A stretch of 38,204 bases of DNA from Burkholderiales bacterium (GTDB lineage Bacteria > Pseudomonadota > Gammaproteobacteria > Burkholderiales > Burkholderiaceae_C): contig JAFLDG010000003.1 in assembly GCA_017302495.1 (NCBI GenBank), forward strand, positions 1 through 38,204, in the 5' to 3' direction. Positions 1 to 38,204 of this stretch are shown here, piece after piece. A program made the position numbers and the translations under genes. The notes beneath the pieces are model-generated. The model was not told where the DNA came from. It did not search any database and was given only the letters and a program-made list of their open reading frames with translations. Each line of letters starts with the position of its first letter. Position 1 is the first letter of the stretch.

Positions 1-226
1 TGGCGTTGATCACTTCGACCTTGCGCGGCGCCAGCCGTTGCTGCAGCAGCGCAACCCAGCCGCTGCCGCGCGCGAGGCCGTATTCGGCCGAAAGGCTGTC
101 ACCGACGACGAGCACCGGCGCGCCGCGCGCCCGCGAAGGCCCCGCGGCGGCGGCGAGCAGCGCGAGCAGGCCACAATGCCGCAGCACGGCGCGCCGCGTC
201 GCTGCCTGCCACCCTGAAGCCCGCAT
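1..226 (-). CDS. tesA: Arylesterase / lysophospholipase L1-type GDSL hydrolase (N-terminal part only)
   Basis: Only the first 75 codons are inside the window; the gene runs off the left edge. The N-terminus has an Arg-rich start, a hydrophobic stretch (LLALLAAAAG) and small residues before PVLVVGDSLSAEYGL, so it looks like a secreted or periplasmic protein with a signal peptide. GDSLSAEYG is the catalytic block I of SGNH/GDSL hydrolases of the TesA family; the Ser of GDSL is the nucleophile. Such enzymes hydrolyse aryl esters, lysophospholipids or thioesters. The start codon ATG (224-226 on the other strand) overlaps the ATG of the divergent ABC ATPase in a shared CATG, and tesA-ybbA divergence is a known arrangement. 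The remaining SGNH blocks cannot be seen here. Confidence 0.88.
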   Translation of the reverse strand, partial: MRASGWQAATRRAVLRHCGLLALLAAAAGPSRARGAPVLVVGDSLSAEYGLARGSGWVALLQQRLAPRKVEVINA

Positions 227-953
227 GCCAGAACCGATCATCGCCGCCGAGCACCTGACCAAGGAGGTGGCCGACGCCACCGGGACGCTGACGATTCTCC
301 ACGACATCTCGTTCGCGCTGCAGCCGCGCGAATCGGTGGCGATCGTCGGCGCGTCGGGCTCGGGCAAGAGCACGCTGTTGTCGATCCTGGCCGGGCTCGA
401 CGTGCCGAGCCGGGGCCAGGTGTGGCTGGACGGCACCGCGCTGTTCGAAATCGACGAGGATGCGCGCGCTGCCGTGCGCGCGCGTAAGCTCGGCTTCGTG
501 TTCCAGAGCTTCCAGCTGCTCGGCAATCTGAACGCGCTCGAGAACGTGATGCTGCCGCTGGAACTGCTGGGCCGGCGCGATGCGCGCGAACGCGCGACCG
601 AGATGCTCGGCCGCGTCGGCCTGAGCAGCCGGCTGGGCCACTATCCGCGCCTGCTCTCGGGCGGCGAGCAGCAGCGCGTGGCGCTCGCCCGCGCCTTCGT
701 CGTGCGGCCGGCGGTGCTGCTGGCCGACGAACCCACCGGAAGCCTCGACTTCGCCACCGGCGCGACCGTGATGGAGCTGATGTTCGAGATGAACCGCGAG
801 GCCGGCACGACGCTGGTGCTGGTCACGCACGACGCCGGCATCGCCGCGCGTTGCCAGCGCCAGCTGCACATCGAAGCCGGGCGCCTGGCCCGGGACGGCA
901 GTACCGCGGAGGTGCCGTTCGCGCCGGCGCCGGTTCGATCCGACACTGCGTAG
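225..953 (+). CDS. ybbA: ABC transporter ATP-binding protein, YbbA/LolD-like
   Basis: A 242-residue ATPase subunit starting MPEPIIAAEHLTKEV. All ABC motifs are present in order: Walker A GASGSGKST, Q-loop FVFQSFQLL, signature LSGGEQQRVALARA, Walker B VLLADEPTGSLD and the switch His in LVTHD. This signature/Walker B combination is typical of the LolD/MacB/YbbA subfamily, whose members pair with a FtsX-like permease. The reading frame is open upstream, but ATG 225 is chosen because it starts the conserved domain and abuts the divergent esterase. No permease follows: after the stop there are 550 bases of repeats and then an unrelated gene on the other strand, so the partner must lie elsewhere or be absent. 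Confidence 0.93.
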   Translation: MPEPIIAAEHLTKEVADATGTLTILHDISFALQPRESVAIVGASGSGKSTLLSILAGLDVPSRGQVWLDGTALFEIDEDARAAVRARKLGFVFQSFQLLGNLNALENVMLPLELLGRRDARERATEMLGRVGLSSRLGHYPRLLSGGEQQRVALARAFVVRPAVLLADEPTGSLDFATGATVMELMFEMNREAGTTLVLVTHDAGIAARCQRQLHIEAGRLARDGSTAEVPFAPAPVRSDTA

Positions 954-1023
954 GTCGCGTTCCGGCCCTTTGCTGCTGTTCGGAAGGTCTGCCGTTCCCG
1001 TTTCCCCGCTGTTGCGACCGAGA

Positions 1024-1103
1024 GGCAAAGCCGACGAGGGGTGGCCGACTCCGTTCAGCCAAATTCCTATTCACTCCGTCGGCCACCCCTCATCGGCTTT
1101 GCC
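1024..1103. repeat. Imperfect palindromic intergenic repeat, copy 1
   Basis: Arms of 26 nt at 1024-1049 and 1078-1103 are complementary with one mismatch. They begin GGCAAAGCCGACGAGGGG and end in GTGGCCGAC, and enclose a 28-nt spacer (1050-1077). Copy 2 at 1186-1255 is the same type of element in inverted orientation. REP/BIME-like elements of this size are common between genes in GC-rich proteobacteria; the family identity is my inference. Confidence 0.85.
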
Positions 1104-1185
1104 GGCACCGGCTGCGCGCTCCGGCAGCAACGACAAGACCCTTCGCCTCTAGGGACGGGGGCGGCGTAGACACACCACAGGTCGG

Positions 1186-1255
1186 GCCGACGACGGGGTG
1201 GCCGACGGAGCGAATGAGAATTGGGCTGAGCGGAGTCGGCCACCCCGTCGGCGGC
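1186..1255. repeat. Imperfect palindromic intergenic repeat, copy 2 (inverted)
   Basis: Arms of 21 nt at 1186-1206 and 1235-1255 share the GGGGTGGCCGAC core of copy 1 and pair at 20 of 21 positions. The 28-nt spacer (1207-1234) matches the reverse complement of the copy 1 spacer at 23 of 28 positions. Conservation of the unpaired spacer as well as the arms shows the two copies come from one mobile or amplified sequence. Confidence 0.85.
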
Positions 1256-1505
1256 CCCGTGCGCCGCGTTGAAGCGCCGCAGCGGCTGGTTTCGTCACAA
1301 CGACGAAGGACAGCTCAGGGCCGGGAGCGAAACTTCCGTCCCCGACGTCTCGACTCGAATCAGACTAGTTCGCTCCGGAGCGGACGGCCGAAGAAGTGCA
1401 GTGCGGGGCCAAGCTCGCCGCGAGACCGGGCCGGGGCCGCGGCCGCGGCCCGGTGACATCGCCGGTCCGGTGGGCTGTGCTGTCCGGGCCGTGCCGGATG
1501 CTCGC

Positions 1506-2312
1506 CTACTCGGCGGCGAACTTGTAGTCGGTCTTGGCCGCCTTGCGCAGCTCTTCCTGGTACTGCTGCAGCTTGATCTGTTCCATGCGCTGCACCAGTT
1601 GCGGCTTCACGTCCTCGAAGGCCGGGAACTGCGCCTCGCGCGTGTCGTCGAGCCGGATGATGTGCCAGCCGAACTGCGTCTTCACCGGGGCCTCGGTGGT
1701 TTCGCCCTTCTTCAGCTTCGCCAGCGCCTGGCCGAATTCCGGCACGTAGGCATCGGCCTTCGCGAAGTCGAGGTCGCCGCCGTTCTCGGCCGAGCCCGGA
1801 TCCTTCGAGTTCTTCTTCGCCAGTTCTTCGAAGCTCGCGCCCGCCTTGAGCTTGGCCAGCAGCGCCTTCGCCTCGTCCTCGTTCTCGACCAGGATGTGCC
1901 GCGCCCGGTACTCGACACCGGCGGCCTGCGCCTTGAACTTGTCGTACTCGGCCTTGGCCTCGGCGTCGGTCACCGGATGCTTCTTGCGGAAGTCCTCGAA
2001 CAATTCGCGGATCAGGATGCTCTGCCGCGCCAGTTCCATCTGCGCGCGGTAGTCGGCCGAGGTGGCCATGCCCTTGCGCTCGGCCTCCTGGGTGTAGATC
2101 TCGCGCAGCACGACCTGATCCTTCGCCTGCTGCTCCATCTCGGGGCCGACCTTCTGCCCGGCCTTGGCCGCCTGCTGCAGCAGATTATCGACCCGCGTCT
2201 TCGGCACGGCTTTGCCGTTGACGATCGCGACGTTCTGCGCGAAGACGGCGATGGGCAGCAGCAGCACCGCGGCGGCAACGGCCGCGCGCAACGGATGGGA
2301 AGGCTTCGTCAT
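1506..2312 (-). CDS. Periplasmic peptidylprolyl cis-trans isomerase, parvulin (PpiC/SurA-like)
   Basis: 268 residues. Residues 1-25 form a signal peptide (hydrophobic AAVAAAVLLLPIAVFA, likely cleavage after VFA), so the protein acts in the periplasm as a foldase or chaperone for outer-membrane or secreted proteins. Residues about 26-130 form the helical N-domain typical of SurA/PrsA proteins. Residues about 134-224 are a parvulin domain with RHILV (138-142), ENGGDLDF and FGWHIIRLDD (214-223). The ATG at 2310-2312 is preferred over an upstream in-frame start because it begins the signal peptide. It is the last gene of a leftward group after bolA and yciB, a common order in Burkholderiales. Confidence 0.94.
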   Translation of the reverse strand: MTKPSHPLRAAVAAAVLLLPIAVFAQNVAIVNGKAVPKTRVDNLLQQAAKAGQKVGPEMEQQAKDQVVLREIYTQEAERKGMATSADYRAQMELARQSILIRELFEDFRKKHPVTDAEAKAEYDKFKAQAAGVEYRARHILVENEDEAKALLAKLKAGASFEELAKKNSKDPGSAENGGDLDFAKADAYVPEFGQALAKLKKGETTEAPVKTQFGWHIIRLDDTREAQFPAFEDVKPQLVQRMEQIKLQQYQEELRKAAKTDYKFAAE

Positions 2313-2376
2313 GGAAGAACAGGGGCGAACCGGAAGTGGCGGGAGAGGGTGCCGACGGCGCGGCCGGGCGGCCGGA

Positions 2377-2649
2377 TCAGCTCTCGTCGGGCGTGCGGGC
2401 GTCGATCGCCAGCGCATGAATGCCGCCCGGCATCAGCGGGCGCAAGGCATCATACACGAGGCGATGCCGCGCCACGCGCGCCAGGCCGGCGAAGCGCACG
2501 CTGCGGATGTGCACCGTGTAGTGCCCGCCCTCGCGCGCGCCGGCATGGCCGGCATGCTGTGCGCTGTCGTCGACCACCCGCAGCGCCGACGGCGAGAGCG
2601 CGGCCTGCAGCGCGCCCTCGATCTCGGCGATCGACAGGAAGCGCCTCAC
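2377..2649 (-). CDS. bolA: BolA family protein
   Basis: A 90-residue protein. The start is assigned to GTG (2647-2649), which overlaps the yciB stop in GTGA; the same frame is open further upstream but lies over yciB. It reads MRRFLSIAEIEGAL and contains HYTVHIRSVRFAGLARVARHR-LVYDAL, the conserved BolA core with its Lys/Arg-His-rich nucleic-acid or Fe-S partner surface, and ends GGIHALAIDARTP. BolA proteins work with monothiol glutaredoxins in Fe-S handling and affect cell shape under stress. Translational coupling to yciB is inferred from the 4-base overlap. Confidence 0.9.
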   Translation of the reverse strand: MRRFLSIAEIEGALQAALSPSALRVVDDSAQHAGHAGAREGGHYTVHIRSVRFAGLARVARHRLVYDALRPLMPGGIHALAIDARTPDES

Positions 2650-3299
2650 CGCGAATCGGCCGGAGACGAGGCCGGTGCGGTCCCGTCTTCCTTCAGATAC
2701 CGGGCGAGCACCAGGCCCTGCGCGACGGTGAACGCGAGCGTGAGCCCGAGGCTGCCGAAGAGCTTGAAGTTGACCCAGACGTCGGTCGGGAAGCTGTAGG
2801 CGACCCACAGGTTCAGCAACCCCATCGCGGCGAAGAACGCGACCCAGGCGAAGTTGAGCCGGTGCCAGACCCGCGCCGGCAGCTGCATCTGCTGGCCGAG
2901 CAGCGCGCGCAGCAGGTTCTTGCCGAACAGCAGCGGGCTCAGCCAGAACGCCAGACCCATGGCCCAGTACAGCCCGCTCGGCTTCCACTTGATGAAGGTC
3001 TCGCTGTGGAAGTAGATGGTCAGGCCGCCGAGCACGACGACGAGCGCCAGGCTGACCCACAGCATCGTGTCCACCCGGCGGCCGCGCAGCTTGAGCCAGG
3101 CGACCTGGGCGAGCGTGGCGGCGATCACGACGACGGTGGCGAGCAGCACCGGCGCTTCGCCGGTGCCGACCACGCCGCCGGCGACCAGGAAGCCGAGGTG
3201 CTGGGTGGCGAAGGCCGCGGCCCAGTCCTTGTGCGCGTCCGAGTACTTGAACGCGACGAAGAACAGGACGATCGGCAGGAAGTCGAACAGGAGCTTCAT
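2646..3299 (-). CDS. yciB: Inner membrane-spanning protein YciB (septation protein A family)
   Basis: 217 residues, mostly hydrophobic, starting MKLLFDFLPIVLFFVAFKYSD, a hallmark N-terminus of the YciB/IspZ family. Several membrane segments are visible (about residues 5-17, 33-62, 80-97, 110-125, 145-165, 175-200), separated by short loops with the conserved KWKPSGLYWAMGLAFW region. YciB is linked to cell-envelope synthesis and intracellular septation. The C-terminal tail (DGTAPASSPADSR) is variable. It is followed by bolA with a 4-base overlap. Confidence 0.95.
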   Translation of the reverse strand: MKLLFDFLPIVLFFVAFKYSDAHKDWAAAFATQHLGFLVAGGVVGTGEAPVLLATVVVIAATLAQVAWLKLRGRRVDTMLWVSLALVVVLGGLTIYFHSETFIKWKPSGLYWAMGLAFWLSPLLFGKNLLRALLGQQMQLPARVWHRLNFAWVAFFAAMGLLNLWVAYSFPTDVWVNFKLFGSLGLTLAFTVAQGLVLARYLKEDGTAPASSPADSR

Positions 3300-3333
3300 G
3301 CGCGGGCCGGCAGCCGCGGCGCGGACCGGCGTT

Positions 3334-3762
3334 TCATTCGGAGGGCCGGAAGTTTATCGCCGCCGAGTTGATGCAGAAGCGCTCGCCGGTGGGTTCCGGC
3401 CCGTCGTCGAACACATGACCGAGGTGGGTGCCGCAGCGGGCACAGCGCACCTCCACCCGCACCATGCCGTGGCTGTTGTCGACCAGCCGCTCGACCCGGC
3501 CCTGCTCGATCGGCCGGCTGTAGCTGGGCCAGCCGCAGCCGGCGTCGAACTTGGTGTCGGCGTCGAACAGCGGCGCGCCGCAGCCGATGCAGTCGTACCG
3601 GCCGGGCTCGAACTGGTCCCAGTAGCGGCCCGTGAAGGCGCGCTCGGTGGCGCCCTGGCGGGCGACCTGGTACTGCGTCGGGTCGAGTTGCGCGCGCCAC
3701 TCGGCGTCGGCCTTGTGCACCGGATAGCTCGGGTCGTCGATCGGCTTGGTCGGGCTGCGCAT
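3334..3762 (-). CDS. msrB: Peptide-methionine (R)-S-oxide reductase MsrB
   Basis: 142 residues, a full-length single-domain MsrB, which repairs the R-sulfoxide of oxidised methionine. Two zinc-binding CxxC pairs are visible (C58/C61 and C107/C110) and the catalytic Cys is C130 in RFCINSAA. Other family blocks are present: [16 protein letters not shown] and [10 protein letters not shown]. The start ATG at 3760-3762 gives [17 protein letters not shown]; the frame is open further upstream but that part has no family similarity that I recognise. It is divergent from the beta-oxidation cluster and lies 34 bases before yciB on the same strand. Confidence 0.96.
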
Positions 3763-3940
3763 GAGGCCGGCTCGGAGAACGAACCGAGGCAGTGTAGCGA
3801 GCGGGCCGAGGCCACGCCCGACGCGGGGTGAAGCGGCCTGCGCGGCTGTCGCTGTCGTTACAGTGATCGCCCGGCCTGCCCTCCTAGAATCGCACGCTCG
3901 TTCGATTCCGGACGCTCCTCCAACCGCTCGAGGTTTCGCC

Positions 3941-6034
3941 ATGTCCGCCAGCTACGACGTCCGCGGCAATGTCGCCGTCATCACCCTGAACAACCCGCCG
4001 GTCAACGGCCTGGGCTACGACACGCGGCGCGGCATCGCCGACGGCATCGACCGCGCCAATGCCGACCCGGCGATCAAGGCGATCGTCATCACCGGGGCGG
4101 GCCGGGCCTTCTCGGGCGGCGCCGACATCCGCGAGTTCGGCACGCCGAAGGCCATTGCCGAGCCCAACCTGCTGAGCCTGATCCTGCAGGCCGAAGGCAG
4201 CGCCAAGCCGATCGTTGCCGCGCTGCACAGCGTGGTGATGGGCGGCGGGCTGGAGCTGTCCTTGGGCTGCCACTACCGCGTCGCCGCGGCCGGCACGCAG
4301 ATCGCGCTGCCCGAGGTGAAGATCGGCCTGGTGCCCGGCGCCGGCGGCACGCAGCGCCTGCCGCGCGTGCTGGGCGTGGAGACCGCGCTGAACATGATCG
4401 TCAGCGGCGAGCCGGTGAAGAGCGAGATGCTGGCCATGATCCCGGGCCAGAAGCTGATCGACAAGATGATCGACGGCGACCTGCTGGCCGGCGCCATCGC
4501 CTTCGCCACCGAAGTCGCCGACAAGCGCCCGCTGCCGCTGGTGCGCAACCTGAAGGCCACGCATCCCAATGCCGACGGCTACTTTGCCTTCGCGCGCAAC
4601 ACGGTCAAGGCGATGGCCAAGAACTTCCCGGCGCCGGCCAAGTGCGTGGACTGCGTCGAGGCCGCGGTCAGCATGAAGTTCGACGACGGCATGCGCTTCG
4701 AGCGCGACACCTTCCTCGCGCTGATGTTGACGCCGGAGAGCAAGGCGCTGCGCCATGCCTTCCTGGGCGAGCGTGCCGCCAGCAAGATCCCCGACGTGCC
4801 CGAGGACACGCCGCAGCGCAAGATCGAGAAGGTGGCCGTCATCGGCGCCGGCACGATGGGCGGCGGCATCTCGATGAACTTCCTGAACGCCGGCATCCCG
4901 GTGACCATCCTGGAAATGAAGCAGGACGCGCTGGACCGCGGCGTGGGCGTGATGCGCAAGAACTACGAGGCGCAGGTCAAGAAGGGCAAGCTGAAGCAGG
5001 ACAAGTACGACCAGCGCATGGCACTGCTGAAGACCACGCTGTCCTACGACGACATCAAGGACGCCGACCTGGTGATCGAGGCGGTGTTCGAGGAGATGGG
5101 CGTCAAGGAGGGTGTGTTCAAGACGCTGGACGAGGTGATGAAGCCCGGCGCCATCCTGGCCAGCAACACCAGCACGCTGGACCTGAACAAGATCGCTGCT
5201 TTCACCAGGCGCCCGCAGGACGTGATCGGCACGCACTTCTTCAGCCCGGCCAACGTGATGAAGCTGCTGGAGGTGGTGCGCGGCGAGAAGACCGCCAAGG
5301 ACGTGCTGGCCACCGTGATGGCCGTGGGCAAGAAGATCAAGAAGACCGCGGTGGTCTCCGGCGTGTGCGACGGCTTCATCGGCAACCGCATGATCGAGCA
5401 GTACAGCCGCCAGGCCGGCTTCCTGCTGGACGAGGGCTGCACGCCCGTGCAGGTGGACAAGGCGATCGAGAAGTTCGGCTTCGCGATGGGCCCGTTCCGC
5501 ATGGGCGACCTGGCCGGCAACGACATCGGCTGGGCGATCCGCAAGCGCCGCGCGGTCGAGTACCCCGACCTGAAGTACAGCAAGACCGCGGACCTGCTGT
5601 GCGAGATGGGCCGCTACGGCCAGAAGGCGCAGGCCGGCTGGTACGACTACGTCGCCGGCAAGCGCGATGCCATCCCCAGCCCGGTGGTGGTGGAGATGAT
5701 CGAGAAGCACCGCGCCAGCCTCGGCATCACGCCGCGCAAGATCGGCGACGACGAGATCGTGCAGCGCCTGGTGTTCGCGCTGGTCAACGAAGGCGCGCGC
5801 ATCCTGGAAGAGGGCATCGCCAGCAAGGCCAGCGACATCGACATGATCTACCTCACCGGCTACGGCTTCCCGGTCTGGCGCGGTGGCCCGATGTGCTACG
5901 CCGACACGGTGGGCCTGTTCAACGTGGTACAGGCGATGAAGCGCTTCGCGCAGAACCCGCGCGACGACGCCGCCTTCTGGCAGCCCGCACCGCTGCTGGC
6001 CAAGCTGGCCGCCGAAGGCAAGAGCTTCACCTGA
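3941..6034 (+). CDS. Bifunctional enoyl-CoA hydratase / 3-hydroxyacyl-CoA dehydrogenase (FadB/FadJ-type)
   Basis: 697 residues, a normal length for FadJ-like multifunctional beta-oxidation proteins. Residues 1 to about 190 are a crotonase domain: oxyanion-hole loops at SGGADIREF and [11 protein letters not shown], and the two catalytic Glu at E105 and E125 (ALPEVKIGL). From about 295 there is an NAD-binding Rossmann domain, [10 protein letters not shown], then the dehydrogenase His in [17 protein letters not shown] and FIGNRM, followed by the C-terminal 3HCDH repeats. It hydrates 2-enoyl-CoA and oxidises L-3-hydroxyacyl-CoA. A -10-like TAGAAT lies at 3885-3890, with no clear -35. It heads the rightward lipid cluster, with the thiolase two genes on. 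Confidence 0.96.
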
Positions 6035-6050
6035 GGCACGGACGCCGGTC

Positions 6051-7544
6051 GTGATCAAGCGCTTGGCCCTCGGCCTGCTGGGCGTGATCGTCCTGCTGGC
6101 GCTGGTGCTGGTCGGCAATACGCTGCGCCAGGGCTCGCGCCAGCAGAGCGTTGCGCCGGTACCCAAACTGGCGGTGGACCAGGCCCGGGTGGTCGAGACG
6201 ATGGCCGCTGCCGTGCGCGCCAAGACCGTCAGCGGCCTGCTCGATCCGGCCGGCACGGCGGCCGCGTTCGACGCCCTGCACGGGCTGCTGAAGGTGCGCT
6301 ACCCGCGGGTGCACGATGCGCTCGAGCGCGAAGCGGTCGGCGGCCACAGTCTGCTCTTCACCTGGAAGGGCAGCGACCCGCAACTCGCGCCGGTCGCGCT
6401 GCTCGCGCACCAGGACGTGGTGCCGATCGCGCCCGGCACCGAGACGCTGTGGAAGAGGCCGCCATTTGCCGGCGTGGTCGAGGACGGCTTCGTCTGGGGC
6501 CGCGGCACCCTCGACGACAAGAGCAACCTGGTCACCCAGCTCGAGGCGGTCGAGATGCTGCTCGAGGCGGGCGTCAAGCCGCGCCGCACGGTCTACTTCG
6601 TCTTCGGACACGACGAGGAGGTGGGGGGGCGCAACGGTGCGGCGAAGATCGTCGAGTTGCTCGGGCAGCGCGGCGTCAAGCTCGCGTGGGTGCTGGACGA
6701 GGGGCTCGCGATCACCGAGGGGGTGATGCCGGGCGTCGCGCAGCCGGTCGCACTGGTGGGCCTGGCCGAGAAGGGTTCGGTGTCGCTCAAGCTGGTGGCG
6801 ACCGCGCCGCCGGGGCATTCGTCGATGCCGCCCGGACCCGGCGGCAGCGCGGTCGGCATGCTCGCGGCGGCGCTGGCCCGGCTCGACCTGCAACCGCTGC
6901 CCGGCGGCATCCAGGGCGCGGCGGCCGAGATGTTCGAGGCGGTCGCGCCCGAACTGCCGTTCGGCCAGCGCCTGGCGCTGTCCAACCTCTGGCTCACCCG
7001 GCCGCTGGTCGAGCAGATGCTGGCCAAGGGCGCCGCGACCAACGCGATGATGCGCACGACCACCGCGCTGACGATGCTCAACGCCGGCATCAAGGAGAAC
7101 GTGCTGCCCGGGCGCGCCGAGGCGGTGGTCAACTTCCGCATCCTGCCGGGCGAGACGACCGATTCGGTGCTGGCGGCGGTCAAGCGCATCGTCGCCGACG
7201 AGCGCATCGACGTCACCCCGCTGGGCACCGGCTTCAATCCCTCGAAGCTCTCGACCTCGCGTTCGCCCGCGTTCCAGCTCATCGAACGCACGGTGCGCGA
7301 AGTCTTCCCCGATGCGATCGTCGCCCCGGGCCTGATGCTCGCCGGCTCCGACGCCCGCCATTTCGACGGCATCACCGATCAGAGCTTCCGCTTCATGCCG
7401 ATCCGCTTCAACGGCGCGGACCTGCAGCGCCCGCACGGCACCGACGAGCGCATCGCCGTCGACCAGCTGGCCGACATGGTCCGCTTCTATCACCGCCTGC
7501 TGCTCTCGGCCGCGGGCAACCCCAGCGAAGGAAAGCAACCATGA
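6051..7544 (+). CDS. M20 family metallo-amidohydrolase, membrane-anchored, PM20D1-like
   Basis: 497 residues from GTG 6051. Residues 4-22 ([19 protein letters not shown]) form an N-terminal membrane anchor or uncleaved signal, so the catalytic part is probably periplasmic. Di-zinc M20 motifs are complete: H120-x-D122 (AHQDVV), bridging D155 in GRGTLDDK, and base E189 with ligand E190 in GHDEEVGG; the late GSDARHF supplies the final His. Overall layout resembles carboxypeptidase S / PM20D1, which make or break N-acyl amino acids. It sits 16 bases after the hydratase-dehydrogenase gene and overlaps the thiolase start by ATGA, so it is co-transcribed with beta-oxidation genes. A role in releasing fatty acids from N-acyl amino acids is inference. 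Confidence 0.9.
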
Positions 7545-8716
7545 CCGACGCCGTGATCGTCTCCACCGCCCGCACCCCCCTGGCCAAGAGCTGGAAGGGC
7601 GCCTTCAACATGACCCATGGCGCCACGTTGGGCGGCATGGCCATCAAGGCCGCGGTCGAGCGCGCCGGGGTGGACCCTGCCGCCATCGACGATGTGCTGA
7701 TGGGCTGCGCCAACCCCGAGGGCGCCACCGGCATGAACATCGCGCGCCAGGCCGCGCTGCGTGCGGGTCTGCCGATCAGTGTGAGCGGCGCCACCGTCAA
7801 CCGCTTCTGCTCCAGTGGCCTGCAGACCATCGCGATGGCCGCGCAGCGCATCATCGCCGGCGAGAGCGACCTGCTGGTGGCCGGCGGGCTGGAGAGCATC
7901 TCCTGCGTGCAGCAGGAGATGAACCGGCACATGATCGCTGACAGCTGGCTGAAGGAGAACAAGCCGGCCATCTACATGAGCATGCTCGAGACCGCCGAGA
8001 ACGTGGCCAAGCGCTACGGCATCCCGAAGGAGCGCATGGACGAGTACGGCGCCGCCAGCCAGCAGAAGGCCTGCGCCGCGCAGGAGGCCGGCAAGTTCAA
8101 GGACGAGATGATCTCCTGCACCGTCACCGCCGGCGTGGCCGATGCGCAGCTCGGCCTGCGCACGAAGGAAGTGACCATCAGCGCGGACGAAGGCCTGCGC
8201 CCGGGCACCACGGTGGACAGCATCAAGAACATCCGCCCGGCCATCCCCGGCGGCGTGGTGACGGCCGGCAATGCCAGCCAGTTCAGCGACGGCGCCGGCG
8301 CCTGCGTGCTGGTCAGCGACACCTACGCGCAACAGAAGAACCTCAAACCGCTGGGCCGCTTCCTCGGCTTTGCGGTGGGCGGCTGCGAGCCCGACGAGAT
8401 GGGCATCGGCCCGGTCTACGCGGTGCCCAAGGTGCTGAAGCGCCTGGGCCTGAAGGTCGAGGACATCGACCTGTGGGAGTTGAACGAGGCCTTCGCCGTG
8501 CAGGTGCTGTTCTGCGCCGACCGCTTAAGCATTCCGATGGACCGGCTCAACGTCAACGGCGGCGCCATCGCGGTGGGCCACCCCTACGGCCTGAGCGGCC
8601 AGCGCCTGACCGGCCATGCGCTGATCGAAGGCAAGCGCCGCGGCGCCAAGCGCGTGGTCGTGACCATGTGCGTCGGCGGCGGCATGGGTGCGGCCGGCGT
8701 GTTCGAGGTGCTGTAG
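7541..8716 (+). CDS. Acetyl-CoA acyltransferase (3-ketoacyl-CoA thiolase)
   Basis: 391 residues, the usual size of type II thiolases. Catalytic residues are all visible: nucleophile C90 in [11 protein letters not shown]347 in [10 protein letters not shown] and C377 in [12 protein letters not shown]. It cleaves 3-ketoacyl-CoA with CoA to give acetyl-CoA and shortened acyl-CoA. ATG 7541 overlaps the upstream M20 stop (ATGA), implying translational coupling. With the hydratase-dehydrogenase gene it makes a full FadBA-type set. It could also act as a biosynthetic acetoacetyl-CoA thiolase, but the neighbourhood favours degradation. Confidence 0.96.
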
Positions 8717-8762
8717 CCTTCGCAAGGTGCTGCGGCCTCGTTGCCGACTCGGAGGTGGATTC

Positions 8763-8987
8763 ATGGATCGGCCGCTCTATGTGCATGCGATCTGGGACGA
8801 CGCGGCGCAGGTCTGGGTCGCGACCAGCGACGAGGTGCCCGGGCTTGCAACCGAGGCCGCGACCGCGGAGGATCTGGTCGCCAAGCTGAAGCTGCTGATT
8901 CCGGAACTGCTCGAAGCCAACGGCATCCTGCCGGCCTCGCAAGTGGCGTTCGAGCTCCTCACACGGCGCTTCGAAGTCGCCGCCTGA
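8763..8987 (+). CDS. DUF1902 family putative antitoxin (HicB-like partner)
   Basis: A 74-residue acidic protein reading MDRPLYVHAIWDDAAQVWVA, followed by TSDEVPGLATEA and then an amphipathic helix. The WD-x-A-x-VW-VA-TS-D-x-PGL pattern is that of DUF1902 and of the partial RNase H-like fold of HicB antitoxins. A strong Shine-Dalgarno (GGAGGT) precedes the ATG. Its stop and the next gene's start overlap in TGATG, so the two proteins are made together. The antitoxin is first and the toxin second, the reverse of the classic hicA-hicB order. It should bind and neutralise the HicA-like protein; this is inferred from family and pairing. Confidence 0.82.
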   Translation: MDRPLYVHAIWDDAAQVWVATSDEVPGLATEAATAEDLVAKLKLLIPELLEANGILPASQVAFELLTRRFEVAA

Positions 8988-9181
8988 TGGAGAGCTTCAC
9001 CCCCGAGCTGAAGCGGCTCTTGACGGCGGCGCAGTGCCGCTTCGTCAGGCCGGGCAAGGGCGATCACGAGATCTGGTACAGCCCGATCACGGCGCTGCAC
9101 TTCGTCGTCGACGGGAAGATCAAGTCCCGGCACACGGCGAATGCCGTGTTGCGCCAGGCCGGGCTTCCGAAGTACTTCTAG
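8987..9181 (+). CDS. HicA-like mRNA interferase toxin
   Basis: A 64-residue basic protein: the N-terminal helix FTPELKRLLTAAQCRFV, then RPGKGDHEIWYSP and a last strand-helix KSRHTANAVLRQAGLPKYF. The Gly-(x)-Gly-(D/S)-His block with H27 is the catalytic signature of HicA double-stranded-RNA-binding-fold toxins, which cleave mRNA during stress. It overlaps the DUF1902 gene by one base and ends ten bases before the dehalogenase start. The pair is embedded in a catabolic operon rather than in an obvious mobile element. Confidence 0.85.
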   Translation: MESFTPELKRLLTAAQCRFVRPGKGDHEIWYSPITALHFVVDGKIKSRHTANAVLRQAGLPKYF

Positions 9182-9190
9182 AGCCAAGCG

Positions 9191-10072
9191 ATGCAGGTCT
9201 TGCGCACCCCCGACGAACGCTTCGCGAATCTGCCCGGCTGGCCCTACGCGCCGCGTTACCTCGAGCTTGGCGGCTTGCGGCTGCATTACCTCGACGAAGG
9301 CCCGCGCGATGCGGCGGTGACGGCCTTGTGCCTGCACGGCGAGCCGAGCTGGGCGTATCTGTACCGCAAGATGATCCCGCCCTTCGTCGCGGCGGGGCTG
9401 CGCGTCGTCGCGCCGGACTTCTTCGGCTTCGGCCGCTCCGACAAGCCCGAGGACGACGCGTGGTACGGCTTCGAGCGGCACCGCGACACGATGCTGCGGC
9501 TCGTGCAGGCGCTGGACCTGCGCGACGTGCTGCTCGTCGTGCAGGACTGGGGCGGGCTGATCGGCCTGACGCTGCCGCTGGTCGAGCCGGAGCGCTACAC
9601 CCGGCTGCTGGTGATGAACACCGGGCTCGGCACCGGCACCGTGACCGAAGGCTTCAGGCGCTGGCGCGACTACAACAACAGCCAGCCCGACCTGGCGGTC
9701 GGCAAGCTGATCCAGCGCGGCACGCCGGGGCTCACCGACGCCGAAGCCGCGGCCTACGACGCACCGTTCCCCGACCGGCGCTACAAGGCCGGCGTGCGCG
9801 CGTTCCCGAACCTCGTGCCCGACCGCGACGACGCACCCGGCGCCGCGATCAGCCGCGAGGCGGCGGCGTTCTGGCGCGAGCGCTGGCGCGGCCAGAGTTT
9901 CATGGCGATCGGCATGACCGACCCGGTGCTCGGGCCCGCGGCGATGCAATCGCTGCGCCGGCTGATCCGCGGCTGCCCCGAGCCGCTGGAGGTGGCCGAC
10001 GGCGGCCACTTCGTGCAGGAGCGCGGCGACGTCATCGCGCCGGCCGCGCTGCGCCACTTCGGCCTCGCCTGA
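9191..10072 (+). CDS. Haloalkane dehalogenase, DhlA-like subfamily (HLD-I)
   Basis: 293-residue alpha/beta hydrolase. Residues matching DhlA of Xanthobacter are visible: oxyanion-hole region HGEPSW (E51), nucleophile D119 with halide-binding W120 in VVQDWGG, second halide Trp at W158 in GFRRWRD, catalytic acid D244 in GMTDPVLGP and base H273 in GGHFVQE. The cap region TPGLTDAEAAAYDAPFPD and the C-terminal block RGCPEPLEVADGGH closely resemble DhlA as I remember it. The enzyme hydrolyses carbon-halogen bonds to alcohols; it is cytoplasmic. Genes annotated this way sometimes have other ester or epoxide substrates, so activity on halides is probable but not shown. It follows the HicA gene by nine bases. 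Confidence 0.9.
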   Translation: MQVLRTPDERFANLPGWPYAPRYLELGGLRLHYLDEGPRDAAVTALCLHGEPSWAYLYRKMIPPFVAAGLRVVAPDFFGFGRSDKPEDDAWYGFERHRDTMLRLVQALDLRDVLLVVQDWGGLIGLTLPLVEPERYTRLLVMNTGLGTGTVTEGFRRWRDYNNSQPDLAVGKLIQRGTPGLTDAEAAAYDAPFPDRRYKAGVRAFPNLVPDRDDAPGAAISREAAAFWRERWRGQSFMAIGMTDPVLGPAAMQSLRRLIRGCPEPLEVADGGHFVQERGDVIAPAALRHFGLA

Positions 10073-10083
10073 ACGGGCTGCGC

Positions 10084-10509
10084 ATGCAAGTCGACCTGCC
10101 CACGCTGCAGCGCTTCTTCGCCTCGGCGCCCTTCGTCGCCGACCTCGGCATCGAGCCGACCGCGGCCGGCGACGGCCGGGTCAGCAGCGAGCTGGCGCTG
10201 CAGCCGCGCCATTTCCAGCACACCGGCCAGGTACACGCCGGCGTGATGGTGACGCTGGCCGACCATTCGATGGGCGCGGCCGCGCAGACGCTGGCCGCCG
10301 ACGGCTTCTTCGTCGTCACCGCCGAGCTGTCGACGCGGCTGCTGCGCGCCGCCACCGGCGAGCGGCTGCTGTGCGAGGCGCGGGTGATCAAGCCCGGGCG
10401 GCAGATCAGCTTCACCGAGGCCGACGTCTGGTGCCTGCGCGACGGCGAACGGGTGCACGTGCTGCGCGCGTCGGCGACGATGGCGCTCGTCCCCCGCGAT
10501 CGGCTCTGA
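10084..10509 (+). CDS. PaaI-type hot-dog fold thioesterase (first of two)
   Basis: 141 residues, starting MQVDLPTLQRFFASAPFVADLGIE. The hot-dog signature HFQHTGQVHAGVMVTLADHSMGAAA contains the conserved His-x-Gly region and the acidic residue (D in ADH) of PaaI/YbgC-like thioesterases, followed by the strand block VVTAELSTRLLRAATGERLLCEARVIKPGRQISFTEADVW. It hydrolyses acyl-CoA or aryl-CoA thioesters. It lies 11 bases after the dehalogenase and six before the acyl-CoA dehydrogenase, within the same operon. Confidence 0.9.
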   Translation: MQVDLPTLQRFFASAPFVADLGIEPTAAGDGRVSSELALQPRHFQHTGQVHAGVMVTLADHSMGAAAQTLAADGFFVVTAELSTRLLRAATGERLLCEARVIKPGRQISFTEADVWCLRDGERVHVLRASATMALVPRDRL

Positions 10510-10515
10510 GCAGCG

Positions 10516-12375
10516 ATGCGCGCGACGCTGGACTTCCTGCTCTTCGACTGGCTCGGCGTCGACACGCTGGCGCAGCGGCCGCGCTTCGCCGAGCATTCGC
10601 GCGAGACCTTCGGCTCGGTGCTCGACACCTGCGAGCGCATCGCACGCGAGAAGTTCGCGCCGGCCAACCGCATCGCCGACCTGCAGGAGCCGCAGTTCGA
10701 CGGCGAGCGCGTGCACTTGCCAGAAGCCACGCGCGCGGCGGTGGCGGCCTACGTCGAGTCCGGCATGCTGAGCGCGGCGCAGGACGCCGTGATCGGCGGC
10801 ATGCAACTGCCGTGCACCGTCGAGATGGCGGCCAACGCCTTCTTCCACAAGGCGAGCATCGCGATCGCCGGCTACGCACTGCTGACCGCGGGCAACGCGA
10901 ACCTGCTGCTGGCGCACGGCACGCCGCGGCAGCGCGACGTGTTCGCGCGGAACGAGTTCAGCGGCCGCTGGTTCGGCACGATGTGCCTGAGCGAGCCGCA
11001 GGCCGGCTCGTCGTTGAGCGACATCACGACCAAGGCCGTGCCCGACGGCGACGATTTCGAGGCCGACCCGCTCGGCCCGCGCTACCGGCTGCGCGGCCAC
11101 AAGATGTGGATCTCGGCCGGCGAGCACGAGCTGACCGAGAACATCGTCCACCTGGTGCTGGCCAAGATCGCCGACGACACCGGCTGCACCGTGCCGGGCA
11201 CGAAGGGCATCTCGCTGTTCGTCGTGCCGAAGCATCTGGTCGATGCCGACGGCGCGCTCACCGGCGAGCGCAACGATGTCGTGCTCGCCGGCCTGAACCA
11301 CAAGCTCGGCTACCGCGGCACGACGAATACGCTGCTCAATTTCGGCGAGGGCCGCTTCACGCCGCGCGGCGCCCCCGGCGCGGTGGGCTACCTCGTCGGC
11401 GCGCCCGGCGAAGGCCTGCGCTGCATGTTCCACATGATGAACGAGGCGCGCATCGGCGTCGGCCTCGGTGCGACGATGCTCGGCTGGGCCGGTTACGAGG
11501 CGAGCCTCGAATACGCGCGCACGCGGCCGCAGGGACGGCCAATCGGGCCGCAGGGCAAGGATCCGGGCCAGCCGCAGGTGCCGATCCTGCGCCATGCCGA
11601 CGTGCGCCGCATGCTGCTGGCGCAGAAGGCCCTCGTCGAAGGCGGGCTCGCGCTGGCGCTGTACTGCGTGCGGCTGGTCGACGAGCTGCACACCGGCGAC
11701 GAGCGCGTCGATCCGCGCACCGGCCTGTCGGCCCGGGGCGAGGCCGGCCTGCTGCTCGAGGTGCTGACGCCGATCGCGAAGAGCTGGCCGAGCGAATGGG
11801 GCCTGGAGGCGAACTCGCTCGCGATCCAGGTGCACGGCGGCTACGGCTACACGCGCGACTTTCCGGTCGAGCAGTACTGGCGCGACAACCGGCTGAACAT
11901 GATCCACGAGGGCACGCACGGCATCCAGGCGCTGGACCTGCTCGGTCGCAAGGTGCTGATGCACGATGGCGCGGCGTTGACGCTGCTGGCCGCGCGCATC
12001 GCCCGCACGCAGCGTGCGGCCGAACGGCTGCCGGCGCTGGCGGCACCGGCGCGGCAACTCGGCCAGGCCTGGCAGGCGCTGGAGTCGGCCACGCGCGCGG
12101 CATGGGCCGGCGCCGAGCCCGAGGCGGCGCTGGCCAATGCGACGCCCTACCTGCAGGCCTTCGGCCACGTCGTGCTCGCCTGGCTCTGGCTCGAGCTGGC
12201 GCGGGTGGCCGCCGACCCGGCGGCCTCGCCCGCGCTCAGCGACGCGGCGCGCGCCGGCAAGCTCGGCGCGATGCGCTACTTCTACGCGTACGAGCTGCCG
12301 AGGATCGACGCCTGGCTGCTGCCGGTGGCCGCGCGCGAGGGCGTGTGTCGCGAACTGCCCGAAGACGCCTTCTGA
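10516..12375 (+). CDS. Acyl-CoA dehydrogenase with C-terminal extension (DmdC-like)
   Basis: 619 residues, longer than a simple acyl-CoA dehydrogenase (about 380-400), as expected for the family with an extra N-terminal segment and a C-terminal domain (PF12806 type). Flavin/substrate motifs are visible: MCLSEPQAGSSLSDI, KMWISAGEHELTENIVHLVLA and LAIQVHGGYGYTRDFPVEQYWRD. The catalytic base is E465 in MIHEGTHGIQALDLLGRK. It introduces the trans-2 double bond into acyl-CoA and feeds the hydratase encoded upstream. Family members include methylmercaptopropionyl-CoA dehydrogenases and long-chain enzymes; substrate cannot be decided from sequence. Confidence 0.93.
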   Translation: MRATLDFLLFDWLGVDTLAQRPRFAEHSRETFGSVLDTCERIAREKFAPANRIADLQEPQFDGERVHLPEATRAAVAAYVESGMLSAAQDAVIGGMQLPCTVEMAANAFFHKASIAIAGYALLTAGNANLLLAHGTPRQRDVFARNEFSGRWFGTMCLSEPQAGSSLSDITTKAVPDGDDFEADPLGPRYRLRGHKMWISAGEHELTENIVHLVLAKIADDTGCTVPGTKGISLFVVPKHLVDADGALTGERNDVVLAGLNHKLGYRGTTNTLLNFGEGRFTPRGAPGAVGYLVGAPGEGLRCMFHMMNEARIGVGLGATMLGWAGYEASLEYARTRPQGRPIGPQGKDPGQPQVPILRHADVRRMLLAQKALVEGGLALALYCVRLVDELHTGDERVDPRTGLSARGEAGLLLEVLTPIAKSWPSEWGLEANSLAIQVHGGYGYTRDFPVEQYWRDNRLNMIHEGTHGIQALDLLGRKVLMHDGAALTLLAARIARTQRAAERLPALAAPARQLGQAWQALESATRAAWAGAEPEAALANATPYLQAFGHVVLAWLWLELARVAADPAASPALSDAARAGKLGAMRYFYAYELPRIDAWLLPVAAREGVCRELPEDAF

Positions 12376-12384
12376 TCGGCCGCC

Positions 12385-12573
12385 ATGACCCTGCTGACCG
12401 CGACGCTGGACAAGTTGATCTGGGTGCTCGTGTATGCCGGTCTGTTCGTGGCCGGGCTCGGCATCTGGATGATGGATCATCACGTCGTCATGGGCTGGAG
12501 CGCGTTCGTGCTCGGCGGCGGCGCTTGTATCGCGGGCGTGGTGCTGATCGTGCTGCGCGCGCACCGGCCTTGA
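12385..12573 (+). CDS. Small two-helix membrane protein of unknown function
   Basis: 62 residues with two hydrophobic stretches, VLVYAGLFVAGLGIWMM and SAFVLGGGACIAGVVLIVL, joined by a short DHHVVMGW loop. It starts nine bases after the acyl-CoA dehydrogenase stop in the same direction. I do not recognise a family. The clean hydrophobic pattern and operon position argue that it is a real gene rather than a chance frame. Confidence 0.65.
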   Translation: MTLLTATLDKLIWVLVYAGLFVAGLGIWMMDHHVVMGWSAFVLGGGACIAGVVLIVLRAHRP

Positions 12574-12616
12574 GCGTCGCCGGCGCTGCATTGCCGACGT
12601 ATCGAAGGAGCCGACG

Positions 12617-13408
12617 ATGGGCACTGCCGTGCAGAAACTCTTCGACCTGAGCGGCCGGGTCGCGCTGGTCACCGGCGGCTCGCGCGGCCTCGGGCTGCAG
12701 ATCGCCGAGGCGCTGGGCGACGCCGGCGCGAAGGTGCTGCTGACCGCGCGCAAGGCCGACGAACTCGAGCAGGCCGTCGCCGCGCTGCAGGACCGCGGCA
12801 TCGACGCGCGCTGGGTCGCCGCCGACGCGAGCGACCCGGCCCAGGTGCAGAAGGTCTGCGACGAGGCGATGCAGCGCCTCGGCCAGGTCGACATCCTGGT
12901 CAACAACGCCGGCGCCAACTGGAGCGCGGCGATGGAGGACTATCCGCTGCCGGCCTGGGACCGGGTGATGAACCTGAACATCCGCTCGGTGTTCCTGATG
13001 AGCCAGGCGGTCGGCCGCGCCAGCATGCTGCCGCGCGGCTACGGGCGGATCATCAACATCGCGTCGATCGCCGGCCTCGGCGGCTCGATGGACGTGAAGT
13101 TCATCGCCTACGGCACGAGCAAGGGCGCGGTCGTGAACTTCACGCGCACGCTCGCTGCGGAGTGGGGGCCGCGCGGCATCACCGTGAACGCGCTCGCGCC
13201 CGGCTTCTTCCCGAGCAAGATGACGAAGGGCGTGCTCGCCGAGCACGGCACCGAAGGCCTCGCCAAGCACGCGCCCTTGAAGCGCATCGGCGACGACGAC
13301 GACCTGAAGGGCGCGGCGCTGCTGTTCGCCTCGGCCGCGGGCAAGCACATCACGGGCCAGATCCTCGCCGTCGACGGCGGCGTCAGTGCGGTGCACGGCG
13401 GCGAGTAA
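12617..13408 (+). CDS. SDR family oxidoreductase
   Basis: 263 residues, classical short-chain dehydrogenase/reductase. NAD(P)-binding TGGSRGLG at 19-26, the NNAG motif at 96-99, and the Ser-Tyr-Lys triad S150, Y165, K169 (YGTSK) are present, with the C-terminal TGQILAVDGG block. Shine-Dalgarno AAGGAG precedes the ATG. It probably interconverts a 3-hydroxy/3-keto acyl derivative or an alcohol/ketone in the lipid cluster; an Arg next to the glycine motif (GSR) is compatible with NADP preference. Substrate unknown. Confidence 0.93.
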   Translation: MGTAVQKLFDLSGRVALVTGGSRGLGLQIAEALGDAGAKVLLTARKADELEQAVAALQDRGIDARWVAADASDPAQVQKVCDEAMQRLGQVDILVNNAGANWSAAMEDYPLPAWDRVMNLNIRSVFLMSQAVGRASMLPRGYGRIINIASIAGLGGSMDVKFIAYGTSKGAVVNFTRTLAAEWGPRGITVNALAPGFFPSKMTKGVLAEHGTEGLAKHAPLKRIGDDDDLKGAALLFASAAGKHITGQILAVDGGVSAVHGGE

Positions 13409-13500
13409 TGGGCCACCCCCTACGGCCTTCGGCCGCCCCCTCGAGGGGGCGACGCTGGCGGACCGGCAAAGCCGGATCCGCGGCGTCTGCTCGATGACTG
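13409..13500. repeat. Composite palindromic intergenic repeat
   Basis: Directly after the SDR stop are three small perfect palindromes: CGGCC-TTC-GGCCG (13423-13435), CCCCCTCGAGGGGG (13436-13449) and CCGGC-AAA-GCCGG (13463-13475). The motifs GGCCACCCC and GGCAAAGCCG also occur in the repeats at 1024-1255. This looks like another member of the intergenic repeat families common in Burkholderiales; it may also terminate or attenuate transcription within the operon. Confidence 0.75.
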
Positions 13501-13537
13501 CTGCCACGTCGCGGCCGCTGAGCGCCCTTCGCAGCCA

Positions 13538-13993
13538 ATGTCCGCAGCCACGATGAACTTCGCGCGCCACATCCCGTTCGTCGAACTGCTCGGCGCGGAA
13601 CTGCTGCGCTTCGAGGACGGTGAGACCGAGATCGGCTTGACGCTGCGCGACGAGCTGTGCAACTCGTGGCAGGTGGCGCACGGCGGGGTCGTGATGACGC
13701 TGCTCGACGTGGCGATGGCGCATGCGACGCGCGCGCCGCGCCAGGCCGGGGAGGGTCCCGATCCGCGCGGCGTGGTGACCATCGAGATGAAGACCACGTT
13801 CATGAAGCCGGCCACCGGCCGCATCACCTGCGTCGGCCGGCTGCTGCACCGCGGCCGCTCGATGTCGTTCTGCGAGGGCACGGTGCACGACGCGCAGGGC
13901 ACGCGGCTGGCGCACGCGACCGGCACCTTCAAGTTCCTGAACGCGCTGCCTGCCGACGGCCGGCGCATCGAATCCCCCGAAGCCTCCGACTGA
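13538..13993 (+). CDS. PaaI-type hot-dog fold thioesterase (second of two)
   Basis: 151 residues. The hot-dog block NSWQVAHGGVVMTLLDVAMAHA holds the His-Gly-Gly and acidic Asp typical of PaaI/ACOT13-like thioesterases, followed by GVVTIEMKTTFMKPATGRITCVGRLLHRGRSMSFCEG. An alternative start is the in-frame ATG at 13553. It is clearly different in sequence from the thioesterase at 10084, so the two are unlikely to be a recent duplication. Expected role: hydrolysis of acyl-CoA, freeing CoA when intermediates accumulate. Confidence 0.91.
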   Translation: MSAATMNFARHIPFVELLGAELLRFEDGETEIGLTLRDELCNSWQVAHGGVVMTLLDVAMAHATRAPRQAGEGPDPRGVVTIEMKTTFMKPATGRITCVGRLLHRGRSMSFCEGTVHDAQGTRLAHATGTFKFLNALPADGRRIESPEASD

Positions 13994-14003
13994 GGAACCC
14001 CGC

Positions 14004-15023
14004 ATGAGCCTGATCAACAAGCAGTGGCACCTGGTCTCGCGCCCGGGCGGCGCGCCGTCGGCCGACAACTTCCGGCTCGTCGAGGCGGCCGTGCCCGCGC
14101 TGCAGGACGGCCAGGTGCTGGTCCGTCACCACTTCATGAGCGTCGACCCGTACATGCGCGGCCGCATGAGCGAGGGCAAGAGTTACGCCGCGCCGCAACC
14201 GCTGAACGAGGTGATGCAGGGGCGCACCGTCGGCGAGGTGGTGGCGTCGAAGAGCGCCGCGTTCGCGGTCGGCGACGCGGTCGTCGGCATGGGCGGCTGG
14301 CAGCAATACCAGGTCGTCGACGCCGCGCAGCGCGGCGCGCTGCAGCAGATCGACACCACGCACGTGCCGATGTCGGCGTACCTCGGCGCGGTCGGCATGC
14401 CGGGCGTGACGGCCTGGATCGGGCTGAACACGATCATCGAGCCGAAGGCCGGCGAGACCGTCGTCGTCAGCGCGGCCAGCGGCGCGGTCGGCGGCGTCGT
14501 CGGCCAGCTCGCCAAGGCCCGGGGTTGCCGCGCGGTGGGCATCGCCGGCGGGCCCGAGAAGTGCCGCCTCGTCGTCGACGAGTTCGGCTTCGATGCCTGC
14601 ATCGACTACCGGGCGCACGCCGACACGCGCGCGCTGGCCGCCGCGCTGAAGGAAGCCTGCCCGGGCGGCATCGACGGCAACTTCGAGAACGTCGGCGGCA
14701 CGGTGCTCGACGCGGTGATGCTGAACATGAACCCGTTCTCGCGGATCGCGATGTGCGGGATGATCGCCGGCTACAACGGCGAGCCGATCCCGCTGGCGGC
14801 GCCGCAGCTGATCCTGCTGAACCGGATGAAGGTGCAGGGCTTCATCGTCAGCGAGCACCCGCAGCACTGGCCGGCCGCGCTGCAGGAACTCGGGTCGCTG
14901 GTCGCGGGCGGGCGGCTGAAGTACCGCGAGACGATCGCCGAAGGCATCGAGAGCGCGCCCGCGGCCTTCATCGGCATGCTGGCGGGCCGCAACGTCGGCA
15001 AGCAGCTGGTGAAGCTGGTGTGA
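14004..15023 (+). CDS. NADP-dependent MDR oxidoreductase (prostaglandin reductase / CurA-like)
   Basis: 339 residues of the zinc-free medium-chain dehydrogenase/reductase family. The N-terminus NKQWHLVSRPGGAPSADNFRLVE, the block MSVDPYMRGRM, and the nucleotide-binding loop VSAASGAVGGVVGQLAK are characteristic of leukotriene B4 dehydrogenase / CurA enoyl reductases that reduce the C=C bond of alpha,beta-unsaturated carbonyls using NADPH. No structural or catalytic zinc Cys cluster is present. GAGGAA precedes the ATG; the next gene starts inside the stop codon (GTGA). Confidence 0.93.
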   Translation: MSLINKQWHLVSRPGGAPSADNFRLVEAAVPALQDGQVLVRHHFMSVDPYMRGRMSEGKSYAAPQPLNEVMQGRTVGEVVASKSAAFAVGDAVVGMGGWQQYQVVDAAQRGALQQIDTTHVPMSAYLGAVGMPGVTAWIGLNTIIEPKAGETVVVSAASGAVGGVVGQLAKARGCRAVGIAGGPEKCRLVVDEFGFDACIDYRAHADTRALAAALKEACPGGIDGNFENVGGTVLDAVMLNMNPFSRIAMCGMIAGYNGEPIPLAAPQLILLNRMKVQGFIVSEHPQHWPAALQELGSLVAGGRLKYRETIAEGIESAPAAFIGMLAGRNVGKQLVKLV

Positions 15024-15472
15024 CGCTGCGCTGGCGCTGGTGCCGCTTCGACGAATTGGGCGTGCACGAACTGTACGACCTGCTCGCGCTGCGCTGCCGC
15101 GTCTTCGTGCTCGAGCAGGGGCCGTACCTGGACCCCGACGGTCTCGACCGGCAGGCGTGGCACCTGCAGGGGCGCGATGCCGAAGGCAGGCTGCAGGCCT
15201 GCCTGCGCGCGGTCGAGCCGGGCGCGAAGTACACCGAGCCGTCGATCGGCCGCGTGGTCACGGCGCCCGAGGTGCGCGGCACCGGTCTCGGCCGGGCGCT
15301 GATGCACGAGGGCCTCGCGCGCTGCCGAGCGCAGTGGCCGGGTGCGCCGGTCCGCATCAGCGCGCAGGCCCGACTGCGCCGCTTCTACGAGTCGCTCGGC
15401 TTCGTCGCCGACGGCGCCGAATACCTCGAGGACAACATCCCGCACCGGCAGATGGTCCGCCGGCCGGGATGA
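15020..15472 (+). CDS. ElaA-like GNAT N-acetyltransferase
   Basis: 150 residues from GTG 15020, which overlaps the preceding stop codon (GTGA), giving MTLRWRWCRFDELGVHELYDLL. The sequence ALRCRVFVLEQGPYLDPDGLD is the hallmark of the ElaA branch of the GNAT fold, and the acetyl-CoA pyrophosphate loop is RGTGLGRAL. The C-terminal RFYESLGFVADGAEYLEDNIPHRQM matches the ElaA end. Substrate of ElaA proteins is not known to me. It is likely translationally coupled to the MDR gene. Confidence 0.9.
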   Translation: MTLRWRWCRFDELGVHELYDLLALRCRVFVLEQGPYLDPDGLDRQAWHLQGRDAEGRLQACLRAVEPGAKYTEPSIGRVVTAPEVRGTGLGRALMHEGLARCRAQWPGAPVRISAQARLRRFYESLGFVADGAEYLEDNIPHRQMVRRPG

Positions 15473-15521
15473 AGGTCCGCACCCCGGGATCGCGGCCGGG
15501 CCGCCACGCGAAGGAGACCCG

Positions 15522-16454
15522 ATGAACGACCCGATCCTGCACCACTACCCCGCGTCGCCGTTCTCCGAGAAGGTCCGGCTCGTGCTCGGCTTCAAGGGCC
15601 TCGCGTGGCGGTCGGTCACGGTGCCGGTGATGATGCCCAAGCCCGACGTGGTGGCACTCACCGGCGGCTACCGGCGCACGCCGTTCCTGCAGATCGGCGC
15701 CGACGTCTACTGCGACACCGCGCTGATGTGCCGGGTGCTCGACCGGCTGGCACCGCAGCCGCCGCTGCTGCCGGCGGCCGGCGCGGCGCTCGCGCCGATC
15801 CTCGCGCAGTGGGCCGACTCGGCGCTGTTCTGGGCCGCGGTGCCGCTGACGATCCAGCTCGGCGGGCCGGCGGGCCTCCTGCCGGAGGCCTCGCCCGAGT
15901 TCCTGCAGGCCTTCGCCGCCGACCGCGCGGCGATGAGCGCCGGCCTGCGCCGTCCGGGCCCGCACGATGCACGCGCGCACCTGGCGAACTACCTCGGTTG
16001 GCTCGAAGGCCTGCTCGGCGACGGCCGCGCCTTCGTGCTCGGTGCCGAGCCCTGCATCGCCGACTTCGCGATCGCGCAGTCGCCCTGGTTCATCCGCCGG
16101 TCGCCGAAGGCCGCCGCGCTGCTGCTGCCGCCGTACCCGCGGCTGCAGGCCTGGACCGAACGGGTCGCCGCCTTCGGCCACGGCAGCGCTTCCGAATTGA
16201 CGAGCGGCGACGCTCTGGCCGTCGCGGCCGGTGCCGGCCGGCATGCGCCATGCCGGGTCGATCCGTCGCTCGGCTTCGACGCCGGCAGCGACGTGACGGT
16301 CAACGCCCTGGACTACGGTGCCGATCCGGTGCCGGGCCGCCTCGTCGGCCTGAGCCTCGACGAGGTGGTGCTCGAGCGCGTGGACGAGCGCGCGGGGCGC
16401 GTGCACGTGCACTTCCCGCGCATCGGCTACCAGATCAAGGCGCTGCGGGCCTGA
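15522..16454 (+). CDS. Glutathione S-transferase-like protein with C-terminal extension
   Basis: 310 residues. Residues 1 to about 80 have the thioredoxin-like GST N-domain (ILHHYPASPFSEKVRLVLGFKGL, the cis-Pro site RRTPFLQIG, and CDTALMCRVLD). Residues about 95-215 form the helical GST C-domain with the N-capping region EPCIADFAIAQSPWF. The last 90 residues are an extra domain ending VHVHFPRIGYQIKAL that I do not recognise. Shine-Dalgarno AAGGAG sits eight bases upstream of the ATG. Role may be conjugation or removal of reactive products, which would fit an operon with a dehalogenase and an enone reductase. Last gene of the rightward cluster. Confidence 0.86.
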   Translation: MNDPILHHYPASPFSEKVRLVLGFKGLAWRSVTVPVMMPKPDVVALTGGYRRTPFLQIGADVYCDTALMCRVLDRLAPQPPLLPAAGAALAPILAQWADSALFWAAVPLTIQLGGPAGLLPEASPEFLQAFAADRAAMSAGLRRPGPHDARAHLANYLGWLEGLLGDGRAFVLGAEPCIADFAIAQSPWFIRRSPKAAALLLPPYPRLQAWTERVAAFGHGSASELTSGDALAVAAGAGRHAPCRVDPSLGFDAGSDVTVNALDYGADPVPGRLVGLSLDEVVLERVDERAGRVHVHFPRIGYQIKALRA

Positions 16455-16475
16455 GCGCGGCGCCGCGGTCGCGGT

Positions 16476-18596
16476 TCAGGCCTCGACCAGCGCCGACGTG
16501 GCCTTGAACAGCGACTCGCGGAAGGCGATCGAGCGCGGGCCGACGTCGTCCATCGCCCACAGCGCCAGCGCCTTGGCCGACATCGGCTTGGCGAACAGGT
16601 AGCCCTGCAGCTGGTCGCAGCCGAACTCGCGCAGGATGCGGTACTGCTCGTCGTTCTCGACGCCTTCGGCGACGATCTTCAGGTTCAGCGACAGCGCGAG
16701 CTGGACCACCGCCCCGGCGATCTTGCGCGCCTCGGCGCTGCACTCCAGGTCGAGCACGAAGCCGCGGTCGATCTTCAGCTCGTGCGCCGGCAGCTTGCGC
16801 AGGTAGGCCAGGCTCGAGTAGCCGGTGCCGAAGTCGTCGATCGAGATGTGCACCCCGACCGCGGCCAGGTCGGCGAGGGCCTTTTCGGTCGCGGCGGTGT
16901 CTTCCATCGCGACCGACTCGGTGATCTCGCAGGTCAGCAGGTCGGGGTTGATCTGGTGCCGCCGCAGGGCGGCCGCCACCCGCTCCGGCAGCTCGCGGTG
17001 GCGCAACTGGTGCGCCGACAGGTTGATCGCGACGCGCATCCGCAGCCCGCCGTCGCGCCATACGCGGACCTGCCGGCAGGCCTCGTCGATCACCCAGTCG
17101 CCGAGCGCCTGGATCAGCCCGCAGCGCTCGGCCAGCGGGATGAAGACGCCGGGGCTGATCATGCCGCGCTTCGGGTGGTTCCAGCGCAGCAGCGCCTCGG
17201 CGCCGGTGATCTGGCCGCTCGGGGCATGCACCTTCGGCTGGTAGTACAGCTCGAGCTGGCGCTGGGTCACCGCCAGCCGCAGGTCGCGCAGCAGTTCGGC
17301 CTGCTCGCGCGAGTCGGCGACCATCCGCGGGTCGAACAGCGAGTAGGTGGCGCCGCCCGCGGCCTTCGCCGCGCGAACGGCGACACCGGCGTGGGTGATC
17401 AGCGCCGGCGCCGCACCATGCTGCGGATAGACGGCCAGCCCGACCGACGCGGTGACCGAGATCTCGCGGTGGTCGATGTGGCAGGGCCGGGCGATCGCGT
17501 CCAGCACTCGCGACGCGAGGGTGCGCGCCTGCTCGAGCGCCGCCGCGCCGTCGATCAGCACCAGGAACTCGTCGCTGCCGAGGCGGGCGACGCGGTGCGG
17601 CGGGGCGAGTTCGCGGACGCGCCGGGCGACCTGCTCGAGCACCGCGTCGCCGGCGGCGTGGCCGAAGGCGTCGTTGACATGCTTGAAGCTGTCCAGCCCG
17701 ACCAGCAGCAGCACGGCCGGCGTGCCGGCGGTCTCGGCCTGCTTCAGCACCTGCGCCATCGTGCCCTCGAAGGGACCGCGCGTGAGCAGGCCGGTGACCG
17801 GGTCGCGGAAGCTCGCCGGCGCCGGGGCCGTCCGCTGCTCGAGGGCCCGATGCATCCGGCGCTCCAGTGCGCTGCCGAGCAGCATCAGCAGCAGCAGTTC
17901 GAGCCCGCCGGCGGCCACGGCCGCCGCCATCGATGTCGCCGGCACGAGCGCGTCGCCGCCGGCCACACCCAGCAGCGGCAGCCGCGCGGCGGCGGTCGAG
18001 AGCGTCTGCGCGACCAGAACCACGGCCGCCGCGGCCGCCGCGGCACGCGCCAGTTGCCATGGCGCGGCAAAACGGCCGCGGCCGGCAGGCGCAAGGAGCA
18101 GGCTGGCGGTGACGACGAAGCCGGCCAGCGCCACGACCCAGGCCAGGCCGAGCCAGCCGGGGTGCCACCGGATCCGCGGCGCCAGCCCCAGCGATGCGAG
18201 CAGGGTCGCCTGCATCGCGACCACGCCGGTTGCCAGGAGCGCGGCGCCGGTGACCACACCCGGCCAGGTCGGTTCGGCGACGAGCCAGCTGCGCATCGCG
18301 CCGGCCGCGAGCGCGAGACCGACGAGCGCGGCGACGATCGCCAGGCCGGGGTCGAAGCCGGCATCGAAGGGCGCCAGCATCGCGCTCAGGGCCAGCACCT
18401 GCGCCGACCAGACGCCGGTGCCGAGCGCCAGTGCGGCGGCCATCAGCCAGGGGTTGCGCGCATGGCCGTCCCGGGTGCGCGCGCGCCGGCCGAGATCGAA
18501 CGCGACGAAGGCACCGAGGGGAGCGACGGCCAGCGCCAGCAGCGGCGGCAGCAGCGGCGGACTCAACGCGGACAGTGCGACCGTCATCGACGGCAT
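16476..18596 (-). CDS. Membrane-bound GGDEF-EAL protein (cyclic-di-GMP turnover)
   Basis: 706 residues from ATG 18594-18596 (a second ATG three codons later is possible; neither has a clear Shine-Dalgarno). Residues 1 to about 265 hold seven or so hydrophobic segments, an integral-membrane sensor of the MHYT-like type, though I do not see the canonical MHYT motif. A GGDEF domain follows, with active-site loop G340-S-D-E-F344 in place of GGDEF and no clear RxxD inhibitory site. The EAL domain begins with E467 in EALLRWNHP and has intact metal and catalytic blocks (ITESVAMED, DDFGTGYSS, ELKIDRGFV, KIVAEGVE). It should hydrolyse c-di-GMP; cyclase activity is uncertain. Confidence 0.93.
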   Translation of the reverse strand: MPSMTVALSALSPPLLPPLLALAVAPLGAFVAFDLGRRARTRDGHARNPWLMAAALALGTGVWSAQVLALSAMLAPFDAGFDPGLAIVAALVGLALAAGAMRSWLVAEPTWPGVVTGAALLATGVVAMQATLLASLGLAPRIRWHPGWLGLAWVVALAGFVVTASLLLAPAGRGRFAAPWQLARAAAAAAAVVLVAQTLSTAAARLPLLGVAGGDALVPATSMAAAVAAGGLELLLLMLLGSALERRMHRALEQRTAPAPASFRDPVTGLLTRGPFEGTMAQVLKQAETAGTPAVLLLVGLDSFKHVNDAFGHAAGDAVLEQVARRVRELAPPHRVARLGSDEFLVLIDGAAALEQARTLASRVLDAIARPCHIDHREISVTASVGLAVYPQHGAAPALITHAGVAVRAAKAAGGATYSLFDPRMVADSREQAELLRDLRLAVTQRQLELYYQPKVHAPSGQITGAEALLRWNHPKRGMISPGVFIPLAERCGLIQALGDWVIDEACRQVRVWRDGGLRMRVAINLSAHQLRHRELPERVAAALRRHQINPDLLTCEITESVAMEDTAATEKALADLAAVGVHISIDDFGTGYSSLAYLRKLPAHELKIDRGFVLDLECSAEARKIAGAVVQLALSLNLKIVAEGVENDEQYRILREFGCDQLQGYLFAKPMSAKALALWAMDDVGPRSIAFRESLFKATSALVEA

Positions 18597-18781
18597 TTCG
18601 GCGCAGAGGCCGGGCACTTGAGCGTCGGGGCCGGGCCGCAACGGCGGTCGGCGCGCCGAATCCGTGGCGCTTTGCGCGGGCCGGCCCGGTCTGCGCCCGA
18701 ACCAGCGTCGCAAGCGGGATCGGGCCTGGGCGATGCGTGCCGGCACGGCGCGCGGCGGGTGGCGCGGCTACAGTGCCGCCG

Positions 18782-19873
18782 ATGCAGGCCTTGCAGATCC
18801 ATGCCGGAGCCCGTGCGCGGGAAGTGCTGCGCGAGCGCGGGCTGCGCGCGCTCGACGTGCGCGTCGTGCCCGGTGCCGCCGGCGGGCCGAAGGGGCTGGT
18901 GCTCGGTCCCCTCGACCGTTTCCTGTTCGGCCGTTGGCTGGCCGGCGTGCCGCAGACCGTGCACCTGCCCGGCGCGTCGATCGGTGCCTGGCGCCTGGCC
19001 ACCGCCTGCCTGGCCGACCCGGCGGCCGAGCTGGCGCGTATGGCCGACGACTACATCGGCCAGACCTACGAGCACGGGCCGGGCCGGCCGCCGAAGCCGG
19101 CGCACGTGAGCGCGGTCTTCGGCGCGAAGCTCGACGCGCGTTTCGCCGGGCGCGAGGCCGAGGTGCTCGGCCATCCGCGCTTCCGGCTGCACGTGTTCAC
19201 GAGCCGCGGCCGGCACCGGCTGCTGCGCCGCCAGGGACGCTGGCGCACGCCGCTCGGCTACCTGGGCGCCTTCGTCGCGAACGGCGCGAGCCGGCGCGCG
19301 CTCGGCAACTGGCTGGAACGCGTGGTCTTCTCCGATCCGCGCGAGCCGCTGCCGCTGCCGCTGCACGACGTCCGGACCCAGCAGGTGGCGCTGCGGCCGG
19401 ACAACCTGCGGCTCAGCATCCTCGCCAGCTGCTCGATCCCGTTCTGGCTGGACGCGGTGCACGACATCCCGGGCGCGCCGCCGGGGGCGTACTGGGACGG
19501 CGGCATCACCGACTACCACCTGCACCTGGACTACGGCGCCTTGCCCGCCGACGACGGCTGCGCGAACCTCGTGCTCTACCCGCACTTCCAGAAGACCGTG
19601 ATCCCGGGCTGGCTGGACAAGGCGCTGAAGCACCGCCACCGCGCGAGCGCACACCTGGACAACGTCGTGCTGCTGTCGCCGGCGCCGGCGTGGATCGCGA
19701 CCCTGCCCGGAGCCAAGCTGCCCGACCGCAGCGACTTCAAGGCCTTCGGCGACGATCTGGCCGGCCGCATGGCCGCGTGGCGCCGCGCGGTGCAAGAGAG
19801 CGAGCGGCTGGCCGACGAGTTCGCGCGCCTGGTGGACCGCGGCGACCCGGTGGCGGCGCAGCCGCTGGCTTAG
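18782..19873 (+). CDS. Patatin-like phospholipase
   Basis: 363 residues. The anion-hole glycine segment [12 protein letters not shown] (31-42) comes first, then the nucleophile elbow G-A-S66-I-G in LPGASIGAW, then the dyad Asp D239 in YWDGGITDY. This Ser-Asp dyad layout is that of bacterial patatins, lipid acyl hydrolases. No signal peptide is seen, so it is probably cytoplasmic or membrane-associated. ATG 18782 is chosen because the conserved domain begins there. It is divergent from the GGDEF-EAL gene. Its stop codon TAG lies inside a -10-like TAGAAT that may start the thrS leader transcript. Confidence 0.9.
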
Positions 19874-19876
19874 AAT
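19871..19876 (+). promoter_or_regulatory. Possible -10 element for the thrS leader transcript
   Basis: TAGAAT overlaps the patatin stop codon, 40 bases before the leader ORF. No convincing -35 box is visible 16-18 bases upstream, so this is a weak prediction. A start near 19883 would give a leader RNA of about 245 nt before thrS. Confidence 0.35.
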
Positions 19877-19915
19877 CGGGTCCGTCGCCAACCAGGAAGG
19901 ACCGGGAAAGGCAGC

Positions 19916-19960
19916 ATGGTTATGACACCGCGAACTCCGGGCTTCGTCACCGAAACCTGA
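19916..19960 (+). CDS. Threonine-rich leader peptide (14 residues) upstream of thrS
   Basis: The open frame reads [14 protein letters not shown] and stop, with Thr at codons 4 (ACA), 7 (ACT), 12 (ACC) and 14 (ACC): four of 14 residues. A purine-rich ribosome site (GGGAAAGG) ends a few bases upstream of the ATG. A strong terminator hairpin lies 38 bases after the stop and thrS follows. A Thr-loaded leader in front of the threonyl-tRNA synthetase gene is what a ribosome-mediated attenuator would need. The frame is too short to score by codon statistics, so it rests on position, ribosome site and Thr content. Confidence 0.7.
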
Positions 19961-20030
19961 TCGGCCGCGCGGTCACGCCTGAACCTGGTTCTGTCTCCGA
20001 AGCGCGGTCCGACGACCGCGCTTCTGTTTT
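19925..20030 (+). promoter_or_regulatory. Predicted transcription attenuator of thrS (segments 1-4)
   Basis: Segment 1 ACCGCG (19927-19932, inside the leader ORF) can pair with CGCGGT (19968-19973). Segment 2 GGCCGCGC (19963-19970) can pair with segment 3 GCGCGGTC (20002-20009) over eight positions with one G-U; this is the antiterminator. Segment 3 with segment 4 GACCGCGC (20014-20021) forms the core of the terminator. A ribosome stalled at the early Thr codons would cover segment 1 and leave 2 free to pair with 3, allowing read-through. A ribosome reaching the stop (19958-19960) would cover segment 2 and let the terminator form. Pairings were done by eye. Confidence 0.65.
19999..20030 (+). 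terminator. Intrinsic terminator in the thrS leader
   Basis: A perfect 11-bp stem, GAAGCGCGGTC (19999-20009) with GACCGCGCTTC (20014-20024), closes a four-base loop and is followed by TGTTTT. This is the best rho-independent terminator in the window and it lies about 98 bases before thrS, so it must be read through for synthetase expression unless another promoter lies downstream. Confidence 0.88.
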
Positions 20031-20127
20031 GGTTCCGGCTCGGCCCTTCGGGCCTTCACGTCGCTGCGCGATACGAGCCTTCACCGCAACGGCTTCGCCG
20101 TTGTGCCCCCGCGAGGAAACACGTCCG

Positions 20128-22047
20128 ATGATCACGATCACGCTGCCCGACGGTTCGCGCCGCGAGTTTCCCGGGCCGGTCACGGTGGGTGAGGTCGCCG
20201 CGGCTGTCGGCCCGGGGCTGGCCAAGGCGGCGCTCGCCGGCAAGGTCGGCCGCGGCGGCGATGCGCGCGTGGTGGATCTGAGCCACCGCCTGGAGGCCGA
20301 TGCCGCTCTGGCCATCGTCACCGACAAGAGTGCCGAGGGGCTCGAGCTGATCCGGCACTCGACCGCGCACCTGCTGGCCTACGCGGTCAAGGAGCTGTTC
20401 CCCGACGCGCAGGTGACGATCGGCCCGGTGATCGAGAACGGCTTCTACTACGACTTCGCGTACAAGCGGCCGTTCACGCCCGAGGACCTGGCGGCGATCG
20501 AGAAGCGCATGGCCGAACTCGCCGCGAAGGACGAGCCGGTCGTGCGCCGCGTGCTGCCGCGCGACCAGGCCGTGGCCTACTTCAAAGGCATCGGCGAACA
20601 CTACAAGGCCGAGATCATCTCCGCGATCCCGCCGGGCGAGGACGTGAGCCTGTACCGCGAGGGCGGCTTCGAGGACCTGTGCCGCGGCCCACACGTGCCG
20701 AGCACGGGCAAGCTCAAGCACTTCAAGCTGATGAAGGTGGCCGGCGCGTACTGGCGCGGCGACCACCACAACGAGATGCTGCAGCGCATCTACGGCACGG
20801 CCTGGGCGACGAAGGAGGAACTGCAGGCCTACCTGCGCATGCTCGAGGAAGCAGAGAAGCGCGACCATCGCCGCCTGGGCCGCGAGCTCGACTTGTTCCA
20901 CCTGGACGAGCATTCGCCGGGCACGGTGTTCTGGCACCCGAAGGGCTGGACGGTGTGGCAGCAGGTCGAGCAGTACATGCGCGCGGTCTACCGCGACAAC
21001 GGCTACCTCGAGGTCAAGGGCCCGCAGATCCTCGACCAGCACCTGTGGGAGAAGACGGGGCATTGGGGCAAGTACCGCGAGAACATGTTCACGACCGAGT
21101 CGGAGAAGCGCGAGTACGCGCTGAAGCCGATGAACTGCCCCGGCCACCTGCTGATCTTCAAGCAGGGCCTGCGCAGCTACCGCGAGCTGCCGCTGCGCTA
21201 CGGCGAGTTCGGCCAGTGCCACCGCAACGAGCCGACGGGCGGCCTGCACGGCATCATGCGCGTGCGCGCCTTCACGCAGGACGACGGCCACGTCTTCTGC
21301 ACCGAAGAGCAGGTGCTGGCGGAATGCGCGGCCTTCACGACGCTGCTGCAGAAGGTGTACCGCGACTTCGGCTTCACCGACATCATCTACAAGGTGGCGA
21401 CGCGGCCCGAGGCGCGCATCGGCAGCGACGAGGCCTGGGACCGGGCCGAGCAGGCGCTGATGGAGGGCCTGCGCCGCTCCGGCGTCGAGTTCGAGATCGC
21501 CGCCGGCGAGGGCGCGTTCTACGGGCCGAAGATCGAGTACACGCTGAAAGACGCGATCGGCCGCCAGTGGCAGTGCGGCACGATGCAGATCGACCCGAAC
21601 ATGCCCGAGCGGCTCGACGCCGAGTACGTGGCCGAGGACGGCAGCCGGCAGCGGCCGCTGATGCTGCACCGCGCGATCGTCGGCAGCCTCGAACGTTTCA
21701 TCGGCATCCTGATCGAGCAGCACGCCGGCGCGCTGCCGGCCTGGCTGGCGCCGGTGCAGGCGGTGGTGGCCTCGATCACCGACGCCCAGGCGGCCTACGC
21801 GGAAGAGGTGGTGAAAGCGCTGCAAAAACAAGGAGTTAGAGCGCAGGCCGATTTGCGCAACGAGAAAATCACCTATAAAATCCGCGAGCATTCGATGCAG
21901 AAGGTTCCGTACATCCTGGTCGTCGGTGACAAGGAGAAGGCAAACGGGGCCGTTTCGGTGCGCGCCCGGGGCAATCAGGATCTCGGGGTCATGGCGCTCG
22001 GCGACTTCGCGCAGAAGCTCGTCGACGACATCGCCCGCAAGGTCTGA
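20128..22047 (+). CDS. thrS: Threonyl-tRNA synthetase
   Basis: 639 residues (E. coli ThrS has 642). Domain order: N-terminal TGS domain (1-60), editing domain with [16 protein letters not shown], class II catalytic core and C-terminal anticodon-binding domain ending [11 protein letters not shown]. The active-site zinc ligands are C337 (MNCPGH), H388 (DDGHVF) and H514 (MLHRAIVGS), each three positions after the E. coli numbering. Motif 2 is [12 protein letters not shown]. It charges tRNA-Thr and clears Ser-tRNA-Thr. The ATG at 20128 has GAGGAA nine bases upstream. Two further hairpins (GGCCC-TTC-GGGCC near 20042-20054 and CAACGGC-TTC-GCCGTTG at 20087-20103) lie in its 5' leader, after the attenuator. 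Confidence 0.98.
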
Positions 22048-22117
22048 GGCGCCCGGCGCGCTTTTGTCGTTCTATGCGGCCCCGTTGCCTGGGGCCTGCG
22101 CGAAAGGGGTTGACACC

Positions 22118-22669
22118 ATCGCTACTTCCTTCATGGACCGCCGCATCCCGAATGCGGAGCGCAAGCACCGGCTGAACCGCGAGATCATGGTGCCGCAGGT
22201 GCGGCTGAACGGCGTGAACAACGAGCCGCTCGGCATCGTCGCCACGCACGAGGCACTGCGCATGGCCGGGGAACTGGATGTCGATCTGGTCGAGATCGCC
22301 GCCACCGCCGATCCGCCGGTCTGCCGCCTGATGGACTACGGCAAGTTCAAGTATCTCGAGCAGAAGAAGGCGGCCGAGGCCAAGTCGAAGCAGAAGGTCA
22401 TCGAGATCAAGGAAGTGAAGTTCCGGCCGGGCACCGACGATGCCGACTACGCGGTGAAGATGCGCAACCTGCGCCGTTTCATCGCCGAGGACGGCGACAA
22501 GGGCAAGGTCACGTTGCGCTACCGCGGCCGCGAGATCACGCACCAGGAGATCGGCATGCGGCTGCTGGAGAAGATCCGCGACGAACTGGCCGACGTGGCG
22601 GTGGTCGAGCACATGCCCAAGCTCGAAGGGCGGCAGATGATCATGGTGCTGGCGCCGAAGAGGAAGTAG
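22118..22669 (+). CDS. infC: Translation initiation factor IF-3, with rare ATC start
   Basis: 183 residues, ending [12 protein letters not shown]. The N-terminal IF3 domain [25 protein letters not shown] and the linker-Lys-rich region [22 protein letters not shown] are typical. The start is set at ATC 22118, giving (M)[15 protein letters not shown], because a strong Shine-Dalgarno AAAGGGG (22103-22109) sits eight bases before it, whereas the in-frame ATG at 22133 has none. A non-canonical start is the basis of IF3 autoregulation in E. coli (AUU). The gene begins 70 bases after thrS. If ATG 22133 were used the protein would lose five residues. Confidence 0.95.
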
Positions 22670-22796
22670 GTCACCGCAGGACTTCGCGGCACGCGCTCTC
22701 GCAGCGCGGGCCGCGGGTGCAGAAGCCGCCCACAGGCTCGACAAGCGCCGTGCGCCGCACGGCCGCCTGCCGCGGCAATCAAGAGCAGGAGCAGCA

Positions 22797-23000
22797 ATGC
22801 CCAAGATGAAGACGAAGAAGAGCGCGGCCAAACGGTTCCGCGTCCGCCCGGGGGGCACCGTGAAGCGCGGTGGCGCCTACAAGCGCCACATCCTCACGAA
22901 GAAGTCCACCACCCGCAAGCGCCACCTGCGCGGCGCGAAGCAGGTGCACGAGTCCAACCTCGGCCACGTGGCGGCGATGATGCCGTTCGCGGGCCTGTGA
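22797..23000 (+). CDS. rpmI: 50S ribosomal protein L35
   Basis: 67 residues, [16 protein letters not shown] start, very basic, with [23 protein letters not shown] at the end as in L35 of Betaproteobacteria. AGGAG precedes the ATG. The 127 bases between infC and rpmI contain no gene; no clear L20-binding leader was recognised there. Confidence 0.97.
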
Positions 23001-23016
23001 GCAGGAGGGTCTCGGG

Positions 23017-23373
23017 ATGCCTCGCGTCAAACGTGGTGTGACGGCGCACGCGCGCCACAAGAAGATCCTGGCCCTGGCCAAGGGCTACCGCGGCCGCCGC
23101 GGCAACGTCTTCCGCATCGCCAAGCAGGCGGTGATGAAGGCGGGCCAGTACGCGTACCGCGACCGGCGCACGCGCAAGCGCGTGTTCCGCCAGCTGTGGA
23201 TCGCCCGCATCAACGCGGCGTCGCGCGAACTCGGCGTGACCTACAGCAAGTTCATGGCGGGCCTGAAGAAGGCGCAGATCGGCATCGACCGCAAGGTGCT
23301 GGCCGATCTGGCGGTCAACGACCCGGCGGCCTTCGGCGCGATTGTCGACAAGGTCAAGGCCCAGCTCGCCTGA
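23017..23373 (+). CDS. rplT: 50S ribosomal protein L20
   Basis: 118 residues starting [35 protein letters not shown], diagnostic for L20, with the C-terminal [24 protein letters not shown] block. It starts 16 bases after rpmI, as is usual, and is needed for early 50S assembly; L20 often represses its own operon. Confidence 0.98.
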
Positions 23374-23383
23374 GCCCCGGCCC

Positions 23384-23407
23384 GGCCGCCGCCGCCCGGC
23401 GGCGGCC
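23384..23407 (+). other. Perfect GC hairpin between rplT and pheS
   Basis: GGCCGCCGCC (23384-23393) and GGCGGCGGCC (23398-23407) form a 10-bp perfect stem with a four-base loop ten bases after the rplT stop. There is no U-run, so it may stabilise the ribosomal-protein mRNA or mark a processing or pause site rather than terminate. No Phe-rich leader ORF, as in the E. coli pheST attenuator, is visible before pheS. Confidence 0.6.
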
Positions 23408-23474
23408 GTGACCATGACCGATCCGGCCGCCGCGCCGCGGCGGCCGCCCACGCCTTCGACTCAGCTTCGGCCGC

Positions 23475-24524
23475 ATGGTTATCAACGATCTGGATGCGCT
23501 GGTCGCTTCGGCCGAAGGCGCCTTTGCCGCAGCCGCGACGCCGGCAGAGCTGGAGAACGCGAAGGCGCGTTTCCTCGGCAAGGCCGGCGCCGTGACCGAG
23601 GCGATGAAGGGCCTGGCCGCGCTGCCGGTCGAGCAGAAGAAGAGCCGGGGCGCGGCCATCAACCAAGCCAAGCAGCGCATCGAGGCGGCGCTGCAGGCGC
23701 GCCGCGACGCGCTGGCCCGGGCCGAGCTGCAGGCGCAGTTGCGCGCCGAGGCGCTCGACGTCACGCTGCCGGGCCGTAAGCGCGGCAGCGGCGGGCTGCA
23801 CCCGGTGTCGCGCACGATGATGCGCATCGAGGCGATCTTCCGCTCGATGGGCTTCGACGTCGCCGACGGCCCCGAGATCGAGACCGACTGGTACAGCTTC
23901 ACCGCGTTGAACAACCCGGAGAACCACCCGGCGCGGTCGATGCAGGACACCTTCTACGTCGACCTGAAGGACGCCGAAGGCCGCTGGCTGAACCTGCGCC
24001 CGCACACGAGTCCGATGCAGGTGCGCTACGCGCAAGCCCACGCGTCGCGCCACGGCACGGGCGCCGAGATGCCCGAGATCCGCGTGATCGCGCCGGGCCG
24101 GACCTACCGCGTCGACAGCGACGCCACGCACTCGCCGATGTTCCACCAGTGCGAAGGCCTGTGGATCGGCGAGAACGTCAGCTTCAAGGACCTGAAGTTC
24201 GTCTTCAGCGACTTCCTGCGCCGGTTCTTCGAGACCGACGACCTCGAAGTGCGCTTCCGGCCGAGCTACTTCCCGTTCACCGAGCCGTCGGCCGAGATCG
24301 ACATCGCCTTCGGCCACGGCCCGCTGCAGGGCCGCTGGCTCGAGGTCGCCGGCTCGGGGCAGGTGCACCCGAACGTGGTGCGCAACTACGGCCTCGACCC
24401 GCAGACGCACATCGGCTTCGCCTTCGGCATGGGCCCGGACCGGCTGACGATGCTGCGCTACGGTGTCGGCGACCTGCGCCAGTTCTTCGACGGCGACCTG
24501 CGTTTCCTGTCCCAGTTCCGCTGA
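23475..24524 (+). CDS. pheS: Phenylalanyl-tRNA synthetase alpha subunit
   Basis: 349 residues. The N-terminal coiled-coil arm is followed by the class II core with motif 2 ([26 protein letters not shown]), [35 protein letters not shown] and motif 3 [17 protein letters not shown]. It forms the catalytic part of the alpha2-beta2 enzyme with PheT. The ATG at 23475 is the first in frame; it lacks a clear Shine-Dalgarno, which is unusual for this operon. Confidence 0.98.
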
Positions 24525-24537
24525 CGCATCCGCGACC

Positions 24538-26964
24538 ATGCAGTTTCCCGAATCCTGGTTGCGCGAGTTCTGCAACCCGCCGCTGTCGACCCAGGCGCTG
24601 GCCGAGGCGCTGACGATGGCCGGGCTCGAGGTCGAGGATCTGCGGCCGGCCGCGCCGCCGTGCCGCCGCGTCGTCGTCGGCGAGATCGTCGACGCGTTGC
24701 CGCACCCGAACGCCGACAAGCTGCGCGTCTGCCGCGTGAACGCCGGCGCGCACACGCCGGACGGGCCGGTGCAGGTGGTCTGCGGCGCGCCGAACGCGCG
24801 CGCCGGGCTGCGCGCGCCGTTCGCGCTGGTCGGGGCCGAGCTGCCGCCGGCCGAGGCCGGCGGTGCGCCGCTCGTGATCAAGGCCAGCCCGCTGCGCGGC
24901 GTGGAAAGCTTCGGCATGCTGTGCTCGGCGCGTGAGCTGAAGCTGTCCGACGACCACGGCGGCCTGCTCGAGCTGCCGGCCGATGCGGCGCCGGGCGCCG
25001 ACATCCGCGACGTGCTGCGGCTCGACGACACTATCTTCACGCTCAAGCTCACGCCGAACCTCGCGCACGCGCTCAGCGTCTACGGCGTCGCGCGCGAGGT
25101 GGCCGCGCTGACCGGCGCGCCGCTGCTCGAGCCGCTGATCGAGCCGGTGGTGCCGCTGCACGACGCGCGGCTGCCGGTGCAGGTCGACGCGCCCGACCTG
25201 TGCGGCCGCTTCTCCGGCCGCGTGATCCGCAACGTGGACACGCAGGCGCGCACGCCGGCGTGGATGGTCGAGCGCCTCGCGCGCTGCGGCCAGCGCCCGG
25301 TGAGCGCGCTGGTCGACATCTCGAACTACGTGATGTTCGAGTTCGGCCGGCCGTCGCACATCTTCGATCTCGACAAGATCCACGAGCGGCTGGTCGTGCG
25401 CTGGGGCCGCGCCGGCGAGACGCTGAAGCTGCTGAACGGCAACACGATCGAGGTCGACGGCGCGGTCGGCGTGATCGCCGATGCGCAAGCCGTCGAGTCG
25501 CTGGCCGGCATCATGGGCGGCGACGCGACCGCGGTGTCGGACGCGACCCGCCACGTCTACGTCGAGGCCGCGTTCTGGTGGCCGGATGCGGTTGCCGGCC
25601 GCTCGCGCCGCTACAACTTCGCCACCGACGCCGGGCATCGCTTCGAACGCGGCGTCGACCCGGCGCTGACGGTGGAGCACATCGAGCGCATCACGCGGCT
25701 GATCGTCGAGATCTGCGGCGGCGAGCCCGGGCCGATGGACGACCAGGTGCTCGCGCTGCCCGAGGCACAGCCGGTGACGCTGCGGGTCGAGCGCGCGGCC
25801 AAGGTCATCGGCATGCCGCTGGCGCAGGCGCAGTGCGCCGATGTCTTCCGCCGCCTCGGCCTGCAGTTCCGCGAAGAGCCGGGCCTGATCCACGTCGTGC
25901 CGCCGAGCTGGCGCTTCGACCTGAAGATCGAGGAAGACCTGATCGAGGAGGTCGTGCGCATCGTCGGCTACGGCCGCCTGCCCGACCTGCCGCCGCTGGC
26001 CCCGATCCGCGCCCAGCCGCAGCCGGAAAGCGAGCGCAGCGCGCACGCGGTGCGGCTGGCGGTGGCCGCGCTCGGCTACCAGGAGACGATCAACTACAGC
26101 TTCGTCGAGGAGCGCTGGGAACGCGAACTGGCCGGCAACGCCGACCCGATCCGCGTGCTGAACCCGATCGCGGCGCCGCTGGCGGTGATGCGCTCGAGCC
26201 TGGTCGGCAGCCTGGTGCAGGTGCTGCGCCACAACCTCGACCGGCATGCGGCGCGGGTGCGGGTGTTCGAGGTCGGCCGTGTGTTCCGCCGCGACCCGAT
26301 GGCGCCCGACACCGCATCCAGCGTTGCGGGCCTGGTGCAGCCGACGAGGATCGCCGCGCTCGCCTACGGCCCGGCCGACGAGCCGCAGTGGGGCCAGCGC
26401 GAACGCGCGGTCGACTTCTTCGACGCCAAGGGCGACGTCGAGGCGCTGCTCGCGCCGCGCCGGCCGCGCTTCGTCGCCGCCGAGCACCCGGCGCTGCACC
26501 CGGGGCGCTGCGCGCGCATCGAACTCGACGGCCGCCCGATCGGCCATGTCGGCGAGCTGCACCCGCAGTGGCGCCAGGCCTACGAGCTGCCGCACGCGCC
26601 GGTGCTGTTCGAGCTCGACCTCGACGCCGTGCTCGGGCGCGACCTGCCGCTGGCTGCGCCGGTGCCGCGGCACCAGGCGTCGCGGCGCGACATCGCGCTC
26701 GTCGTGCGCGACGGCATCGGCCACGATGCGCTGGCCGAGGTGCTCGGCCGGGATCCGTCGGGTCTGGTGCGCTCGGTGCTGCTGTTCGACGTCTACCGCC
26801 CGCCGCAGCCGACCGCCGACATCGGCGCCGGCGAGCGCAGCCTCGCGCTGCGGCTGGAGCTGCTCGACGACGCCGCGAACCTGACCGACGCGCGCATCGA
26901 CGCTGCCGTCGCTGCCGCGGTGCAGCGCGCGCAGGCGACTTTCGGCGCGCGGCTGCGCGGCTGA
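24538..26964 (+). CDS. pheT: Phenylalanyl-tRNA synthetase beta subunit
   Basis: 808 residues from ATG 24538, 13 bases after pheS. Domains in order: the N-terminal MQFPESWLREFCNPPLS, a tRNA-binding EMAP-like domain (about 40-150, HPNADKLRVCRVNAG), B3/4 editing domain (EFGRPSHIFDLDKI), B5 domain, the catalytic-like core and a C-terminal ferredoxin-fold anticodon-binding domain (RDIALVVRDGIGHDALAEVL). It recognises tRNA-Phe and edits mischarged Tyr. The overlapping upstream extension of the frame is inside pheS and is not used. Confidence 0.98.
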   Translation: MQFPESWLREFCNPPLSTQALAEALTMAGLEVEDLRPAAPPCRRVVVGEIVDALPHPNADKLRVCRVNAGAHTPDGPVQVVCGAPNARAGLRAPFALVGAELPPAEAGGAPLVIKASPLRGVESFGMLCSARELKLSDDHGGLLELPADAAPGADIRDVLRLDDTIFTLKLTPNLAHALSVYGVAREVAALTGAPLLEPLIEPVVPLHDARLPVQVDAPDLCGRFSGRVIRNVDTQARTPAWMVERLARCGQRPVSALVDISNYVMFEFGRPSHIFDLDKIHERLVVRWGRAGETLKLLNGNTIEVDGAVGVIADAQAVESLAGIMGGDATAVSDATRHVYVEAAFWWPDAVAGRSRRYNFATDAGHRFERGVDPALTVEHIERITRLIVEICGGEPGPMDDQVLALPEAQPVTLRVERAAKVIGMPLAQAQCADVFRRLGLQFREEPGLIHVVPPSWRFDLKIEEDLIEEVVRIVGYGRLPDLPPLAPIRAQPQPESERSAHAVRLAVAALGYQETINYSFVEERWERELAGNADPIRVLNPIAAPLAVMRSSLVGSLVQVLRHNLDRHAARVRVFEVGRVFRRDPMAPDTASSVAGLVQPTRIAALAYGPADEPQWGQRERAVDFFDAKGDVEALLAPRRPRFVAAEHPALHPGRCARIELDGRPIGHVGELHPQWRQAYELPHAPVLFELDLDAVLGRDLPLAAPVPRHQASRRDIALVVRDGIGHDALAEVLGRDPSGLVRSVLLFDVYRPPQPTADIGAGERSLALRLELLDDAANLTDARIDAAVAAAVQRAQATFGARLRG

Positions 26965-26991
26965 CCCTTCAACCCGCCCGAGGCGCCCGCC

Positions 26992-27333
26992 ATGGACCCC
27001 GTCATCCTGCCGAGCATCGAGACGCCGACACTGACCAAGGCCGAACTGGCCGAACTGCTGTTCGACAAGCTCGGGCTGAACAAGCGTGAGTCGAAGGACA
27101 TGGTCGAGGCCTTCTTCGACATCCTGCACGCGACGCTGGTCGGCGGCGGCGACGTCAAGCTCTCCGGCTTCGGCAACTTCCAGATCCGGCGCAAGGCGCC
27201 GCGCCCCGGTCGCAACCCGCGCACCGGCGAGTTGATCCCGATCCAGGCGCGGCACGTGGTCACATTTCACGCCAGCCACAAACTCAAGGCGCTCGTCCAG
27301 GGTGACACCCCGCTGCCGGAAGAGTTCGAGTAA
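26992..27333 (+). CDS. ihfA: Integration host factor alpha subunit
   Basis: 113 residues. The core [31 protein letters not shown] and the DNA-intercalating arm [29 protein letters not shown] identify the IhfA type of HU/IHF proteins. The N-terminal extension [12 protein letters not shown] and C-terminal DTPLPEEFE are typical of Betaproteobacteria. IHF bends DNA and is often needed for site-specific recombination, so its closeness to the tRNA-Pro island is of interest, though the order pheT-ihfA is ancestral. Confidence 0.97.
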
Positions 27334-27368
27334 AGTCTGAGCTTTGATCGTGGATCCCATTGATTTCA

Positions 27369-27806
27369 ATGGAGAAAGCTCTCCCGCCGATACCCGCGAA
27401 GCGGTACTTCACGATCGGTGAGGTCAGCGAGCTGTGCGGCGTCAAGCCGTACGTGCTGCGCTACTGGGAGAGCGAGTTCGCGCAGCTGAAGCCGATGAAG
27501 CGCCGCGGCAACCGGCGCTACTACCAGCACCACGAGGTGCTGCTGATCCGCCGGATCCGCGAGCTGCTGTACGACCAGGGCTTCACGATCAGCGGTGCGC
27601 GCAACCGGCTGGCCGACCTGGCCCCCGGCGCGCGCGTTGCCAAGGCCGGCAATGGGCGGGATATCGAGTCGCCGGCGCCCGAAGCGGCGGAAACCGACGT
27701 GGCCGAGCCCGCGGCCGAAGCGGCGCCGCTGCCGGAGGTGCGCGAGTTCACGATGGCGCAGTTGCGGCACGAACTGCAGTCGATCCGCGACCTGCTCGCG
27801 GGTTGA
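27369..27806 (+). CDS. MerR family transcriptional regulator
   Basis: 145 residues from ATG 27369; an in-frame TTG at 27360 is an alternative. The winged helix-turn-helix reads YFTIGEVSELCGVKPYVLRYWESEFAQLKPMKRRGNRRYYQHHEVLLIRRIRELLYDQGFTI, the MerR DNA-binding domain. The effector-binding Cys residues of metal-sensing MerRs are absent; the C-terminal half is Ala/Glu-rich with a last helix FTMAQLRHELQSIRDLLAG. A MerR-like gene directly after ihfA is a conserved feature of proteobacteria. Target genes are unknown. Confidence 0.95.
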   Translation: MEKALPPIPAKRYFTIGEVSELCGVKPYVLRYWESEFAQLKPMKRRGNRRYYQHHEVLLIRRIRELLYDQGFTISGARNRLADLAPGARVAKAGNGRDIESPAPEAAETDVAEPAAEAAPLPEVREFTMAQLRHELQSIRDLLAG

Positions 27807-27855
27807 GCCGGCGGCCGCGACCTGCATCCGCTCAGGGCGCGGCAGGGGCGGCGCC

Positions 27856-27861
27856 TATAAT
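27856..27861 (+). promoter_or_regulatory. -10 element of the tRNA-Pro promoter
   Basis: A consensus TATAAT lies 13 bases before the mature tRNA start. No good -35 hexamer is visible at the expected distance, but GC-rich stable-RNA promoters can be weak there. Confidence 0.6.
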
Positions 27862-27871
27862 CCGCGCTCAC

Positions 27872-27950
<79 letters not shown>

Positions 27951-27956
27951 ATCGAA

Positions 27957-27993
27957 ACAACGGGTTGGCTCTCACGAGGAGCCAGCCCGTTGT
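27957..27993 (+). terminator. Terminator just inside the island, after tRNA-Pro
   Basis: ACAACGGGTTGGCTC (27957-27971) pairs with GAGCCAGCCCGTTGT (27979-27993) over 15 positions with one G-U, followed by CCTTCTT. It lies inside the element, seven bases after the tRNA, so the element seems to bring its own terminator for the host tRNA. Confidence 0.8.
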
Positions 27994-28016
27994 CCTTCTT
28001 GCATCCAACTCGCTCG

Positions 28017-28039
28017 CTGGTTGCCGTTCGGTTGCCGTT
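28017..28039 (+). repeat. Left arm-type repeat (two GTTGCCGTT units)
   Basis: A 23-bp sequence containing GTTGCCGTTC and GGTTGCCGTT in tandem is found unchanged at 37541-37563, inside the other end of the element. Such paired short repeats flanking the core site are typical of integrase arm-binding or excisionase sites. Function is inferred. Confidence 0.75.
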
Positions 28040-28409
28040 GAGCGGAATCTCGTTGCACTCGGCGACTGACGGGCCAGCCCGGCGGCTGGTGGTCGGCGCC
28101 CCGGTGGTGGCTCCAGGTGGGCACGCATCGTCGGACTGCAGGGCCGCTTGGCCGATGGGCTGTCCCCGGATGTCCCGCGTCTGTCCCACGGGACGACGCA
28201 GGCCGCGGCGGGCGGGAGATCCCGTTGCGCGTCATCGCCGACCCGCTCGAGCGCTTCAAGCCAACGCCGCGCCGACCGCCGCCGCGCACCCCACCCCCCG
28301 GGGGGGACGCGAAACGCGCAGGCAGGAGGCCCTTGCCCCCGATCTCACTGTGCCCGCATGAGCCATCTCGGCGCGTGCCGGTCTGGGCTCGACTCGCGAT
28401 CGACGAAGG
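28040..28409. other. Island left flank without a supported gene
   Basis: Several frames are open here because of the GC bias, but none has a ribosome site or family similarity that I can see. The only structured part is the C6G7 block at 28284-28318. Confidence 0.5.
28284..28318. repeat. C/G block 1
   Basis: GCGCACCCCACC-like start, a C6G7 run at the centre, then ACGCGAAACGCGC. It resembles the block at 28960-28999 in order of motifs (CACCCC, ACCCCC, poly-G, GCGAAA). Both are in the same orientation, 676 bases apart. Confidence 0.6.
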
Positions 28410-28676
28410 TCAAGCCTCGCTCGCTGACGCCTTGTTGCGCCGGCGCGCCATCGCGCAGAACTGGATCGCCACACGCACTGCGTCGCTGTCGGTCTTCAGG
28501 CCATCACGGCGCCGGATGTGTGCCACGAGGGCGCAAAGCTCGCCGTTGAGGGGCACGTGCATCATGCGCCCGCCATCAGCGAGGATCTTGGCGACAAAGC
28601 GCTTGTAGCGCTGGCCCGACGACATGGTGCCGGGACGAGGGCGGCCGCACTTCGGTGGGGGATCGGTGTCGAGCAT
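28410..28676 (-). CDS. Small hypothetical protein, possible ribbon-helix-helix type
   Basis: 88 residues from ATG 28676, or 71 from the internal ATG (MSSGQRYKRFVAKIL). The segment RMMHVPLNGELCALVAHIRRRDGLKTDSDAVRVAIQF has a strand followed by two helices, with a polar turn DGLKTDSDAV, as in ribbon-helix-helix DNA-binding proteins. This is only a pattern resemblance. No strong ribosome site is visible for either start. It lies between the two C/G blocks. Confidence 0.45.
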   Translation of the reverse strand: MLDTDPPPKCGRPRPGTMSSGQRYKRFVAKILADGGRMMHVPLNGELCALVAHIRRRDGLKTDSDAVRVAIQFCAMARRRNKASASEA

Positions 28677-28702
28677 CAGCTTGTCTGCGGGGGTAGCCGA
28701 TA

Positions 28703-29260
28703 GTGTCGCAGGGCGGCGTCAAGGTGGCGCCCTCAAACAGTCGCGGGGTGCGCTACGGGGTTGGCGTGTTGGTTGCCGGCGCGGCGATCGTGCTCTATGC
28801 GCTTGGCGTCAGCTTCAAGCCCTTTTCCAGCATGACTTGGCACACCCTCGGCACGGTCGCGTGGGCGGCCGGTGTGGTCGTGGGGGTGGTCACGGGCGGG
28901 GAAGCCGAGCGACCCAAGTTGGCGCTCCTCTTCGGCGAGGGGCCCGCAGCCACGTGCTCGCAGCACCCCCACCCCCGGGGGGGGGGGCGAAATTGCAGCA
29001 GATCACCCTTTAGCCCTCGCGTGAGAGAACGCGCGATCCGTTCGGGCCGGGCGCCGGTCATGGCCCTACCCACTGCCTCGACGGGTGCTTGTGCAAATGA
29101 GAGAGGAGAAACCCGAGTTCCCTCTCTGGCTCCATCGCAAGCAGGCGCGCGTCCTTGCTTTCTGCCGCATAGTTCCACAAGGCCGCGCGACAGCGCATTT
29201 GGAGCTGGCTCGAGTGGGTGTTGCGGGGTGTCAAATGCGAGGGAGGCCGCGAACGGATGA
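28703..29260 (+). CDS. Possible membrane protein with a G11 tract in the frame
   Basis: 185 residues from GTG 28703. The N-terminal 70 residues contain two credible membrane segments (GVGVLVAGAAIVLYALGV and TLGTVAWAAGVVVGVVTG), followed by a short charged tail GGEAERPKLALLF. After residue 90 the frame crosses a C5G11 run and becomes Ser/Arg/Pro/Cys-rich, unlike a folded protein. A one-base change in the run would put the end at a stop near 29013 (..GAKLQQITL). The true protein may end there, or expression may vary with tract length. No family recognised. Confidence 0.35.
   Translation: MSQGGVKVAPSNSRGVRYGVGVLVAGAAIVLYALGVSFKPFSSMTWHTLGTVAWAAGVVVGVVTGGEAERPKLALLFGEGPAATCSQHPHPRGGGRNCSRSPFSPRVRERAIRSGRAPVMALPTASTGACANERGETRVPSLAPSQAGARPCFLPHSSTRPRDSAFGAGSSGCCGVSNAREAANG
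28960..28999. repeat. C/G block 2 with G11 tract
   Basis: GCAGCACCCCCACCCCC is followed by 11 G (28977-28987) and then CGAAATTGCAGC. The outer parts GCAGC...TTGCAGCAG are partly self-complementary. Similar to block 1 at 28284. Could be a hairpin, a protein-binding site or a slippage tract. Confidence 0.6.
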
Positions 29261-29394
29261 GAGATCTTGCGAGCGCTTGAGATGCGGTCACCGTGCCCGA
29301 TGATGCATGCGTTGTGGGCAGTGGCGCCGATAGGTGGGGTGCCCGTGTAGGCTGAAGTGCGCCTTCACCGAGATCGAAGCCCAGGAGGAACGCG
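29014..29394. other. Spacer upstream of the rightward cargo genes
   Basis: Apart from the tail of the doubtful frame above, no gene is supported. A 72-residue frame at 29085-29303 (core MREEKPEFPLWLHRKQARVLAFC) is possible but has no supporting context. Confidence 0.4.
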
Positions 29395-29544
29395 ATGCAA
29401 CCCAAGCCGAACAAGCCCGACCCGAAGCTGACTCCGAAGATGCAGAAGGCGCTGGACGACCTTCGAGCGGTGACGCCGGCGGTGCGCCGCCGGGCATTGG
29501 AACTGTTCAGGCAGAAGGACGGCCGCCCGCCCCCGAAGGGCTGA
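29395..29544 (+). CDS. 49-residue basic protein of unknown function
   Basis: Reads MQPKPNKPDPKLTPKMQKAL then a helix DDLRAVTPAVRRRALELFRQ and a basic tail KDGRPPPKG. A very strong Shine-Dalgarno (AGGAGG, seven bases before the ATG) supports translation. It is rich in Lys, Arg and Pro with one amphipathic helical region. It is followed 30 bases later by another gene with its own ribosome site, and the two form the only clearly rightward operon in the island. Not recognised. Confidence 0.72.
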   Translation: MQPKPNKPDPKLTPKMQKALDDLRAVTPAVRRRALELFRQKDGRPPPKG

Positions 29545-29574
29545 CGCTCGAGGACGAAGGCAAGGAGCTCGCCG

Positions 29575-30129
29575 ATGCACAACGTAGCGACGCCGATCTG
29601 GAACGAGATCGCGGACCTGGCGGAGAGCAAGACCTGGAAGTACCTGATGGCGTTGAACCAGGAGCGGCAGGCGCAGGCGATCGAGGAGATCGCCGCGGCC
29701 CTGCGCAGCAGGAAGGTGCCGCCGATGGTGATCCTGTCCTACCTGGAGATGGCGCCGATGCTGCAGGAGCAGCACGCGATCCAGACCTATTTGGCGACCC
29801 ACCCGCAGCTCCGGTCGGTGTTCCCCGAGATCCGGTCGGCGGGCGAGGCGGCACTGATCGCGCAGCAGGACCGGCCGCTCAGCCCGTCGGAAGTGAAGAA
29901 GCTGTTGCAGCTGCTCGAGGAGCCGCCCCATTTCGCAATGCCTGAAGGCGCAGGGGACGCCCGCCCAGATCGCCGGCAGCCCTCGAACGACGAGGCGACC
30001 TCGTTGCGGAACTACAAGCCCGCTACGGCCGAGGAAGTGATCGAGGCGTATAGGCATGGTGCCGAGCTGCTGCACGAGCTGATGAAGGACAGGCCGGAGC
30101 CGGAGCCGCAGGCGCGCAAGCCCTCCTGA
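29575..30129 (+). CDS. 184-residue hypothetical protein, island cargo
   Basis: Starts MHNVATPIWNEIADLAESKTWKYLM with AAGGAG seven bases upstream. It looks all-helical: QERQAQAIEEIAAALRSRKVPPMVILSYLEMAPMLQEQHAI, then a helical LSPSEVKKLLQLLEEPP segment, a flexible Pro/Asp/Arg region and a last helix ATAEEVIEAYRHGAELLHELMKD. No signal peptide, membrane segment or catalytic motif seen. I do not recognise it. Its position opposite the replication operon suggests accessory cargo. Confidence 0.7.
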   Translation: MHNVATPIWNEIADLAESKTWKYLMALNQERQAQAIEEIAAALRSRKVPPMVILSYLEMAPMLQEQHAIQTYLATHPQLRSVFPEIRSAGEAALIAQQDRPLSPSEVKKLLQLLEEPPHFAMPEGAGDARPDRRQPSNDEATSLRNYKPATAEEVIEAYRHGAELLHELMKDRPEPEPQARKPS

Positions 30130-30380
30130 GCGCCGACCTGGACTACGCTTCGAGACCTGGAACAGCAGCGAGCTGCCGACGCCTCGTGACTGCCGTCAAG
30201 CTCTACCCGAGGGTCGTGGAGAAGGTCGTGGTCGGCCGCTCTGGCCCCGCGCCGGTGCTGGGCACGTTCAGCCCGTCGCCGCCCTACCGGGTTAGGCGTG
30301 GTCGGCCTGAGCCTGGCGATCAAGATCCAGCTGGCTCGAAGTCAAAGTGGCCGGCGCGACGTTGATCGTTTGACGCGCTC

Positions 30381-30437
30381 ACCGGCCGGTGCGCTGATCA
30401 GCGCGCACGCAACCGAACGCCGGCGTTCGGTTGCGTG
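30381..30437. repeat. Three adjacent perfect palindromes (10, 14 and 32 bp)
   Basis: ACCGGCCGGT (30381-30390), GCGCTGATCAGCGC (30391-30404) and a 32-bp perfect palindrome with arms CACGCAACCGAACGCC (30406-30421) and its exact complement (30422-30437). The long one has no spacer. Each half carries CGTTCGGTTGC, which is also found in the arm-type repeats at the island ends. Confidence 0.88.
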
Positions 30438-30529
30438 GTGGTGTGGTGGTCGAACGATGCGACCGCCACGAAGGGCCGACGCACCCGCCCGGCGGCGAAG
30501 GGCCGACTGCCTGGGTTCGTGCCGCCGTT

Positions 30530-30573
30530 ACCTGCAACGGCACCTGCAACGGCACCTGCAACGCCTGCAACGG
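30530..30573 (+). repeat. Four tandem CCTGCAACG iterons
   Basis: ACCTGCAACGGC at 30530-30541 and 30542-30553, ACCTGCAACG at 30554-30563 and CCTGCAACGG at 30564-30573. Period 12, 12, 10. Iterons of this size next to replication genes are typical binding sites for initiators, as in plasmids and the P4 origin. They end 28 bases before the stop of the last gene in the replication operon. Confidence 0.82.
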
Positions 30574-30601
30574 ACCCGCCGGTTGGCAGGGCGGGCCGGC
30601 G

Positions 30602-31138
30602 TCACGACGCGGCGCTGCCGAACCCAGGGCAGCGCTGAAGCTGGATCGCCAGCACCTCGGGCAGATCCCGCCCGACAGCGGCGGCAACGTGATTGCCGCA
30701 GCGCCGAGCGCCAGGCCGGCCGGCGACGTGCCGGCACTCGAGGCACATCACGTGATCGGCGCCCTGCACGTCGCGTAGGTGCAGCGCTTCAGCCAGGTCG
30801 TCGGCGTCGGTGGCGTTGAGCCCGCGGCGGAGGAACAGGGTCACGCGGGCCACGAATCGGCCGATGGCGACATCGCCCCAGGGTTCGGCATGTGCGGCAT
30901 CGGCTTCGGCCTTCGTCAGCCTGTAGGGGCGGGTGCGGGCGTGCGGCCCATCGTTCGCCGCGCCGTTGACAGGCGCCGCGAGATTGCAGCACGCCCTCTC
31001 GGAGCCACCATCAAAACCTTCAGAAGTGGCTTCTGAGGGTTTTGCCGGCGACCCCACAGTGGGGTGTCGCGGATTCCCATCGGCCATTGCGGGCCGATCG
31101 GCCAGGTGCGCGGCCAGCGCCGCAGCCCACTTACCCAC
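30602..31138 (-). CDS. Hypothetical protein with CxxC..C cluster, end of replication operon
   Basis: 178 residues from GTG 31136-31138, which overlaps the DUF3987 gene by eight bases and has GAGGGGG a few bases upstream. The N-terminal 80 residues are low in structure. The conserved-looking part is RLTKAEADAAHAEPWGDVAIGRFVARVTLFLRRGLNATDADDLAEALHLRD followed by HVMCLECRHVAGRPGARRCGNH and ending ELPEVLAIQLQRCPGF, where the three Cys and flanking His could bind a metal. I recall similar small proteins after primase-type genes in Burkholderiales prophages and islands but cannot assign a function. Confidence 0.7.
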   Translation of the reverse strand: MGKWAAALAAHLADRPAMADGNPRHPTVGSPAKPSEATSEGFDGGSERACCNLAAPVNGAANDGPHARTRPYRLTKAEADAAHAEPWGDVAIGRFVARVTLFLRRGLNATDADDLAEALHLRDVQGADHVMCLECRHVAGRPGARRCGNHVAAAVGRDLPEVLAIQLQRCPGFGSAAS

Positions 31139-32660
31139 GACGCGCCCCCTCGGCCAGACAGTAGAGCAGCTTCGGCCGGCCACCGGTTGGCAGCTCGGCC
31201 TCGATCAGCCAGCCGTGCACGACCAGCAAGTCGAGTGCTTCCGACACCGCCGCGTGTTCGGACAGCCCTGCCCACCCGCGCTGGTGCACCTCGCGCAACG
31301 TGAACTCGGCCGGAAGCTCGCCGCTGCGGACCTTGTCGATGATCAGCCGGGCGCCGCGCACGGCCAGGCGTCGCCCGCTGGCGTGCAGGCGCCGTGCGTG
31401 ACTGGCGAAGTACTCGGCCAGCGCCAGCGCGCGCAGCGTGGCCGACTTCGATACCGGGCCGGCACCGCCATCAGCGGCATGCAAGAGCAGCGCCAGCGCC
31501 GGGATGTGGTGCCGGAACTTCGACAGCGCGCCTTCGAGCCCTTCGGCGTCGGCCGCGCGCAAGTCGCGTTGCAGCTCGGCGTGCCAGTCGCGGAACGCCT
31601 CGCGCGCGTCGTCGTCGAGCCGCAGGAACGGCAGCCCGCGCGCATTCCCGTCCGAATCGGTGTCGTGCTCGGCGCCGAGCGCTTCGGCGTTCAGCCCGTC
31701 CAGGCGATCGAAGGCTTCCCAGGCTGTGTGCCGGGCCGCAGTCTCGGGCCAGCGATCCACTTCGCGCCATGTGCCGGTGAAGTCCGGCCAGGCGATCAGG
31801 AAGCGCTCGATCATGCCGTCGTCGCCAGCGCCGCGGCGGGCCTGGCGCACCAGCTCGCACAGCGGGCCGGGCTGGATGCCGCCGATGATCGACAGCCGTG
31901 CATCGGGTACGGTCACGGTGCCCCGGCCGATACGGTCGAAGGTGTACCGCCCGCCGCTCCACGCTTGAAGGTAGAAGGCGCGTGCCGGCGCCGATTCCTC
32001 GCGCGCCAGGTGCAGCAGCAGCCCGCGGATCTCGTCGCGCACGCTCAGGACGCCGTCCGGGTTCTGCGCAAGCACTTCGCCGAGCTTTTCGTAGGTCAGG
32101 TCGTTGACCACGTAACGCTGGCGCGTCGGTGCTTCGTCGTCGTCGTCGGGGTGCAGCAGGTGCGACACGTCGGCGGCGCGGTTCTTCGCCAACAGCTTCG
32201 CAGCCTCTTTCCGGCCCGCTTCGGCGCGCAGCTTTGCGGCCATCGCCTCGGCGCGATGCTGCGCGGCCTGCTCGTTGAACGCGTCGGCAGCGCGTACCTC
32301 GAGCCGTTCGATCGGCGCCAGCGCCTGCGTCATCGCCGGCGACTTCATGATCCCGGGCCGGCCGACTATCAGCGCCCACAGGTTGCCGCACTCGGTCCAG
32401 TCGGTGCGCCGCTGCGGTCGGATGGCGACGCGGCGCGCGACCAGGGCCCCGGCCGCGACCAGCATCGGTACGGCCACGAAGTCTGGCGGGCACTGCATGC
32501 GCTCGGCCACGTCGGCGACCCACGGCCGGAACGCATCGGGCAGCGCATCAAGCGGGAACGGATCGACCGGCAGCAGTTCGGCGGGCAGCGGCCTCGGGGC
32601 CTTGGGTAGCGGTGCGCCGGCAGCGCGCGCGGCTGCCAGGTCTTCGACGATCGCGTTCAT
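31131..32660 (-). CDS. DUF3987 (YfjI-like) P-loop protein, probable replicative helicase-like
   Basis: 509 residues from ATG 32658-32660, which overlaps the previous stop (ATGA). A P-loop is visible at G100-RPGIMKSP (K106, S107) in WALIVGRPGIMKSP, with the following region VNDLTYEKLGEVLAQNPDGVLSVRDEIRGLL and SIIGGIQPGPLCELV typical of DUF3987/YfjI proteins of phages and islands. The C-terminus KVRSGELPAEFTLREVHQRGWAGLSEHAAVSEALDLLVVHGWLIE looks like a winged helix. Together with the TOPRIM protein it probably forms a split primase-helicase for element replication, as in P4 alpha-like systems. Function is inferred from family and pairing. Confidence 0.85.
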   Translation of the reverse strand: MNAIVEDLAAARAAGAPLPKAPRPLPAELLPVDPFPLDALPDAFRPWVADVAERMQCPPDFVAVPMLVAAGALVARRVAIRPQRRTDWTECGNLWALIVGRPGIMKSPAMTQALAPIERLEVRAADAFNEQAAQHRAEAMAAKLRAEAGRKEAAKLLAKNRAADVSHLLHPDDDDEAPTRQRYVVNDLTYEKLGEVLAQNPDGVLSVRDEIRGLLLHLAREESAPARAFYLQAWSGGRYTFDRIGRGTVTVPDARLSIIGGIQPGPLCELVRQARRGAGDDGMIERFLIAWPDFTGTWREVDRWPETAARHTAWEAFDRLDGLNAEALGAEHDTDSDGNARGLPFLRLDDDAREAFRDWHAELQRDLRAADAEGLEGALSKFRHHIPALALLLHAADGGAGPVSKSATLRALALAEYFASHARRLHASGRRLAVRGARLIIDKVRSGELPAEFTLREVHQRGWAGLSEHAAVSEALDLLVVHGWLIEAELPTGGRPKLLYCLAEGARRG

Positions 32661-33595
32661 GCCGTCACCTCCCGTTGCGCCCATACGTCGCACCAGTCGT
32701 CACCGGCCTCGGTCGGCGTCATCACGCTGACGGACAGGCCGGCGGCGCGCGCAAGCTGGCGCAGCTTCTCGGCCGCGTCGGTGCCGACGGCATCGTGGTC
32801 GGCGAAGATCACCACGCGCTGCACGCCGGCGGGCCAGTGCCACGCGGCCAGGTTGCCGGCCGAGTACGCGGCCACGGTCGGCAGGCCGGACGCGCACCAG
32901 GCGGCGAGTGCGGTTTCGACGCCTTCGGCGATGCCGATGCGGCCGCGCTCCGGCTGGAACAACGGGATGCAGGCGCCGGCGAGCGGCCCCGATGCGGCAG
33001 TCACCTTGCGCACGCTCGGGACGTCGGCTTTGCGGCCGTCGCGAGTCAGCCAAGTGCGATGCAGTGCCACCGTGTGGCCATCGCGCGCGACGATCGGCGC
33101 CACCATCGCGGGGAAGGTGCCGATCACGTCGCCTTCGTGCCAGTAAGGCAGCGCACGATGCAGCCGCAGGCACGCCGGCAGCGGCCACACGCCGGCGAAG
33201 CCGCGACGCTTCAGGTACAGCGTGACCGGATCGCCGGGCACCAGCGGCACCAGCTCGGCCTGCAGCTTGGCGATGCGCTCGGCGTTCTCGGCCCACCGCC
33301 TGCGCTGGTCGGCTTCGCGTTCGGCGGTGGCCTGCATCACCTGACGCGCGAACGCGGCGCGCTGTGCGGCCGTCATCATCGCGCGGTCAGTGGCGCACCA
33401 GGTTTCGACCAGGCCGGAACGAAAGTCGCCGAACACGCCGCCGCGCAGGTCGGTGAACAGCTTGCACCAGCCGGCGGTGTCGCCGCGGCGCGCGCTGGTC
33501 GGGAACCGCTGCATGCGGCCCGGCTCGATCTCATCGGGCGCATGGCCCAGCGCGGTCAGGATCGCGGCGCGGAAGGCTTCCGTGGGCTTATACAT
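32657..33595 (-). CDS. TOPRIM domain primase-like protein
   Basis: 312 residues. N-terminal half has the DxxGW-CKLFTDLRGGVFGDFRSGLVETW region seen in phage and plasmid primase-type proteins, then a charged helical linker (70-115). The TOPRIM domain is at about 218-300 with catalytic E224 in IAEGVETALAA and the D266-x-D268 pair in VVIFADHD. It lacks an obvious zinc-finger at the N-terminus. Its stop and the DUF3987 start overlap in ATGA, implying fixed stoichiometry. Likely makes primers for replication of the element. Confidence 0.88.
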   Translation of the reverse strand: MYKPTEAFRAAILTALGHAPDEIEPGRMQRFPTSARRGDTAGWCKLFTDLRGGVFGDFRSGLVETWCATDRAMMTAAQRAAFARQVMQATAEREADQRRRWAENAERIAKLQAELVPLVPGDPVTLYLKRRGFAGVWPLPACLRLHRALPYWHEGDVIGTFPAMVAPIVARDGHTVALHRTWLTRDGRKADVPSVRKVTAASGPLAGACIPLFQPERGRIGIAEGVETALAAWCASGLPTVAAYSAGNLAAWHWPAGVQRVVIFADHDAVGTDAAEKLRQLARAAGLSVSVMTPTEAGDDWCDVWAQREVTA

Positions 33596-33959
33596 GGCGC
33601 ACCCCCAGTGCCTTCTCGATCACGCGGCAGGCGCCGTGCAGCATCTCGTCGCGAAGGAAGCCCACGATGACTGCCAGCTCGCCGGGGCTTGCCATGCCGG
33701 CCTGCAGCCGGGCGAGGTAGGCTCGGGCGTACTGTTCGCCTTTGATCGCCGCCAGTGCCTTGTCGGCCAAGCGCATGTGCACGGCAGCCTCTGCCTGATC
33801 CGCGGGTGGGCGCGGTTGCAGCGACGGCAGCGTGTAGCGAAAATCCGGCCTGCTTCCTCTTCCCTGAACCCCGATGACGCCCGGCACCACCCGGGCGTTG
33901 TCACTTGTGGGCGTGACCGGCCCCGGGGTAGCGGCCCCGACGTTGCGGTGCGCGGCCAT
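33588..33959 (-). CDS. Hypothetical protein of the replication operon
   Basis: 123 residues. First half is Pro/Gly-rich and probably disordered; second half is helical (DQAEAAVHMRLADKALAAIKGEQYARAYLARLQAGMASPGELAVIVGFLRDEMLHGACRVIEKAL). It starts three bases after the AlpA-like gene and overlaps the TOPRIM gene by eight bases, so it is co-translated with replication proteins. No family recognised. Confidence 0.65.
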   Translation of the reverse strand: MAAHRNVGAATPGPVTPTSDNARVVPGVIGVQGRGSRPDFRYTLPSLQPRPPADQAEAAVHMRLADKALAAIKGEQYARAYLARLQAGMASPGELAVIVGFLRDEMLHGACRVIEKALGVRHV

Positions 33960-33962
33960 GGT

Positions 33963-34325
33963 TCACGCTCCGGCCTGCTGGGCTTCGCGCTCGGCTTCGC
34001 GCTTGGCGCGTGCTGCGGCGGATGCTTTCTTGGCTTGGCCGATCACCAGGGCATCGCAGGTATGGCGCTCAGTGAACTCACGCCAGAAGCGAGCAACGTC
34101 GGACACGCGCCAACGGGTGAAGCGCGGCCGCCGGATCACCGGCTGCGGGAACGGCACCTCGTCGTGACGAAGGTCGCCTTCCAGGGTGCGGCGAACGCCG
34201 TCGAGCCACCAACTCGGCGAAGCATTGCCGGGCGCGATGGCAGTCCGGATGTCGCACAGCGCGACCTCGGCCAGTGCAGCCGGCAGTTCAGGTAGGACGG
34301 TTTTTGCGGTCACTGTCGGCCCCAT
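33963..34325 (-). CDS. AlpA-like DNA-binding / excisionase-type protein
   Basis: 120 residues. The core WLDGVRRTLEGDLRHDEVPFPQPVIRRPRFTRWRVSDVARFWREFTE resembles island AlpA-like proteins, with a helix-turn-helix near RFTRWRVSDVARFW. The C-terminal KKASAAARAKREAEREAQQAGA is a charged helix. In P4-type elements AlpA activates int and aids excision. It is the second gene of the leftward replication operon. The fold assignment is from pattern only. Confidence 0.6.
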   Translation of the reverse strand: MGPTVTAKTVLPELPAALAEVALCDIRTAIAPGNASPSWWLDGVRRTLEGDLRHDEVPFPQPVIRRPRFTRWRVSDVARFWREFTERHTCDALVIGQAKKASAAARAKREAEREAQQAGA

Positions 34326-34386
34326 GCGTTGAAGTTGGACATGGGACGCACGATCAGGCCGGAACCCTAGGCATTGAAACCCTAGC

Positions 34387-34411
34387 CCCCTGGGCGAGGT
34401 TCGCCCAGGGG
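34387..34411 (-). terminator. Hairpin between the leftward 34431 gene and the AlpA-like gene
   Basis: CCCCTGGGCGA (34387-34397) pairs perfectly with TCGCCCAGGGG (34401-34411), a three-base loop. On the minus strand it follows the stop of the 34431 gene and is followed by CTAGGGTTTC, a weak U-run. It may separate the upstream gene from the replication operon. Confidence 0.6.
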
Positions 34412-34430
34412 TGTCGCTGCTTGGGTACGC

Positions 34431-35249
34431 CTAGCGTAATCGCACGGCTTCGCCGGAAGCCAACAGCGCTTTCCACGCGTGATCAAAGGAAGAATGTGTC
34501 AGCCTGGCGCCAGCCCTTGCCGCACTCTTCGCCGGGCAAGCGGTGCCGCTCGGCACGGGTGGGAGCATCGCGGGATCGAAGCCGGCGGCGCGCAGAGCGA
34601 TCAGCACGCGCTCGCGGTTCGTCTGCATAAGCGGCTCGCGCGACGGCAGCGTCTCGGCCTTGTCGGCGACATCAGGCGTGGCGCGCAGGTTCAGCGCACC
34701 GGGGGCAGCAGCTGCGAGGAATGCATCAAGGTCCGATCGAAGCACGCCGAGCGAGCAGCCATCGGGCCAGTGGTCGGCCGGACAGTACTTGGCTGGGTCC
34801 GTCTCGTCGAGCCAGCCGCGACGGCTGACCGCTCGGAGCGGCTCTTCGTCTTCTTCCCAACTCGCCTCCCACTTCCGCCGCTGCTGCAGCTGGTAGACCG
34901 AGCCGTCCTTGGGGTCGCGGATCAGCGGGCCCCTGATGGGGAAGAGGTAGGCCTGGCTGTCGATGTCTGGGGCGGGCAAGATGAACTCGTAGATGCCTTC
35001 CTGCACCGGCGAGACTGGCCCTTCCAGATCCTCACTCTCCGCCTTCCCGTGCTGAAGGTGGGCGACCCTCTCCGATCGCACCTTGATGCCCCAGGCGCCT
35101 CGCACGACTTCAACGAAGAGCTGAAGGCGGCCTGTCGCTGCGGCGCGGAACAAGGTGCCCTCTGTCGCACGGACCCTGCCGCGTGCGACGAGCTCGTCCA
35201 CTGCGTCGCCGAGCGGCACCACGTCGTTGAAGTCGAGTCGCTTCGACAT
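34431..35249 (-). CDS. Hypothetical island protein, possible DNA-binding C-terminus
   Basis: 272 residues from ATG 35247-35249 with a G-rich ribosome site upstream. The N-terminal part (DFNDVVPLGDAVDELVARGRVRATEGTLFRAAATGRLQLFVEV) looks like a helix-turn-helix-like region that chooses between alternatives; the middle has repeated Trp/Tyr and acidic loops; the C-terminus NRERVLIALRAAGFDPAMLPP...LTHSSFDHAWKALLASGEAVRLR looks like a small winged helix. Similar proteins occur in Burkholderiales prophage-like islands as I recall them, but no function is known to me. It precedes the AlpA-like gene and may regulate it. Confidence 0.68.
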   Translation of the reverse strand: MSKRLDFNDVVPLGDAVDELVARGRVRATEGTLFRAAATGRLQLFVEVVRGAWGIKVRSERVAHLQHGKAESEDLEGPVSPVQEGIYEFILPAPDIDSQAYLFPIRGPLIRDPKDGSVYQLQQRRKWEASWEEDEEPLRAVSRRGWLDETDPAKYCPADHWPDGCSLGVLRSDLDAFLAAAAPGALNLRATPDVADKAETLPSREPLMQTNRERVLIALRAAGFDPAMLPPVPSGTACPAKSAARAGARLTHSSFDHAWKALLASGEAVRLR

Positions 35250-35356
35250 GCATCCCCCGATGCACCCCCGGCAAGAAGGTGCCGCGCCAGCCCGCCGGGG
35301 GACGGTTGTTCGGGGATCAGCCTAGGCGCGGCGAAACCGAAGTATCGGCAAGCGCT

Positions 35357-35872
35357 CTACGGCCGGGCCGCGGGGCGATCGCCCGAGGACACGAGCCGCG
35401 CGAGCATCTTCTGGAACGGCGCATCCCCCCGCGCGCGATCGCGGCCCATCGACTCCACGGTTGCCGCAGAAAGGTCCGCCTCCTCGGCGAGCCAGGCGAA
35501 CGCCTCTGGGGTCGTGGCGAAGCAGCGCCGGAGCGCGCCGACCCTGCGTGCGAGGCGGCGAACCCCATCACCGAACCAGGCCTGCTCAGGCCCGATCAAG
35601 AAGGCGATAGGCACCAGGCGCGAGATGCCGGCTGCCAACGCCGGGTCGGCGCTGTCGTTCGGGTCGTAGCTGACGACGCATCGCCGCAGATCAAGCAGCA
35701 GCGCGACCCTGCGACCGTGCGGCGGCCCCTGCAGCGCCGCGGCGACCATCCTGGCGCAGCCGGCGCTGGTCAGCACCCCGGAGATTGCGAGCACCATCAT
35801 GCCGCAGGGGAGACGGTCCTCGCGGGCTACGCGCCCCGGGCCCTTGGACGTACCCTTGGATTCAGCTTCCAT
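35357..35872 (-). CDS. Hypothetical protein resembling SpoIIAA/STAS-like domains
   Basis: 171 residues from ATG 35870-35872, with GGAGG four bases upstream. After a Ser/Lys-rich start it shows strand-helix pairs: LPCGMMVLAISGVLTSAGCARMVAAALQG, RRVALLLDLRRCVVSYDP, PIAFLIGPEQAWFGDGVRRLARRVGALRRCFATTPEAFAWLAEE. The order of an early sheet, an LLLDLR strand and the final R-x-F-x-x-x-x-EAxAWL is what STAS/SpoIIAA-like proteins show. The resemblance is modest. It is transcribed after int and lies beyond the int terminator hairpin, so it may have its own promoter and be cargo. Confidence 0.6.
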   Translation of the reverse strand: MEAESKGTSKGPGRVAREDRLPCGMMVLAISGVLTSAGCARMVAAALQGPPHGRRVALLLDLRRCVVSYDPNDSADPALAAGISRLVPIAFLIGPEQAWFGDGVRRLARRVGALRRCFATTPEAFAWLAEEADLSAATVESMGRDRARGDAPFQKMLARLVSSGDRPAARP

Positions 35873-35901
35873 CGATCCTCCATCGATCGGTCGGGGAGTC
35901 A

Positions 35902-35936
35902 GGGGCAGGTGGGTGTTGAGAGCGCCCACCTGCCCC
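35902..35936 (-). terminator. Terminator hairpin after the integrase gene
   Basis: GGGGCAGGTGGG (35902-35913) pairs perfectly with CCCACCTGCCCC (35925-35936), 12 bp, 11-base loop, 58 bases after the int stop. No U-run on either side, so termination strength is uncertain. Confidence 0.6.
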
Positions 35937-35993
35937 GCCTTGCCGCTGAACCGCAGCGGCCACGGTGCCCGGTGAACCGCCGGGCGGCGGTGT

Positions 35994-37502
35994 TCAAGCG
36001 GCGCGGATCGGCACCACTTTGGCCGATGCCGCTTCGCCGCGAACCAGTTCTTCCAGTCGCTGACCGAGCGCAACGAAGGCGAGCATCTGCTCCGCTTCGC
36101 GGCGGTCGTGGATGTAGACCCGCGCCATGCGGCCGGCCTGCATGTGGTTCAGGCACTCGTCCACCACGTCCGACCGGAAGCCCAGGCGCGTCATGAACGT
36201 GGACGCGGTACGGCGCAGGTCGTGCATCGTCCACCGGCCACCGGGCAGCATCAGCGCGTCGGTTCCCTTGGCGCGGTGGCTCATGCGCCGATCGGGTTCG
36301 CGCTGGCGGTCCGCCAACTGCTTGCCGAGTGACTTGACGCACACCGGCATTGTGGGGTCGGTGGCGGGGAACACCCAGGGAGATGGCTTGCCGTCCGTCG
36401 GCAGCATCTCGCGCAGCGCGGCCAGCCGCTCGAGCTTGGCCAGCGCGAAGTTCGACAAGTGGATGGTGTGATCCCGCTGGTTCTTCGTGTCCGGCAAGTA
36501 CCAAGTTCGTGCCGCCGCGTCGACGATGCCGACCTTCACGCCAGCGGCGTCGGCGGTCTTGCGCAGTTCTGCGATGCGCCGCTGCCGCGCCATGGTTTCG
36601 CCGGGCAGGGCATCGGCCCATACGGCACCCATGGCCTCCCCGATGCGAGCCGCGGTTGCCAGCACCAGCCAGACGGCCGCCTCGCTGCGTGGGTGCATGC
36701 GCGCGGTGGGCAGGGCGGTGGCGAGTTGCTTGATCTCGTCGTCGCTCAGGTGCCGGTCGCGCTCAACGCTGGCGCCGCCGATCTTCGAGCGCTTCACCCG
36801 CGCAAGGGGGTTGCTGGCAATCAACTCGCGCTCGGCAGCGAAGTCGAGCATCTGCTTCAAGTCGGTCAGCAACACATTCGCCGTACGGGCCTTGCCGGCG
36901 ACCTTCTGCGCGTCGAGCAGCGCCAGCAGGTCGGCCTTGCGCACGTCCTCCAGCGGCATGTCGCCGATCGTCGGAAAGACGTGTCGGCCGAACTGCTCGG
37001 CCACGTACTGCCCGCCGTCCTTGCGACCGAGACGCCTGCCGTCGGCGCGCGTGTGCGGCTGCAGGTCGGCGGTACGCCACTGCTCGAACAGCCCACGCAC
37101 GGTGACGCGCCGGGCCGCTGCGGCTTCGGCCTCCTGCAGTTGGCGCTGCTCGGTCGCGATGGCGGCGCGTGCGGCGTCCTCGGCGCGTCGCCGATCTTCG
37201 TCCTGCTGCTTGAAGTGCTCCCGCAGGTCCTTGATGCCCGAGCGGTACAGCGTCGACAGGTCGCGTGCGCGATCGCGGGCCTGCACCAGGGTCAGGCCAG
37301 TGGCGCCCTTCGGGTGGTACGGACCGATCGGCATCAGCCTGCGTGCCCCGGTGGAGTCGGTATGCCGGAAGTAGAACAGCCGCTCACCAGCTGGCGTGAT
37401 GCGCCCGACCAGCGCGCCCGCGCCTCGGCTCGTGGAGTCCGTCAGCCAGATGTCTGCGGCCTTCGCTCTGCCCTGCATCGCCTTGTCGGTGATGGTCGCC
37501 AC
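35994..37502 (-). CDS. Tyrosine recombinase / island integrase (P4-type)
   Basis: 502 residues from GTG 37500-37502, which has AAGGAGG six bases upstream. Residues 1 to about 90 form a DUF4102-like arm-binding domain, followed by a Gln/Glu/Arg-rich coiled-coil insertion (about 95-132) and a core-binding domain (about 135-235). The catalytic set is complete: R286 (TAARIGEA), K340 (DTKNQRDHTIHLS), H427 and R430 (MHDLRRTASTFM), H453 (LNHMQAG) and nucleophile Y463. It catalyses integration and excision at tRNA-Pro. It lies 187 bases from the right attachment site and reads inward. Confidence 0.95.
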   Translation of the reverse strand: MATITDKAMQGRAKAADIWLTDSTSRGAGALVGRITPAGERLFYFRHTDSTGARRLMPIGPYHPKGATGLTLVQARDRARDLSTLYRSGIKDLREHFKQQDEDRRRAEDAARAAIATEQRQLQEAEAAAARRVTVRGLFEQWRTADLQPHTRADGRRLGRKDGGQYVAEQFGRHVFPTIGDMPLEDVRKADLLALLDAQKVAGKARTANVLLTDLKQMLDFAAERELIASNPLARVKRSKIGGASVERDRHLSDDEIKQLATALPTARMHPRSEAAVWLVLATAARIGEAMGAVWADALPGETMARQRRIAELRKTADAAGVKVGIVDAAARTWYLPDTKNQRDHTIHLSNFALAKLERLAALREMLPTDGKPSPWVFPATDPTMPVCVKSLGKQLADRQREPDRRMSHRAKGTDALMLPGGRWTMHDLRRTASTFMTRLGFRSDVVDECLNHMQAGRMARVYIHDRREAEQMLAFVALGQRLEELVRGEAASAKVVPIRAA

Positions 37503-37530
37503 GCGCGCCTCCTTCCCTCGCTTCCGGCCC

Positions 37531-37563
37531 CAGTTGCCGTCTGGTTGCCGTTCGGTTGCCGTT
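37531..37563 (+). repeat. Right arm-type repeat (three GTTGCCGT units)
   Basis: GTTGCCGT occurs three times in 33 bases; the last 23 bases (37541-37563) equal 28017-28039 at the left end, in the same orientation. The repeat is upstream of int, between it and the right attachment site, as expected of integrase or excisionase binding sites that could also control the int promoter. Confidence 0.75.
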
Positions 37564-37688
37564 TCTTGATGGGTTCAAGTGTAGCGGCGCGGACCCATGC
37601 GGAGCAACGAATATCTCAAGCCGTTGATCCGCAAAGGATTTTTGCGATGTCTGTAGACGATGGCAACCCCGTGCGGAGCCATCGTGTG
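37564..37688. other. int upstream region
   Basis: 125 bases between the arm-type repeat and the right attachment site. No gene is seen. The GATGGCAACCCCGTGCGGAGCCATC segment (37660-37684) contains a short inverted repeat GATGGC / GCCATC. Confidence 0.5.
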
Positions 37689-37737
37689 TTGCATGGGGTG
37701 CAAGGGGTAGCGAGTTCGAATCCCGCCGTCCCGACCA
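37689..37737 (+). repeat. Right attachment site (attR), copy of tRNA-Pro 3' half
   Basis: Matches 27902-27950 at 48 of 49 bases. It lacks the 5' half of a tRNA, so it is not a functional tRNA gene. The one difference (A at 37709) is in the variable-loop position that is C in the intact tRNA. Confidence 0.95.
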
Positions 37738-37746
37738 GACGAAGCC

Positions 37747-37776
37747 GACGGGCCGCATCGACAGGTGCGGCCCGTC
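37747..37776 (+). terminator. Likely original terminator of tRNA-Pro, displaced by the island
   Basis: GACGGGCCGCA (37747-37757) pairs perfectly with TGCGGCCCGTC (37766-37776), 11 bp, followed by GTGCTTT. It lies nine bases after attR, the same place relative to the tRNA 3' end as the terminator at 27957 on the other side. Confidence 0.78.
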
Positions 37777-37844
37777 GTGCTTTCCGACGACCCGCGGACT
37801 CGCCTGCCCGGCCCGTGGCCGCAATGTCCGTTCGCCCGTTCGGT

Positions 37845-38204
37845 TCACACCGGCGCGGTGGCGGCCCACGTGTAGCGCGCGATGAACGCGCGGTCGATCC
37901 GGTCCTTCCAGCGCCAGACCCAGGCGCCTTCGGCACCGAGGCCGCCCCACGCGGCGATCGCGCGCCGCTCGCCGCAGGACAGCAGGTACAGCGTGCGCCG
38001 CTGCGGCCGGTACGCCTTCAGCGGCTCGCCCTGCAGCCGGGCGCGCAGGTTCGAGGCCAGCGGCGGGCCGGCCCGCACGGCGTAGACGCCGCTCTTCGGG
38101 TGCGGCGCGTCCACGCGCGAGGCCACGTCGCCGGCGGCAAGGACATCGCCGTGCGACACGCTCTGCAGCGTCGGCCCCGTCGCGATGAAACCGCGCGCGT
38201 CCAG
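37845..38204 (-). CDS. FAD-dependent oxidoreductase (C-terminal 119 residues)
   Basis: The gene continues beyond the right edge. Visible: LDARGFIATGPTLQSVSHGDVLAAGDVASR, where the ATG and AAGDV blocks are the FAD-binding C-terminal motif of pyridine nucleotide-disulphide oxidoreductases, followed by KSGVYAVRAGPPLASNLRARLQGEPLKAYRPQRRTLYLLSCGERRAIAAWGGL and a WVWRWKDRIDRAFIARY tail. This tail is typical of NDH-2-like oxidoreductases that are often fused or linked to selenophosphate synthase (SelD). It is host DNA to the right of the island. Confidence 0.85.
   Translation of the reverse strand: MDARGFIATGPTLQSVSHGDVLAAGDVASRVDAPHPKSGVYAVRAGPPLASNLRARLQGEPLKAYRPQRRTLYLLSCGERRAIAAWGGLGAEGAWVWRWKDRIDRAFIARYTWAATAPV

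Follow-up and report, generated by a model that had tools for sequence, protein, structure and literature searches.

How is thrS, the gene for threonyl-tRNA synthetase, controlled in this Burkholderiales bacterium? The window, i.e. the whole stretch of 38,204 nt that was analysed, carries thrS (639 aa) on the forward strand at 20128..22047. In textbooks, thrS stands for translational self-repression in E. coli and for T-box control in Firmicutes, and a leader-peptide attenuator would be another solution. Control of thrS by charged tRNA-Thr through ribosome stalling was the interpretation of a preliminary description of this region, and the comparison of sequences from related bacteria supports it. 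With a probability of about 0.87, the leader and the terminator/antiterminator upstream of thrS constitute a classical ribosome-mediated transcription attenuator sensing charged tRNA-Thr. Every sequence feature tested fits such attenuators, with mixed results that are given below where they arose.

The comparison comprised 196 thrS upstream regions, namely the window, 79 of 80 listed loci and 116 regions from relatives found with thrS. Locus L038 came without upstream sequence and was left out of all counts, and the regions upstream of second, divergent thrS copies (L203, L204) were included. The same-genus set consisted of 67 regions, i.e. the window and 66 of 71 genomes; for the other five, no listed match reached the thrS start. 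A strict leader motif followed by an in-frame stop was present in 109 of the 196 regions overall. Among same-genus regions, it was detected in 65 of 67. Missing conservation of the leader ORF or of its Thr codons had been named beforehand as grounds for abandoning the idea; within the genus, both proved to be conserved.

The leader ORF had originally been described as 14 codons long, starting with the ATG at 19916..19918 (+ strand) and containing four Thr codons. Direct reading and translation confirmed the open frame 19916-19960 and its four Thr codons, but not the position of the start. Because the ATG at 19916 is kept in few relatives (17/65 genus leaders and 6/44 other leaders), we place the conserved start of the predicted leader at the second ATG, 19922. 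The ORF (19922..19960, + strand) accordingly comprises 12 codons and a TGA stop (19958-19960), with Thr at codons 2, 5, 10 and 12. A ribosome-binding site ahead of the leader had been proposed too, and AAAGG at 19907..19911 (+ strand) answers to it; the motifs AAGG, GAGG or AGGG were present at most 18 nt upstream of the leader ATG in all 65 genus leaders and in 41 of 44 others. A short ORF with a ribosome site before the terminator, as is expected of a leader-peptide attenuator, was thus found by sequence comparison, its translation being predicted. In one of the genus exceptions (L089), GTG replaces the conserved ATG; translation may begin there at an ATG located two codons further upstream in the same frame.

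Downstream of the stop codon, direct reading, folding and a terminator scan all identified a putative intrinsic terminator at 19999..20030 (+ strand). As previously noted, its stem of 11 bp is perfect and is followed by TGTTTT; the stem-loop (19999-20024) encloses a 4-nt loop, CGAC. In the scan, this hairpin was the sole + strand terminator-like site within 19700-28000. By itself it is weak proof, since shuffled sequences give as many terminator-like sites (mean of 3.8, versus 3 sites found in the scan of both strands). A hairpin GCGCGG..CCGCG was present downstream of the stop in 65/65 genus leaders. When a strict finder was applied, a hairpin with a T-run was detected in the window and in 98 of 109 leaders, in line with the intrinsic terminator that precedes the structural gene in leader-peptide attenuators. 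Ten of the 11 leaders without a terminator by this finder belong to the genus and have kept the hairpin, followed by a weak T-run. In L014, the hairpin was not recognisable.

The preliminary description also contained an alternative pairing over eight positions, and this pairing held up in the window. Segment 2 (GGCCGCGC, 19963..19970, + strand) would represent the 5' strand of the antiterminator, and segment 3 (GCGCGGTC, 20002..20009, + strand), located within the 5' arm of the terminator, its 3' strand. The two form eight consecutive pairs, one of them G-U, with a duplex energy of -20.8 kcal/mol; relative to shuffled spacers, z was -2.8 and p 0.015. All comparisons of antiterminators in relatives exclude the 11 leaders in which no terminator was detected, and both the tally of pair types and the re-dealing test were restricted to those 82 of 98 loci that possess the GCGCGG terminator arm. 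In the re-dealing test, spacers were shuffled among loci and the best site was chosen anew each time, relatedness being ignored. For the 82 loci, 597 of 656 cells paired as compared to 580.4 (sd 3.3) after re-dealing, and none of 2000 shuffles was as high; for the 27 loci outside the genus, the corresponding values were 192 of 216 and 182.1, with two of 2000 shuffles reaching the former. The covariation of terminator and antiterminator that had been anticipated among relatives was thus recovered, and the predicted antiterminator covaries with the terminator arm. At position 7, for example, C-G, T-G, A-T and T-A pairs were all present, and the helices found include GCCGCGC:GCGCGGC and GTTCGCGC:GCGCGGAC.

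Other groups contained antiterminator helices of unlike sequence which still pair, represented by GCTAGTCG:CGGCTAGT in loci that we take to be Oxalobacteraceae-like (e.g. Massilia) and by TCGAGG:CCTCGA in presumably Burkholderia-like loci. The idea of one consensus antiterminator shared by all loci was rejected, as some groups have other sequences. The remaining comparisons gave less uniform results. At the level of single loci, antiterminator energy was better than in shuffles (p<=0.05) in 31/55 genus loci and in only 7/43 other loci. In an energy matrix with arms swapped among families (at most 12 loci per class), the own arm came first or shared first place in only three of six classes. Finally, the best-scoring ungapped helix between segments 2 and 3 consisted of just four pairs in 2/55 genus loci.

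These results also bear on whether the leader might act on thrS translation, or via Rho, instead of via the intrinsic terminator. Leader peptides that control translation are known in general, and the weak T-run behind the hairpin in 10/65 genus leaders would agree with it. However, a hairpin with a T-run accompanies the leader in the window and in most relatives (see above), the antiterminator is directed at the 5' arm of the terminator, and the hairpin ends 16-95 nt before thrS in genus loci with a terminator and 103 nt before it in the window, all of which makes this explanation improbable.

The codon content of the leaders depends on the reading frame. After codon 5, Thr accounts for 159 of 576 codons in frame in the genus, versus 9 and 6 of 576 in the two shifted frames, and for 62 of 975 just downstream of the leaders. 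In the 44 leaders outside the genus, 84 of 362 codons specify Thr in frame, versus 5 and 19 in the shifted frames. The leaders are therefore rich in codons for threonine, the amino acid that the product of the controlled gene handles, as is another property of leader-peptide attenuators. Genus leaders end with TGA, TAG or TAA (40, 21 and 4 cases, respectively) and range from 12 to 22 codons in length, with the frame retained. Particular codons are nearly fixed as well: codon 2 is ACA in 65/65 and codon 5 is ACT in 63/65 genus leaders, with 41/44 and 33/44, respectively, outside the genus. Codon 4 is CGA in 43/44 leaders outside the genus; within it, CGG was found in 56 of 65 leaders and CGA in nine, including the window. 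In five genes of the window (thrS, rpmI, rplT, pheS and pheT, the start of pheT being assumed at 24616), ACA was used for none and ACT for two of 70 Thr codons, and CGA for none of 179 CGN codons.

Could the hairpin then simply terminate the upstream gene, and the ORF be a chance reading frame? It is true that an ORF ends upstream at 19873, that the scan often finds terminator-like sites by chance, and that in some relatives the hairpin occurs without a leader. An ORF that arose by chance, however, would not be expected to reach 27.6% Thr in a single frame, to have rare codons that are nearly fixed and a conserved ribosome site, or to be accompanied by a covarying antiterminator. A chance origin is made very unlikely by the conservation, the dependence on the reading frame and the covariation, and we give this explanation very little credit. 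The pattern is that of a selected, Thr-counting ORF, the translation of which is predicted.

Segment 1 (UGAC and CGCG, 19923..19932, + strand) stretches from the start codon to codon 4 and, in the minimum free energy fold, pairs with 19966-19975 when no ribosome is present. That a segment within the leader could pair with segment 2 had been suggested earlier, and such pairing was better than in shuffles in the window (z -2.3, p 0.04). The partner of UGAC, GTCA, was found no more than 26 nt from the stop in 36/65 genus leaders, as against 9.7 expected from shuffles, and outside the genus in only 3/44. The pairing of segments 1 and 2 reached p<=0.05 in 23/65 genus loci and in 5/44 others, i.e. 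it is weak outside the genus. A functional microprotein, the Thr content of which would serve the peptide itself, is hardly credible in spite of the conserved N-terminus M-T-P-R-T, given that Thr is retained while the C-terminus differs among leaders in both length and sequence, and that codons 2-4 are nearly invariant at the nucleotide level, where segment 1 is formed.

As for the attenuator itself, its alternative states were examined by folding free RNA. When a ribosome was placed at codon 5, 6 or 10 and segment 4 was not yet made, the antiterminator was obtained (-21.8, -21.8 and -20.7 kcal/mol, respectively), and with a ribosome at the stop codon the terminator (-23.9 kcal/mol). The whole leader without a ribosome also folded into the terminator (-62.6 kcal/mol). 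When the full RNA was folded in the presence of a stalled ribosome, the equilibrium structure was still the terminator, from which we infer that the switch needs kinetics or timing. A ribosome-placed antiterminator that excludes the terminator, as leader-peptide attenuators have, is thus predicted from covariation and from folding states, the results of both being mixed.

The following sequence of events would be consistent with these states. When Thr-tRNA is scarce, the ribosome would stall at a Thr codon, for example codon 5, and cover segment 1. Segment 2 would then be free to pair with segment 3, no terminator would form, and thrS would be transcribed. With Thr-tRNA in ample supply, the ribosome would proceed to the stop codon at 19958-19960. 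The 3' edge of the usual ribosome footprint lies at +16, which would place it at about 19971; segment 2 would be covered, and the terminator would form. If the leader is not translated at all, segments 1 and 2 would pair, and the terminator would form as well.

In the preliminary description, a main thrS promoter downstream of 20030 would have spoken against the attenuator; support for a promoter ahead of the leader is indirect. The predicted -10 box, TAGAAT (19871..19876, + strand), shares nucleotides with the stop codon of the ORF upstream (19871-19873). In 61 of 65 genus regions, a hexamer of this kind, defined by a loose pattern, starts 47-66 nt 5' of the leader ATG, but a sigma-70 scan yielded no promoter anywhere in the scanned sequence, the predicted -10 site included. 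The scan is therefore uninformative about internal promoters. The upstream ORF (18431-19873 of the window, + strand) contains a patatin-like stretch below the Pfam cut-off (24.5 vs 27.7 bits).

To follow the leader across a wider range of genomes, its exact 18-nt start motif, GGTTATGACACCGCGRAC, was used. It was present in 216 of 299 genomes of the window's family, representing 112 of 141 genera. Across the order, 32 of 399 genomes contained it, including 11 of 12 from the window's family and 21 from four other families, while in a sample of the class (n=274) there were three matches, all in the window's own family. Among these results the motif never occurred more than once per genome, which suggests that one gene is served; reversed-pattern controls gave no match. 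Its position before thrS is a matter of design in the thrS-anchored regions. Among genomes searched by pattern only, it was determined just for G078, where the motif lies about 200 nt upstream of thrS.

In several relatives, no leader was found and the hairpin is located close behind the -10-like box (L116 in the genus; L018, L022, L030 and L033 outside it). A decayed leader, the start of which reads ATA, was found in L019. In leader-less relatives, the hairpin that is left may serve a different purpose. Among the 85 regions that lack the strict motif (L089 and L116 were excluded from this count), 13 contained clusters of Thr, more than of any other residue (Ser with seven and Arg with six came next). 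This is suggestive of other Thr-rich ORFs preceding some thrS genes elsewhere in the order; in at least one of the 13 cases (L022), there seems to be overlap with the gene upstream. Taken together, leaders with or without given Thr codons, several antiterminator sequences and natural losses make up a clean comparative system. A different neighbour, a tRNA gene, was encountered in 61/196 thrS upstream regions, nearly always tRNA-Val(GAC). It was present in many families of the order (L155-L204 and several other loci included) and in none of the regions from the window's genus.

Several known systems resemble the one proposed here. The pheST operon and the trp, his and thr operons of gammaproteobacteria are governed by leader attenuators that likewise combine a short leader containing regulatory codons with segments 1-4 and with a terminator opposed to an antiterminator. 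In pheST, moreover, attenuation acts on an aminoacyl-tRNA synthetase operon, as it would here. These attenuators differ in the amino acid or in the operon concerned; the enteric thr leader, for instance, controls thrABC and is not known to control thrS. In E. coli, threonyl-tRNA synthetase regulates its own translation by binding a tRNA-like operator and blocking the ribosome. The gene is the same and the feedback is similarly tied to threonine charging, whereas the agent is an operator-bound synthetase and no leader peptide is known to be involved. T-box control of thrS in Firmicutes also senses the charging of tRNA-Thr by transcription antitermination, but uncharged tRNA binds the RNA directly and no translated leader is known to take part.

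A further parallel comes from the actinobacterium Streptomyces lividans, for which a Thr leader peptide immediately preceding thrS (thrL-thrS) has been proposed and listed as an attenuator (PMC8079986). There, thrL is described as MKRVRPFLETTPGFVPAR, with two Thr residues, a leaderless start, one hairpin and no U-rich sequence (PMC8079986); our comparison relies on this published description. The thrS leader of the window thus adds to a known kind. No report of a Thr leader before thrS in betaproteobacteria was found among the literature matches listed, the two surveys most likely to contain an earlier prediction (Lopatovskaya 2010, Vitreschak 2004) lying outside their scope. The pheST operon is mentioned in PMC1262725. 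Neither Rfam Thr_leader (RF00506) nor T-box (RF00230) matched at gathering score, nor did they at E values up to 5 on 19850-20140. A minus-strand hit to Rfam P24 (13.8 bits, cut-off 100) was dismissed as weak. As no Rfam family matches the window's copy, such switches have probably escaped annotation in these genomes.

Downstream of thrS lie infC, encoding IF3 (22118..22669, + strand, with a predicted ATC start), and then rpmI, rplT, pheS, pheT and ihfA, all named from Pfam matches. These six genes may share the thrS transcript. No + strand terminator-like site was found by the scan between 20024 and 28000, which makes control of infC-rpmI-rplT-pheST by read-through from the switch possible. 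We can only tentatively extend this to a sensor of Thr charging that would set the expression of thrS together with infC, rpmI, rplT and pheST by read-through in hundreds of betaproteobacteria. In such a sensor, the codons ACA-CCG-CGA/CGG-ACT would serve both as a timed pause and as the segment 1 strand, and several lineages would have lost the mini-gene while keeping a bare hairpin after the promoter.

The distance between the end of the hairpin and thrS is longer in the window (103 nt) than is usual in the genus (median 24, range 16-95). This fits the presence, between the terminator and thrS, of a hairpin-rich dispersed repeat of about 80 nt (20027..20112, + strand, edges approximate), which lies outside the switch. 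In the source genome (G000), 22 matches to this repeat were listed, the window's own included. Several of them form close pairs or triples, and copies are located on contigs C157, C64, C382, C526, C91, C268, C133 and others. In the 3' part of the window, a tRNA-Pro(GGG) gene (27874-27950, + strand) and a match to the Rfam int-alpA RNA (35266-35332, - strand, 40.9 bits) hint at an integrative element.
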